From NCBI RefSeq assembly GCF_000151665.1, contig NW_013171827.1, forward strand, positions 703,066 through 767,065: a stretch of 64,000 bases of DNA. Direction: 5' to 3'. Shown here piece by piece: positions 1 to 64,000 of the stretch. Position 1 is the first letter of the stretch; each line of letters opens with the position of its first letter. The notes under the pieces were generated by a model. That model was not told where the DNA came from. It was given only the letters and a program-made list of their open reading frames with translations, and made no database searches. Made by a program: the position numbers and the translations under genes. This DNA comes from Blastocystis hominis. Its lineage: Eukaryota > Sar > Bigyra > Opalinata > Blastocystidae.

Positions 1-295
1 GAATCGGGTAACTCGTTCAGGTCATATCGGATTTTGCTAAATCAATCAAACAACTACAGGAACATACTTGCAGAGGGTGTGTGCTCCGAAAAATACAACT
101 AGCATGTTATCATCCTTGAGCAACTCGGAAGCGACTTCCCACGCTTCGCTCTGCTTTTGGAAATGTTGCAACCATTCATTTGCATTCCGTTGGACACTTT
201 GATCCTTGGAATTGTACAAGAGCTAGTGATGATCCTTTCGGTTCGAATAATACGTTGATCGCCTGTTTCACATCCGATATATTGCCGTATTGCAT
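1..295 (-). CDS. Importin-13/transportin-3-like karyopherin, 5' part
   Basis: Start of a nuclear transport receptor of the importin-beta superfamily; the rest lies beyond the left edge. From the ATG at 295 the protein begins MQYGNISDVKQAINVLFEP, the usual first helix, then gives SEAWEVASELL, VVFFGAHTLC and, after an intron, IRYDLNELPDS. The order 'AW..A..LL', 'FGA.TL', 'KI.YDL.ELP' is the N-terminal pattern of the TNPO3/IPO13 branch. The intron at 37-67 is 31 nt, GT-AG, and its removal joins THLC-like and NKIRYD sequence in frame. A second intron is needed near 180-230 to skip an in-frame TGA; its ends are uncertain. Family members carry SR-type or other cargo through nuclear pores. The family is fairly sure; the exact member is not. 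Confidence 0.7.
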
Positions 296-579
296 GAGAA
301 TAAGATGGTGGCAATCGATTTTGGAAATGAGTGGCAAAAATAAGGGCTTATTTTGAGAATCGGTGTAACATAAATAGGAAGTTGTTTTTGAAACCTGATA
401 CGCTAGAGAATGTGCTAAGTTTCGTAGAATAGTGGAATTTACAATCAAAACAGTCTAATAACAGGAATCCTTGCCTGAATTGTATTTCCACTACTCTTTT
501 GAATTCTTTACGGCGCTTCATCATTACTATTGATTTCTCGCCATCCAATCCTTTTTCTTTCCTGCGTATTATTATCGTT
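296..579. other. Intergenic spacer
   Basis: About 280 bases between the start codon of the importin-like gene and the 3' motif of the giant gene. It must hold the importin promoter, but no promoter element could be named. Confidence 0.5.
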
Positions 580-587
580 AACAAACA
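580..587 (-). terminator. TGTTTGTT 3'-end motif of the giant gene
   Basis: Exact TGTTTGTT on the minus strand, about 50 nt after the TAG (636-638) of the giant gene. With the 4-nt spacing seen elsewhere here, cleavage would fall at about 592. Confidence 0.6.
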
Positions 588-635
588 GCACAACAATAAC
601 CTCATTATTCTCTCCTTTTAGACACTGCCAGATGA

Positions 636-3600
636 CTAAGCAATATTCTTCATAATTCCTTCTATCTCTGCCTTGTGAAAAATGTCTTCGCATTCTGTTA
701 GAACTCCATCTTCACTTGTCACTTCCAGTACACCGTTCTCTACATCGAATGCATTCGGCGCTTGCAAATTGAGAATCGAATCGGCCAGATGCAGCGGGTT
801 CGCATTCCACACCATCTCAGGCAAGAAATGACTGAACATGTTCAAATAGGAACCGATTCCAATTCCCACAGCTCTCACCTTCATCGATAGCATCGCACTC
901 TGGATCTCATTTCGGACTCTGTCGGCCGTCACTCCGTTGGTAAACACCAACATCACAGTCGGCATATCTCTCAATGCACACGTCGATCCGGCCACTTTGA
1001 TCGTATGAGCAATCGATGTGGGTGAGTAGGGATTTAATGAGGCTTCATAAATCGGATCAAGAATGCTGTTCGTCCATAGCTGATCGGCAGAAATGCCTGT
1101 AGCGACGCGTGTTGTTTGTTCATGAGCGAGCCATACATCAGCGCACGCAATGCCCATCGTGCTGAGATTGCGCAGAACGGAAAACACGGTGAAAAGAGCG
1201 TGCTGGCGATTGAGAAGCGAGAACGCCCGCGACGAGCAGTCTATCACAATGCTCACAGCAGAGCGAGGACGGATGGTAGGAATGCACCAGTTGAAGAAGT
1301 CTCTCGTAGAACTAGCGAGAGACTGGTGATGTCGCAAGAAGGACACACTTCGGCCCTCAGATGCATACACGACATGAGACGGAATGGGAGGGGAAAGCAG
1401 AGTGGTGTAAAGCGCGTCTACAAGATTGTTGGAAGGAATCGGACTTTTTATGGAATCGATCAGATTGATAGTCTGCTCAACTGGCCTTATGCATTTGTCC
1501 ATTTCAGACACGACAGGGAGGGCACTCATCATGTTTTGAGTTTCCAGACCATACACACGAGCCATCGACTTCGTGCAAGGCCATTCTTCAGGGAACGTAT
1601 CAATCCATTCCCAAGACAGTTTGGGAGCCGGACTCATCTGGCAGTCTCTGTTGATCTCATCGGAAACCTTGGTGAAGGGAAGTTCTCCTAGTTTCCTCGC
1701 ATGCTTCAACAAGTCGGTTGCCGTTTCAATATCAAATCGTTTTTTGCCATTATCGAACTTCCTATTGAGCTCTTCGTTGAGATGGCTGATGTCTTCTCTG
1801 CTACAAGCTTTCGAAGTCTGAGTGAGGAAGAACAAATACATATTGGGATAAGAAGCTAGAGCATTTGTTATTTCATTAGGTCCTGAGAGAAGCTGCTTAC
1901 AGAACCCGTCGCTCACAATGAAGAAAAAGTCATCACGCTTAAAACGACCCTCAACGGAAAGCAAATCCAACGGTGATGAATCCACTACCTTCAAAAACTC
2001 CATATCGACGATCAGTGAGTACAAATCTTCCATGTTTCTTTTTGGACTCACAATCTCAGCCACTTTATATCGTCCACAAGATACAAATAGATGATACTCA
2101 AATCCGCATTCCACACAGAGAGTTACCAAAACAGAGGTAACGATGGATCGGACGCGACGAGTGTGACGATTCATCGAGCAATTCGCGTCAACGATAATAT
2201 CAATTGTCGATGTACACTTGTCTTTTAGCAGCTTTTTCATCTGTATCACCAATTGAGAGGAGAGTGAGTAGATTGTGCGAAGAATCGGCTGAGGCAGCTT
2301 CTTCTCAGATGGACTCACATCAATTCTTTTAATCTCGATCATCTTCGATCGACCCGCTGCTCGATCGGTCGCATTTGTTTCATTTCGTCTTTCGTAAATA
2401 TACTGGAATTGCTCGACGGTGCTCATCCCTGTCATGTTGGAGAATCGGCTTGTCGTTGGCTGATACTGCACTCTGTCTGTGCGATTCCACTTCAATGCAT
2501 GCGATTGCTTCAACGTCTCCAGGACCGTTTCCGCTTCTTTCTGAAGTGCATGACAAAGCTCTGTATCCTCTGCACTATTCTGGACAATTTCCAACAGTTT
2601 TTTTCTCTTATCTTCTTGATCTGTACACAGAATAAAGCTCAGAATGTACGAGAAATGATGCATAAACTTGTTGACATCCTTGTTCCGCAAAGAATTAATG
2701 TATCGCGATATGTCATTGTAGAGAGCAGGATTCGTCGTGACTGCATTTCTTGCTGGATGCGAAACCTCCTCTTTGCCGTAATGGAAAACAATGGTGAAAC
2801 TTTCACGAGCCGAAACAACTCTTGGTCCACAGTACTTTGCCTCAACTTCGAGTTTCAGTACATTATTCTTTTCTTTCTTCTCTTTTACCATCAACGCAAA
2901 CCCACCTTCCTTCTGAATCACATTACAATCTTTGCTCGTCAACCTCACCGTTAGCAAGCTATTTGTTCGAACTAACGGAAGCCAAAGCTCGTTGCCATCT
3001 CGTCCAATCACATTATCAGGAGCAACGTATTTCTTATTAACAGGAAGGGCGAATGAAACTTGTTCCCCGTCAAATAAGACAAAGAGTGCATCATGAAGCG
3101 TTAATTTAATATTGGGATAAGCAGCCAGTCTAGATACACTGGGTAAGTAGTATTTCATGAAGTTATCTCTAAGTTCTTCCTTTTTATGCAATCGATCGTT
3201 GATTGTTCTTTCTTCTGTTTGAAGAGTTGCAAGCCTTTCTTTTTTCTCCTGTACAGAGTTTAGCATTCCATTATAGCTATGAATGTCATTCGTAAAATTA
3301 GCAATGAGTGGTTCTTGGTTAACAACTGCAATAGGCTCTAATAATCTGGGAATAACCAAAAGGTTGTTAATCGTCCAGTGCATATAGATCGTATTGTTGT
3401 ATTTTCGAATCGGAAGCAGATCGTCTCCATTCTTTATATAATCACAACCAATTTCAGAACTTGATCCTGAATTAAACAGTTTAAAATGATTCTTGTCAAA
3501 ATAGAATGAATGGATCTTGGTATCAGCAGATGGATGCATACTTTCATAATACGTAATTATTTCGCTTTCTGTTAGATCCGGAGTTTCATATTGGAATTTG

Positions 3601-6600
3601 GTGATACGTTGCAAATTAATCATGCACTGCAGCAGCTTTAACAGATAGAGCATTTCCGTATCACTCTGGCATTTCCCAAACGGTGAATACTTGACCTTTC
3701 TTAATTCCTTGGTATCAGAATAATAGTACAACTCCAAGTAAGGACTTGTTGCATTTACAAAAGGATCAAAAGGTAATGATGAAGGATTGGCAGGAGTAGG
3801 AGATCCACGACGCTTTATAGCAACAGACTTAGAAAGATCTGTACTAGCAGGAGTGGATCCAGTAGTGTTTGTTCCAGTAGAAGATCCAGGTGGATTTGCA
3901 CCAGCAGGAGTGGATCCAGTAGGGTTTGTTCCAGTAGAAGATCCAGGTGGATTTGCACCAGCAGATGGTTTACTCCGTTTAAAGAAAGATAAAAATCCAC
4001 GTCGTTGAGTAGTCGAGGTAGGTTCAGAAGGATTAGCACCAGCAGATGACCTGTTTCGTCTAAAGAAGGATAACAATCCACTTCGTGAAGGAGTAGAAGA
4101 AGCAGGAGGAGGAGGAGTAGAAGAAGCAGGAGGAGATGAAGGAGAAGCAGGAGGAGATGAAGATACAGTGGAATTCATTGCAGATGGAGATGCAGACAGA
4201 TTTGTACCAATATTAGATCCAGCACCATTGTTCACAATCGAGGTCGGATCAATATCAACCTCATATTCCCACTTAAACGGGGCATAAGGAAGAACGAAAA
4301 CATATCCATTATGATACTCCAATACTTGTTTCAGCACTTTTGAACTAATGCTGATCGTAAAGTCCTTCGCATATTCATCCATTCCTTCAGGTGCCTTAAC
4401 TTTGATTTCTCGGCAACGAACATTTTTCGATACCCAAATCATCTGAATACAAAAAGGCTTGAATTTTTTCTCAAACGGAAAAGCACCAAACATTTTTCTC
4501 TTCATCGATAGCCATTTATCCATGTTAGAAGACACTCCTTCTTTCGTTAGGTTGTTCACAGCCATCATAAAACTACACATCTCAAGAGTTCTCATTCGTT
4601 TAACACTGCTCGTGTTTAGCTCCAGGACTACATTTTCACATTTATCAAAAATACTATTCTTTAGTTGCGTTGCTTCATTCTCACTATTGCGTAAATCGTT
4701 CTCTGCTTCTCTAACTTCATATTGCTTCTCATTCAGCTCATTGTTGATTTCATCATAAGCTTGCTGGAAGCTATCACGAAGTAATTTTATGTGGCAGTTC
4801 ATGACACTTTCAATCGAAATTCTGACACTATGCAAGGCCCACNNNNNNNNNNNNNNNNNNNNNNNNNNNNNNNNNNNNNNNNNNNNNNNNNNNNNNNNNN
4901 NNNNNNNNNNNNNNNNNNNNNNNNNNNNNNNNNNNNNNNNNNNNNNNNNNNNNNNNNNNNNNNNNNNNNNNNNNNNNNNNNNNNNNNNNNNNGTACCTTC
5001 TGCTATCAGAATGAATGCCCTAATGTATCCTTTTGATGCAAAGCTTGTAACATAGACTCCTTTAAATCATCGTTTTCCAAAGCATCTAGCATAATTCGGC
5101 CTATTAGAGTCTGTCTACGAGGACATAAAACATGTAACTTTTCTTTCATCGATAATCGGCAATTTGGCTCCCAAATAACCCTTACATTGTCTTTCTCTAT
5201 CTCCTTCTCTTCATCCATTATCTTTTCCATCCGAAATATCATAGGTGGGATCACGATATCTAACGACACCTCGTCTGAGAACGATGCATCCCACAAATAA
5301 TCCGTACAGACCGCTTGATGATAACTGAGTCTGTCAAGGGCAAGATCATTATCGATATTTCTCACCAAATGCACAGATTCAAGTTGAATCTTGATTGGTC
5401 TTCCTGGCTCATACAGTTCTCTAAGCAACGACGCATTCCTATCATCAGGAGACATTTCAGGATTTTCTTTCTTATCACATTCGTAAAATCCATATTCGCT
5501 CAATTTCTGTATTGCTTGCTTAATTTCATTCTCAGATTTTTCTTGGGGCATATAGAACGGATAATTACCATAATCCTCAACCAATTCCTTCCAATTCAAA
5601 TTCAAAAGAAGTTTTTTCAAGATCGAATTCAAAAGGATCAGCAAGAACGGAACTGCAACGAAAATATACTGGAAAGAATGCATTACATCGTTCATATCAA
5701 TGTGCAAGAAATCTTTTAGAACATCCGAATATTCACCCAAGACATACAAGTAATTCTTTGAACATTGCATTTTGTACAGTAAATGAGAGGTTCTAACAAT
5801 CATCCTGTTTTTCTCAGAGGAATATTTATATTCATCTTCGCAATCCTCGTTTCTGCATTGAACAATGGCTTCTGCTATATAACAAGGAATCATGGCATCA
5901 CGGAACGATTCTGTGATCAGTATTTGAATACTTCCACGCTTACTAATAGCACTCAGAATTTTGCTGTATGCATTCTTCTGTGATTCTTCCGAATCCATTA
6001 CACCTCTCAGAATGTGATCGTGAACTCTCTCTCTGTATGTCAGTAACTTGTCGTACACTCTCTGTAAATGCGAATTTTCCTGCAGTTCACCAGGAAGCTT
6101 GGCAATCGCCTGCTCGACACAATATATGCTTTTTCCCACCCAATTACTAGAGTCCAATGGCCGCAAAAAGAAAATATCTTGCTGCTGTGGTACACTGCTC
6201 AATTTTCTGTGAATCACATCCAATGCTTGGAACGAGACTTCACAAATGTCCGAGCGGAAGATACCCGAATTAATGATCGCATCGAAATAGCCAAAAAGAT
6301 CCTTGGCGAATTCAATAAGATCAGGATCCTTTAGCAATGCGGAGAGCTCATCCATGTTGCCAGGGCGTAAGAATATCATTTTCAGAAACTCGTACGACGA
6401 GCAATTGAAACAGTTGACAAAAGGCATATCTGGACTTCTAAGAAGATTACACTCCGGAAGAGGATGTGGACTAAAAGGAGGAATAAGAATCCATCGATTC
6501 AAAATACTCCTTAACATATTTTGTCCATCGTCATCATTACTATTCCTCATGGAAAGGATAGTATTGATTAAGACAACAACAAATTGATTATGGAAGCTTT

Positions 6601-9600
6601 CCCTCACATGCTCCAGAATAGGCAATATCGAATTTGAGATTCCTTTGGGAGAATAGAGTAGATCTGTTAATATCTTAATTAAGTACTTTGAAGCAAGCTG
6701 CGGATCTCGCCAGGTAAGCAGGTCATAAATCATATATTCCTCAGAATGAAGATTCATTTCTTGGGCAACAATCCGATTGTTGAATGGACGTCTTCCAAAT
6801 GCTTGCACAAACGTATCAGGCAGCTTGGAGTTAACCACATACAAGCATTTTTCAAATTGTTTGGCTTCCTCTTCTCCAAACATGGATGGATTTTCCTGTG
6901 GGTTTTCAAGCCAATAAAGTTCTTGAACGTCCATCTGTGTGGCGATAGGATCACAGTAAATACATAGGCTCAACTCGTTCAAATGCAGTCTATCTGCAGC
7001 CTCTTGACTCAGCGAAAAGAAGATTCTAGAACCAGGATAGAATTTTGACTTCGATTGATGCAAGGTTCCCAGCGAATTATAATTCGCTTCTTCCTTGAGT
7101 GTGGAATCGATTTGCTCCTCACAGAGTCCAGTTATCCAATCCTTCACTTCCGAAGAAGCTTCCTCAATTCCTTGGATATACACCCAACCACCCGTAGCCA
7201 GAACTTCTTCGAGCGTGATTTCCTTTGCGTAGCAACTACCTTCCTCCCTTGTAACAAAGACTGTTCCCTTTAAATCGGCCACCGTACTCTCACGATCCAA
7301 CGAAATAATGAGCAGCTCTCTCTGCTCCATCTTGGCCAACATCGATAGAACAAATGTCCTTCCAGAGAAACGACCACCGATTAATATCAGAGAGAATCTC
7401 CAAGACAACATGGCTGCCAGGATCTTGAACAACGTGACTCTTTCTGTTGTAGTCAGTTTCCATTCATCGAACTCATCCTCAGGATTGCATTCGACCGTAA
7501 TATCGAAGATGCCCTTGACAATGCAGCCATTTTCATTTCTCACGATCTTGACATCATCTATCTCTCGATATCCTAGCATCGCTTCAATTGCTTTTCGTTC
7601 AGCCTGCGGCTTCGTACACGCAATCAACAACCAAATGATATATCTTTCATCTTGGCCATGGTTTAGCATTAATTGTAGCTTATTGATATCCACTAAACTG
7701 AAGCTATACTTCTTGCCCATCAAGTTATGCATCATATCACTTAACGACCGAATAATCATCTTATTAATCTCCGCCTCCGAATACTGAACTTCTCGATGGG
7801 TGAGACATAAATCATAAAATGGCGAATACAGGGAGTGACTTTGAGTACTGCAAACGATAATAATATTTTGAGAAAGACTTATTTTTCCTTTGTTAATCAT
7901 TATGGATTTGCTGTTTTTCCACTGATAGAAAATAGTGTACACTAGTTTCTGCAATTTCATTGAAGCAGAGTCTAACTTATCTAGGAAAAGAAGCGTAGGA
8001 CTTTTTCTCTCTGTCGACAAAAACTTGTAAAAATCTTCTTCTGTAGTGCTAGTATACCACGCAAACGGATCGATGCCGTATCCATTCCTCTCGCAATAGT
8101 AAGTGATCACCCCATCAATCTTCCTTCCCCTCTCAAGCTCCACAATTAGTGGTATCTCACAATGATGAGCCATGAAAACCGAAATGTACATCTGAATGAA
8201 AGTTCTGAAATTCGTCTCATCATTCAGATCAATATCAACCAAATCAGTAATCTCCGGTTTGAATAGTTCAAAAAGCACACCCATATCATACTGATCACTC
8301 CACTCCGAAAAATACTTGACCAAACCGTCGAAAGTATTGTTACCGCGATAGGAACTCAGTAATTCTTTTCGGTTTAAGGAATCCGACTCAAGGCACAAAA
8401 CAAAAAGAGGAGGAATACTCTCAGAGTTTTGGAAATACTCCTTAATACGATTAGCTTTCTCAAGAACTGCTAACGGACAATCTATTGTCGTATCAAACTT
8501 GTAACGATCTTTGAACTGAGAAGATAACGCCGGACAGACTATTTGTGTAAACATTTCATGGTCTTCCACCATTCCAAGACGATGTTCCACACAAGATGAT
8601 AATAGTGTAGTTCGAACCGCTTCCGGTTCAACATCTTTTTTATGAAATAATATCGTATAAAGACGGGAACGCATTTGCTCATTCAACAAGTCCAAATTCT
8701 GGAAAACAATTAGTGAGGCGTGATCCCTACCAATTGCATTAATCAAGTTTCCAGACAAATAATCGTTCTTCCCAGCCAATTCAGAATAACTTGTGGAACG
8801 CTGACAATCAATTAGAATTCTTCCAGAATCAAGGAGTTCTGTGATATGGGACACAACATTATTGTCTCCCACCAGCAGGATAGGAACTTCTCTATTCTTC
8901 CATCCAATTGAATTCAATGAAAAAAGAGTGCGTAACAAGGAAGAATCTTCTTGCTCCAGAATTGGAGTACCAATACCACAAATAGTGAAAAATTCACCTC
9001 GATAGAGTTTTGAACTACTTTCGTTAAATGCCTCAACACGGATTTCAACAGATCTCAATGCACCAAGAGTGTGCTGAATTCGTTCTTTTAGAGTAATGTC
9101 ATTTGTATTCCAACTCTCCAGCATTCCTTCAATCAAGTGAGCTCTATCTTTGCGATCTGCATACAAAGCAACGCAAATCTTGAACGCATCGTTTCCAAAG
9201 CACAAATCACGAAACGTAAAAAACTCTGATACAGGTATTTGGTTGAAGGCATAGTCAATAAAGTGCCCTATAAAATCGTTATTATAATAAGATGGATCCT
9301 TATTTGAAGTACTTGGAGCGTTGTTACTTTGAGTATCTGCTTTCACATCTCCGCAACAAAAACTCTTCACAGTCTCTTTCTTCATCTCATCGATTTTTAT
9401 ACGTGGAATATAGGAAGGAAACGAAAAAGGAAGGGGATCATTTCCTGTAACCAAAAATAAAACTCGGAAATTAACATCAATAAGGGACGATTCATTTTCA
9501 TTCCAGAAAGTGGTTACGAAAGCATCGAGTATAGGTTGCAGGCATTCAAACAATTCATTGGAAAGATTTTCTGCATTTTCAAAGATGAGCAATTCACCCT

Positions 9601-12600
9601 TTTCTATTACTGACTTTAAAATCCCATCATGATGCGTTCCGTCGGCATCGGTAAATCCCACCAAAGAATAGAAGTCCGTGTCTATTGACAAATACACTAT
9701 TTTTGTATTTAATTCCATGTTACAGTCCTTTAATAATTCTTCCACAACTCTTAATTTTTCACTTGATTTCGGACCGTACAAGACAGTTGCCCGATTCTGC
9801 AATAAGCTGTAAAAGAGTTGATTCATGCACGGTATCTGTTCCACCAAATGTTTCATGAATTCCAGTGGTCGCTCGTTCACAATGTCATCTATTTTTTCTT
9901 CTATTTTATCCATCTTCACAACAGAATCGAGATAACTAATACAGCGATAGAGCTTCTTTCTCTGAATCATATCAGCTACTTTTCCATCAACAAGGTTTTT
10001 ATAAGAATCGAATACTTCTTCTGCACTTATATCTACATTCTTCTCGAATCGACTTGGCTTTTCTTTTCCTACATGAATCACGACGAAACGACCACGAAGA
10101 GCGGGCATCATTGACTTGAGTCCTTCCTCCGAGGTTGTAGCCACCACAACAAACTCAGGACTGAGTTCAAGTGTAGGATCATCCCTTCTTTCAATAAGAT
10201 TTATCTCCATCGATTGATTCGTATTCGATTTCTCTAAGAACGGAAGGATTCGATTTGCGACAGCGGAAGGAAGCAAATCAATTGAGAACATTTTGCAAAC
10301 AGTACCATTTGAGGCAGCATCGACAAATGCAGATGCGTTAAATCGAATCGAATGGTCATTCTCATAACCAGGTTCCTCATCCAATACATACTGACCGAGC
10401 AAAGGCTCTGTGCTCATTGCAGATGAGCAATACAGTAGAGATGCATTGACCATTCTTTCGTCCTGGATCGCTGCGCAGTATTTTCGAGCAATCCACTCTG
10501 TTTCCGCCACAAGAAGAACATGACAGTTTGCATCCAAACAGTATTGGATCTGTGTACAGACGCGATTCCAGCAGACACGATCTAGATAATCGTCTGTCAA
10601 CTTCACAGGAAATTCGATCACTGGGAACATGTCCATATTGAAGTCGTACACCATTTGAACAGCACACTGGAAAGCATTCACTCTATCTGTTGTAGGAATG
10701 GCCTTTGCCAATTTCCACACATTGAAGCAATCGCGAGGTGTGTTGCAATCGCGAGGTGTGTTGCAATCGCGAGGTGTGTTGCAATCGCGAGGTGTGTTGC
10801 AATCTCTGTGCAAAGGCAGGATCTGATTTATTTTATCCTCCGTTTCGAAAAGGGGAGTTAGCACATCTCGAACTAATTCAATACTAGGGGAATCATCCAA
10901 ATTAATAATGCGGAAAAAGGAAGAAAGGCAAGGATCCAGAGGATCATTCTCTGTATTATGCGTTCCAATCAATCGGAAGTCTGGATGCATAGCCAATCCT
11001 CCCATCATGCGTTTTGAAATATTCTCCATGATCTTCTTCAAAAGTGCAATTGGAGTAAACACGATTCCCTCGAGCAGCAGCGTTTTTCCGTGAAGGAAAG
11101 CATCTGCAAATACTCCGTTTTGCGCATTACCCCACAATTCGTCTCTCGACGACGAGGCGCTGCAGTAATAGATCACAAGAGGAATTCTAGCCGATTGACA
11201 ATAGCGACGAACGATCGTAGACTTGCCCGATCCACTCTTTCCAGAAATGATCACCGGAATACCATCCGCAATCACTTGGTCCATCCAGTTGCAGGTTTCT
11301 TGAGTTTTTTGTAGGTCGAAAGTTCGAATCGTATCGGAGAAACTGGTTTCACGATAAGGGTGAAGGATCAACGTTTTCTCTCTACCACTTACATTCACCA
11401 AAGCTGTATCTTGATGAGAATGGAAAATTAAGGAATCCGCCTTGCAAAACACTTGGATTGCTCTGTTGCGATCCATTTGGATAGTCACCAATTTGTTCTT
11501 CACATTCTCCACACAGAAGAAATAGATTGTATCTTGAATAATGTTGAGTGCGTTATTTTGCCGGATAAGAGGGAGAGTGAAAATCATACTGTCTTTATTA
11601 GGCAAAGAAGAGCTCGTTTCAAAGAAAACCTGGTCGCCAACAACAAAAGATTCAAGACATTCAGTCAGAGAAGACTTAAGAGACCTAAACTTCACATCTC
11701 CAGCGGGAGTTCTGTAATAGACATATAGAGACTCAATTGGTTTGCTGTATGCTCTGCGATTGCTGGCACAAATCAGAACCTCTTCGCTCCTCTGATACAG
11801 TCGATTACTACTCACTACTTCCCTCTCAGCGTTCGGGACCCATTCAATATGTGAGTGAACTATTGGAACACGCACATCATCTGCTAAATAAAGAGTAAAC
11901 GAAGGGTTTGTAATCCTTGCGAAATAGTTTCTAAGAGCTTTGCCAAGATATTTGTGTTCTCCTGCCACTACTGTAAAGTAGAAATACCAATATTACGTGA
12001 TAATGCCATACTGTTGTACTGTTTTCCAATGTGACGCTGCAAATAGGAGAGAGTATCAATTCCTATTTCAACCGAACAGTAACTATTGACTACGAATCAC
12101 ATCAAATATACAAATATAATAATACATGGAAGAGAAATCCTTTTCACAGTATACTTCGAATCATTGCAAGAATAAACGATGGCTTTATCTATGGAATCTA
12201 TTTTCACATTCTCTTTCATTTGCATACCTAGAATTTCGAATCGAACCAATGTGTCATGATAAGCATCCAGTAAGTCCTTCACTTGAGTGAACAATAATTG
12301 ATTCAATTCCCCTAAAACGATGATTCAAACAAGACAAAAATACAGAAACTAAGATATTGCGACCTATCCTTTGCCTTATATCCATGTTGCACCAATTTCC
12401 AATCGTGTACAGAAGAGGGTAACTTTAAGTAACTCCGGATTTCAAGAGAGAGCTTATTAATAACTATATGGGTGAAAATCACCAAAGAAAGAGTACCCAT
12501 GAAAGTGAGAGGACATTGATTGAATGATTCCACTTTACGGTTGACCTCCACAGGTTGTTGGCTGTTCTCAGTACAACAAATCACGTCCTTGTGCCCCTTC

Positions 12601-14403
12601 TTATTTTCCATAAAACGGGTGAAATAATATTGCACAGTTTGATCTTTCAGGAACGGATATTTCTCTGTTCGATTGTCTTCAACCGATATCATCTGTACGT
12701 ACTTATCTTGTTCAATATCGATCCGTAATGGGCCTACACGCTTCAATTCTTAATTACAAACGTACAGATAAAACGATCATTATCGTTCACTTCCAGAGAT
12801 AACATAGTTTCTTCCATTCCGAGAATATCCCTAGAATTCTCTCTGCATAAGCAGTAATCCTCTGGATAAGGCATCTTCAACCTTTCCTGCAGTATGGATT
12901 TGATTTTCATACCGGACGTTACAAAAATAATTATATCATTAACATAGATTTTGCATTCTGGAGCCTTATTATAATCTATTAATAAGTATGAATTTAGTAT
13001 GTATTCCTACAATTCAGACTTAGATCACCACGTATTTGGTAATCATCATCCAACGGTAAGGAAGAATGAGATAGGGTGAAATAGCCCTCTTCTTCAATCG
13101 TGCCCAGCCAACTACGGCGAAGATCTCTTATTGTCTTGCCCTGAGCAACTTGAATCTCATCCCATCGCGTTGACACATCAATATCATCAACTGAAATTCT
13201 CACTTTACACTTTCTTTGACTCGGCCTCGGAATTCTATTTTGTGGGATATGTTGCTGTTGTCGAATTGAAGGAGGTGGTCGGAGTGGTAGGGATGAATTG
13301 ACAGTAGCCATCATGCGGCCATCGGATATAGGTTGCAGCAATCTTTCGGTAGTGTCAATCGTATCCTGCATTGCTGAACTAAATATAACGTGAAATACTT
13401 AATTATTACCTTTTCGATCCCATTAATTCACTTGTTTCACCACCACCAACAACAACAACTACAGATCACAGATACACGTCAACACTACGTTGGAGAGGAC
13501 TGGAATCTGTACAATCGATTTCCGACATGAGCATTCCTTCATCGAGAGGTTGACTTGAGTCCTTTCTTTGATAGATAACGAAATTGGAAGAAGGCTCCTG
13601 TTTTCTCATTTTCTACATCTCAATCCTGGAATACAACAGCACATTGAGAAAATCTCCCACTGTCTTGAACTTGCGCTTTAAGTCAACATTCATCTTCCCT
13701 TTGAAGTTTACAAAAAGAGGCTGAGCCAGCTCCAAGTTCAGGTTTCCTCGCTTGATCAAATCTTGGAGTTGCTTCCCATCATCCAACAATTGCATACCCT
13801 TGGTTGTTACGTTAAACAATCTATAGGAGTTGACATCATTCTTGGAGCTGTTGCCACGAATATACTGCCGATAGAAAAGATATCTCAGATCCCCGATGGT
13901 CATTAGATTACTCGCAAAAATACTATTTTTTCCGATATTGTACTTTACAGAAACAATAATGTCGAGGCAATATATAAATATGGGACGAGAAGAGCCCGAA
14001 AACGGAACATAGTCACTCTCCAAGAGAATGACGTCGTCTACTTTCATACAATACTTTCGTTTTGTGTCCATTTTATTGCTGGAGATAAAATAATCCAAAA
14101 ACTGCTGAACAGTCACATTTGTCCAATACGCAAATTGTAGATTTGAATTATTGTAAACAACATCGAACTTAAACAGAGTAATAGGCGTTATTATACTCTG
14201 CGATGAGCATTGCCGATTGATAGGAATGGTAACATCGAGAGGTTGTGAATCAGCATAGAATGATACATTTTCAATTTCTGTATGCAGATATGCCTAGAAT
14301 TGAGATTTCAAGTGATCTTTACAATGAGTGTACTTGCATTGGCAATAATTGATTTATTACTGTCTATATCGATGTCTATATGTTTCCCTAGCCAGAATTT
14401 CAT
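636..14403 (-). CDS. Giant Ubl-repeat / AAA+ / VWA protein
   Basis: One gene of about 4,480 codons is proposed from stretches that otherwise look like six ORFs. Start ATG at 14403 (MKFWLGKHIDIDID). Ten introns restore one frame: 14294-14322, 13613-13642, 13459-13488, 13379-13409, 12976-13010, 12734-12765, 12312-12349, 12090-12125, 11968-11996 and 5020-5051 (29-38 nt). The first ~700 residues are a run of about seven similar ~80-residue units resembling ubiquitin-like folds. AAA+ modules follow: a perfect Walker A GKSGSGKST (about 11219-11250) and later degenerate P-loops (GPKSSEK, GGRFSGRT). After a Ser/Pro-rich region, the C-terminus carries two VWA-like domains (IIVDANCSMN; VFTNGVTADRV). 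The order AAA ring, then VWA, recalls midasin and related giant ATPases. A 150-N gap (4843-4992) interrupts it, so continuity there is inferred. Function unknown. Confidence 0.7.
3851..3964 (-). repeat. 57-nt coding tandem repeat, two copies
   Basis: Two nearly identical 57-nt copies (3851-3907 and 3908-3964) encode a Ser/Gly/Thr/Pro-rich 19-residue unit in the linker before the VWA part of the giant protein. Further Ser/Pro tracts follow to about 4200. Unit length is a multiple of three, so copy number can change without a frameshift. Confidence 0.85.
4843..4992. other. Assembly gap (150 N)
   Basis: A run of 150 Ns inside the proposed giant gene. The reading frames on its two sides are both open towards the gap once the 5020-5051 intron is removed. 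Confidence 0.99.
10728..10799 (-). repeat. 18-nt coding minisatellite, four copies
   Basis: Four exact copies of an 18-nt unit, followed by the start of a fifth, encode (RDCNTP)n within the first AAA+ region of the giant protein. The copies are identical at DNA level, so the array is recent and likely to vary in length between strains. Confidence 0.95.
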
Positions 14404-14447
14404 GGACAAATATATATATATGTGCAAAAAAAGCAAATTCAGTTTAA

Positions 14448-14455
14448 AACAAACA
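14448..14455 (-). terminator. TGTTTGTT 3'-end motif of SEC22
   Basis: Exact motif on the minus strand. Cleavage 4 nt upstream would fall at 14460, only two bases after the TAA (14462-14464), and 57 nt before the next gene's ATG at 14403. Confidence 0.75.
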
Positions 14456-14461
14456 CACTAT

Positions 14462-15351
14462 TTATCGAAAACGGAAGTAAACTACTATCAGTACAAATCC
14501 CACAATGAAAGCAAGCGGCGCATACTTTCGGAGCATCGTCTACGCTCTGATTCGCTCATTTCTTCCATACCATGTAATTCAGCTTCTTCGCTCCCCACTT
14601 GTATTTCTTCGAATCATCCATCAGCTGCTCGCTCGTCGCCGTCACATCTTTGTCTCACTGCACTTCCACTCAGTTACGATCAAGCTTTTCCACGCGATGC
14701 ACCACTTCATCGATGTTCTTTCGCATAATGTTCTGGATGTCGATTAGGTTTTCGCTCAGCTGCGCATAGCTGTCCAGACTGCTCGACGGCTGGTCGTACA
14801 GACGGCGTTTTGCCTGGATTTCCTTGTCTGCCGTTCACAACACAACGCAAAAACTACCAAAACGGGCAAATGCGTAGGGACGAGCGGTAGTTGCGAGAAT
14901 TGTCTTCCATCTACAGAGTAAGCACGATGCACAGCTCGAACTCGGTGCTGTTTTCAGTCTGCACATAGTTCAGGAAGGATGTTTTCACATCTTCCAAAAA
15001 CGCAAAGATCGCACGCTTCTGCATGTTCTTCTCCGTCAAGGTCAAGAAACACAGGTTTTCATAGATCAAATAGCTGGAAGGGGAGCGAAGGGAACCAACG
15101 ATACCTGAAGCATAAGTCGCCGGATGTCACTTGCATTTGTGTCGCACTACTGCTAGAAAGGGATTTCAGCAGTTTTTTCGACTAGGGTCAAGCGAATTGA
15201 AGGAATGCTACTTCATCCTTAAAGGAATCGATATCACGTCCTGCCTCCACAGTTGAGAGCATGGATGTCACCTAGGTCTAATTCCAGTCCCTGTAGAAGG
15301 TACAAAGATAAGTCCATCTGTCACTCTACCTACTGAAGTGAGAAAAAACAT
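14462..15351 (-). CDS. SEC22: SEC22-type longin R-SNARE
   Basis: Membrane-anchored R-SNARE for ER-Golgi vesicle fusion. The 15351 ATG gives a longin domain (MFFLTSVGRVTDGLIF, GRDIDSFKDESKKLL, LTEKNMQKRAIFAFLEDV), then the hallmark TTARPYAFARFDKEIQ, a SNARE helix (NIMRKNIDEVVHRVEKLD) and a C-terminal membrane helix (YAPLAFIVGFVLIVVYF) just before the TAA. Seven introns of about 30 nt were placed by frame: for example GTTCGA...TGTAG of 31 nt before the TARPY exon, and GTATGG...CGTAG of 31 nt before the anchor. The domain order and anchor are those of SEC22 rather than YKT6, which lacks a membrane helix. The gene is packed tightly against the giant gene downstream. Identity is confident. Confidence 0.93.
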
Positions 15352-15578
15352 AAAAATAGTAGTATAAAAAACAAATAAGGGTGAAATAATCCTTCGATAA
15401 TCAAGAAGGCAGCTTTTCATTTTTCGATTTTTCGATGTTTCAGTACGGAATCGACTATTTGCAGTGTATTACAGATGTGTAAACTCCATTCAATTTAAAA
15501 TGAAACTGAATCAGACAATAAATATGAATTGCAGGAGGATTTTGGCATTATATGAAAATAAAAGTATTAATAATAAAT

Positions 15579-15648
15579 GCAATAGCCGGGAATCGAACCC
15601 GGGCCTGATCCGTGGCAGGGACCTATCTTACCACTTGACTACTATTGC
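15579..15648 (-). tRNA. tRNA-Gly (GCC)
   Basis: On the minus strand the 7-bp acceptor stem GCAATAG/CTATTGC closes a cloverleaf with anticodon loop CTGCCAC (anticodon GCC) and a T arm containing GGTTCGATTCC. No intron and no encoded CCA. Confidence 0.93.
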
Positions 15649-16075
15649 TCCATTTCTCAGCTCCCGAACACACATTATATACCTTACGACTCAAATAGTA
15701 CAGTAGTTTAAACACATTAATTATGAAACAGAAAAAATCTATTTATGTTAATGTGATATCTCTCATTGTCATTCTCTGTTTGGGATAGTAAGAATTGAGA
15801 TCCGAGTGATATTGTAGCTTATATTATCGCACTTTGTACCATAGCCATCATGTAAACGTTTCCTTTTGATTGAAATGTGATTCTAGGTTCCTTTATCAAA
15901 GTCCTCATTCTATCACTCACAACGCAATTCACTCCCTTCTATAAACCATTTACGGGTGGAAAGAAATCCAAAATCACTCCAACTCGATAATGTGAACTAT
16001 GAACAACGACAAGTCGATATTCTGATGAGGCAATACAATTTTATGTACAAGGAGAAATGAACAATATTTAGTTTT
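15649..16075. other. Intergenic region
   Basis: About 430 bases between tRNA-Gly and the sedlin-like gene. No gene could be supported on either strand. Confidence 0.5.
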
Positions 16076-16672
16076 ATGAGTCTGACCTATTTTCCTTGTT
16101 TGTCAATAATCTCGAATGTATATCTATTTCCTATTCGTTTATGATGATAGAATCGGGTTATCTTTAGTCTTTGCGAAATTCGCTCTTTGCAGGATTATTA
16201 CGAATATCAAATAGCAAATTTTATTAATAAGGGATTTCACATTGGTTCACGCCACGCAGATGAAGGGGATGGGAATAGCAAGCCTTCTGAGCAGAATTCG
16301 AGTGAAATTGGTGTTCTTATAAAGGTTGCTGATTATCAGGTGTATCATCTGTGAGTTTGTCATTTTTCTTGTTGATTCTAGCTATCTTTATCGTATTAGC
16401 AAGGAAATCTGTCTATTTCTTCTTGTATCGATCACTGTGGGTGATAATACCCTTATTGAAGTTTTTCATCTGATTCCTTGGTTTTCTCTTAGATTATGCA
16501 GGATATCTATCAGACATACTTGCAATGCAGAAACAACCCACTTTCACTCACCAAACCCGACAGTCTTCTCCACTCAACCACGCTTTATTCAGCTGTACAT
16601 CTCCCCAAATATCGATCTCACTCACAGATATTTGATCTATTGTATGATGCAGAGAGAAAGATGACTTTTTAA
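16076..16672 (+). CDS. Sedlin/TRAPPC2L-like longin protein
   Basis: Probable small subunit of the TRAPP tethering complex. The ATG at 16076 starts MSLTYFPCLSIISNNRVIF, a longin-type first strand. After a 33-nt intron (ends GATGATAG before 16154) comes a helical stretch, then VADYQVYHLYLYRISK, a 31-nt intron, a hydrophobic strand with VGDNTLIE, a 32-nt intron, and IMQDIYQTYLQCRNNPLS to the TAA at 16670-16672. The order '.DY.VY.......F....D....I...F..I...Y....CNP' is that of TRAPPC2L and sedlin. TRAPP acts in ER-Golgi and Golgi traffic, which fits the neighbouring SEC22. The length (about 165 residues) is slightly longer than usual because of a polar insert before the VADYQ motif. Which sedlin paralogue this is cannot be told. 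Confidence 0.5.
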
Positions 16673-16694
16673 CTGTACTATTGGAATAATCTGT

Positions 16695-16702
16695 TGTTTG
16701 TT
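16695..16702 (+). terminator. TGTTTGTT 3'-end motif
   Basis: Exact motif 22 nt after the TAA of the sedlin-like gene. The BUD31 start codon follows only 43 nt later. Confidence 0.7.
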
Positions 16703-16745
16703 TGAATAGACATCCGTCCTGATGTTGTCAGAATAAAATCTCATC

Positions 16746-17606
16746 ATGCGACCTTGGGACAAAAAGAAGAAACCAGAAGTAGCTGCTGGTAATTTAAAGT
16801 TAAATATTAGGGTTGGGAGGTGATCGAGCCTACATTAAACGAACTTGATATGAAGATGAGAGAAGGTAATTTTGAGATTACGACTATTTTGACATGCAGC
16901 GGAAAGTCAACCTCATGATGGAAAACGGAAGCAGGAATCAATTTGGCCGATCCTTCAGATTCACCACCAGAAATCGTAGGAATTTCTTCATTCAGCATTC
17001 CTTCCTAGCCGATATATATGGGAAGCATATAAGGACAAGCAGATTTCCAGAGAACTATACGATTTTTGCATAAAGAATAAAATAGCGGACAAAGATTTAA
17101 TTGCCATGTGGAAAAAGGTATTGTTGTGTCGTTTCGCATCATCACTCTAGAAAGGGTATGAAAAACTATGCTGTATCGCGTGTGCGCAGAATGGCGAACA
17201 CAATTTCCGCTCTACTTGCATCTGTCGTGTACTCTCTCTGTTTTCTCCTTTTCCTAGGTTCCCAAGGCGAATTTGCCTCCTGGCAAAGTCGTCGAGTGCG
17301 TAACATGCGGCTGCCGTGGCTGTGCGAGTTGCGATGGAAGCAAGGCGGTGGAGATGAGTGTGGATGTTGATGTGTAGCCAAAGAAACGAGAGCATGAGGA
17401 GGAAGCGGACGAGACGAGAAAGCGAATCGAGGCATTGAGGAATATGCATATATCGGATGAGAGTGAAGAAGAGAAAGAACAGGAACAAGAAGAGAAAACG
17501 AACGAGCCCGAAGAGCATGAAGCTCTGGAGAAGGATGAGAATCAAATTGATGGTGATGAGAAGATAGGAGAAGGTTTTGAGAAATCCAATGAGGAGGAGG
17601 AGGATT
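16746..17606 (+). CDS. BUD31: BUD31/G10 spliceosomal protein with acidic tail; stop made by polyadenylation
   Basis: Core spliceosome component of the activated complex. The start gives [11 protein letters not shown]; after a 32-nt intron comes [20 protein letters not shown], then [47 protein letters not shown] and the Cys-rich end ([34 protein letters not shown]). At least six introns of 30-37 nt are needed; the last (GTGGAG...GTGTAG, 30 nt, ending 17377) removes an apparent TAG. Beyond the usual BUD31 end the frame continues into about 75 acidic residues ([11 protein letters not shown]...). No stop is encoded before the TGTTTGTG at 17611. Cleavage after 17606 would leave GAG-GAT-T, so that the tail completes TAA. 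The identity is certain; the stop mechanism is inferred from known Blastocystis behaviour. Confidence 0.95.
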
Positions 17607-17610
17607 CGAA

Positions 17611-17618
17611 TGTTTGTG
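17611..17618 (+). terminator. TGTTTGTG 3'-end motif of BUD31
   Basis: One-base variant of the motif. The 4-nt spacer is 17607-17610, which places cleavage after the T at 17606, the first base of an in-frame TCG codon. Confidence 0.7.
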
Positions 17619-17887
17619 AAAAACCCAATCTGACAGAACTGATTTTGATTTTCGAACCTTTTATATTTTTAGATTAGAGAATGTGGAGATAGGTGAATTT
17701 TGTAATTAGTAGATGTCAGTTCCGCGTAGTTCAGATTCGACCACTTCAGAGTTTCTGCCTCCTATTTTACCAACTTCAAAAGTTTGACTCACTGCTATTA
17801 CTGATGATTGTGTAGTTACTACAATCAAAACGAGAGGAGAACTTAAATAGCCGAATTCGCAGTGAAAAAGAAAGAAATGAACTTAAA

Positions 17888-18659
17888 ATGAAACAGTTTT
17901 CGTTTTATACATTGTCATTACATAATAGATCGATGCGTAAGAACTCCGCCATCAACATCCGCAACAACACATTACCCCCGGTCGTACGTTTCCCATTTAG
18001 CATATTAACGTTCAGAACAACGAATACGACACAGATATATTATACATGCGTCGTGACACAGATTACCCTCGAGGCGACTCCATTTCTTATGGTAAAACCG
18101 CTGCAGAAAGCGATCTTTCCACTCTCTCCCACTCTCCCTCCCATTCCTCCAAGCCTCAAGTGTATCAGCCGGAATACGTTTCTTCCTCTCGTCCAATCAG
18201 CTTTCACGAAGAGTTCTCCGATGAAACTGCCTGGGTTGAACATCCCCACCCCCTTAACCCATAGGTTCGGGTGTTCGGGTTTCCCGCGGGAGATACTTCG
18301 AGAGTGTTGGAGGAGTTTCAGCGTGGGAGTTTCATAGCAGAGAGTCGGTCCAGCACCTCGAATTCCCTGTTTCTCCGTTTCCACCGTCAGGAAGACGTGG
18401 AACGAGCATTGGCAAAAAACGGGACTTATTTGAACGGGAGTTTCATTGGTGTATGTCGTTGTGCAGCGGAGGAAGTGGGGATGGAGGGAAGAGCAGAACC
18501 GCGGGAATTGGCGAGTGAGTCGATGGATACGAGGTAGGAAAAAGGGCGGGAAAATGAAGCGAAGAAATTATTTGCTGAAGGAAAATGAGATTTATAAGAA
18601 GGCGCCAGTGAAGCGATTCTCTGTGTGCACGTGGATAGCGGAATGGTTGTTTGGATTGT
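17888..18659 (+). CDS. Nup35/Nup53 nucleoporin (MPPN domain); stop made by polyadenylation
   Basis: Nuclear pore scaffold protein of the Nup35/Nup53 family. The middle part is Ser/Pro-rich (about 18001-18210). A 30-nt intron (GTTGAA...CCATAG) joins ETAW to VRVFGFPAGDTSRVLEEF, the start of the RRM-like MPPN domain, which runs through LFLRFHRQEDVERALAKNGTYLNG. A 31-nt intron from 18535 then leads to the C-terminus, which ends TWIAEWLFGL, the amphipathic membrane-binding helix typical of these proteins. No stop is encoded before TGTTTGTT (18664-18671); cleavage after 18659 turns the TGG codon into T+AA. The first exon is uncertain: ATGs at 17888 and 17936 are candidates, and the intron ending at 18000 was not resolved. 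Confidence 0.85.
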
Positions 18660-18663
18660 GGAG

Positions 18664-18671
18664 TGTTTGTT
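18664..18671 (+). terminator. TGTTTGTT 3'-end motif of the Nup35 gene
   Basis: Exact motif. Spacer bases 18660-18663 place cleavage after T18659, the first base of an in-frame TGG codon. Confidence 0.8.
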
Positions 18672-19294
18672 GTTATGAACGTCTTTTTTTTTGAAGGAGG
18701 AGGAAAAAGGGGTTGTCTGATGATAAAGAATGGAATGGGAGAGGGCGGGCAATCATCATCATCGTAATAATAGAAATAGAAATAGAATAAGGATTGAGGA
18801 GAGAGTTCGAATGATTTGTACATTTAGAGATGGTATATGCAATGAGTTGAGTCGTGCTGTAATGAGAGAATGATTACTGGAACACTTGTCTTATACAACA
18901 AGTAACAAAGATATGAGAATAACAATTGAATCTTGGTAATGTGCAAGCAACAGGTTCATAGTATGATAGAAATCATCGAGATCAAGAAAAAAATGATTCA
19001 GAGTGTGTTAGTATGTTCTGTGTAAGTTGAGAGTTGTGAAAGAATAAAGTGAGGGGTATCATAGATATGTCAAATAATGTACTCTTTGGAGGTGTTCACT
19101 ATTCACGTATTGATAGTCTCATCATTCGAAATGATTCAACTAGACTATGTAATCACATCCATGTTTAAGCTATACCATCATAAAGGGAGATGTATATGAC
19201 ATAAAAAAGGAGGAATTTGATGATGGTTTATGAGGAATAGCTTAATGTAGGTTTTTCCCACAAAAACGTTTCCTTCCAGTTTTACCATTTTTCG
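18672..19294. other. Intergenic region
   Basis: About 620 bases upstream of the MORN/LRR gene. It is increasingly AT-rich. No gene or RNA could be supported. Confidence 0.5.
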
Positions 19295-21827
19295 ATGGAA
19301 AGCATTGCTGATTTTGTCAATTCTGCTATTAGTTACTATCATATTGATAGTTCCATGATTCAAAATGTGCAAATATACTTGGGTGAAGAAATGAAACCAA
19401 ATGGCTGGATTTCACTCATGTTGAGTAATAGAGATTGTGTAATGTTGCAATTCAATAATGGAGTATTCATGAATCAAGGATTTCTGGTCAATGAGCAGAA
19501 AGTGTTGAAAGTGATTGGAAATCATCAAATTGGTTCTGTTTCATATAATAATGGAGTAGTAGTAGAAGAAATCGTGGATTTGGATCATGGAAGTCGATTT
19601 GAAGGTTTGGTATTGACTAATAAAGAAAAAGAAGGTAAAATTGGAATTCCATTTGGATATGGTGAAATGTATGATGATGATGGATTCTTGTTGTACAAAG
19701 GCATAATGATCAATTGGAAACGATTTGGATATGGAACGAGTTATCATAATAATGGTTTGATTGAATATGAAGGATATTGGTGTGATGATAAGCGATTTGG
19801 AAGAGGAAAAGTGTATGATCGATATGGTAAATTAGTGAATGAATGTGAATGGTATAATGGAATTGAATGTGATACTGATTATGAAGGAGATGGAAGCAAA
19901 CCACTGAATATTGGAATGAAACATTTGAAACTAAATGACAATTGTATATTGGTTGATTGGGATGTTTCATTGTTGTATAATTTGGAATCAATCGAAATCG
20001 GCGATGAATGTTTTGGATCAGTGAAAACATTCCAAATCGATGGATTGAATCGATTGAAAACTATCAAAATCGGAAGCAATTCATTTACTCAGGAAAAGTA
20101 TAGGTATGGAAATGATAAATGGAAATCATTCCACATATTGAATTGTGAATCATTGGAATCCATTCAAATTGGTCAATTTAGTTTCAGTGATTTTGGAGGC
20201 GACTTTGAATTGAAGAATCTACCACAATTACAATCCATTCAAATTGGGACAATTGGAAGTCAATCATACAATTTCTTCAGTAGTTCATTTATGATTCGAG
20301 GTATTGAACTGATATTGAATATTTGGGTAATGCATAGATCTTCCAAATCTACAATTCATTACATTAGGCGATAGTTCTTTTTGTTATTCCTTAACAACAG
20401 TATTTGAGAGTATTGAATAAATTCGAATGAAATGATTGATGTAGATCTTCCATCATTACAATCCATTCAACTCGGTTGGTTTGCTATTAGTGGAAGAAGC
20501 GAAGATGAATCAAGTTCGTTGATAATGCGAAGTAATAATGAAATGATAAGTAATTTTTCTTTATAGATCTTCCCATTCTATCAGTTATTAATTCTAAAGG
20601 AGACAGTTTTGTGTATTTTTGTTCATTGACATTAGAAAGTAAGTAGAACTAATGAAAACCGATCGTATTTAGATATTCCAAATCTTATAAATGCCAAGTT
20701 ACCTTATGCATTTCAACTAACAAGAAATAAAGTAGTGAAGAGTATCCATTATATCCTATATTTATTCTAGATGTCCATATTGCAACTTTTTCAAATCTAT
20801 TTTGCCACATTTATTTTCAATCAATTGATTCATATGTTACATCCATTTCCTTACCCAATCAGACTTGTAATGATATTGATTATACAATACTTGATTTTTC
20901 TCGATTGACTTCTGTTGAGTCTATAGAAATAGGGAATTACTGCTTTGTATTTGTGAAGTCCTTTATAATCGACGGATTGAATCGATTGAAAACTATCAAA
21001 ATCGGAAACCATTCGTTTCTTCAGAAAAAGTATGATAATAATAAATCGAAATCATTCCACATATTGAATTGTGAATCATTGGAATCCATTCAAATTGGTG
21101 AATATAGTTTCAGTGATTTTGCTGGCGACTTTGAATTGAAGAATCTGCCAAAATTACAATCTATTCGTATAGGCACAACGGGAAGTGAATCATTCAATTT
21201 TTATTATAGTTCATTTGTGATTCGAGGTATTGAAATGATGTTATATACTACCATAATTAGGTCTTCCAAATCTACAATCCATTGCACTTGGCGATTTTAC
21301 ATTTTGTTATTGCTTATCAACAATAATTAAAAGTAATGAATGACTTTGGATATTATAATGGGCAATAGATCTTCCATCATTACAATCCATACAACTAGGT
21401 GAAAGTGCACTTGCAGGAATATATACCAAATTGTGTATATTGCAAATGCGAAGTACTATAGTAATGGTAGAATATAATCGATTGTAGATCTTCCAAATCT
21501 AACAACTATTATTAATTCCAAAGGAAATAGTTTCAAATGTCCTCGTTCAGTAACATTGGATAGTATTTTTACAATTGAGTACTGATTGTATTTAGATATT
21601 CCAAATCTTCGAGATGTTGATCTACCTAATTCATTTGATTCTGTTCAATCAAAAATTATTGAAAGTATTGATAAACTAATTGTTGTATTTCATTCATAGA
21701 TGTTTCTCCCATTCTTGCCGATCTTGTTAAATATTCTCAAAAGTATGTATCCGAATCGGAAGATATACCTGTACCTGCTCCTGCACCTGCACCTGCACCT
21801 GCACCTGCAACAGAAACAGAAACATGA
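19295..21827 (+). CDS. MORN-repeat + leucine-rich-repeat modular protein (copy A, two LRR units)
   Basis: Intact member of a local family. The N-terminal ~210 residues carry MORN-like repeats (FGYGEMYDDDGFLLYKG; YEGYWCDDKRFGRGKVYDRYG). LRRs of the type 'L.SIEIGDECF..V..F.IDGLNRL' follow. Each later LRR is on its own short exon, beginning DLPNLQSI.LG or DIPNL and separated by 29-37-nt introns, all in phase 1. At the 29-nt intron 20742-20770 a second LRR unit begins, with the same order of exons. The protein ends in a (PA)n tract and ETET, TGA at 21825-21827. No signal peptide or membrane helix is visible in the first exon. The repeats suggest binding to proteins or membranes. Function unknown. 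The exon chain is strongly supported by nucleotide similarity to the 57.8-kb copy. Confidence 0.8.
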
Positions 21828-21977
21828 CCATAAGATAGTGTAGTGTACATATCTCACGAGTACCACACTTTTCTACGATACAATCAAAATGAGCCAGATA
21901 TTACTCCAGCACTATTCACTCCATTCCATCCATTTCAATGATTGATCATCTTATGTTCAATGCTAACTTACTTATTT

Positions 21978-21985
21978 TGTTTGTT
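21978..21985 (+). terminator. TGTTTGTT motif, probably for copy A
   Basis: Exact motif 151 nt after the TGA of MORN/LRR copy A. This is farther than for other genes here, so a further unrecognised exon or a longer 3' UTR is possible. Confidence 0.4.
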
Positions 21986-22620
21986 TAAAATCGCTTACTT
22001 TCATTCGTTAGTCATTCCTATAGGATCTAATCACCAATCGACTCATTTCCATGGTCGCAACTCAGATTGGTTAAACAAGCACATTCCAATCCTTATTGTA
22101 ATCGATGTTTAGAATCAAAAAAGAATTGTGGAGTGATATTAAGGCTTTACTGATACGATCGCAATTGCATAATATTCAAAACAAATGTGTTCTACTTGCC
22201 AAATCACAAACTGGAAAAATAGAAAAATCAAATAGAAACAATCAAGTCCATCCACAAATAGTACTGGACAATCTCATTATTGTGGCAGATGTCTCTCCAT
22301 AATGGCCATATATTTGAATCCGTAAATATCATATCAGATACGAAGCATTACAAAATTCTGTGATGACATACCACAGTCATGTATGAATAGTATAATTTTG
22401 TGATATTGGAAGACAATATTTACACTGCTACATTCCTCTTTCTCTATCTGAAAAACAAAATGAATGGTTCTATGCAATGTGATTACCTAACTCATTCAGC
22501 AAGATGTCCTAAAATGATCACAAATATCGTATTTGAATCAAACACAGAAATCTACAAGGACTGAGATGAAAGCTCTCCAAGACTTGGCATTACGTACGAC
22601 TGCTATATATAAACTTAGCA
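21986..22620. other. Intergenic region
   Basis: AT-rich spacer between convergent genes. A 65-codon ORF at 22105-22302 shows no recognisable domain and is not called. Confidence 0.5.
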
Positions 22621-23114
22621 TCACATAGCACAAACCTGCTGCGGCAAGGAAGGCATACTTGGAGTCATAGACACAGGAAGATTAGAAGAATACATTACGG
22701 ACGAAGAATCGGGCTTTCGTTCCTCAGTTGCTCCATCTAGACTTCCCTAAAAAAACATCGGTATGAAGAAAAACAACATCTCGATAGCGGTTCAAGAATG
22801 AGCGTAGAGGTTCCGTATATCGTTCAAAACCAAGAGCAGTCATAGCGTATAGCAAATCGTCACCATTAATAGTCTTCCGTTTTTCGAGTTTACATTTATC
22901 GCTCGCCCTACACTTATTTCAAAACCTCGATAAAGTACTCGCTTGTAATAAAGGCAATAAACTCAGAAACGCACTCTTGCACGCATTCCTTCGCCTCCCT
23001 CGAAATCTTTGCCGACCCAGGAATAGACCGCTTCATTATTCGGCTAATATTCGCAATCGGCAAATATCGATCCTGTTCGTGTGGTTCCATCGTAAGCCAA
23101 TTCAAAACTGACAT
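22621..23114 (-). CDS. NF-YB (HAP3) CCAAT-binding histone-fold subunit
   Basis: DNA-binding transcription factor subunit that pairs with NF-YC and NF-YA on CCAAT boxes. The histone fold is unmistakable: [77 protein letters not shown]. Two 31-nt introns were removed: one between FITSE and ASDKC (GTACTT...GTGTAG) and one after LNRYRD. The tail is Ser/Pro/Met-rich and ends VCAM, TGA at 22621-22623. Start is taken at ATG 23114 ([14 protein letters not shown]); ATG 23090 is equally possible. The ATG further upstream at about 23147 lies inside the preceding gene and ahead of that gene's 3' motif, so it is unlikely. Confidence 0.95.
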
Positions 23115-23127
23115 TCCTCCTCTTTCC

Positions 23128-23135
23128 AACAAACA
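23128..23135 (-). terminator. TGTTTGTT motif of the 23.1-24.5 kb gene
   Basis: Exact motif on the minus strand. The spacer (23136-23139) places cleavage at 23140, the first base of the gene's own TGA. It sits only 14 nt upstream of the preferred NF-YB start codon. Confidence 0.75.
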
Positions 23136-23137
23136 AC

Positions 23138-24507
23138 TCATCGGCATGGTTCCAAAAGACTTAAAAACTGGTTCTTATAATACTGGAACTGCGAGTCCAT
23201 TCGCAAGTGATGCATTTGTTCATAGTCCCTCAACGTCTTCAGCAGTTCCATCGAATGTTCCACAATATACTCCACGTCGTCGTTCCTCCTATTCTGCTTC
23301 GCTTGCATCTACATCGCATCGCTCCCTCTTCCTTACCGCCATCGCGTAATTCTCCCGAATCTGCGTCAACACGCGCAAAATCGATCGTTGCTTCTCCCAA
23401 TTCTCACGCTTCGCCTCTTCAAACGCACTCACAAACCGCGCGCGCGCCGATTCCAGCTCAAATCGCCGATTCCCCGCGGCCTCCGCCTCAGCCGCGTCGA
23501 AGAAACCTTCCAGTCACGTGATCGAGGAATTCCCACTTCGAAACCGCGCGTCGAAGAGCGCGAGACAATCATCGCCGCCATTCGCGCCGCCCTTGAGAAA
23601 CACGCGCGAGCGCGCGATCTCCTGCGTGTAAAACAAACAAAAAAGGGGGAAAACCGCGGAGATGGTCTGCATGCGCGCAACGAAATTGCTGATGGGAACG
23701 CTGTCCATTCGCTGCGTGATTTCCATCCAGAGCTGCTGCTGGAGATGCTGGACGCCGTTCTGGACGTCCCAGAGAGAAAGCGAGGGGTAGAGGTGGGAGA
23801 AGGAGCTGCTGCGCAGATCGCAGACGAATTGCGTGCAGAGCAGGTAGAGACGCAGCGAGTTTGTGAGCCACTCGTCGTGCTGGAATTGAGCGGGGAGCGA
23901 TTCGCAGGCGCGCTGGAACGGACCGTTCGTGGAGAGGCCGGTGATGCAGGTGTTGAGGATGTCCATGAAGGAAAAGATCTTGGAAGCGAGCTGAGGAACG
24001 ATCTCGCGGAGATCGCTCCAGTTCTGAGGGGTTAGAGAGCGAGGAGTGGGGCGTACGGAATGCATTATGCTATACAGCTGTTTCGACACGGTAGAAAAGA
24101 ACTCGACCTCCAACGTGTCAGGAACCGGAGACCAGAACGCTTGGAACTGCAGAGGGATAAACTGAGGGTAGCTAAGAGCCACCATGCTGCTCTCATTTGA
24201 AATACCGTCGAGCCAGTTGCAGCAAGAAGAAGCATAAATGTCAAAGAGATACGATTTGTGGATCGACTGCAAATTCTGTGAAACCGAGGTAAATATGCTT
24301 GCGATATTCATGTAGATGCTAACCATGTCCGGAGGAGCGGATGCTGCAACAGAATTGACAGGAGGTGTTACAGGAGTCCCTCCCATGATCTGGGAGAAGG
24401 AGGGAATCCTCTTCAAATCTAGAGAGCCCGAAATTGGCGATACACCTGAAGAACTGCTATTGAACGATCTACTCCTCACAATATACAATTATTCACCACG
24501 GATACAT
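23138..24507 (-). CDS. Unidentified helical protein
   Basis: Not recognised. The predicted protein has about 420 residues. It starts at ATG 24507 with a short first exon (MYP) and a 28-nt intron, then a Ser/Pro-rich segment, a mainly helical middle with many aromatic residues (for example [26 protein letters not shown]) and a strongly helical, charged C-terminus ([37 protein letters not shown]). Introns of 32, 30 and 28 nt were placed near 23640, 23517 and 23340 from frame and GT-AG ends. Without them the frame stops at an apparent TGA near 23520. The C-terminal helices could form a BAR-like or coiled-coil region. The gene lies between dynamin and NF-YB on the same strand. Stop TGA 23138-23140. 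Confidence 0.7.
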
Positions 24508-24589
24508 AAAATAAAATGGAAGCTGTGACTGAAATTCGGTTTTTAATAAAGAGTAAAGAAATTGTTAAGTGGACTGTGAAGTTTGCTTT

Positions 24590-24597
24590 AACAAACA
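24590..24597 (-). terminator. TGTTTGTT 3'-end motif of dynamin
   Basis: Exact motif on the minus strand, 42 nt after the dynamin TGA (24640-24642) and 83 nt before the next gene's ATG. Confidence 0.75.
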
Positions 24598-24639
24598 GTT
24601 TTCCAAATCGTCAGAAAACACGTTCAATCAACGTGGAAC

Positions 24640-27600
24640 TCACTCCCCTCTCTCCAAATCGCCCGACGCCTGCATGTAGTTAATCTTCTCGATCGCCTCA
24701 TCCAAATACACAATCGCCTGCTGCGTTTCCTCTCGCTTCTTCGTGATTCCCGGGTCCTCTGCCAGCATTTCCACCACCGCCTGGTCGTTAAACAATTCCT
24801 CGACCACCGTGGCAGTCATCTGCTCCATCACCTTGTTCACGAGCATATAAACAATCGCCTGCATTCTATCCATTTCCTCCTCGCTCTCCTACCTTCGGAA
24901 TCGCATCGATCAGCTTCTTCCGAACGATGTCAAAATACGACTTCAAAATCCGCTTCACGATTTCCGCGGATATTTTCTTCTCCATCGCGGCCGCGTCGTT
25001 CAGCACGCTCTCCGCATCCTCCTCTCCCTCCTCCGTCGTGTGCAGCAACTGCTTCAGCGTGTCCTGATAGCGTTTTTCGTTGCTGCACGCCGTGACCCAA
25101 TTGACCCAGTTTTCCGCGGTTTGCTGCTGATTGGTGCGGAATTGGAGCGTGCGAAGCTCCGCCTGGATCTCAAAGACGTACTCGCCTGCGGCCTGGTTGG
25201 CCTCCAGCATCCGCGCGGATGCGTTTTCGAGCGAGAACGAGTGGGGTTCGGAAGAAGGATCGTTTATGGAAGTGTTGTGTGCATAGGTTCTGAAAGTGAC
25301 CCAAAACGGGCAAACAAACAAGATTCGATTTTGAATTTGAACAAAACGTCGCTGGTACTGGTGAAACTTGTTCCGTTTGTCCCTTCTCTTCAGTCCTCTC
25401 CCCTCCTTTACAGCCAATTCTCCACCACTGGCAGCGAATAACTCGGCGTCTGCTTCGCCTTCTTCGCTAGCAGCTCCTACCCATCACTCCCCGCGGGGAT
25501 CGCCACCTTCTGCACCGCGGCGGCCGCCTCCACGCGGACTTTCTCGATGTGCGTCCCGTTGAAATCGGGATGTCGCACGTTGACGAGCGTCAATTCCATC
25601 GCCAAAAGCTGCCGAACCAGCTCCACGGTCTTCTGCGTCTGCCTACCAATCGTGGAAACCAAACGTGGAAACGAGGTAATGAGGGCTTGGAGCACGGCGA
25701 AGAGCCGCTGTTTGAAGAGAGGACAGGTCGTGAAGATGGGCAAATCGACGAGCTGGAGGTCCGTGACGAGCTCTTCTTCGACCAATCGCGTGCAGTCCTC
25801 GCTGCATTCGATCGAATTCCATAACGAAACTACCAGTACGGGTAGAACGTGAGGATCCCCTTCTTCGTGAGGTTGATAAACGACTGGTCGGGCGTGAAGA
25901 GACCGCCGCTGACGCCCTGCTGATTCGCGATGTCCTGCAGAATTTCTGCGCTTCAAAAGGGGAAACAAAAGGGGAAACCGGCGTCGGGGATCTCCTGCAC
26001 ATAGTCCAATGCGTCCATTTTCGATCGAAACACGTCTAGATCCCACCTCTCAAAAAGTGGAAACCGTGGAAAATGTATCGGATTCGCGCGCCTCCGACGA
26101 CTTCTCCGATTTCGGTGGACGCGTTTCCGTCGATGAGCTGCTGATAGCGCGCAACGAACTGGTTCAGCGAATCAAAGAAGGCGATTTGCATCTGCGAGAG
26201 CGTGCTGAGCCCGACGGACATGGCCTCCAATTCCTTGCTACCACTCAGCGAGAGCCGGTTCTCTCACATTTTCTCCGCTTTGAACTCGTTCACCTTCGTG
26301 ATAATCGCGGGGAGGCCCACTTTGATGTGGTTCAGCAGCAGCTGGTTCAGCTTCTCGCGCAGAAATCGCGTCCCGTTCACCCGCGCAATCGACGCATACC
26401 GCGCTCGCAAGAACTCTTCTTCGTCCCGCCACTGCTTCGCCATGCTTTTCCGCGTGTCAATATCCTTCTGCCCGCGGTTAATCACTCCCACGTACCCCAA
26501 GCGCAGCGGAATCACGCGATTTGACAAAATCTCGAACGCGTCCGTCCCGCGATCCATCAAATCCAGCTTCGTCAGCACGCCTACCGTTCGCAGGCCTTCC
26601 GGATCGACTTCGCGCGCCATCTGGATCGCGTCGCTGTTCGCCAGATCCGTATTCGCGGCCGTCACCGCCATGATAATGCAGTTCGGCTGCCGAATGAACT
26701 TCAGAACCATCCGCCGAATGATCACCTCGATGTCCTTCGGCTGGTCTCCCACCGGCACTCTACATAAATCGGAGAAACAAAGGGGAACCGCGTGATTCCG
26801 GGGAGGTCGATGAGCGTCAGATTGATCACGTGCGGACTGTAGATCTTGAGGATGATGGGTCGCTCGGACACGCAGATGCCCGTGCCCGTCTCGCGGATGG
26901 TGTCCGCTTCGATTTCCTCGCGGATTTCGTCGAAATCGAAGTACTGCCGGCCCGGTTTGTGCAGAAACACGCCGAAATCTAGTCGACAGCGCGCTCCAAC
27001 GCAAACCTGCGCGCACAGAGTCGTCGTAAATCAGCTGCAGGATGAGCGGGCGGCGCGTGACGATGCCGCTCCCGCGGGGAAGGAAGTCCTTGCCGACGAT
27101 GTTCTCGAGCACGCTGCTTTTACCGCTCGATTGGCCGCCGACGACGGCGATTTGGGGCATGTCGAGGACGTTGTTGCCCACGATGGCGAACACTTCTTGG
27201 ATCTTGTTCACGATCTCGATGAGGCCTTGCAAACCTTCGCGTTTTTCTTTGGGTTGTGGAGCAGGAGTCGGAGGAGGCGCAGCATGATCAAACAAACGAC
27301 CCTCACTGTCATAGTACACGTTTTCGTCTGCGTCTTCGTCTTCTTTTGCATTGTAACGAGAATAGTCCTCTTCGGCGTAGCCATAACGTTCAGAAGTAGA
27401 TGATGAACGATGTGGACGCTGCACGATTCTAGATTCATAGGAATCCGTATAATCGTCTGGAGGAGGTGGAAGACGACGCTTATAGTCATTGGGTCGAGGA
27501 GCTGGACGACGAGGTGCCGTAGAGTCATTTGGACCTCGTCGAGAACTGCGAGATCCATAGTTATCCCTTTCCTGATTGTCATAACGACTATACGACTCTC

Positions 27601-27798
27601 GAGGATAATCTTCCTCACCATCCTCATATTCACCTCTGGAATATCGGAACGTTCGATTTTCTCCCCTTCCGTAAGAGTCTTCAGTCGGTTGGCTCGATCG
27701 TCTCGAATGACTGGAATGTGTCCTAGAAATCACTCCAAAAGATTATACTATTGCCTTCTACTATGTTCAGAAGAATAGTCACTGCGATAACTACTCAT
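24640..27798 (-). CDS. Classical dynamin GTPase with PH domain
   Basis: Membrane-scission GTPase. Order: an N-terminal Arg/Ser/Tyr/Pro-rich region of about 165 residues; GTPase domain ([21 protein letters not shown]-loop, [22 protein letters not shown]); middle/stalk; a PH domain ([18 protein letters not shown] to [13 protein letters not shown]); and a GTPase effector domain ([17 protein letters not shown] to [15 protein letters not shown]). TGA at 24640-24642. At least nine introns of 27-38 nt restore the frame, for example a 28-nt one in the GTPase domain joining DSVRA to [11 protein letters not shown] domain between stalk and GED marks the endocytic dynamin/DRP2 type, not the mitochondrial DRP1 type. 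There is no C-terminal proline-rich domain; the low-complexity extension is at the N-terminus. The first exon (ATG 27798) is uncertain because its splice does not resolve cleanly. Confidence 0.95.
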
Positions 27799-28166
27799 AA
27801 CTGAAAAAATGTGTGTGAAAAGCAGAGATTGTTGATTTAGGTAAAAATAATAATAATAAAGAGATAAATGATTAGGTGGATTGCAAATATGTGTGGGTTC
27901 ATATATAATGCGACGATATGAGATTCACGAAAATAGGTGTAGAAAGAAATGCTCGCTCAGATTTATGTACCAACACAAGTCTCTACATCATGTCCCGAAA
28001 GACATTTTGAACTCAGCCGTTTCGTCATCATAGCGAGAATATCACCGATTTTTAGTACCTTCCTATCATCCCTTGGAATTTCCATCAGATTTGGCTAACA
28101 CAGTCATAATCGGTTTTACCGGTCCGCCCTGCGTTTCATTGTCGCGAGGCCAAACCAGTCGTTGAA

Positions 28167-28211
28167 TTCCAAATCGATGAATCTATTGGTTTTCGATTCA
28201 TCGATTTGGAA
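28167..28211. repeat. 17-bp perfect inverted repeat (hairpin)
   Basis: TTCCAAATCGATGAATC (28167-28183) is followed, after an 11-nt loop, by its exact reverse complement (28195-28211). It lies in the non-coding stretch upstream of dynamin and ahead of the MORN relics. It could be a hairpin RNA, the end of a small mobile element or a binding site; nothing here decides. Confidence 0.85.
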
Positions 28212-28279
28212 ATATGAAATACTTTTTCACACTATCACCTGGAGTTTCATTGTTTCTTTTATTGGATAGGGTATTTTTT

Positions 28280-29493
28280 GAGGTTGGGCCGTTATGGCCT
28301 ATGGTTCGATGGAGCGTGCCATTTCTTGTGGCGCGAAATACTTCTAAGGGTATTTCGTAGCAATGATGTGGATTATGTTTTTTGTCTGGAAAGACATAAT
28401 GCGCTTCATTTCTATGTGTACCTGGATGGTGGAGCGTTCTATTTTGCTTCTGTGTTTCTAAAGTAGTTGACACTTTTATCATTAGTCTGGTGTGATGGAT
28501 TATGCTTATCGACCAAGGCGTCCTTTGTAATTTCGTCTCGGATCCTATTTCTATTCCCAGTTTGCGTAACAGTTTGTTACTTCATTTCTGAAGTTATTGT
28601 ATGGAGATGGTACTTGTTAATAAGCAATATCGTGTGGATATTAACTCTATGGACCAGAGATATTTGCTGTTTCGTAATATTCGGTCAGATCTAAATCTTC
28701 TACTGTTTCGTTGTTTTTGAGCATGCAAAGCTGGTTATGATAAGTGACTTTGTACATCACACTATGAACTTTTGAAAAACAAGTGGTACGAATGGAGACC
28801 ATGAAGCAAAGCATTATTATTATTTAGTAGTTTAGCGAGATACAAGTTCTTAAAGGGATCGTGTTTCCTGGATGTTTATTTAACGCTTGGTAATCCGAAA
28901 ATAAACCTATCGGTTATCTTAGCTATAGTCTCCAATGTTATCAAGGGGGGTAAGAGGTTGCTTCCTTGAAACAGGAGAATAATCTGTTTACTTTAAACCA
29001 CTTTATACTGAAGATGTACTACGAGGTGGATGCGAACGGGAGCGAAATCGGCGACTTTACGCGATTTGAAAATGGATGTGTCGCTTTTGTGCAGTCCTTC
29101 GACGAAATCTGGGATAACAAGAATTTTCATCGTATAATAAACCACATAAAGGATCGTATCGAGATTTACTCGCATGCGAGTGATCACCTGATATATCACG
29201 GTGAATTTAACGAGAAGCGAGAGAGGGAAGGATGGGGCATCGCGTATGACGAAAAAACGGGTGCCATGCTGCTTGAAGGAATGTGGAAGGGAAACAAGCT
29301 GGTGCAGATCATCCGGATGATCGAAGGAACTATCATGATTGAGTTCAAGCGAAACGGTAATAACACCATCGCTTCGAATCGAATTCCCCTCTATGTGGGT
29401 GAATTCGTGTATGAATTCAGGCGAGGTTTTGTTTTTTCCTTCTTATTATTGGTAGTTGGATTCCCGTTGGTTTTGATGATGAACATTGAGTAA
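28280..29493 (+). pseudogene. MORN/LRR family relic (copy B)
   Basis: A damaged copy of the MORN N-terminal region. The clear part (29013-29430) reads IYHGEFNEKREREGWGIAYD, AMLLEGMWKGNKLVQIIRM and RIPLYVGEFVYE, and matches copy D at 57.8 kb residue by residue (YHGGYNERQMKEGWGIEYD; RIPIYVGGFRY). Upstream, LETGE and NNLFTLNHFILK correspond to adjacent residues of copy D but lie in different frames around 28974, so a frameshift is indicated. Sequence at 28280-28460 may be another decayed N-terminal piece. After 29430 the match stops, and no LRR exon chain follows. A 30-nt GT-AG intron (29426-29455) is still recognisable. The alternative is a short, recently rearranged gene. Confidence 0.55.
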
Positions 29494-30205
29494 TTACCAA
29501 ACTAAATCAGGTGATTACTCGCATGCTAGTATTTCTATATTCGATTCTTTATTTTGGTTACGCTGGTTATAGAAGTGATTGCCCATTTTATCTCTGGGGA
29601 TTGTACATTTGATACTTGTTGTTCAAATCGTGAAAAGTCTTATTGAGTTTATTCTACTTCATTTTGTCTCATTTTGTTACATTTTTGGAATGGAGGTTTT
29701 GAATAAGGAGCGTTTTTGTCTGGTATTTTCCTGAATTGGATTGGGGTTTATAGCTTGAGCCGTCATAGGGAGTGGTTTAGGATTATCAGGCGTTAGGTAA
29801 AGATCCAGTGAATCGTTTGTATTTTGCTGAATTGTGTTTTGCTGAATAACTGTTTGAATAGGGTTTCATACCAAGAATAATAGCCATTAATTTTGATAGT
29901 GCAGTAATTACTACAAATCTCTGAGTAAATTCAACACTTGCAGTGAGTGGTTCGCTTGTGCATATTGGAGAAGTATTACAAACCATTTGGTTACCAAACA
30001 CTGTTATAGTAGAAATAACCCTTCCCGATCAATACGAGCAGTATGCAACCAATAGACAAACCATTTTAAAAGACATCTTCTTTCTCAGTTGATATCAATT
30101 CCGATCTAGTGTTGTTCCAAAAATAGGGACGATTTCCCAAAAGGAGTAATACTTGGTGGATTTCTTATTCTCATTAACTTACCGATTCAATCGAATTCTA
30201 CAACG
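29494..30205. other. Degenerate coding-like region
   Basis: No intact gene. On the plus strand, 29860-30090 contains short open pieces ending with a stretch like WLPNTVIVEITLPDQYEQY, reminiscent of the terminal LRR cassette of the MORN/LRR family. This may be the decayed 3' part of copy B. The remainder must hold the promoter of the PDH E2 gene. Confidence 0.35.
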
Positions 30206-32008
30206 ATGTTGTCGAGATTTGCCGTTGCTACCCGAAGTGGAGTTACTGCTGTGAAGTACTCCTCTTTTGAGAGATGAACTGTAGTTTACTCTCTCGTACC
30301 CATGGTTCTGTATCCCATATTATACGTTGTTTCGCTTCGTCTTTACCGGAGCACGTTTTGGTTTCCATGCCTGCTCTTTCTCCTGTTTTGATGTTTTTCG
30401 TTCGTGTAATTCGTAGACCATGACTCAGGGAGGAATCTCTTCTTGGAACGTGAAAGAGGGAGACGCTGTCCAGCCTGGAGACGTTCTTGCTCAGGTTAGC
30501 ATTTCTTTTGAGGATTCTGATCGTTAGATTTCTACCGACAAGAGTACTCTTGATTTCACTACTCAAGAGGAGGTTTTACTAAGCATGTGGTTTCACTTTA
30601 GGGTTATGTCGCTAAGATCTTGATGCCTGAAGGTTCCGAGAACGTGAACATCGGAGAGCCCATTGCCATCGTGGTCGAGAACAAGGAGGATATCCCCGCC
30701 TTTGCCAACGCCACCAAGGATTCCCTCGAATCTGACGGTGCTCCAGCCGCTCCCGAGCCAGCCCAGCCTGCTCAGCCTGCTCAGCCTGCCCAGGCTGCTG
30801 CTCCCGAACCCGCTCAGGCAGCTGCTCCCCAACAGCCCGCTCAGCCCGCTCAGCCCGCTCAGCCCGCTCAGCCCGCTCAGCCGGCTGCCCAGGCCCCCAG
30901 CAACACCTCGCGTGTGTTCGTGAGCCCGCTGGCGAAGACGATTCTGAAGAACAGCGGAGCGAAGCTCGATCTGGCCAGCATCAAGGGCAGCGGTCCCAAC
31001 GGCCGCGTTATCGCCTCCGACGTGCTGGCCGCGCTCTCTATCGCCCCGGCCGCCGCCCCTGCGCCTGCCGCGAGCGCTGCGCCCGTCGCTGGTGGCGTCT
31101 CGGCGAACTACGAAGACGTGGCGGTGACGCCGATGCGGAAGGTGATCAGCACGCGTCTGACGGAGTCGAAGCAGTCGATCCCGCACTACTACGTGAACCA
31201 GACGTGCGACGTGGACGAGCTGCTGAAGGTCGGGCTGGGCGCGTTCGATGATGGATAGCTGCGTGCACGCCTCAACGCGGATCTCAGCAAGATGAAGAAC
31301 CCGTCGGGCTCGGAGAAGCCGGCCAAGGTGACGATCAACGACTTCATCGTGAAGTCCTGCGCGATGGCGCTGCGCGACGTAGCGATGGACGCGAGGCCTG
31401 AAGGGTAGATGCCCGAAGTGAACTGCAGCTATGTGAACAACATGATGCGTCACTACAAGACGATCGATATCAACGTGGCCGTGTCCATTCCCGACGGCCT
31501 CATCACGCCCGTGCTGCACGATGTCGATAAGACCGGACTGCTGAGTCTGAACCAGCAGATGAAGACGCTCATCAGCAAGAGCAAGGAAGGCAAATTGCTT
31601 CCTGAGGAGTACGCGGTAGGCTTGCAGAGCGGTGTTGATCGAAGGCTGGAAGCATGACCGTCAGCAATCTGGGCATGTACAACATCCCGTCCTTCTCAGC
31701 GATCATCAATCCGCCTCAGGTGGCTATAACGAGGTCTTGTTATGCGTAGTCGTGCATTTTGGCCGTTGGCGGAGTGGTGAAGACCGTGGTGCCGTCGAAG
31801 GGTGAGAGAAACAGGGAAGGAGGCGTGAGGCGTAGAGGATGAAACCAAGTTCGAGGTGAAGAATATGATGTCCGTGACGCTGAGCTGCGATCATCGCGTG
31901 ATGGATGGTGTGATGGGAGCCACGTTCGTCAATGCCATCAAGAAGTGAGGGTCTGGAAAGCAGCTTATGCGTAGATACATCGAGAACCCGACTCTTCTCT
32001 TGCTTTAA
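30206..32008 (+). CDS. Dihydrolipoamide acetyltransferase, pyruvate dehydrogenase E2
   Basis: E2 core of the pyruvate dehydrogenase complex, transferring acetyl groups to CoA. The ATG at 30206 starts MLSRFAVATRSG, a basic amphipathic mitochondrial-type targeting peptide. One lipoyl domain follows (MPALSPTMTQGGI; lipoyl-lysine in STDKSTLDF). Next come a long Ala/Pro/Gln linker (PAQ repeats, 30755-30890), a peripheral-subunit-binding domain (VSPLAKTILKN; GPNGRVIASDV) and the catalytic domain with active site DHRVMDG and end YIENPTLLLL, TAA at 32006-32008. About nine introns of 29-34 nt are needed, for example between MPALSP and TMTQGG, and a 30-nt one just before YIENP that removes an apparent TGA. 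The coding region is GC-rich compared with its surroundings. It presumably acts in the mitochondrion-related organelle. Confidence 0.97.
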
Positions 32009-32060
32009 AAACTAACAATCTCATTTTTCTTTCCATTGTTTTCTTTATACTCGTTTTGAA

Positions 32061-32535
32061 ATGTGCAAACACGTTTTAAATGCACAGGTTGGTGCAGGTG
32101 CCTCGCAATAATAGAACAGGTTTCCATTCGAGCGCCTTGCTGTGGAAAGTGGTTTGACTGTGCGAAGTGTCACGCGGAACAATGTGACCACGAACTGAAA
32201 CGCAGTACCATTTTGGTATCATTTTGAAACTGCATTTTAGACTAGGTTTTTGGTTGCAAGAAGTGCAAGCACGTTTTTCGAAAGAATATGCTGTATTTCG
32301 TATTGTGCTGTGAGTAACAAAAGAGATTTCGACGAGGCAGACGAATACTGCCCGAACTGTGATAACCATTTTGTGATTGACGCTGAAACCAAGAAATCAA
32401 AGGCAGTGAATGAAGGAAAGGCAGGTGTCGTTGTCGGTGTGCAGGGAGAAAGTGAACGCGAAGTACAGGAACTGCGAGATGCCATGATGCGAAAAATGAT
32501 GGAGGAAGGGATCGACGAGGATTTGTTAGATGATT
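32061..32535 (+). CDS. CHY zinc-finger protein; stop made by polyadenylation
   Basis: Small zinc protein of the CHY family (Hot13-like). From ATG 32061: MCKHVLNAQVSIRAPCCGKW (after a 32-nt intron), FDCAKCHAEQCDHEL, then GCKKCKHVF and DEYCPNCDNHFVIDAE, giving the spaced Cys/His pairs of a CHY domain, with a helical acidic end. Three introns were placed (32, 30 and about 30 nt). No stop is encoded before TGTTTGTT at 32540: the frame reads GAT-GAT-TTG into the motif. Cleavage after T32535 gives GAT-GAT-T, completed to TAA by the tail. The next encoded stop in frame is only at 32586-32588, next to tRNA-Asp. CHY proteins in yeast act in mitochondrial intermembrane-space import; others are RING-linked. 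The role here is not known. Confidence 0.85.
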
Positions 32536-32539
32536 TGAG

Positions 32540-32547
32540 TGTTTGTT
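32540..32547 (+). terminator. TGTTTGTT 3'-end motif of the CHY gene
   Basis: Exact motif. Spacer 32536-32539 places cleavage after T32535, the first base of an in-frame TTG codon. Confidence 0.8.
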
Positions 32548-32601
32548 GGTGTAAAAAGAAAAAAAGGAATCATGATAATCGAAAATAGAAAAGAAGAAAA
32601 C

Positions 32602-32673
32602 TCCGAAGCGGGGAATCGAACCCCGGTCTTCCGCGTGACAGGCGGAAATACTAAACCACTATACTACTTCGGA
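32602..32673 (-). tRNA. tRNA-Asp (GTC)
   Basis: Minus-strand cloverleaf of 72 nt. Acceptor stem TCCGAAG/CTTCGGA, anticodon loop CTGTCAC (anticodon GTC), T arm with GGTTCGATTCC. No intron. Confidence 0.95.
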
Positions 32674-32736
32674 TCTGTTATAGAATTCAAAGTATCACCT
32701 ATAAGGATAAGACTCAATATTCCGATTTTTTTACAA

Positions 32737-33471
32737 ATGTCTTCAAGAATTAAAAACAATTTCTCGCAGAGAAACTACTGTCACATGTGCATGTCAACAG
32801 ACAAGTTGAGCATTATGTGTGACAATGTGGTAGAGTGTAAATCTAGCGTTTCTCACATGCAGGTTGGAGATATCCCGTGCAACCGGATGTTTTGCTGTGA
32901 TTGCGTGAAGAAGTTTTTCAAGGAAGACGTGAAACAACTGGTATTGTTGGATAATTGTACTTTTATGTAGATGGAGAACCCGAATGGATGGGTGTGCTAT
33001 TGTTGTCGTGGTTTATGTAAATGTGCCATTTGTATGAACAGTATTCGCCAAAAGGTGAATTTGACGGTAAACTCCATATCTATGAAACCAGATCAAATCG
33101 TCTGTTTGCCAGTCCTTCCAGTGGCGCAAGGAACACGCAAGCGTACTACTCCCTACTACCCAGAGCATCCAGCACAACCCATGAATGGAACGCAGTCACA
33201 GAAAGCAGTTCGCGGAATGGCAACAACTCCATCCTATCAGCAACCTCCTTCTGGGCTTCAATCGCACCTAACACCACAACAAACACCAAGCATAGGCTTG
33301 CCCTATCAAGATACGCTTTCATCCAAATCAATCTCTGCAGCGCAGTCCTATTTTCGGGGGTATCGCTCCTCCGAGTCGAAGCCTGTCGTGCAGCCTCGAA
33401 AATCCTCCAAACAAACATGTGATTTGTCCGTGTATAGTAATCGTAGTGTGTGGATCGTGTCTGTAAGATAG
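32737..33471 (+). CDS. CDCA7-type 4CXXC_R1 zinc-finger protein
   Basis: Nuclear zinc-finger protein. The ATG at 32737 gives MSSRIKNNFSQRNYCHMCMS; a 33-nt intron (GTAGAG...CATGCAG) joins CDNV to VGDIPCNRMFCCDCVKKFF. A 30-nt intron (ending TATGTAG, 32970) removes an apparent stop and joins VKQL to MENPNGWVCYCCRGLCKCAICM. The series of CxxC pairs, ending C.CCRG.C.C..C, is the 4CXXC_R1 domain of CDCA7 and related proteins. In animals and plants these recruit the remodeller HELLS/DDM1 to chromatin. A Pro/Ser/Gln-rich C-terminal half follows. The end is taken as TAG 33469-33471, but the 3' motif is at 33623, so one more exon between them is possible. Confidence 0.8.
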
Positions 33472-33622
33472 GGTTTATGTTCCATTGTGCAATTTATACG
33501 TCTGTGAGCCCTTCAGAAGGCATTACTTTAAACTGCCTGGCTACACACAGCGATTTGGAATACCTCAAACTGCAAAAAGTAGTTCCGAATGTGAAGTATT
33601 CATAGTTCTTTTCTGTACATGG

Positions 33623-33630
33623 TGTTTGTT
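33623..33630 (+). terminator. TGTTTGTT motif, probably for the CDCA7-type gene
   Basis: Exact motif 152 nt after the assumed TAG of the zinc-finger gene. The distance hints at a missed last exon. Confidence 0.5.
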
Positions 33631-33792
33631 TTTCTCAATTGGAACGGAGAGCGGCCTCTCTAATTGTGGCTCATTGTTGTATTCCAAATAGAGCAATCTC
33701 CAGTACACTCGCCTATGTCAACACTTTGAACTCGAATGAATTACAATTCGCTCTCTTCTCCAACTCAACATAATGGTTCACAGAATGACGAA

Positions 33793-33800
33793 AACAAACA
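33793..33800 (-). terminator. TGTTTGTT 3'-end motif of the Myb gene
   Basis: Exact motif on the minus strand. The 4-nt spacer (33801-33804) places cleavage after 33805, leaving AGT-TG, so the first A of the tail gives TGA. The genome also encodes TGA at the same place. Confidence 0.8.
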
Positions 33801-33803
33801 AGC

Positions 33804-34640
33804 TCAACTAGAAAAGGGGTTATAATTATCATTGTTATTGCCACTTGTTTCAATCGCTCCCTCCATTTGATCAACATTCCCACTCCCACTATTTAATGGA
33901 GTCACAAAACGAACACCTGAGTCTAAATTAGCCTCAAGATAGGCAGTTTTGGATTGCGGATTCACCACCTCGTTCTGAAGAGGGCTAGATTATCAGCCCC
34001 ACCGAAAGCTACCTTAGAGCGCTCTTATTGATGAGAGGTCCTGATTCCGTAGAAAGCCGCTCCTACGAATCATGACCTTGCAGCAATCTCACCATTCGTT
34101 TTTTGTACTTCTGCATGTGGGAGCGAATTTGATTGACGGAGCGAGTACCCACATATAAGCTAATCGCACTTTTATTGTCTTCTCCAAATCTTGCAGTTAT
34201 CCAACACAACGCAACGAAACATACATCTGGATTGCTTCCAGGAAACGCTTGTGCTCCGCCGCTGACCAATAGCGAGTTGGACGCTCTGGTTCAGAAGGAG
34301 CATTCTGAGTGGCGTGCCGAAGAAGCCGAAGCTCCATTTTCAAGTTTTCGTTCTGCAAAGTGAAGTTCCTGTTGAGTGAATACCTCGATGTATAGAGCCT
34401 TTAGCTTCTTCTCCAACAATTCGATTCGTTGTTTGTAGAGTAGCTACAATAAAAGAGAAACAAGGAAGGAAAAAACAATTTGGGAGCTGGAACTCTCTTC
34501 TTGCTCCGATATTTCAAAGAACTTGCGGTTGTCGGTCTCTTGGTCTAGTGACGAACTGATTCCAGGAGCACTAATGGACGAGAAGAGAGCTCGATCGCCT
34601 GTTGCTTAAGCAGGTTCTTAGAATACCATCTGGGTGACTA
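33804..34640 (-). CDS. SHAQKYF-type Myb-related protein with leucine-rich coiled coil
   Basis: Putative DNA-binding regulator. In order: an acidic Ser-rich start; a coiled coil (LLYKQRIELLEKKLKALYIE then NENLKMELRLLRHA, split by a 31-nt intron); a single Myb repeat (RYWSAAEHKRFLEAIQIFGE, AISLYVGTRSVNQIRSHMQK) joined over a 35-nt intron; and a polar tail ending NPFSS. The block GTR....QIRSH.QKY is the signature of one-repeat SHAQKYF Myb factors, here with Met for Ala. Further introns of 30 nt (after KKRM) and 28 nt were placed. Stop TGA at 33804-33806. The start is not fixed: the frame is clear from about 34605 downwards, and one or two short upstream exons (34600-34800) are likely. Confidence 0.82.
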
Positions 34641-35067
34641 AAAGAAACAGATAACATATCATCGAGAAGATTGAGCGACACTATTGAATGAAACCAAATA
34701 ATTCGTACTGTGCCTCTGGCCACTGTCTAAGATTACATCTAAATATGAAAGTTACAAAATGGCGCCACTAGAATTCAACTCATCGACTTGATTTAGGTCT
34801 CCGGTTAATGCAGCGTTCGAATCTTTATGAAAAAAGATTAAAAACATCCCTACTAGGTTGAGGATCCTGATCACGCAGCGATATAGTATTGTCCATATTT
34901 CCTACATTTAGCCGTTGCAAATTCATGAGGCTAGGACTACTATATGATAATAGCAAAAAACCTAAGAAATGTATAGTAGTTTATAAGTATTATGGAGTTG
35001 GACATGAACATATACTTTTTTCAGTTTGAGAATATCTTGCGAAACTGATTTGAAAGACATTTCAACA
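34641..35067. other. Spacer between divergent genes
   Basis: Contains unresolved 5' exons of the Myb gene and the promoters of two divergently transcribed genes. Nothing else could be supported. Confidence 0.4.
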
Positions 35068-35779
35068 ATGTATCAAAGTGATACATTGGAAGATCAGCCC
35101 ATCAATACCAATAGTATCGCTATCCCCCCTTTGCCTTCAAGTACTAAATTATAGAGGGTAGTGTAATGCATTAGATTGCAGTTTGATAATTTCTGATGGA
35201 GAAAATGTTGATTCTGAGTATTCTAGTTCTATACCATCTCGGAAGGTACAGATGTATCGTCCTATCAGACCAGCGCCTGACACCAGCTTTAGATTACCTG
35301 AAGTAAACAACTCCATGGATTCTCTACCTCCTCCAATTTCTATAGTTAACCCGTGTGATTCTGATCCTGTAGTAGAACGCCTCATAATACTATATAGTGC
35401 TTGCTACTTCCTTCTACCCCTTATAGTGATTTTCCTATACCTACGCAAGAGGAACCGGCAAATACTTATCCTGAAGTAATTGAGAATGTTCCTCCAAGTA
35501 ATTTCATGCCACCTCGACGCCGTTTCAATTATGACTTGGAGGAGAAAAAGTTCATGCAAAAATATTATGCTTTGTACTGTCAGCAGAAGATACCCCCAAA
35601 GACAATAGCTAGACGAATTTTTAACTTGGCTCGGAATCATTTTCCGTACTCCTGCGGTTTTTGAGTGATCGTTAGATATTTTAGCCACAGTGAGAAGCAG
35701 GTGAGGATTTTTGTGTACAACTCGAAGCAAGCAATTGCTAGGAAGAATAAAAAAAGTGATGTGTAGTTTGTTGTTTTGA
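35068..35779 (+). CDS. Unidentified protein with possible SANT-like C-terminal domain
   Basis: Not firmly recognised. The ATG at 35068 starts MYQSDTLEDQPINTNSIA; a 34-nt intron (35137-35170) leads to a Ser/Pro-rich low-complexity part, and a 29-nt intron (ending ATATAG, 35398) to CLLPSTPYSDFPIP. The conserved-looking part is YDLEEKKFMQKYYALYCQQK, PKTIARRIFNLARNHFP and, after a 28-nt intron, a short basic end. The spacing of aromatic and basic residues would fit a SANT/Myb-like helical domain, but the usual tryptophans are absent. The gene ends at TGA 35777-35779, directly against the 4-nt spacer before TGTTTGTT (35784). It is divergent to the Myb gene and convergent with the next. Confidence 0.55.
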
Positions 35780-35783
35780 ATCC

Positions 35784-35800
35784 TGTTTGTTGTGTTTGTT
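35784..35800 (+). terminator. Two adjacent TGTTTGTT 3'-end motifs
   Basis: Exact motifs at 35784-35791 and 35793-35800. The first has the standard 4-nt spacer after the TGA of the preceding gene. Confidence 0.75.
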
Positions 35801-36000
35801 CACAAAGAATAGAAGAATCTCTTCGTATGGGACACACATAAGCACACACCGCGACTGCTCGCTGGACACTCCTGCTTTTATTGAAGTGAGTCCAACGAAG
35901 CAAACGAGTTTGAAGTGGACATACATGGTAAAAACTCATCGCTCTCTTCACTGGTACAAAATGATGCAACTCTCTCTCTACTGGTACAATAATGTAAATC

Positions 36001-36581
36001 CTATTCATCATTTGCTATGCTTGAATGATTTACTTCGCTAGGGTCTGAAGGTATGGTACAATTCTTGTCTAGGTTTTTCAAAAACTTGATGCGCTCTTGT
36101 TTTAGCTTCTCTTCTTGCAGAAAGCGTATCTCATCCTGCTTACGTTCAAGTTCAATTTTACGCGCAATATCAAACTACATTACAAAGGATTTGAAAGACT
36201 ACTTCTTTTTTCTGCATAGCATGACATATCGGGCAAAATCGCCCCTTTTCTAGGGTAACCATCGTAATTGTGAATACATGTCTTCGTTTACACATTACTT
36301 TCATTTTGGATTTCTTTGACGTAATCAATTGCTACATCGTTTTAGAACCAAGGGATATACATACTTCCTGAAACAAGCATGTTCCGTGATGATGATGAAC
36401 CAGTTTGACAAATACATCGAAATGGTTGTTCCTTTGTGTTTACTCGAAAACTAGCATCCTACTTGATCACTTTTCGTTTGGCTCGGGTTTGAACTTCAAG
36501 TTCCATAGGTTTGATATTGCTAAGAAAAGGATATCTTGCAAATAATCTATCAGTTTCCTCTTTGAAATTTTGAAAAGACAT
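36001..36581 (-). CDS. Small putative zinc-binding protein
   Basis: Not assigned to a family. The ATG at 36581 starts MSFQNFKEETDRLFARYPF. A 31-nt intron (GTAGGA...ACAAAG) leads to EQPFRCICQTGS, and a longer, less certain intron to a basic stretch with MCKRRHVFTI and GRFCPICHAMQKKE. A 28-nt intron then leads to a charged helix (FDIARKIELERKQDEIRFLQ) and an acidic end with TAG at 36001-36003. The C.C ... C....H ... C..CH arrangement could bind one or two zinc ions. It lies tail to tail with the preceding plus-strand gene. No standard 3' motif was found downstream. Confidence 0.55.
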
Positions 36582-38146
36582 CAATCTTTGAGAATAACAA
36601 ACTGTAACAATTGTTCATTCCTTTCTTTTTCGAGAGTCAGTTTCATTATTTATACAGTTTGCTTAGTTTTTGTTGGTATTGCTTTTTATTGAGAGTAGTA
36701 GAAAAGTTGTAAATCATATTTCTGTGTAGCTTTTTTTATTGATTAGAATATGCATGTAATAAGAAGCCAAGTAACCCTTTGAAAGAAAATAATCGTAGAT
36801 ATCCATTTTTTCACATGATTCCATTATTTCATTGGGGAATATATGAGTATATACTTATACCTTTTACAGAATGACTACATCCCTCTTTTGATAGCATAAC
36901 AATATTGTGCCTAAAAGTAAGCTGGTTGGTTCATAACGTTACTTTGATGCAAAGTTTGGCTTATTCTAATTCTATTATGCAAAAACTATAGCTTTGACGA
37001 ACTCATTGGTTGTTACAGGAAAAAACCCATAAAATGTCATATCAATTACAAGATCAGAAATACAACATATAAGTAAAGTTCCGTAAATCCTAATAACTCC
37101 TATGTACTCCATTCCACATACATTTCTTGAAATAATGTTTGAACACGTGAATTATGAGTAAAACATAATGGGTCTAAGAATTTCTAGATAATAGTAATAA
37201 CAAATCACTGCAACAAGTGAATCATGCAGTACAATCGATTTCTACTTGGCAATATGATTCTATATTAGAAATATAATACAACTGCATAGTTTCAATAGAA
37301 TAATTCGGAAACACTACATTACGAGTTGTAACACGTTGTGAAACAAACATATATATTCATATTACCTCATCTATTCCTCCTATGAAACAATCAGCACACA
37401 TCTTCCTAAAACTCAAGAAAACCTATGTTTGTTATTCTACTAGTACTGGAACACTGTTTCCATGTAATTTACGACAGAAATAGCATACCCCGAAACAGGT
37501 TTTACAGAAATTTGCACATACGATTTAATTCATTGATTTGGACAGAAATGTTTGTCGCTTTATATATGTTATTTTTAAAAATATTCGTATTATTTTGCAA
37601 TCTACGTGCCATTCAATAATAAAAAATGGCATATACACAAAACACTTTTACTTAAAATAGAAAAGAGTAATACTTGCGTAATGAGTATAATATATATGTA
37701 TCATAGTTCGCAAACATCAGTATAGAATTAATAGTGGCATGCATATATCAATCCAAATCACTGTAGAACTCTTGTACTATTATTGCTCTACAATATAATT
37801 ATAGTAATACAGAATCAGAGTGAAATACTGCATCAACTAATTTTCTTTGCACATACTGACACTCGTTTTTATGTACACTCTTTTGTTTTTAACAAATATA
37901 TCGATCATTAAGTGAGGATACGACACACCTCAAACTCTTTTTTCCCTTATTCTCATTATCCATATATTCACATAATAGGAAGTCCAAACCTCAAGAAATC
38001 AGTATTTGATCGTTTTTCTTACATGTCATTGTTGCTTATTTTTAAAAGTAAATTAACCTGAGGATATCAAAAATGATTTATAATAATTATAGCATTTGAA
38101 ACATGATATTTAACACTTCGTTTCACAATATTTTTAATTGTATAAA
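36582..38146. other. AT-rich intergenic region
   Basis: About 1.6 kb of very AT-rich sequence. Isolated TGTTTGTT motifs (minus 37342-37349; plus 37426-37433) are present without a recognisable gene. No RNA gene seen. Confidence 0.5.
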
Positions 38147-38838
38147 ATGAATACTCAGCAAACCACCCAACCTGGTATGCAATTTATTCCTCAGCCTGTT
38201 TCCGTCCCTATGAGTGTGATGCAATCCACTTCATCTGTTCAACCGCGTCCTGGTATCGCTTATGTTAACAATAACTTAGTGTGCAATCCAGCTCCTCAAG
38301 TTCCCCCTCAATCTCATCCTCTTCAGTATATTTTATGTTGTTATATTATGAGTAGAATTAATAAGAAACTAAAATACTTCTTTATAATGTGGGAATACAT
38401 GCCTATTTTCATTGTTGCAGAAGTAAGAATGTTTAAAAACTGTCCCTTCCTAGTGCTTCTTTATGCCTCAAAAATTATATGCTTTAATACTTTTTGAGGC
38501 AATGTACTTATGGACCTTCATGCCGATTTTTCTGCTCTTCGTAATCACTTTTGCTAAGAATGATAATATGTAGTATTTTGTACTTCATTTTAACCCAGGA
38601 GTAACTCTACTTGGTACATCATTGTTTGAAGAAGTGATGAAACAAGAATTGTATGCTTCAAAAATAGGATATTGTGTATTACTTAGAGTACTACTAAAAT
38701 ACTAATACGTAGATAATTTCGTTTATTGTTGGCCTATCATTTATGGTTATGGGTATTATAGTGAATTCTGAATATACCCCTAATCAAATAAAGTACTTGC
38801 TATATAATCAATACAAGAGAAATCTTCAGATAAAATAA
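38147..38838 (+). CDS. Pro/Gln-rich multi-span membrane protein, paralogue 1
   Basis: Unrecognised family. The ATG at 38147 begins MNTQQTTQPGMQFIPQPVSV, a Pro/Gln/Val-rich tail of about 60 residues ending with CNPAPQVPPQ. Hydrophobic segments follow: MWEYMPIFIV, then (across an intron of about 76 nt) MYLWTFMPIFLLFVITFA, and CIISFIVGLSFMVMGIIV near the end. The last exon ends QYKRNLQIK, TAA at 38836-38838. It matches the next gene exon by exon: YMPI.FI, YLWTF.P, LGY/IGY.II, K.....QY.RN. The proline-rich N-terminus probably faces the cytosol. The exon between the second and third segments (about 38600-38690) is not fully resolved. Some introns are much longer than usual for this window. Confidence 0.55.
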
Positions 38839-39791
38839 ACTATAGAAATGATTATTACACACACAGAATTGAAGAGATGTATTTTTGTAATGTTATTATT
38901 ATTTGTTAACAACATATAATCTGTTACAACTTAAATGCAATACGAAATTGATAACGTTTTGATATACCTTAGATAGTCAATTTTGCACGTAGTGATTCAA
39001 TAATGTATTTTATTTCTAAAATATCATAACCATGATAATGTGTAATATCTATAATTGTCGTATCCTTATTACTATTCGCAGTTGTGTAAAATAGAAAACT
39101 ATTTTTAAATGGTAAGGCTGTTTTGCACAATAGAATAACGTTATATCACATAATAGATAGATAGAAAGGCATATCCTATTATAACAAAAAAAACACACGT
39201 CCGATTGTTATCCGTTCCTTGCCAGCAAAGAAAAAGAATATAGCAATGTGTTAATGCAAGGTTACTATTACTTAATTGAGACATGTATGCCCAACAATTG
39301 AATAGAGCAATATCAATATGCTCAATTATCATGTATTCTTAAAGGGTTAGGTCAATACCACAGACTATGCATTTGCTACGCACTGAAAAATAAAGAAGAT
39401 TTAAATTATAAGCACGTGGCTTTTATTGTCTATCTCGTAGTATTTATAATCTATGTTTAAAACACCTTCCGGTTCATTGATATTAAACAAGAACGTTAAA
39501 CTATACATGTAAAAGAGAATCATATATTTAAATATTGACAAGAAAGGAAGAGTGTTGATTTAAACTACAGTGTTGCTATTATCACATGAGGCAAAAGTAC
39601 TTCCGAATTACAATAAACACAGGCAAATACTGTAATGAATAGAATAATAAATAAAGCTGTAAAATCCTATTTTCAACAATACAATCCGATATAACAGAAT
39701 ATAAAATAAACTGAGGATACGAAAAATAGTTTATAATTACTATATTCACATGATAATATAAGAAGAATTTCATATTTTTTTTAAAGTAAGA
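38839..39791. other. AT-rich intergenic region
   Basis: About 950 bases between the tandem paralogues. Nothing supportable. Confidence 0.5.
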
Positions 39792-40589
39792 ATGAACGTT
39801 CAGCAACCTACTCAAGTTACTCCGCAGCCTGTTTCCCAGCCGGCCACCCAGCCCATGCAACAGCCTTTGACTCAATCTGTTTCTGTTCCTATGGGTATGA
39901 TGCCATCTGCGTCATATGCACAGCCAAATAATGTTGCTGTGAATATGAATTATGGTGTGGTTAACAATCCAACTCCCCAAGTTCCTTCTCAGCTCAAGTC
40001 TCTTCAGTTTAAACATAAATGCTGTTTTATTTCTAGAATCGACAAAGACGTGAGAAACCTGTTTTGTTGGTGGGAGTATATGCCTATTTTATTCATTTTG
40101 GATGTAAGGTAACAGCGATATTCTTATGAGTAGTATATTTTCATGCAACAAAACTTCTTTCCTTTGCTAATAGGAGGAACTATTTACTTATGGACCTTTC
40201 TACCAAGCCTGTTAGCAGTGGTAAGACATGATTCCATTTTCCATCACATATATAGTATGATCTATACAAAATACTCTGCATATTCAATTACAAGAAAAAA
40301 ATTCTTCTTGAACTCATTATTTTAATGAATACGCAATATCCTGGAGGATACAACGAGGAGCCGATGGATTTGGAACCAATAAAGCTAGGATACTACGTAT
40401 TTGTTTATTCGTTGTTTATATCGTTAGATCATCACGTTAATCATCGCTTTTATATTCTCTTATTTGGCATTTAAATCCTCAATAGCGTTTACCTTCAATG
40501 AACTCAAGTATATGTTGAAACATCAGTATACAAGAAATAAGACAGTGCCTAATAATAATGGTAACAACAATAATGTGATAAGAAGATAA
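39792..40589 (+). CDS. Pro/Gln-rich multi-span membrane protein, paralogue 2
   Basis: Tandem paralogue of the gene at 38.1 kb. It starts MNVQQPTQVTPQPVSQPATQ and has the same Pro/Gln-rich tail ending NNPTPQVPSQ. Then come WWEYMPILFILDV, an intron of about 65 nt, TIYLWTFLPSLLAV, a second long intron (from about 40220), a short exon with NEEPMDLEPIKLGYY and, after a 31-nt intron (GTATTT...CGTTAG), IITLIIAFIFSYLAF and a basic Asn-rich end, VIRR TAA at 40587-40589. Shared exon order and membrane segments show that both are real genes. The family could not be named. It sits next to the membrane-anchored LRR gene, but no functional link is shown. Confidence 0.55.
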
Positions 40590-41098
40590 ATAGATTTGTA
40601 TGTACGTTCTTTGTTTTCACAACAAAGTCATACCGGGGTATCTAGACCATTATATTATAAACAAAACATAGTAATAAATTAGGGAGACAAGGTAAAAAAA
40701 CTACAGTGCTAGTCAAAAGTATCAACGTGGCGAGTACAATCCATCAATCTCACTGAAGATCAGTATGCACAATATCGTTGGGAATATAAAAAGAATAAAT
40801 ATACACCTTTTCCGTAAGATTGTATAATCAAAGCCTGTTGAAGCACAAAATTCTACTCTTCCTGTGATAGCATAGCTGTGTCAAGTCCGTTACAGCCAAG
40901 ACAATTTAAAAAAAACGAAACTCTGCAAACTTCGAATGAAGATGTATTTAAATCCACTATTTCGCTATTTTCATTTATTCCATGGCATGCTTATGTATAG
41001 TATGATCAAAGAAGTCAAATAAGCAAATGCCTTTATGCAACTTTGATTTTCACTACGACTCATTTCTGTATCACGTATAGAGAATTATTATATAATAA
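40590..41098. other. Intergenic region
   Basis: About 500 AT-rich bases upstream of LRR copy C. Nothing supportable. Confidence 0.5.
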
Positions 41099-43847
41099 AT
41101 GTACAATCCATATTCTGGCGTGAAAACCGAATTCTCACGATTTTACAATAGAAAACTGCAATAATGAATCCTTTGGAATATAAATCATATAGAGGTATAT
41201 CAGTGGACTCGGTAAGCACACGGCAAGATGATAATTATTATTTTTACAACTCCAATGGTAATTACCCTGTTTCTCAATATGGCCAACCCATCGAAGTAAA
41301 GACAGGCACGTACCAGGATAAAAAACATACAATCGAGGTCACAGAGTTTAAAGATACCACAATCTCGGAAATTGAAAGGAAGAGTCATGAAAATGAGAAT
41401 AGAAAAAGTCTCGATATTGTACGGCTCAGGAATCCATTAATCAAAGAGAGAAAAAAGACGAAATTGTCAAAAAAGACGATTTGGACAATAGTGATAGTGT
41501 CTTTTTTGGTGCTCTTGGCTATAATCGGAGGTATAATATACGTTTATAAGGAAATTATGGTCTGCAATGGTTATAAAGCAACTGGTGGTTTATACATTCG
41601 AAGGAAATCCTGCAAATATGCCCCTTATTTCAAACCATCATCAAAGCAAAAATTAACACATATTTATATTGATAATAATTCTTTTACACGCGCGAAGTCC
41701 TTTCATGTCGATGGATTACAACTGCTTCGTTATATACAGATTCTGGAAGGGTCTTTTACAAGAGTGGGCATTACTCTCCCTGATACCCTGACCAAAGATG
41801 TTAATCGTCACTTTGGTGTGCTCAACTGTCCTCAATTAACCTCAATATGGATCGGTTCTTATAGCTTTGCTGAGTGGGATGGAGAATTCATATTGAAGAA
41901 CCTGCCTGCGCTCGAAGTTCTAGTGTTTGGATCGAGTTCTCAGGGTTATACATACAATTTTTACCATAGCATACTCTCGCTGAAGGGTACACAAGCTTTG
42001 TTTCAATTACAGTTGTAGATTTTCCAAAACTAACAAAACTATTCGTAGGTGCAGGATCGTTCACAAATACTCATCATTTCGATATTAAACAGTTTCCTAA
42101 TTTGAGTTCCGTTTCATTAGGATATGACATTATAAATATGGAGGATTCAATCGAGCTTAACGGACTTTCGAAATTAACAACGTTTTCTTGTTTGACACCA
42201 GTACATAGAAATAAGCCAGTTGAGACTAATGAGACGAAATCAGTCCGTATTATCAATTGCAATGCACTCGAATCTTTCTCTGCTCGCTCTGGTTGTTTTG
42301 CTGATTTTGGGCACTTTGAGGTGTCAAATTGCCCTGCTCTCACTTCTCTAAGCTTTATCTATTATTATTTATGGTCCTACACCTTCATAGGTAGTTCTTT
42401 CTCTGTTCGAGGTAGGAATTATTGCTGGTTTCTTCTTGTAGATTGCCCTAGCCTTGAAAGTCTTTGGATTGAAGACGGATCATTCAATCAGTCCCTAACA
42501 ACCGTAATGGAAAGTAGCAACCAGACTGCGAATTATGACGACTAGATTTGCCTAATCTTTCATCAATCAAGCTTGGCCGTGATGTATTTGTTGGACAGGC
42601 TGATAACCCACTCTGCTCGTTGACAATGCGGAGTATTCGACAGAAATGATTTCGAACAATAGATCTCCCTAATCTGAAAACAATCTCATCGGAACACCAT
42701 AGCTTTCTTTATCAACGCACTGTTGTGATGGAAGGTAGTTGAGGAGGAGTGTTTGGATGAAGATATTCCTAATGCGGATGATGTAACACTACCTATGGCA
42801 TTTCAATCGGTGACTTCCTCAACCATAAAGAGTAGAGTGTGAGAGTGAGTTATTCCATATTAGATGTTTCCCCTTACTTGGGTGGACGTGCTGTCCCCAA
42901 ATCGGTCGTGAATAATTGGAGTGACTTTGAAAATCTAAACAAGAATGTAACAGGAATATTAGTAGCATCCAATAGTTGCAATGAAGGAGCAGTATTGGAT
43001 TTCGATCGATTTGAATCATTGCAATACTTGGAAATAGGCGATGATAGTTTCAAGAATGTGACTACTTTTAATATCAATGGACTATCGAAGTTGAATATGA
43101 TTTTCATTGGAACTAGTTCATTCACAGAAGAAAGAGAGAATGCTCAATATTCTTTCCGCTTGATGAATTGCGATTCATTGCAATATCTTAAAATTGGCCA
43201 ATACAGTTTTAGTAGTTATTCTGGAATATTTGAATTATCCCATCTTCCATCGCTGGAGATAATAATAATCGGAATCGTTGAATATGTTTCTAAGTGTTTT
43301 TGCGCAAGCTATTTTCACATTCATGGTTAGAACCTATTCGTTGAAATGATGAATAGATCTTCCCAAACTCAAGTCCTTGACTTTAGGAGTTGACGTATTT
43401 GAAAATTCAAGAGTTACAGTGATAGAGAGTATGGAATAATCATTCCCTTGTTTGTAGACTTGCCTGAATTGGAGCATATATCTCTTGGTTCAGGAGCTTT
43501 TGGAAATACCTACAATCTAACAATGCGCAGTAACAATTCTAATTTCCTCTTGAACAAAAGACATTCCCTCATTAAAGCGTTTTATTGCGAATGGTTACAC
43601 ACTCTTTTATCTGCATTTCATGACACTGGAAAGTTATTCAGTCGAGAGATAACTCATAACTAGACATGCCCAATATCGAAGAAGTGCGTTTACCCGGACG
43701 TCGAGTAAAGGTTGGCGACAAGAGGTGGAAACCCTACTATCCGTGTGCTCATCTGAAAGAGTTCAGTGTTAAGAGTAAGAGTTGATAACTGCTCATCGAC
43801 TAGATGTTTCGAGAGAATTTACAAAGAAATGCCATGCAAGATCATAA
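41099..43847 (+). CDS. Membrane-anchored leucine-rich-repeat protein (copy C, two LRR units)
   Basis: Member of the modular LRR family in which the MORN part is replaced by a membrane anchor. The ATG at 41099 and a 32-nt intron give MYNPYSGKTAIMNPLEYKSY. About 120 mostly charged residues follow, then a strong single membrane helix (TIWTIVIVSFLVLLAIIGGI) preceded by KERKKTKLSKK, predicting a cytosolic N-terminus and exported LRRs. The LRRs have the family pattern (FHVDGLQLLRYIQI; FGVLNCPQLTSIWIGSYSF) and then one exon each, with phase-1 introns of 28-37 nt. A second LRR unit begins at the intron ending about 42870. The last exon ends NVSREFTKKCHARS, TAA at 43845-43847. Probably a surface or endomembrane protein. 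Ligand and role unknown. Confidence 0.78.
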
Positions 43848-44926
43848 ATTTAACTCATTTCAAATGAGTAGAAACTAGGAATGTGTTCATGATTATTCTC
43901 TGTTGGCTTTGACATATTTTGACTTTTCTTCTCTCTACTCGCAATGATTTTGAAAAGAAGCGTTGCCATTCTTTCTGTGATATAGGGATAGAAGTAGGAA
44001 TGAGTGAGTTGCGGATCGAAATGTGATAACTGTAACTCGTTGCAATTCTCACGTTAAAAATGCAGCAGCATTTCAAAGATTTTAGATACAAGTTCGCAGA
44101 TTCGAATAAAAAACAGAGAAAACAAGCAAAACAATATCCTTTTCATAAAATATACAAAAATACGGACATGATCTGGAATCCTGCCTCCGATATGATGAAT
44201 ACGCAATGAGAAATAAAGACCGCTATCCTAAAATGAAATGGAGAGTGGATTCTACGAAATGAAATGTTTTTAGCCTTGTTGAAGATACTTCTAAATACAA
44301 AACGAGGTTCTTTTGATAATGGGAGGGAAAGAGTATCATAATAATGATTTGGGTAATTTGTAATAGAATAAAAGTTTTGAGTCATATATTGTAACGCAAG
44401 CATCCAGTAGATTAAACACGATAATAATGGCACACAATCACAAACAAAAAAAAAGAGTGCCTAATCATAATAAAATTTAAATTACAAAACAATTGCATAA
44501 GCTTACCCATTTCTTTTCTGAAATGAAAATGGAATCACGAGCAAACAATGGCATACCAGTAATACTTCAAAATGAAACTCCCTCTGTCCATAACATTCAC
44601 GTCGGAATTTGGTTCTCGAATTTGATTAATAAATATCTATGCGCTTTTCATTATTCGATCATTTCGGTCGGTAGTGTATAACCCTCTTCCCTAAACAATC
44701 CAAGGGACTGCTATGCAAATTTCGGATTTGCTTCTCCAAACCATCCATTTGGAGATCAATCTTTGAGGCATTGTTTTTTAATTGAATTCTCAGTGTAAGT
44801 CTATTCTTTCCTATATGATTCTGTCTTGTGCTGGGGTTCTTGTGAAGGACCTCTTTGAGTATGATTGCTCGTTTTGATGTTTCGATGATGATGTTCGAAA
44901 TGCTTACGAATTTGTAGTAACTAAGA
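43848..44926. other. Intergenic region upstream of histone H3
   Basis: About 1.1 kb without a supportable gene on either strand. It must include the H3 promoter; no element could be named. Confidence 0.5.
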
Positions 44927-45334
44927 ATGGCTCGTACCAAACAAACTGCCCGTAAGAGTACAGGAGGAAAGGTTCCTCGTAAACAATTGGCAACGAAGGC
45001 TGCCCGCAAAAGCTCTCCTACTGCGGGAGCCGTGAAGAAGCCTCATCGATATCGTCCCGGAACGGTTGCTTTGCGTGAGATTCGCAAATATCAGAAGAGC
45101 ACTGAGCTGCTCATTCGTAAGCTTCCTTTCCAGAGACTGGTGCGTGAAGTTGCACAGGATTTTAAGAACGATCTTCGTTTCCAGAGTTCAGCTGTGATGG
45201 CTCTTCAGGAGGCTGCTGAGGCTTATTTGGTTTCTCTGTTCGAAGATACGAATCTTTGCGCTATTCACGCGAAGCGTGTGACCATTATGCCAAGAGATAT
45301 GCAGCTTGCTCGTCGTATTCGTAACGAGAAGTAA
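44927..45334 (+). CDS. Histone H3
   Basis: Core nucleosome histone, 135 residues, intronless, unlike almost every other gene here. The tail keeps [10 protein letters not shown] and the modifiable lysines 4, 9, 14, 18, 23, 27 and 36. The fold is normal ([48 protein letters not shown]). Differences from common animal H3: GGKVPRK instead of [22 protein letters not shown] with changes around residues 29-33; RKYQKST with Lys for Arg; LVSLFEDT; and no final alanine after the last basic residues (RNEK). It has features of the replication-dependent type (SSAVM rather than AAIG). TAA at 45332-45334. The changes near K27 could affect reading of that mark. Confidence 0.99.
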
Positions 45335-46127
45335 TATGCGCTGCTATTGTTGTGTAGTATGTACTATGCTTCTTTGTTTGTGTTTATCAAACATGCGATT
45401 CTGTGTATGTGTATAGTACATTGGGAGTGTGAGTTTATTTGGCTTGTTATTCGATGGTGGAATCGAGGTATCGCAACCTAGATGAGCGATGGAGACACAT
45501 TCACTAGCATTTTCATGAACTTGTTGCAACTAAATTCTATAGTGTGATGCAAATGAATTGTTTCCTCTGTCGAATTGCAACTCGTGAGTATAACGTTTTC
45601 AAATACATACCAATTTGTTATTCCATCGAAACAAACAAGGTAGTTGATATTACATTGTTGTGGATATCTCTTCGATTCCCTTACTCATTGCTTGACTATC
45701 AAGCCAATATTCTATGCATTAAGTCTTTTTAGGGTAACAGAGGAATACTTTATGCATTCTGCGGAAACATTCCTCCAGTCATAAAAAAGCGAATTCTTAC
45801 CAATCCATCCATATTGCAATAGATCATTGCTGCTTTACAAAACAAAGCGGCTCTATCTATATCGCACATACTATACTATTCTCACCTGCTCATTAACAAG
45901 GATTCAAAGAGTTAATCCCACTTATTTCTGCCAATTCAATAATACCAATTCTACTGTGTTCCCTTCTGAAGAAAACCAAAAGTCTTTACACATTTCCATT
46001 ACCTCAGTGTATTACCCTTCTCCCCTTTCTTCCATACACATACACCGATCATTTCCACTCACCACTTCATCATAATCCTTCATATTCTCAAGTGAATTTT
46101 GCTGACCATCATATTCTTTGACAAGAC
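45335..46127. other. Intergenic region
   Basis: About 790 bases. TGTTTGTG at 45375-45382 fits the 3' end of H3. No other gene supported; a 62-codon ORF at 45544 has no recognisable domain. Confidence 0.5.
45375..45382 (+). terminator. TGTTTGTG 3'-end motif of histone H3
   Basis: Variant motif 41 nt after the H3 stop codon, suggesting that H3 mRNA is polyadenylated like other genes. No histone stem-loop was noticed. Confidence 0.55.
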
Positions 46128-47224
46128 ATGGACGAACCAACGGTATTCGTATTCGATCCTCAACAAGAAGGAAACAGAGTCGTTACTTTCGTAAAATCCA
46201 TTTGTATTTCGGTGATTCGTTTAGAACGCAATATCAGAGTCCGTTGATACTCGTTTTGGCAATTCGAAAGCAATAAAAAATGAAGCAATAGATTCGTTCT
46301 TAAAGCATTCCCATCTTTGTCAAACTAGAGAGAATGGAAACCTTATGGATTCTCTTATTCAAAACCGACATGAACTGAATCGATTAGACGCAAAAATATT
46401 AAATTCATTTGAAAAGAATTCAGTTTGGAGGAAGTGTAGTATTCCTCACCTTTTTTGATTTTTAGTTTTGGATACTGAAGTAACAAAGCTTCGAAACCGC
46501 ATTGAATCCATTTTGGAATCAATCTATTCCTTGGACGCCTCTTCTCCCTCTCTTCCGTTTCCAAAAGCACAGGAAAACTCTTCGGATACTACGACGACAG
46601 TCGATATTTTTGTGGATAACTCAAACACGGATCTCAACCAACTGCATAGCTTACTATTCTCTCTCTCCCAGGATTTGTTGTCTCTGGAGCTCCATTTCCT
46701 CTCTCTTTCCGATCCATCGGACCCAGTGCCCTGGAATAGTTCATCCCTCTCCGATCGCGTCGATGCTCTTCACTCCGCTCTATCCAGTCTGTATGAAAAG
46801 ACGGCTGTTATCTCTACCAGCATGCAGGTAGCGAACGAATCTTGTTGTATTGAATGCTAGCGCGTCACACAGATATTCCACACCATCTTCGCAGAATCAC
46901 ACACAACCCTTGACAAGATGAACAAATCGGTTTTGGAGACCCGCAAGGTGTATGAGCGAGTCGCTGAGGTTGAGCCTTTGCTGCAGCTGGCTCCCCTGTT
47001 GAAAGCTCGTCTTGATCATTTCGTCGAAACTAGCAAAAAGGTTTCTCAGGTGCAGAGCCGGCTGGACGAGCTGGTGCAAAAGCAGGAACTACTGGAGAAA
47101 AGGGTGGAAAAGACTGGGGAGATTTTGAAACGAGTAGGAATGAGTTCGTGATTTCATGTAGGTTCAAAAGCAAATGGAGCAAGACATGCCCAAACTAGTA
47201 GCTGTTTTAAACTCTGTAGAGTGA
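46128..47224 (+). CDS. Dynactin subunit 2 (dynamitin, p50)
   Basis: Coiled-coil subunit of dynactin, the dynein activator. The ATG at 46128 starts MDEPTVFVFDPQQ; a 34-nt intron and a 30-nt intron (ending GATTTTTAG, 46466) lead to FLDTEVTKLRNRIESILES. After a 33-nt intron comes RVTQIFHTIFAESHTTLDKM, then KVYERVAEVEPLLQLAPLLK, VQSRLDELVQKQELLEKRVE and, after a 28-nt intron, VQKQMEQDMPKLVAVLNSVE with TGA at 47222-47224. The block 'K.YE.....P.L....PLL..RL' between long coiled coils is the dynamitin C-terminal pattern. A motif variant, GGTTTGTT (47227-47234), has the standard spacing, with cleavage after the T of the TGA. Dynein and kinesin transport subunits are short on motifs, so identity rests on the overall pattern. 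Confidence 0.72.
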
Positions 47225-47268
47225 CAGGTTTGTTGTGAACTACCACGTTGATTCCACTGGATCTATTC

Positions 47269-47276
47269 AACAAACA
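47269..47276 (-). terminator. TGTTTGTT 3'-end motif of the SAPS-like gene
   Basis: Exact motif on the minus strand, 35 nt from the motif of the convergent dynamitin gene. Confidence 0.6.
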
Positions 47277-49959
47277 GATAAACTAACAACGAAAACTCAC
47301 AACGCAACTAGAAACGATTAGAACCTTTTCGAAATGATGAAAACGATCAAAACACGACAGTCCGACCGATCCCTCAAGTCAAATATCTAGGAAAGCCAAA
47401 ACCACGTTTCCACACATCAATTCAGGACGCAAACAGAAGACTTCCCAGAAAAGCAAGCCACACAACGAAAAGACACTTACCTAAAATCTACTCAGAAGGA
47501 ACCTTGATTCCTTGTTGGATAATTCACCAATTCCTAGAAAAATGGCAAAACAGAGAATATACAATCATCACAATAAGAATGGATTAAGCAAGCCATTTCG
47601 ACAGAATGCAATGAGTTGGAATAAAGCATTTCTCTCTCCAGAGCTCGCGAGCATTTCAACAAACATCCAAATCGTAAACTAAACAAATTACAATTCTCGT
47701 ACAAAAAGAAACACGAAGAAAACTCGCTCCACTCACCAAAAGTAGTTAAAGCCAAGCTGTTTCGCAAAGTCCGACCCAAAATCCAGACATTTGCTGGCTT
47801 TCGCTTCATGCAGCAAGGTTTCAGAGCAACACTACACAACACCCAAATCCCTTCCTTACCTCCAACACATCTGTCGTGACTCCATTCTGAAGTACTTTCT
47901 TCCCTTGACACAGATAAACCTCTCGTGCAGAATCGCAAATCACCAGTGGCAGTAGTTTCTGGTAATAATAGTCTTCTTGCAACGCCTGCACAAGCTGCAA
48001 TTCCTCCTCCGTCTTCTTCTCTTTCATCCCAATCACATCAGCTTGAAGGCGTAGCTGGTGAATCTCGACGCGGATATGTCCCCGCAGTTCGCTAGAATCG
48101 ACCGATTCCATCTGCTCTACCTGTCCTTTTTCAAGTACTCTTCATAGCAATACTGCGTGAACGGAGTGTTTTGCAATACATACTAGCAATCAACCCGCAA
48201 AGCCAGCAATACAAGCAGCACGTTGATGTACTGATTGAAGATGAAGAGCTCGTGGAACTTCCGAAGCAATCTACGTCGCAGGGCTCTGCAATGAATACGC
48301 GTGCAGCACGTTGAATCGAGGATAAATGAAAGGCAGAGCGTACAGAAGATTCCAGAACAGCTCGTCGATATCGCGAACGATCGAGAAATTCTCCCCACTG
48401 CGGCCTACACTCGACGATTCCGCTTTGCCCCACAGTAAAACCCGAGAAGGATGTAATAGATGATGTGGAGGAGGAACACGGGGAGCGCGCCCAAATGCAA
48501 ATCGGATTCATCGCGGAGCGAATTCGGCCGACTCACATCGCCGAGTTGGAACGTGTTGATGAGATGGAAGCGTGCGTCCAGCGCGGAAACGAGCTGAACA
48601 GTGGAGGGGAGATGGCGATAGAGCTGCTTGATGAGGAACATCACGTAGATGGAGATGTTGGAGTAGAGCGAGGGCGCGAGCTCGGCGAATTCGTTGTCCA
48701 TCTGCATCGAAAGGGAGTCGAAAGCGAACGTAGTCGTCCACCATGAAGCCAAACCGAACGTAATTGTCGGGAGCCACGGGGATTTCGGAGACGGAGATGA
48801 GGTAGAGAATTTGCTGGGGAAGAGGAGGAAGAAGAAAAAGAAACTTCGAGCAGTTGAAAGATGTAAGCGCTCGGTCGCGTTTTGAGAAACATCATAATGC
48901 AGTGAATGAGCTGTTCGTTTTGAAGCTCCTATGAGAGAGATGGAGGAGAGAGAAAAAGGCGAACTCGGATGAGCGTGATGTACTTTTCATTGTAGCTGTA
49001 TTTGTGAAGCACATCGGAGAGAAGCATGCAGAGCAGGTCGCTCGCTTCTGGATCGGTTTCCTTGCTTCTAGGAATGAGTGTTGGTCCGTTTCTCAACGTA
49101 ATCACGATGATTATCGACGGGATAAGATGCAAATGGTGCAGCAACGCGATGTGTCTGCGAAGCACCGAAGGCGAAATCTACTCGGCATTCCGAGCCACAT
49201 GGTACATTGTAGCTCTCTTTGAATTCGGAATCGCTGGGCGTTGTGGCCGAGGACTCTTCGTCTACGTTCATCTGAATAACGTTATCCAGTAAACTGGCGC
49301 GCTTCTCCGGATAGCTCAGCAATAAAACCAGGATGTCGTAAATCGCTCGGTTTTGAGCAACCATCGACAGCATGGTGCGGATCTGAGTGAGAAGAGAGGG
49401 AAGGTAGAGAGTACATAGATGCTTTTGATGTATGGGAAAATCTGATCGGGAGTCATGATAAGGAGATATTTGATCAACAAACTAAGCTCGTAGATGTTGG
49501 CATCCTCGTTCGTGTTATTGGTTAAAAAGACGGGAAATAGAATAGAGATGATATAATCCTTTGTTGCGTTCAATAAACTCCTCAAGTTCCCAACGTTCGA
49601 CATAAGAAAGGACTAAAGAAACACGACGATCAACCTGAAATACGTTAATCTTTTCACAACGAGCATCTGTAAACTTTGAGTAATCTTCCGAGGTCGATCG
49701 TGCAGGGATGAAATCCTTTATCAAATACTCAAGCAAAATGTTCAAGTTTCGCTTCTGCAAAAGATTAATAGAAACAAAAAACTCTACCTGGCACAGAAAA
49801 GGAACCATGTTTTCAAAGAACTGAGGATTCTCCAATTGGAATATTCGGTTTATCATAGAATCCGCGTCGTAATTCAGCTATACGTAAGGATCGATTCTAA
49901 ACCGATACAGACAAGTCAATCGCTTCTTTCTCACTCCCTGTTGAAGCTTTCTTTTCCAT
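47277..49959 (-). CDS. SAPS-like helical-repeat protein (PP6 regulatory subunit family)
   Basis: Large alpha-solenoid gene. The ATG at 49959 starts MEKKASTGSEKEAIDLS; a 30-nt intron is followed by MINRIFQLENPQFFENMVPF, KRNLNILLEYLIKDF, TPDQIFPYIKS, AIYDILVLLLSYPEKRASLL, ELQNEQLIHCIMMFLKTRPS and, further on, DELFWNLLYALPFIYP and FIFNQYINVLLYVLQ. The first six blocks follow, in order, the SAPS-domain pattern of PP6/PP4 regulatory subunits ('KL..FL....L..L...I', 'KPEQI..FL', 'I.DLLLRLL.', '...LLS.I...'). More than ten introns of about 28-36 nt are needed, and several joins are uncertain. The 3' end is placed at the minus-strand TGTTTGTT (47269-47276), but the last exon was not resolved. An alternative is another ARM-repeat protein. 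Confidence 0.5.
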
Positions 49960-50145
49960 TGTATTCTATAATATAACAAAAATCAAGATAGTGTTTGTAC
50001 ACGTTCAGAATCCTGAGTTGAGGAAGGAGTTTGTTTCTCTACTCCCTCTGACATCTAATCCTGAGAACCAATCTCCAATCAATCACAATGGAAACTCAGC
50101 CAAACAAAACAAGTGGTAAATAGTGAGAAAAAGAATCGAAAAATT

Positions 50146-50216
50146 GAGGACAGGGTGATTCGAACACCCAACCTTTTGATCTGGAATCAAACGCGCTACC
50201 GTTGCGCCATGCCCTC
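50146..50216 (-). tRNA. tRNA-Trp (CCA)
   Basis: Minus-strand cloverleaf of 71 nt. Acceptor GAGGGCA/TGTCCTC, anticodon stem TTTGA/TCAAA with loop TTCCAGA (anticodon CCA), T arm with GTTCGAATC. No intron. Confidence 0.94.
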
Positions 50217-51064
50217 CTGATAGTTGTCTTTCAAATAGACTACTTGAGGAACTGGTATCGATCAGTTTGGTTGCTTGGTTTGCGATATGATATGAAAATG
50301 AACAGGTGGAGTGACCTATAACATTGTTTTGTATTGCTTGGAAATAATGCCTTTCCCTGACGTACTAAGTATTGGTGATGGTATGATAATAATATGGATT
50401 GTTGAAGGCTATAATCACATAATAACCTTGTAAGAATTGGGAGTCGTTCGAACTGACTTGACAAGGAGTGTAGAATAAGAAAAATGTCCATAGATACTAG
50501 CTATGAACAAGGTGTCATAACACAAAAATGGTTTCTCTCAACGAATCATCCCTCCAATACGAAGGTATGCCCATATTTAAATATTAGGGTCAACTCATGG
50601 CTCCACACATGGCATAATGTTTTCTCATACCCCAAACGAAGGAACTAACAGAAATGAAATCTTGCTTCTATGGCCAGATTTTGTTTGCAAGACACGCTAG
50701 CAACCATTATTCCAGTATAACAGTTGACTGTTATGGAGAATAAGACGGGAAAGCAAAATGCTGAACTGCGTTCAATGAGTTGCAATAATATTGAAATTAT
50801 CTAGAGTAAATAATGGTGTGTTTGGCTTGGTTCGTATTATAGAATAGTAAATAGAGAGAATGGATATTTTATTTCGTCGATTGAACGATCCACTTCCAAA
50901 ATGAATGGTGGTTGATCTCATCTATTTTTCGACCTTTACCTCGCTTTTTTGTTCTTATTCCGGAGGTTTTCTATTGTGACTCCATCGAATAGTGGGTGAC
51001 TTTGTGACACTCTTAAACTAGAACAGCTAAACGATTCAAATTTGAAAAAGCAAATAACCGCGGG
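50217..51064. other. Intergenic region
   Basis: About 850 bases between tRNA-Trp and the Enhancer-of-polycomb gene. Nothing supportable on either strand. Confidence 0.5.
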
Positions 51065-53127
51065 ATGAGACATATTGCTGTTCGTCCAAGACCGCTTCAA
51101 TTAAAAAAGCAAATACGAGTTTATCACCTAGCTGCTGATGGCTCCTTTATAAGCGAGAACGGAGATAGGGTGACAGCAAATCTATATGAACTAGAGGACT
51201 GTGTAGGTGGCATTCTCTCTACTTGCCTTTGCTTGTTACGCACCAGGGAACCGGTATTGCCATCCCTCGTGTTTTGGATTGAATATTTTTTGAAGGAGAA
51301 AATGAGAGGCATTTTCCCGTTGACTTTTTTGATGACTTTTTGCTCACCCCTGATGTAGTCGCCCGAGAAAACATCCTTTATGAACAAGGCCCGGATTTCG
51401 ATTCCGAAGCCCCCTATCCGAATGATTCCCAATTACGACTCGGAGGTATCTCATACCTTTAAGCGTTCCAACGGATATATCAAGTACATTCCGCCGACGG
51501 TCGAGGAGGAGAAGAACAAAGTGGAATACAACCTTGATTCTCACGATGAAGTGGGTTGTTTTGAGGGTGTGCTGACCCTGTAGCTGTGGTTACGGAGACA
51601 CAAACTCTACGGTGAAAAGGCGCCGGAATCCAAGAAGCTTTCGCTGGACCTGTTCGAGCGAATGCTCGATTGTGCAGACAAGTATGCAGGCGAGTACAAG
51701 GCGGAGCCGACTGTCGTAGGCCGTCGTGCGAGACTGCTAATGGGATAGGACATTCTGGAATCATTGTTTCTCCAGAAGCTTCAGTTCAGTAGAGTGGATT
51801 CTCACGAAGTTTGCAAACACATCCTGGACTATTGGAAACGAAAGCGGAAAGAACTGGGCAAGCCGCTGCTTCGGCGTTACTGGCCGCTCACCAACGTCAA
51901 CGATCCAAACCCCAATTTGGTGTTTCGTCCTCGCTGCAAGGTTAGGCTCTGTCCGATCCGCTGAGCACTAGGACGAGCACTACCGATTACGAAAGAAGAA
52001 CAAGCCGAACGAAGAGATTTTGGAGCGTCTGATCGAACTGAAAGCGAACCTCGAGCACGGTCGCGAGCTCTGCGAATTGACGCACTCGCGCGAGCAGCTC
52101 AAGCTCAAGAAGCTGATGTACATCTACGAGACCGTTGTGGAAGTGCACTATCTGAAGATGAACCACTCGGGTCGTCGTCCGCTCACCTACAACGTGGGTC
52201 GTTTTTCCTCCTGCTCACGCGCAGCTGAAAGACATGTTCGTCTACGAGGGCCGCACGAGCTCCATTCTCTCCACCACGTCCTCGGCGAACGCGTACAGCA
52301 CGTTCAACCCCATGATCAGCCACTCCTTCGGCGAGAACTACTTCGGAGGCGTCGGGATGATGGACGAGCCCGACGAGCTCGCCTCGCTCAGCTCCACTGC
52401 GCAGCCCCGCCTCTCTCCGGACGAGCTGCAGTACCTCCAGCTGCTCTCTGCCTTGCAGCAGGACACGCGCGAGGAGCCTTCCTACGAGACGCCCGCGCTG
52501 ATTGTGAACCGCGCGGGCTCGACGGAGACGTCGGGGACGAACTGGCTGTTGCCGGTGGCGGCGAAGGACAACTACGAGCATTTCTACACGAGCACGCTCA
52601 ACACGCATTCCTTCCTCGCCTTCCCCACGTCGCAGCCCCTGCAAACGCGTCTGTAGGAGTCTGGAGGATGAGTGACGCCTAGACGAGGCCGCGTAGGGCG
52701 TGGCCAACGCATTCTGCTGGATCGCGTGCGCGAGCCCAAGCCGCTCTACGGAGATGCGTCCCACGAAATCTACCGGTCCTCTCTGCCCGTAGCGGCGGTG
52801 CGGAAGCACTTCGCGGCTCGGAGGAGGGAGGAAGGGGCGGCGGCGAGCGCGGTGCAGGGAGTGGCGCTGCCTGGGATCGCGCTGCCTTCGCAGAACGTGG
52901 CGTATGGGGGACTGGCTCCGTTTGGTCGATTCAATCCGAGCTGTGCGACGGGGGTGAAGAGGTCGTACCAGGAAGTGATGCAGAACGAGGATGTGGAGCT
53001 GTATGTTAACTTGGAGGAGAATTTGAAGTTTAACTTGGCGAACGAAATGAGTGTTCGGGTGGAGCCGGTAAAGCGGATGATTCTGAACCGTAATACTGCC
53101 AACGATCAAATTCAGTTCATTTTATAG
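51065..53127 (+). CDS. Enhancer of polycomb-like protein (NuA4 subunit)
   Basis: Scaffold of the Piccolo/NuA4 histone acetyltransferase module. The ATG at 51065 starts MRHIAVRPRPLQLKKQIRVY. The EPcA domain follows: IPKPPIRMIPNYDSEVSHTF, YNLDSHDE, LSLDLFERMLDCADKYAGEY, ILESLFLQKLQF and VCKHILDYWKRKRKELGKPL, then LLRRYWPLTNVNDPNPNLVF.R and a coiled coil (ERLIELKANLEHGRELCELT). A low-complexity part leads to the C-terminal RRGRVGRGQRILLDRV block seen in plant and fungal EPL1. Introns of about 24-46 nt were placed; the one before RRGRVG would be only 24 nt (52652-52675). TAG at 53125-53127. The histone acetyltransferase-binding EPcA order makes the assignment firm. Confidence 0.9.
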
Positions 53128-53144
53128 CTTGTACTCTATCACAG

Positions 53145-53152
53145 TGTTTGTT
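53145..53152 (+). terminator. TGTTTGTT 3'-end motif of the EPC-like gene
   Basis: Exact motif 18 nt after the TAG of the EPC-like gene. The MED18-like start codon is 28 nt further on. Confidence 0.75.
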
Positions 53153-53179
53153 TAGAAACGTGCTGCATCGCGATCCGGA

Positions 53180-53854
53180 ATGAATGAGATTCCACGGACA
53201 AAGTATTTGAAGATAAAAGGCACGGTCGTGAGTCCCTTCAATGCAAGTTGAACCATAGAATCGGGAACACATATATCCGTTGTCTAGGATACTAAACGAG
53301 ATCGTTGATATGGGAAAAAAGCCCGTAAAACTCATGGAAAGCAAGTTTACGAATAGTTAAAGTTTCAGGAGGTTCGGACATATTATTATATAAAAGCAAG
53401 TGTGTGTAATTGGAGAGAACTAAGATCTAGATCGTGACGAAGAGGTTGTTCAATTTGCGCAACGATTGACAGAGAGAGGAATAGAATATAGCCTACGGTA
53501 TCGGGGAATGACTCCTGAGCGGAAGAATAATTTGCGAATGGGGGCAGGTGCGGAATATCGTTGTTCTGAGCAGGGGGCAAGTTTACTGCGCGAAATGGGA
53601 ATGATGTTTGCGAATGCTACTTGTTTTTGATGCATAGGCCAATAAAAAGTCGTCGACAGAGCGGTTATCAATGGAACATGGGAGATGGAATCTATTTAGT
53701 GATTACTTCTCTGAATGACGAGGTGAAGATGGGTGAAAAGCAGAAAGTGAATAGTTCGATCTGGAATTTTGAGATGTTGTCCTTCTGTCCTGATAAGCAA
53801 GTGTTGGACATTTCAAATCGGATGCACGCACTTATAAATTTGTTGAAACCGTAA
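53180..53854 (+). CDS. Mediator subunit 18-like protein
   Basis: Probable head-module subunit of Mediator. The ATG at 53180 starts MNEIPRTKYLKIKGT; introns of 34, about 24 and 29 nt lead to VRTYYYIKANRDEEVVQFAQ and GIEYSLRYRGMTPERKNNLR. Then come YRCSEQGASLLREMGMM, a 32-nt intron and GYQWNMGDGIYLVITSL, KQKVNSSIWNFEMLSFCP and SNRMHALINLLKP, TAA at 53852-53854. The run 'W.LRY.G....', '..LMEMGF', 'G..F..G.....V..I', 'WL.E.S....' and 'A.NL.P' is that of MED18. The length (about 185 residues) fits. Similarity is at the level of pattern and order rather than identity, so the call is moderate. Confidence 0.55.
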
Positions 53855-54400
53855 CAATATGATTTGAACTCTTAGTTAGATACCTTAATGTGAATAAGAA
53901 GCCAGATATGGGTTAGATTTGTGTAGAATCATCTCCTTGTTTTCTTGCAGATACTATCATGTGTTTTATCAATTTGTTCACTGTTGTAATCTTAAATAGA
54001 AAAAGGGAATTGTGGTTATGATGATTGTGATTGATTTGAATTGGGGGCTTTTGCATTGCATTGCATTACGATTTGTTTATTGAATGGTATAATGTAGAAT
54101 CCAGTCAAGTGAAATAGAAAGTAGAAATGAAACCTGTTCATTGAATCTGAAGTGGTAGTTGCTAGTATAAGCAGCAATTCTGAAAGGTGAATGATTCTTT
54201 TTCTGTTGAACTGCAAAGAACAATGGCCAGTAGAACATAGAAGAAGTGGAGTTCGAGTATAGGATAGAATGTTGTGTGTTATTAGCGAACAACATCCTGC
54301 ATTGAAAATCTGCAGAGCAGCAAAAAGGCCGAATTGAAGGAAACACTAAGTTAGGCATATCAGAATGTACGAAAAAGAAGGTCAGATTATTAGCATGTGT
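53855..54400. other. Intergenic region
   Basis: About 550 bases. No supportable gene; no exact 3' motif for the MED18-like gene was found here. Confidence 0.5.
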
Positions 54401-55960
54401 TACATAATAGTAGCTGGCAAAATCAATTCCTGCCCAGTGAACTGGAATCCCCAGTGGGAGAAGCCAGTCAACCAGGACTGAGAGTACAGGGTGATGGATG
54501 GTCCCGTGGGAATGCGGGTGATGTGGATGCGCTGTTGGAAGGGGCAAGAGTGGAGTGGGAGGTGTGTAGTCGAAGGGCGTATTGCGTGGGGTAGGGTGAC
54601 TAGGAGAAGAAGGATGCGTGGCAATGGTTCTGCGGAGCGAAGAGCGACTTCTTGCAGACGATGGCCGTGCGATGGGCTCCGCGAGCTGCTAGGAATTGGG
54701 AAGTGTGGTGCGAGAGTGCTTTGATTGGAGCTTTGGGAGCGTGGTGGATGATTGGGGATGGTGTGGCGCGGCCTCGACCCAATTACCGGTTATCTATCTG
54801 CCTCTGAACTCGATGTGCAATGAGGAGTGTTCCGTTAGCGGGTACACGATGACGTGACGTGCAGCGAAACGGACAGAACGGTTGGTTAGCGAAGGAACTG
54901 CTCGTGCCCCGCGATGAAGGCTTCCCCGAAACCCCTGCGGGCATGATCTTCGAGGAGCCGCGCGGCACCCATTCCATCCCACTCCACTCCACTCCACTCC
55001 ACTCCAAAAGGGCGTACTGCGACCTCTTCTGCGAATGGAAGAACATGAACAACCCTGCTTCTGTCCAGCGGACGCTTATTCCCATCACGCCCTATCTGGA
55101 CACCTCCATTTCCACCTCCATTTGCAGCAAGGGACACGTGATCGAGCGTGCCTGCACGGCGGATGGGGCGTTCCCCGCGGTTCTGTATGCGGTGTGTGTG
55201 GAATCAGGCGGAGGGCATTGAGTGGGACTGTGCGATGGCGATTACCGGATCCTTCCATGATCTCTGCACCGCCACGTGCGAGCTTCGCGCTCCCGCCACT
55301 TCCTCCTTCCTCCTTCCTCCTTCCTCCGAACCGTCTGGTTCCCCGCGGGACGCGATGTGTGGGACGTGTTGGAGGGTGGGATCCCCGCGACTTCCTACAC
55401 GCTGGAGTGCGTCCCGAGCGAAGTGGGCAGTGCCGAGTGGATGGGCAGGCAATTCGGAGTGTCCACGATGGCCACGTCGGAATTCGTTGGGTGTTGGTGG
55501 TGGACGGCGAGCCAACCTCCTCGCTCACCGGTTCGCTCTGGGTGTGGGTGTGGGTGTGGGTGTGAGTGAGCAGGAATCTGGTGGGCGATGGGGTGGGGTC
55601 CGTGGCTCCCTACGAAGGTGTGCAGAGTCGACCGGGCTCTCTGGATCTCTTCCTGTCCAACTGGGCGCAGAACGCCACCGTGGTCTCCGTCACCCAGCCC
55701 CTCCGCCTCCGCCTCCGCCTCCGCCTCCGCCTCCGCCTCCGCTTCCGCTTCCGCTTCGCCTACGACGTGACCGGCGCGCTCATCCGCGCCCACCTCGTCG
55801 ATCACGCCTGGTGCGTCGTGGGTCGCGATGTTTCCACGTTTCCACGATCCAGACCGATTTGGCAGTTGCTGAGAGAGAGAGAAATGGTTGCGGTGTTTGG
55901 TTTGGAAGATGGATGGATGGATGGATGGATGGATGGAATTGTAGAGATGTGGAATGGTTG
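54401..55960 (+). CDS. Unidentified GC-rich multi-exon gene with simple-repeat insertions
   Basis: Not recognised. The plus strand holds a chain of protein-like exons: VQGDGWSRGNAGDVDALLEG, DAWQWFCGAKSDFLQTMAVR, LPVIYLPLNSMCNEECS, a 31-nt intron (GTTAGC...GTGCAG), NGWLAKELLVPRDEGFPETP, YCDLFCEWKNMNNPASVQRT, CSKGHVIERACTADGAFPAV, RTVWFPAGRDVWDVLEGG and APYEGVQSRPGSLDLFLSN. Several cysteines and the absence of a visible nuclear or zinc motif suggest a secreted or luminal protein. The segment WFPAGRDVWDVLEGG resembles the C-terminal part of glycosidases, but this is weak. Simple repeats interrupt it: (CCACT)n at 54979-55003, (GTGGGT)n near 55538-55563 and (CGCCTC)n at 55700-55740. Exact exon boundaries, start and stop were not resolved. 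The region is far richer in GC than its flanks. Confidence 0.4.
55904..55936. repeat. (GATG)n microsatellite
   Basis: Seven or so tandem ATGG/GATG units directly after the GC-rich gene. Confidence 0.9.
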
Positions 55961-57803
55961 AAGCGTTGTAGGATTTGAATGAGAATCGAAAATGTGTTTA
56001 GGAAGGAAGGAAAATGTAGATTTAGAGTGTGTAGGGTGTTGGAATGATTTAGAAACATGAACAGAATAATCCAGAACGAGGAACCAAACGACTCTAGTTG
56101 ATAATAATAATAATAATAGAGTGCTGTGAGTTGATGGTTGATTTGCTAGCATTGTGCTAATGATTCTACTGCATCTACCGAGAACATATTGTTTTAGAAC
56201 ACAGCAGCAATACATAATTGTAATATCTCAATGACTTTCTACTGTTACCACTCATTACATAAGCGAAATAATGGATTGAAAAGAGGATTGGAATTCCATC
56301 GTATTTGAATGACATGTTCGAGTGTGGTTGGGCATTGTTGGGGAGATCAAATAAAGTAGGGCTTAGCAAAACGAAAGGCTCGTCTAGCCAAACCTCCACT
56401 TCCAACACCAAGATGCAACCCACACAATAGAGTAGCCAAGTGTGAAAAGTGATTTCTTCCTTTTCGATTGATTCCACACATTATCATTTCTATTCTCTAG
56501 ATATGGAATGAATAGCTATCAATCAATCCAAAGGAAAACAATGAATAACTAACTGATTGGGTTGTTTGTGGAAGATGATGCACATCATAATTATCAATGT
56601 GTGCATGTTATACAACGACAGACTGAGCTGTAGAATGAGTTTACTGATAGTAGGAAGAAATGTGATTATTGCTGTTTCAAAGATAATAGGAATTCGATTA
56701 TAAGCACGAATCAAACGAATTGACTCTGTAGAGACATAATTTAGAAGTGAAACACACTGAGGGAAAGCGAGTGACAAATTATGTCAAATCTATGCACAAT
56801 CAATACGAATACCTATAATTATAAACTGTAAACATTATACAAATCAAAATTTACGTAGAAAAAAGACTGGAAGACAATTGGTCATAGAAACATTGAAAAT
56901 TATTAATATTACGTATAGAAAACCAATTCATTTGATACAAGCATGGATAGCACACATAATCTTGGTCAACACAAGAAAAAGGTTGTTTTCTACAGTTCAT
57001 ATGAACAATCTTCTAGTCTAGAAATATAAGATGAGGTTAGATGTGGAATTTATGGAAAATACACGAAGTCCATTTGGAACCATCAAAACCTACAATTTGG
57101 ACATTTTCCTGACATTATAGGCAATTCCTTCGAAGCAAATCGAAAGTGTCTTAACCAGTTGGATCGACAAGCCAAAGCAAAACTATTCTTGAGCCCTATT
57201 ATTTCGGTGGATTATATTGAAATAGCGAAATACACTACTGAAACTGTTTTCTACTGTGCTCCTTTAGAACTAGCTACAAAGCTCTGATAACACCAATAAT
57301 AGTGTTGAAAGCACAGACTAGCTAAGGAAATCTTGTTTCAAAGACACTCTATTCTCAAGTGTTCCGAAAAACAAAAACATATTCCAAATAGCGTTCTTCA
57401 CTTCTCATATAATTGTATAAGCTATTAATGTGTGTGAATACTCAACCAAAAATAACAAAGCTTCCCAAAATAAACAATGAAATGTATTTGTGAAATTGCA
57501 ATGATTCGACATATTTCCTATCGAATGCTCCACCACTCAATTGATAATGGTTCATTTTTGAATATTCACTTTGAAAATAGCAAGACATATTTGATAGAAG
57601 AAATATGAAAAATCGAGAAGCAAATAGAACTACTTTTGTTGGAATTTGAGAAGCAGGCTATTCTAGCTCGACTTACACCGTGTATGCATACTCCTAAATT
57701 TCCAATAGAAAAATAGAATTGTGTTTCGGTGATATTTAAACTGGATATTAAACTGAGTGTACTTTTGGATTTTCTCATTATTTTTTTATTTTGGTCAAAT
57801 AAA
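55961..57803. other. AT-rich intergenic region
   Basis: About 1.8 kb. Contains a short (AAT)n tract near 56100-56117. No gene or RNA could be supported. Confidence 0.5.
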
Positions 57804-59612
57804 ATGGTTGAAGAATGTATTGTGTTATCTTCCATGCTAATGAATAGCCTATTTGACTCAAATTCGCTTCACCGAGTATCTGCTGGATAGATATGTGACA
57901 CTTGGCGATTATGAAACCCTGGTCAAGGGTGGAATCAAATACACTGTTCAGCGATTCCAGGGAAAACACAAAAACGAATTTCTATTGTGCTCCGAAACTG
58001 GTGATATGTATCTGTTTGAAAATAACGTACTGAAACAAGAATGGAAGGAGGACGAGAATGGGAAGAAATCGGAGGAGTTTATTCGATACAAGAATGGTCG
58101 AGCCGATTTCAGTCAGCGATTCGAGTATATTTTGGAACAAATGAATAGCAAACGTTTTGTTTACCACAAGAAAGGACTTCGAATGGAAATCTGGTCAGTC
58201 CAAACGGGACAATTGCTGTATCACGGAGGGTACAACGAAAGACAAATGAAAGAAGGCTGGGGCATCGAATACGATGAAGAAAGCGGAAATATGGCTGTGG
58301 AAGGGATGTGGAGCAAAGGAGTATTGAAAGAAGTGATTCGATGTTTCAATGGAGATACGATGACTGAATTGAAGCGAAACGGAGCAGATAGTTTGGATCC
58401 AACGAAACGAATTCCGATCTATGTGGGTGGATTTCGCTATGATGAAGACAATGAACGATTTATTCGTGAAGGGAAAGGATGTCTGATTGATGAAAAGACT
58501 GGAATAGCTACTCGAGAATGTGAATGGAAGGATGGAGTGGAAGTGAGTGGAATGAAACTGACTGATGGATGGTACGATCCAAAATTGAGGTAGGGTTTAT
58601 CAACAGCCATGATTCCTAGACCTGATTCTGTTCCTGCTCCTCTTCGATTCAGCATCACTAGATCTACAAAATGGACCGATGTGAGTTTGCGAGTGACCGA
58701 TTTGACGATTTCATCGAATTGCTGTAACGATTTGAATGCATTGGATCTAAATCGATTCGAGTGGCTACGATCTATCAAAATCGGCGATGATTGTTTTGGA
58801 TCAGTGGAAACATTCAAAATCGATGGATTGAATCGATTGAAAACTATCAAAATTGGAAACAATTCATTTACTCAAGTGAAAAGTACTGACGAGTGGGACT
58901 ACGAAAAGGTCAACAACCAATCGAAATCATTCCACATATTGAATTGTGAATCATTGCAATCCATTCAAATTGGTGAATATAGTTTCAGTGATTATGCTGC
59001 AGACTTTGAATTGAGCAACCTACTACAATTACAATCTATTCAAATTGGCACAATTGGAAGTGGTTGTTCGTTCAATTTCTTTTACAGTTCATTTGTAATT
59101 CGAGGTATTGATATGATATTGAATATTCGAATGATGCATAGATCTTCCAAATCTACAATCCATTACATTAGGTGATTATGCATTCTATGTTCCCTTATCA
59201 ACAATAATTGAAAGTATTGAATGAATTCGAATGAAATGATTGATGTAGATCTTCCATCATTACAATCCATTACACTCGGTTATGTTGCACTTTATGGAAG
59301 TTGGGATGATTCAAGTTCATTGACACTTCGAAGTAATAATGAATTGATTGTAAATGATTTACTTTGTAGATCTTCCAAATCTAACATCAATAACTTCTGT
59401 GGGATTTAGTTTCTGTGAACCTCGTGTAGTGACATTGGCAAGTATTTCTGAATATTGAATATTGATAGTATTTAGATATTCCAAATCTTCAAAATGTCGA
59501 GCTACCTGATTCATTTCGATATGTTCGATCAAAATCAATTTGGAGTATAGTTTGATTGATTTGATTTGATTCATAGATGTTCATCGGAGACTCGCTTATC
59601 GTGTCCACTAAA
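57804..59612 (+). CDS. MORN-repeat + leucine-rich-repeat modular protein (copy D, one LRR unit)
   Basis: Cleanest member of the family. The ATG at 57804 and a 31-nt intron give MVEESYLTQIRFTEYLLDRY. A ~240-residue MORN-like region follows (LLYHGGYNERQMKEGWGIEY; GMWSKGVLKEVIRCFNGDTM; GKGCLIDEKTGIATRECEWK). A 30-nt intron (ending ATTCCTAG, 58619) joins it to the LRR part: LDLNRFEWLRSIKIGDDCFG, KIDGLNRLKTIKIGNNSF, NCESLQSIQIGEYSFSDY. Then come five short exons in fixed order (DLPNLQSITLG, DLPSLQSITLG, DLPNLTSITSVG, DIPNLQNVELP, last exon) with introns of 32-37 nt in phase 1. The stop is TAA 59610-59612. No signal peptide or membrane helix. Large parts are near-identical at DNA level to copy A 39 kb away. 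Function unknown. Confidence 0.82.
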
Positions 59613-59639
59613 TCAAGCATTAAATCTATAATTTTGATT

Positions 59640-59832
59640 TGATTTGATTTGTTCAGTGATTCGTCATTGTTTAGGAACATTTCCATTGATTGATTGATTG
59701 ATTGATTGTTTGTTTCAAACTGATTCTTGATCACAATTCATGATTCTATAATTATCAAAATATCAATCCTGCCTGATTATTATGATGTTCTTCTTTACCA
59801 TTTGAACAATGATACTGAATTATGATTGTTGT

Positions 59833-59865
<33 letters not shown>

Positions 59866-60450
59866 GCGCTAAACAGTTCTAAAAGCATGAACAAATGATT
59901 GAATGATTGAATAAATGATTAATTGAATCGATGACATTTTTGATGCAGAATGAGAGTTCATTGGTTGTGATAAAGGTCTTTGTTGTTTTGTGAATCACTC
60001 CACAGAGAGAGAATCTTTCATTCATTGATTCATTCAATGATTTGTTGGTTGATTCAATCATTCAATCAGCCATCCAAACCAAAGTGAATCAAATATGATT
60101 ATATGATTGAATATAGAATAGAATAGATTGAATGAATGAATGAATAAATGACATCCTTGTTACTGATTTACAGATCATTGGTTGTGAGGAGTGTATTGAG
60201 ATTGTCAATCAATTCTTAGATAAGATATCATTCATTCATTCATTGATTTGATCGTATAATCATTCAAATATCCCATTGCAATTCACATTATTGGTCCACT
60301 TTATACAGATTTAACGATATTTCCTTGTCAACAATCCATCATTCATTCTTATGGTACATAATATACATAATCACAGTATGCACTCAATTCAAATCGATGT
60401 TTGTAGGATTACTCATTCATTCATTCATTCATTCATTCATTCGTTTGTTT
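59640..60450. repeat. Tetranucleotide-rich region (ATTG/CAAT, ATTC/GAAT)
   Basis: Repeated short arrays, including (GATT)n at 59691-59709, (CAAT)n at 59837-59865 and (CATT)n at 60414-60442, within AT-rich DNA. The TGTTTGTT at 59707-59714 overlaps the first array and could serve copy D. Confidence 0.85.
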
Positions 60451-61929
60451 TCATTTCAGTGTTGAATTGCTGAAATCGTATCGAATCCAACTCCAATATC
60501 ACAACCAATCACATTCCCATTCATTTCGATTCTCTCTCATTCACTCTTCATTATCATAATCACGTATTACATCAATAATAAATAACTAATACATATCATT
60601 GAATGGATTAAGATCTTAAGCAATGAATACTATTTCTTCTTTTCTTTTCGTTTTTCCTTTCTTTCATCCATTCATAATACAAACCATTTCCATGCTATGT
60701 AATCTTTGTACATCCAACTCATATTCATTCAATAGATTGTGACCAATTACACAAATCATTCCAGTACTATTCTATTCACATATAGCATACAATCCGTGAT
60801 AATATCTAGGAATCATTCAGTTCCAACCACTATATACCAATCATTGTGCATTCCAACTAACAATAACGGAATTTACTACAAACTCCAATCATTCATTCAT
60901 CGATTCGTTATTCCAGTACTAAGTATCAACAGTATTGTTCCTGCTACTCATAATTAGTTATTTTATGAAAATGGATTTAACAGAATCAAACATTGTGTTA
61001 AACCAATGAAATGACAGAATCGTGTTTGTCTGGATTTTGTTTGTTTTGAAGCAAAACTATGCATGATCTATGTAATTCGTTTCAGGATGTGCTAAAACAG
61101 ATCCCTGTGATATATCATCATTTCAGCTATTGTTCGTCATAATTTGCGAAAATGACTTCATTTCCATTGCTACTTCATACATATGTTATTTTCTACTATT
61201 CTATTACATTCTAGTATTGTTGTTGTTATATTCATATTGGCCATTTCTGATTATTCCATACTTACCTATCTTATTTTCACAGTATTCTATTCCATGGAGT
61301 AGACTAATAAGCCAAAATATACAATCAATCACAAATACACATTATTCTCTCTTCCCATACAGAACAATGATGATGATGATGATGACAAAACATCAACTAT
61401 TCACAATCAATCCTATTGAGAATAACTATTGTGAAGATTCTTGTTTGTTAATACTGCTCATTCCTTCTCTCAGCTTATAACACGAACTAGCAACATTATT
61501 AGTTGTCACATTTAGAATGTGAATTCATTATGGGCTTTGATACAATTCATATCACACAATATGCACCAAAATGAAACAATACACATTTGTTGTTTTTCTA
61601 TTGCAGATATTCATTTTCCAAGTATTGATTCAAAGTATCTCTAGACTATATTATACAGATTAGTCATATATCAAAGGAAATACAACAATACTTGTGGTAA
61701 ATGACTGATTCATCCTTCCTATTTCTATTGATGAGTTCATCCATATTTGATACATGTCACATAACAAAATGATCCTATTATCACTCTAACAAAAAGCTCT
61801 TTCGATCAATAATAATATGATTTATCAACTTGGAACCATTTTAAACCTGAATATTACGACATAACTCTGATTTATAGTAACCGCAAATAATCATGAGAAC
61901 AAGACGAACATAATATTAACCCACAAATG
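60451..61929. other. AT-rich intergenic region
   Basis: About 1.5 kb. TGTTTGTT occurs on the plus strand at 61038-61045 and 61442-61449 without a recognisable gene ahead. A (GAT)n tract lies at about 61367-61385. Confidence 0.45.
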
Positions 61930-62760
61930 TCGAATTGTAAGGCATTTATCAAATTTCAATTCAATGTTCTTCACACTCATCATCTCCCCATCGATTACCA
62001 CATTTCGAGGTACCCCTTTGCTCCAATGTGTATCACATGCTTCTCATCTATCAAGCAATACATCTTGGGGCGAGTCCCACGAACTTAGTGATACAATGTA
62101 TGTTTTATCAATCCTGAAAAGTGGATTCTGTTAGCTTCTTGTTGAAGTTGAGGAACGATGTCAACGAAGGAAACTTGATTTTGTCCACTTCCTGATCGTA
62201 GTTGTTCACAAGTTGCCCATAGAAGTAGCTCGTGTTATCCAGCTATTAATCGAAGGACTTATACATAACGCACATCCTATGAACGATTTTGTATTTGTCA
62301 CTCAGTTGCACGATGAGCAAATATATGTCCTGTCCCAATGACTGAACGTTATCGAATGTGTTATTGAGCGCATTGTAATAGAAATCGTATATGATGTGTC
62401 TGGACATATCCAGAATGACAAACTGGATGAAGAATGGTTTCACCACTTTTTTCACATGTGTATTCAACTTGATACCGATGAGATTATCAGAAAACATGAT
62501 GGTTCCTGAGATCAAGTCATATCCGCGCTTCTAGATGATAGCCTCGCGTTCATTTTATGAGGTAGCAAGCTTCACTTTCATTCGTTTCAATCCTGTCTCC
62601 GCGAACTTGCCAATAACTTGCGCAGCTTCTTCTCCACAGTGGTCTTGGATTTGGCTTGTTTCTCGCTAAGCATGTTCACATATTCGAAGATGAACGGAAT
62701 TTGTTTGAATTGAATGATGTCATGAATGTGCATGACAAACTATCCCTGTTAAAAAAACGA
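61930..62760 (-). pseudogene. Decayed protein-primed family B DNA polymerase (Polinton/virophage-like)
   Basis: Remnant of the polymerase C-terminal half, read on the minus strand from about 62760 down. In order it shows a block corresponding to the region around the conserved '.FGK......' motif (GKFAETGLKRMKVKLAT), then GTIMFSDNLIGIKLNTHV, FVILDMSRHIIYDFYYNAL and, near 62041-62090, a FVGL and MYCLIDEK region followed by a KGV motif. This order is that of pPolB from Polintons, virophages and linear plasmids. It is broken: in-frame stops at about 62529 and 62560, a frame change near 62610, breaks near 62240 and 62070, and a shift at the KGV motif. The position of the catalytic DTDS motif carries unrelated residues. 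It is therefore not a working enzyme. The N-terminal half was not found. Confidence 0.68.
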
Positions 62761-63043
62761 ATAATGAACGAGATACTTGTGATAAGGCATTAGGTCGCAT
62801 GATCATCCTTATTATGCTCCCATTTATCGATATCATTGGAGTAGTTGCAGTCACTGTAACTGTCAATGGTGATAAGTCGATTCAGAACGGACTCTGGTTC
62901 CAATCGAATAATTTGGTATTTCCTGACTCATTCCTACCCATTGCCATATTGCGAACATATATTTATCCCAGATACAATTGCCGTACATTGAGCTGCTTAC
63001 AATCATTTATCGATTGCTGGGAGATATCATTCTCGATTTGGGA

Positions 63044-63739
63044 ATGTACTTCGTCGTATCCGGTAGCAAAAGCTTGTCGTACAAGCGATTCAATTTCTCG
63101 TCGTACTTTGAATCCACGCTTGAGAAGGTTCCAGAAGCGAACTCCGTTGATTTAACCTTCTCGTCCTGTATTGGGTTCAATGTGTTAGTAGGCTTATTCA
63201 TTTATGTATTTCTATTTATCTCTTTTACCCCCAGTTCACGCTTTGATAAAATGATGTACAAGAAAATGGAAAACAACACATGGTCTTCCCTGATACGCAC
63301 TTGGGAGGACGAGAATATCGAACTCGCCGATATCATTATCATCCATACAAAGTATCCGATCAATTCTAATCGTCTATTCGGCTTCAGTGTTCACACTCCG
63401 CAATCGAATGTGAACTGTGGTTTAATATTGCACGACTATGATTGCATCGAGATGACTCTGGATGAAACTCGTCCGCCCATGTTTACCGAGGATAAATGGG
63501 AGTATCTATTGCCTCAATTGAAATCCAATGGTCTGCTCGGTGTGCCTCTAAATGTGTTTTGGAGGAATGATTTACTGCCTCCTCACATTATTGGTGTAAT
63601 GACCGAGAATCGTGTTGTCTATTTCTTCTCCAATTACCATGTAAGCGTGGTCTACAAGGTCGTGAATGATGAATACCCGCCCGAGTTGTCTGATTTGTTC
63701 ATCGATGATGGCGCATGTCTGAAGGGTGTGTATGTTTAA
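63044..63739 (+). CDS. Unknown protein next to the polymerase relic
   Basis: Open frame of about 230 codons, starting MYFVVSGSKSLSYKRFNF (ATG 63044; the frame is open further upstream) and ending CLKGVYV, TAA 63737-63739. It contains a hydrophobic stretch (GFNVLVGLFIYVFLFISF) that may be a membrane helix or a read-through intron (GTTAGTAGG...CCCCCAG would be about 50 nt), then a soluble part with WSSLIRTWEDENIELADIII, HDYDCIEMTLDETRPPMFTE and SNYHVSVVYKVVNDEYPPEL. No family recognised. It is transcribed away from the polymerase relic and could be a cargo gene of the same element or an ordinary host gene. Confidence 0.45.
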   Translation: MYFVVSGSKSLSYKRFNFSSYFESTLEKVPEANSVDLTFSSCIGFNVLVGLFIYVFLFISFTPSSRFDKMMYKKMENNTWSSLIRTWEDENIELADIIIIHTKYPINSNRLFGFSVHTPQSNVNCGLILHDYDCIEMTLDETRPPMFTEDKWEYLLPQLKSNGLLGVPLNVFWRNDLLPPHIIGVMTENRVVYFFSNYHVSVVYKVVNDEYPPELSDLFIDDGACLKGVYV

Positions 63740-63775
63740 CCCTATGAACAAAATCAACCAAAGTAAATTGAATCA

Positions 63776-64000
63776 ATGTCGTACATATTCAGCAGCAATG
63801 GAAACAATTACACGTTCAAGAAACTCGATAACATGCTCATCAACATGCCAGAGAAGGACGGCAAACATGTCATCGTGTGTGAGACAGTGGATGGCGTTCA
63901 TCAATATTCATGGATAACACATTTTGGGTGTTTTGTGAAAGTCAATAATGCCATAATGTTTGAACATACACACACATCCACTCAACCATTCAATAATCAA
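63776..64000 (+). CDS. Unknown protein, 5' part, runs off the window
   Basis: Open from ATG 63776 to the window edge: MSYIFSSNGNNYTFKKLDNM, KHVIVCETVDGVHQYSWITH, then FGCFVKVNNAIMFEHT. The beginning resembles that of the preceding ORF (M[YS]...S...S/NY..K.), so the two may be tandem paralogues. No family recognised. Confidence 0.45.
   Translation, partial: MSYIFSSNGNNYTFKKLDNMLINMPEKDGKHVIVCETVDGVHQYSWITHFGCFVKVNNAIMFEHTHTSTQPFNNQ

Follow-up and report, generated by a model that had tools for sequence, protein, structure and literature searches.

A giant Blastocystis gene family with ubiquitin-like heads, an AAA+ ring and VWA domains, and a member with incomplete catalytic motifs

The window, a 64,000-nucleotide stretch of the Blastocystis hominis genome, contains a giant gene in which a chain of ubiquitin-like (Ubl) units, six AAA+ modules and a pair of VWA domains follow one another in one protein, and which belongs, as a diverged copy, to a family of some fifteen giant loci in this genome (the window gene and 14 sisters). 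We hold this architecture and the family with high confidence. The best explanation overall, in which our confidence is moderate, is a giant Ubl-AAA-VWA chain with midasin-like active sisters and a window member that would be non-catalytic. Few eukaryotes are commoner in the human gut than Blastocystis, and the 15 giant genes make up about 1% of the genome by a rough count.

Exon chaining and translation give a single minus-strand gene with 11 exons and 4,484 amino acids as modelled, organized as follows.

636..14403, minus: whole gene, ATG 14403-14401 to stop codon 638-636 (exon chaining, translation; the 4,484 aa count X for the N run)
14323..14403, minus: exon 1, 27 aa (translation of chained exons)
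13643..14293, minus: exon 2, 217 aa, two beta-grasp Ubl units (residues 70-137 and 138-221, approximately), after which a third begins (AlphaFold, Foldseek, VIA-align; homologues P0005-P0009 and nine sister loci)
13489..13612, minus: exon 3, which spliced to exon 2 completes a Ubl-like pattern (about residues 220-283; pattern only)
13410..13458, minus: exon 4, short, the least certain of the exons (chaining only)
13011..13378, minus: exon 5, low-complexity linker and Ubl-like pattern (about residues 358-424; pattern only)
12766..12975, minus: exon 6, Ubl-like pattern (about residues 431-495; pattern only)
12344..12733, minus: exon 7 (chaining only)
12126..12311, minus: exon 8 (chaining only)
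11988..12089, minus: exon 9 (chaining only)
5052..11961, minus: exon 10, six AAA+ modules and the first part of the linker, modelled 3' border doubtful (Pfam AAA_5; relatives' profile to midasin)
636..5019, minus: modelled exon 11, with a linker (coiled-coil-like, Pro-rich) followed by VWA1 and VWA2; its start adjoins the N run, and relatives continue unbroken from exon 10

An earlier note on this DNA had ten mini-introns joining one frame of about 4,480 codons. Nine of them stand, as GT..AG introns of 26-36 nt between exons 1-10. The tenth, a GT..AG step at 5051-5020, was rejected, as the residues that it removes are kept in all four relatives compared (P0001-P0004). The modelled junction adjoins a 150-base N run at 4843-4992, and because these relatives read through the step without a break it looks like an assembly problem rather than an intron.

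The beta-grasp fold in the N-terminal units, set beforehand as a refutation test, is predicted for exon 2 (AlphaFold, Foldseek, VIA-align), with good confidence for one unit and moderate confidence for another, and the AlphaFold model gives these units a beta-beta-alpha-beta-beta-beta topology. Mean pLDDT is 62.5 for the Ubl model (31.9-50.3 for the other four models), which matches linear di-ubiquitin in Foldseek (E 7.3e-6); in VIA-align FERM and RA domains match it as well or slightly better, such that ubiquitin is not singled out. About seven units had been proposed, of which two are modelled and a third is completed by splicing over intron 2, the remainder being pattern only. Compared with ubiquitin as a modifier, the Ubl units here are internal. 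Pfam gave no Ubl match in window exons 2, 5 and 6 or in L037, and the sole match in L038 was CLU_N, below the cut-off (E 0.0034). Among the 23 rows of a ubiquitin-family search of the genome, none falls at the window gene and none at the sister loci.

The order of Ubl chain, AAA ring and VWA pair in one gene was read correctly in the earlier note, and it is conserved. Each of the nine non-self genome matches to the Ubl exon has a sister AAA_5 match 2.0-4.1 kb downstream of it on the same strand (the genome AAA_5 search scored 23 of 135 candidates, and the window gene is not among the rows listed). P0017, an annotated Blastocystis protein of 5,255 aa, has an N-terminal Pfam ubiquitin match above the cut-off (E 6e-7), with AAA and VWA in the same chain. 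The head search of the genome located heads for nine of the 14 sisters and found none for the other five. Named relatives outside this genome are from Blastocystis only. A midpoint-rooted tree comprised the 15 genome loci, P0001-P0004 and P0010-P0018 (P0010 being C14); 13 of its 24 inner branches are well supported, and P0004 was flagged for odd letter make-up. The family with its 15 loci, the loss of catalytic motifs in the window copy, the mosaic sisters and the likeness of VWA1 to MIDAS are new here. No description of the giant family was found in the accessible parts of the literature outside bioRxiv, subscription journals and supplements; 'Midasin-like protein' occurs in the accessible Blastocystis literature only as an SNP-table entry, 'Willebrand' is absent from the available main-text portions of two papers on Blastocystis genomes, and the papers found on von Willebrand and AAA are not about Blastocystis by title.

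Pfam places AAA_5 in four stretches of exon 10 (E 3e-23), and six AAA modules are present in the window protein when it is aligned with its sisters. The aligned motif table has ten rows and takes in three of the 14 sisters (P0001 lacks AAA1); it places the following in the window gene.

11219..11242, minus: AAA1 Walker A, GKSGSGKS, intact (aligned motif table)
11066..11080, minus: AAA1 Walker B position, LLLEG, DE pair lost (aligned motif table)
9755..9775, minus: AAA3 P-loop position, GPKSSEK, degenerate (aligned motif table)
8120..8140, minus: AAA5 P-loop position, ELERGRK, degenerate (aligned motif table)
7355..7375, minus: AAA6 P-loop position, GRFSGRT, Arg for Lys (aligned motif table)

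None of the six modules of the window protein combines Walker A with the DE pair of Walker B, and neither does any module of P0002, P0003 or P0004. Because no module keeps both, the window protein is very probably a pseudo-ATPase, judging from these motifs. That it remodels large complexes, as the earlier note had suggested, does not follow where the catalytic motifs are incomplete in every module, and on these motifs the window copy was rejected as an active remodeller. The more specific proposal, an active AAA+ remodeller docking through its Ubl chain on ubiquitin or proteasome machinery, could appeal to the Ubl fold and the AAA and VWA parts, which are real, and to the Walker A retained in AAA1, but is unlikely given the losses shared by the window gene and P0002-P0004. 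Neither exon 10, 11 nor 2 has a ligase, protease or proteasome domain in Pfam at E ≤ 1, and the suggested link to ubiquitin or the proteasome found no support.

The closest solved structure by sequence profile is midasin (PDB search with a four-row profile of relatives); searching the PDB with one exon at a time was unproductive. Both proteins have six AAA modules per chain, a long linker and a C-terminal MIDAS-type VWA, whereas the window protein has a fused N-terminal Ubl chain and a second VWA, has lost catalytic motifs, and belongs to a family with multi-copy sisters. We consider a midasin-type kinship probable. Of the dynein/midasin/RNF213-type comparison made originally, midasin was borne out (profile, VWA1), but RNF213 and dynein were not (Pfam, PDB profile). 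RNF213 is a giant with six AAA units, and resembles the window protein in both respects; the latter has VWA domains instead of a ligase domain. RNF213 kinship was rejected: at E ≤ 1, Pfam matches no ligase module, RING or otherwise, in exons 10, 11 and 2 (exons 3-9 were scanned in part), and the PDB profile does not match RNF213. The dynein heavy chain also has a ring of AAA units of a related clade, but the window gene has no Pfam match to the dynein stalk, lid or C-terminal domains (a weak AAA_7 lies below the cut-off). Dynein-specific domains are readily found in the genome's own dynein (C18), and this kinship too was rejected. Bacterial MoxR-vWA systems pair the same AAA clade with a VWA, as separate proteins rather than the single chain seen here; PDB side matches were to NorQ and NtrC/FleQ types (AAA profile) and to the NorD VWA (VWA1, VIA). 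Some MoxR-vWA systems are read as conflict systems in the available part of PMC7159879, and nothing of that kind is shown here.

A second midasin, working in ribosome assembly, would agree with midasin as the closest solved relative and with the MIDAS-like VWA1. The genome, however, has a separate midasin gene on the same contig, with matches to the midasin AAA lid (PF17867) and an acidic stretch reaching 56% D+E per 100 residues in its ORF. The window protein, which reaches at most 24%, does not show the D/E-rich region that precedes MIDAS in midasin, and it has no PF17867 match in exons 10 and 11 at E ≤ 1. Three NLE-type UBL loci are present as well, and with that gene they led us to reject the window protein as midasin itself; variable-headed sisters, moreover, are ill suited to a single fixed essential job. 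We regard a second midasin as quite improbable.

In the window protein, the C-terminal VWA pair recognized earlier was confirmed as a fold in an AlphaFold model, though without a Pfam hit.

1665..2315, minus: VWA1, resembling midasin MIDAS, with DANCS (2175-2189) and SDG (1905-1913) at the metal-site positions
762..1271, minus: VWA2, metal site degenerate (DCSSR, TNG)

The best VIA match of VWA1 is the midasin MIDAS domain; in Foldseek a mussel two-VWA protein ranks first for the pair, and MIDAS entries fourth and fifth. Set against the metal site DxSxS..T..(S/T)DG, VWA1 reads DANCS, S and SDG, with Asn for Ser and Ser for Thr; 27 of 28 rows carry Asn where DxSxS has its middle Ser. The midasin MIDAS domain binds UBL domains (PMC6624252), so that a receptor-type and a ligand-type fold lie within one chain, and this known partnership suggests another reading of the Ubl chain. 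By analogy, the head may be linked to VWA1, and a contact of Ubl with VWA, within one chain or from one family member to another, is a tentative possibility; no counterpart of the acidic residue by which UBL ligands complete midasin's metal site could be assigned in the Ubl units here.

We infer that the active sisters would be midasin-like extractors, in which the MIDAS-type VWA holds on to a partner carrying a UBL while ring and linker, driven by ATP, draw that partner out of a complex. The variable Ubl heads could choose different clients, or could occupy the VWA themselves as an intramolecular ligand and give way when a client arrives. With its Ubl and VWA contact parts kept, the window protein would bind at most one nucleotide, at AAA1, and no usual ATP hydrolysis is expected, so that it would most likely serve the active sisters as a scaffold or brake without motor activity, or compete with them, although a scaffold or regulator role is plausible rather than probable.

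The sisters have evolved as mosaics. Across all 14, AAA1 is 95% identical (pS 0.10) and the VWA tails about 65%, while the Ubl heads are about 28% identical among the nine sisters with a head match; none of the 91 AAA1 pairs falls below 92% identity, and none of the 36 head pairs exceeds 44%. Identity between C2 and C20 is 98% in the VWA part and 28% in the head, and between C34 and C38 it is 96% and 36%, respectively; one sister comparison took in 12 of the 14 loci (without C23 and C5) and six chosen pairs. Similar AAA stretches leading to wrong head and tail joins in the assembly could produce pairs such as C2/C20 and C34/C38, but this would account for mispairing and not for uniformly divergent heads beside uniformly similar AAA1 modules, and we doubt strongly that the mosaics are an assembly effect. 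A constant motor with very variable heads points to a process under pressure to diversify. More speculatively, Blastocystis might possess an extractor repertoire with a motor homogenised by gene conversion, Ubl heads that keep changing, and linkers and VWA tails that vary, in which each gene has its own target (foreign, competing or self), the UBL-MIDAS grip serves as a built-in latch, and the window gene is a conserved member that has no working motor and sets or holds the rest. The family lends itself to a natural test of how midasin works, with a MIDAS receptor and a UBL ligand-type fold in one chain, and evolution supplies active-looking and motor-dead versions for comparison.

The poly(A) motif bears on whether this is one gene.

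580..587, minus: TGTTTGTT, poly(A) motif of the window gene, just past the stop (motif scan; described as the Blastocystis poly(A) motif in the available part of PMC4159000)

Poly(A) sites inside the span had been named as a refuting condition, and by motif there are none on the gene's strand: the scan across the gene found no TGTTTGTT on the minus strand between 587 and 14448, and the copy at 14448-14455 is the end of the upstream gene. About three sites per strand are expected over the gene's length from the motif density in the window, so this absence is supporting, not decisive. A division into two genes, with exons 1-9 encoding a protein of Ubl repeats and exons 10-11 one with the AAA and VWA parts, would suit the starts of P0001-P0004, near or within exon 10, and the occurrence of heads as separate short entries (P0005-P0009). 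It is nonetheless very unlikely, as P0005-P0008 extend into the sequence that is intron 2 here and end there, which is the behaviour of unspliced gene calls, no poly(A) motif separates the two parts, P0017 is a single annotated chain carrying every part, and P0003 and P0009 are both listed with a longest contig of 18,431.

The least probable alternative, a decaying gene that is a dead copy of an active sister, would fit the lost catalytic motifs, the absence of the third, C-terminal VWA that sister C15 has, and the run into an N stretch, but the four relatives are unbroken proteins of 3,368-3,699 aa (98, 72, 51 and 32% identical to exon 10), and the AAA1 and AAA5 losses are common to all four clade rows compared, which argues that the losses are old and the protein has been retained since.

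The giant gene on the minus strand proves, as the earlier note had held for 636..14403, to be one gene. A script chaining exons through GT..AG introns runs from a start at 14403 to a stop at 638-636 in 11 exons, the last two of which encode most of the protein.

Principal exons of the window gene (exon chaining)
5052-11961, minus strand, exon 10
636-5019, minus strand, exon 11

Nine introns of 26-36 nt connect exons 1-10, and these nine stand from the ten mini-introns previously described as joining a single frame. The tenth does not, as the final junction (exon 10/11) runs into 150 N and a protein search with exon 10 recovered four relatives (P0001-P0004; of 4,795 candidates, these four passed E<=0.001), all uninterrupted across this position. 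Because they retain the residues removed by the exon-chaining model, we take the tenth 'intron' as a presumed assembly gap, and the exact protein length near it is therefore unsure. The poly(A) motif TGTTTGTT, which in Blastocystis is located four bases beyond the poly(A) site (PMC4159000), is present on the minus strand at 580-587 and 14448-14455, and a motif scan found none between; the window contains 27 such sites vs 3.9 expected, a density that together with the short introns points to Blastocystis as the organism. The 14448-14455 copy belongs to the end of an upstream gene on the same strand (14458-14726), the translation of which, read by eye, looks like a VAMP-type SNARE.

The window gene is no solitary oddity. 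A search of the genome with the VWA part identified, besides itself, 14 further loci (15 matches from 16 candidates), and AAA_5 matches are present at the same 14 sisters. In 12 of them the AAA_5 and VWA matches are reported in open frames of identical length (4,024-4,961 aa), which we read as one frame spanning both parts; the other two, G000:C24 and G000:C5, have the AAA and VWA parts in unequal frames (3110/1330 and 2801/1433 aa), owing to an intron, to misassembly or to breakage of the copy. With the Ubl exon as query, 11 candidates yielded 10 matches (E 3e-9 to 0.04): the window gene itself and nine loci, each of which shares its strand with a family AAA_5 match and lies 2.0-4.1 kb upstream of it. 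No head match was obtained at five sisters, C15 reaching only E 4.3. In a protein search with C15, 76 of the 3,861 candidates passed E<=1e-10, 11 of family type and 65 others with printed domain lists that include the midasin lid PF17867. Because two of the 11 have an assigned organism (both Blastocystis), restriction of the family to this genus can only be inferred. The window gene clusters with P0001, P0002, P0003 and P0004 in the tree (support 100/100).

The earlier observation was largely right, and what stands out more is the family itself, in which the motor stays constant and the heads vary. All 91 pairs among the 14 sisters are 92-98% identical in AAA1 with a synonymous difference (pS) of 0.06-0.14, and the same pairs are 58-98% identical in the VWA pair (median pS 0.60); the Ubl heads of nine sisters (36 pairs, ~80-120 residues per pair) are 19-44% identical with a median pS of 0.77. 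C2 and C20 share 98% identity in the tail, 97% in AAA1 and 28% in the head, and C38 and C34 share 96%, 95% and 36%, respectively. Between C2 and C20 the tails diverged more recently than the motors did (pS 0.05 vs 0.12), a further argument for exchange of parts. In 150-codon windows along the frames of C15, C8 and C6, pS is 0.05-0.24 across the six AAA modules (C15 151-1800) and mostly 0.3-0.9 in the linker and tail, the exceptions being a C8/C6 stretch at 0.11-0.23 and two C15/C6 windows (0.28 and 0.29); linker protein identity is as low as 24%. Since low synonymous change is limited to the AAA ring, gene conversion is suggested there rather than protein constraint alone. Six chosen sister pairs have dN/dS of 0.16-0.50 in the C-terminal part, and the sisters are thus maintained as proteins.

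Motifs were aligned in ten rows, six sister-type (C15, C8, C6, P0011, P0017, P0018) and four of the window clade (window gene, P0002, P0003, P0004). In every sister-type row both AAA1 and AAA5 carry the DE pair, and AAA5 also carries Walker A; Walker A of AAA1 is present in four, the second Gly being replaced by Ala or Ser in P0017 and P0018. The window clade keeps Walker A of AAA1 (4/4) and lacks its DE pair (0/4), and has neither the DE pair nor a complete Walker A in AAA5 (0/4 each), P0004 retaining GxxxxGK with Arg at the Ser/Thr position. No row has a DE pair in AAA3 or AAA6; Walker A of AAA3 is gone in the window protein and P0002 and present in P0003 and P0004, and in AAA6 Arg replaces Lys throughout the window clade. 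Every row is degenerate in AAA2 and AAA4. Midasin has four catalytic modules (PMC11603028). Judged by its motifs, the AAA part of the window gene is a predicted dead motor.

Architecture, kinship, lost motifs and the mosaic are the computed steps of our proposal, in which active sisters would pull UBL-linked clients as midasin does. The Ubl heads could choose the client or latch on the VWA, a latch seeming rather unlikely, and the window protein might serve as a non-motor partner, a tentative role that falls a little short of probable. The midasin encoded elsewhere in this genome probably has its ligands in three NLE-type UBL loci (PF08154; G000:C8:255360, C24:960910 and C24:1009879).

The C15 ORF (L028) continues for ~600 residues beyond the VWA pair, an extension absent from the window gene, and ends in a third VWA (Pfam VWA_4 E 3.7e-8) whose metal motif, DTTGSM, is intact; at this position P0017 reads DCTGSM. 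The stretch ahead of this VWA has a glutamine-amidotransferase-like look, from reading only. Within exon 10 of the window gene there is an 18-bp tandem repeat (10727-10804, 4.3 copies of NTPRDC-type units), with a single unit in the 97% identical P0001. Tandem repeats at 3846-3964 and 4089-4163 in exon 11 encode a Pro/Gly/Ser-rich linker that is mostly absent from P0003 and P0004. A tRNA gene (Rfam) is located at 15578-15648 on the minus strand.
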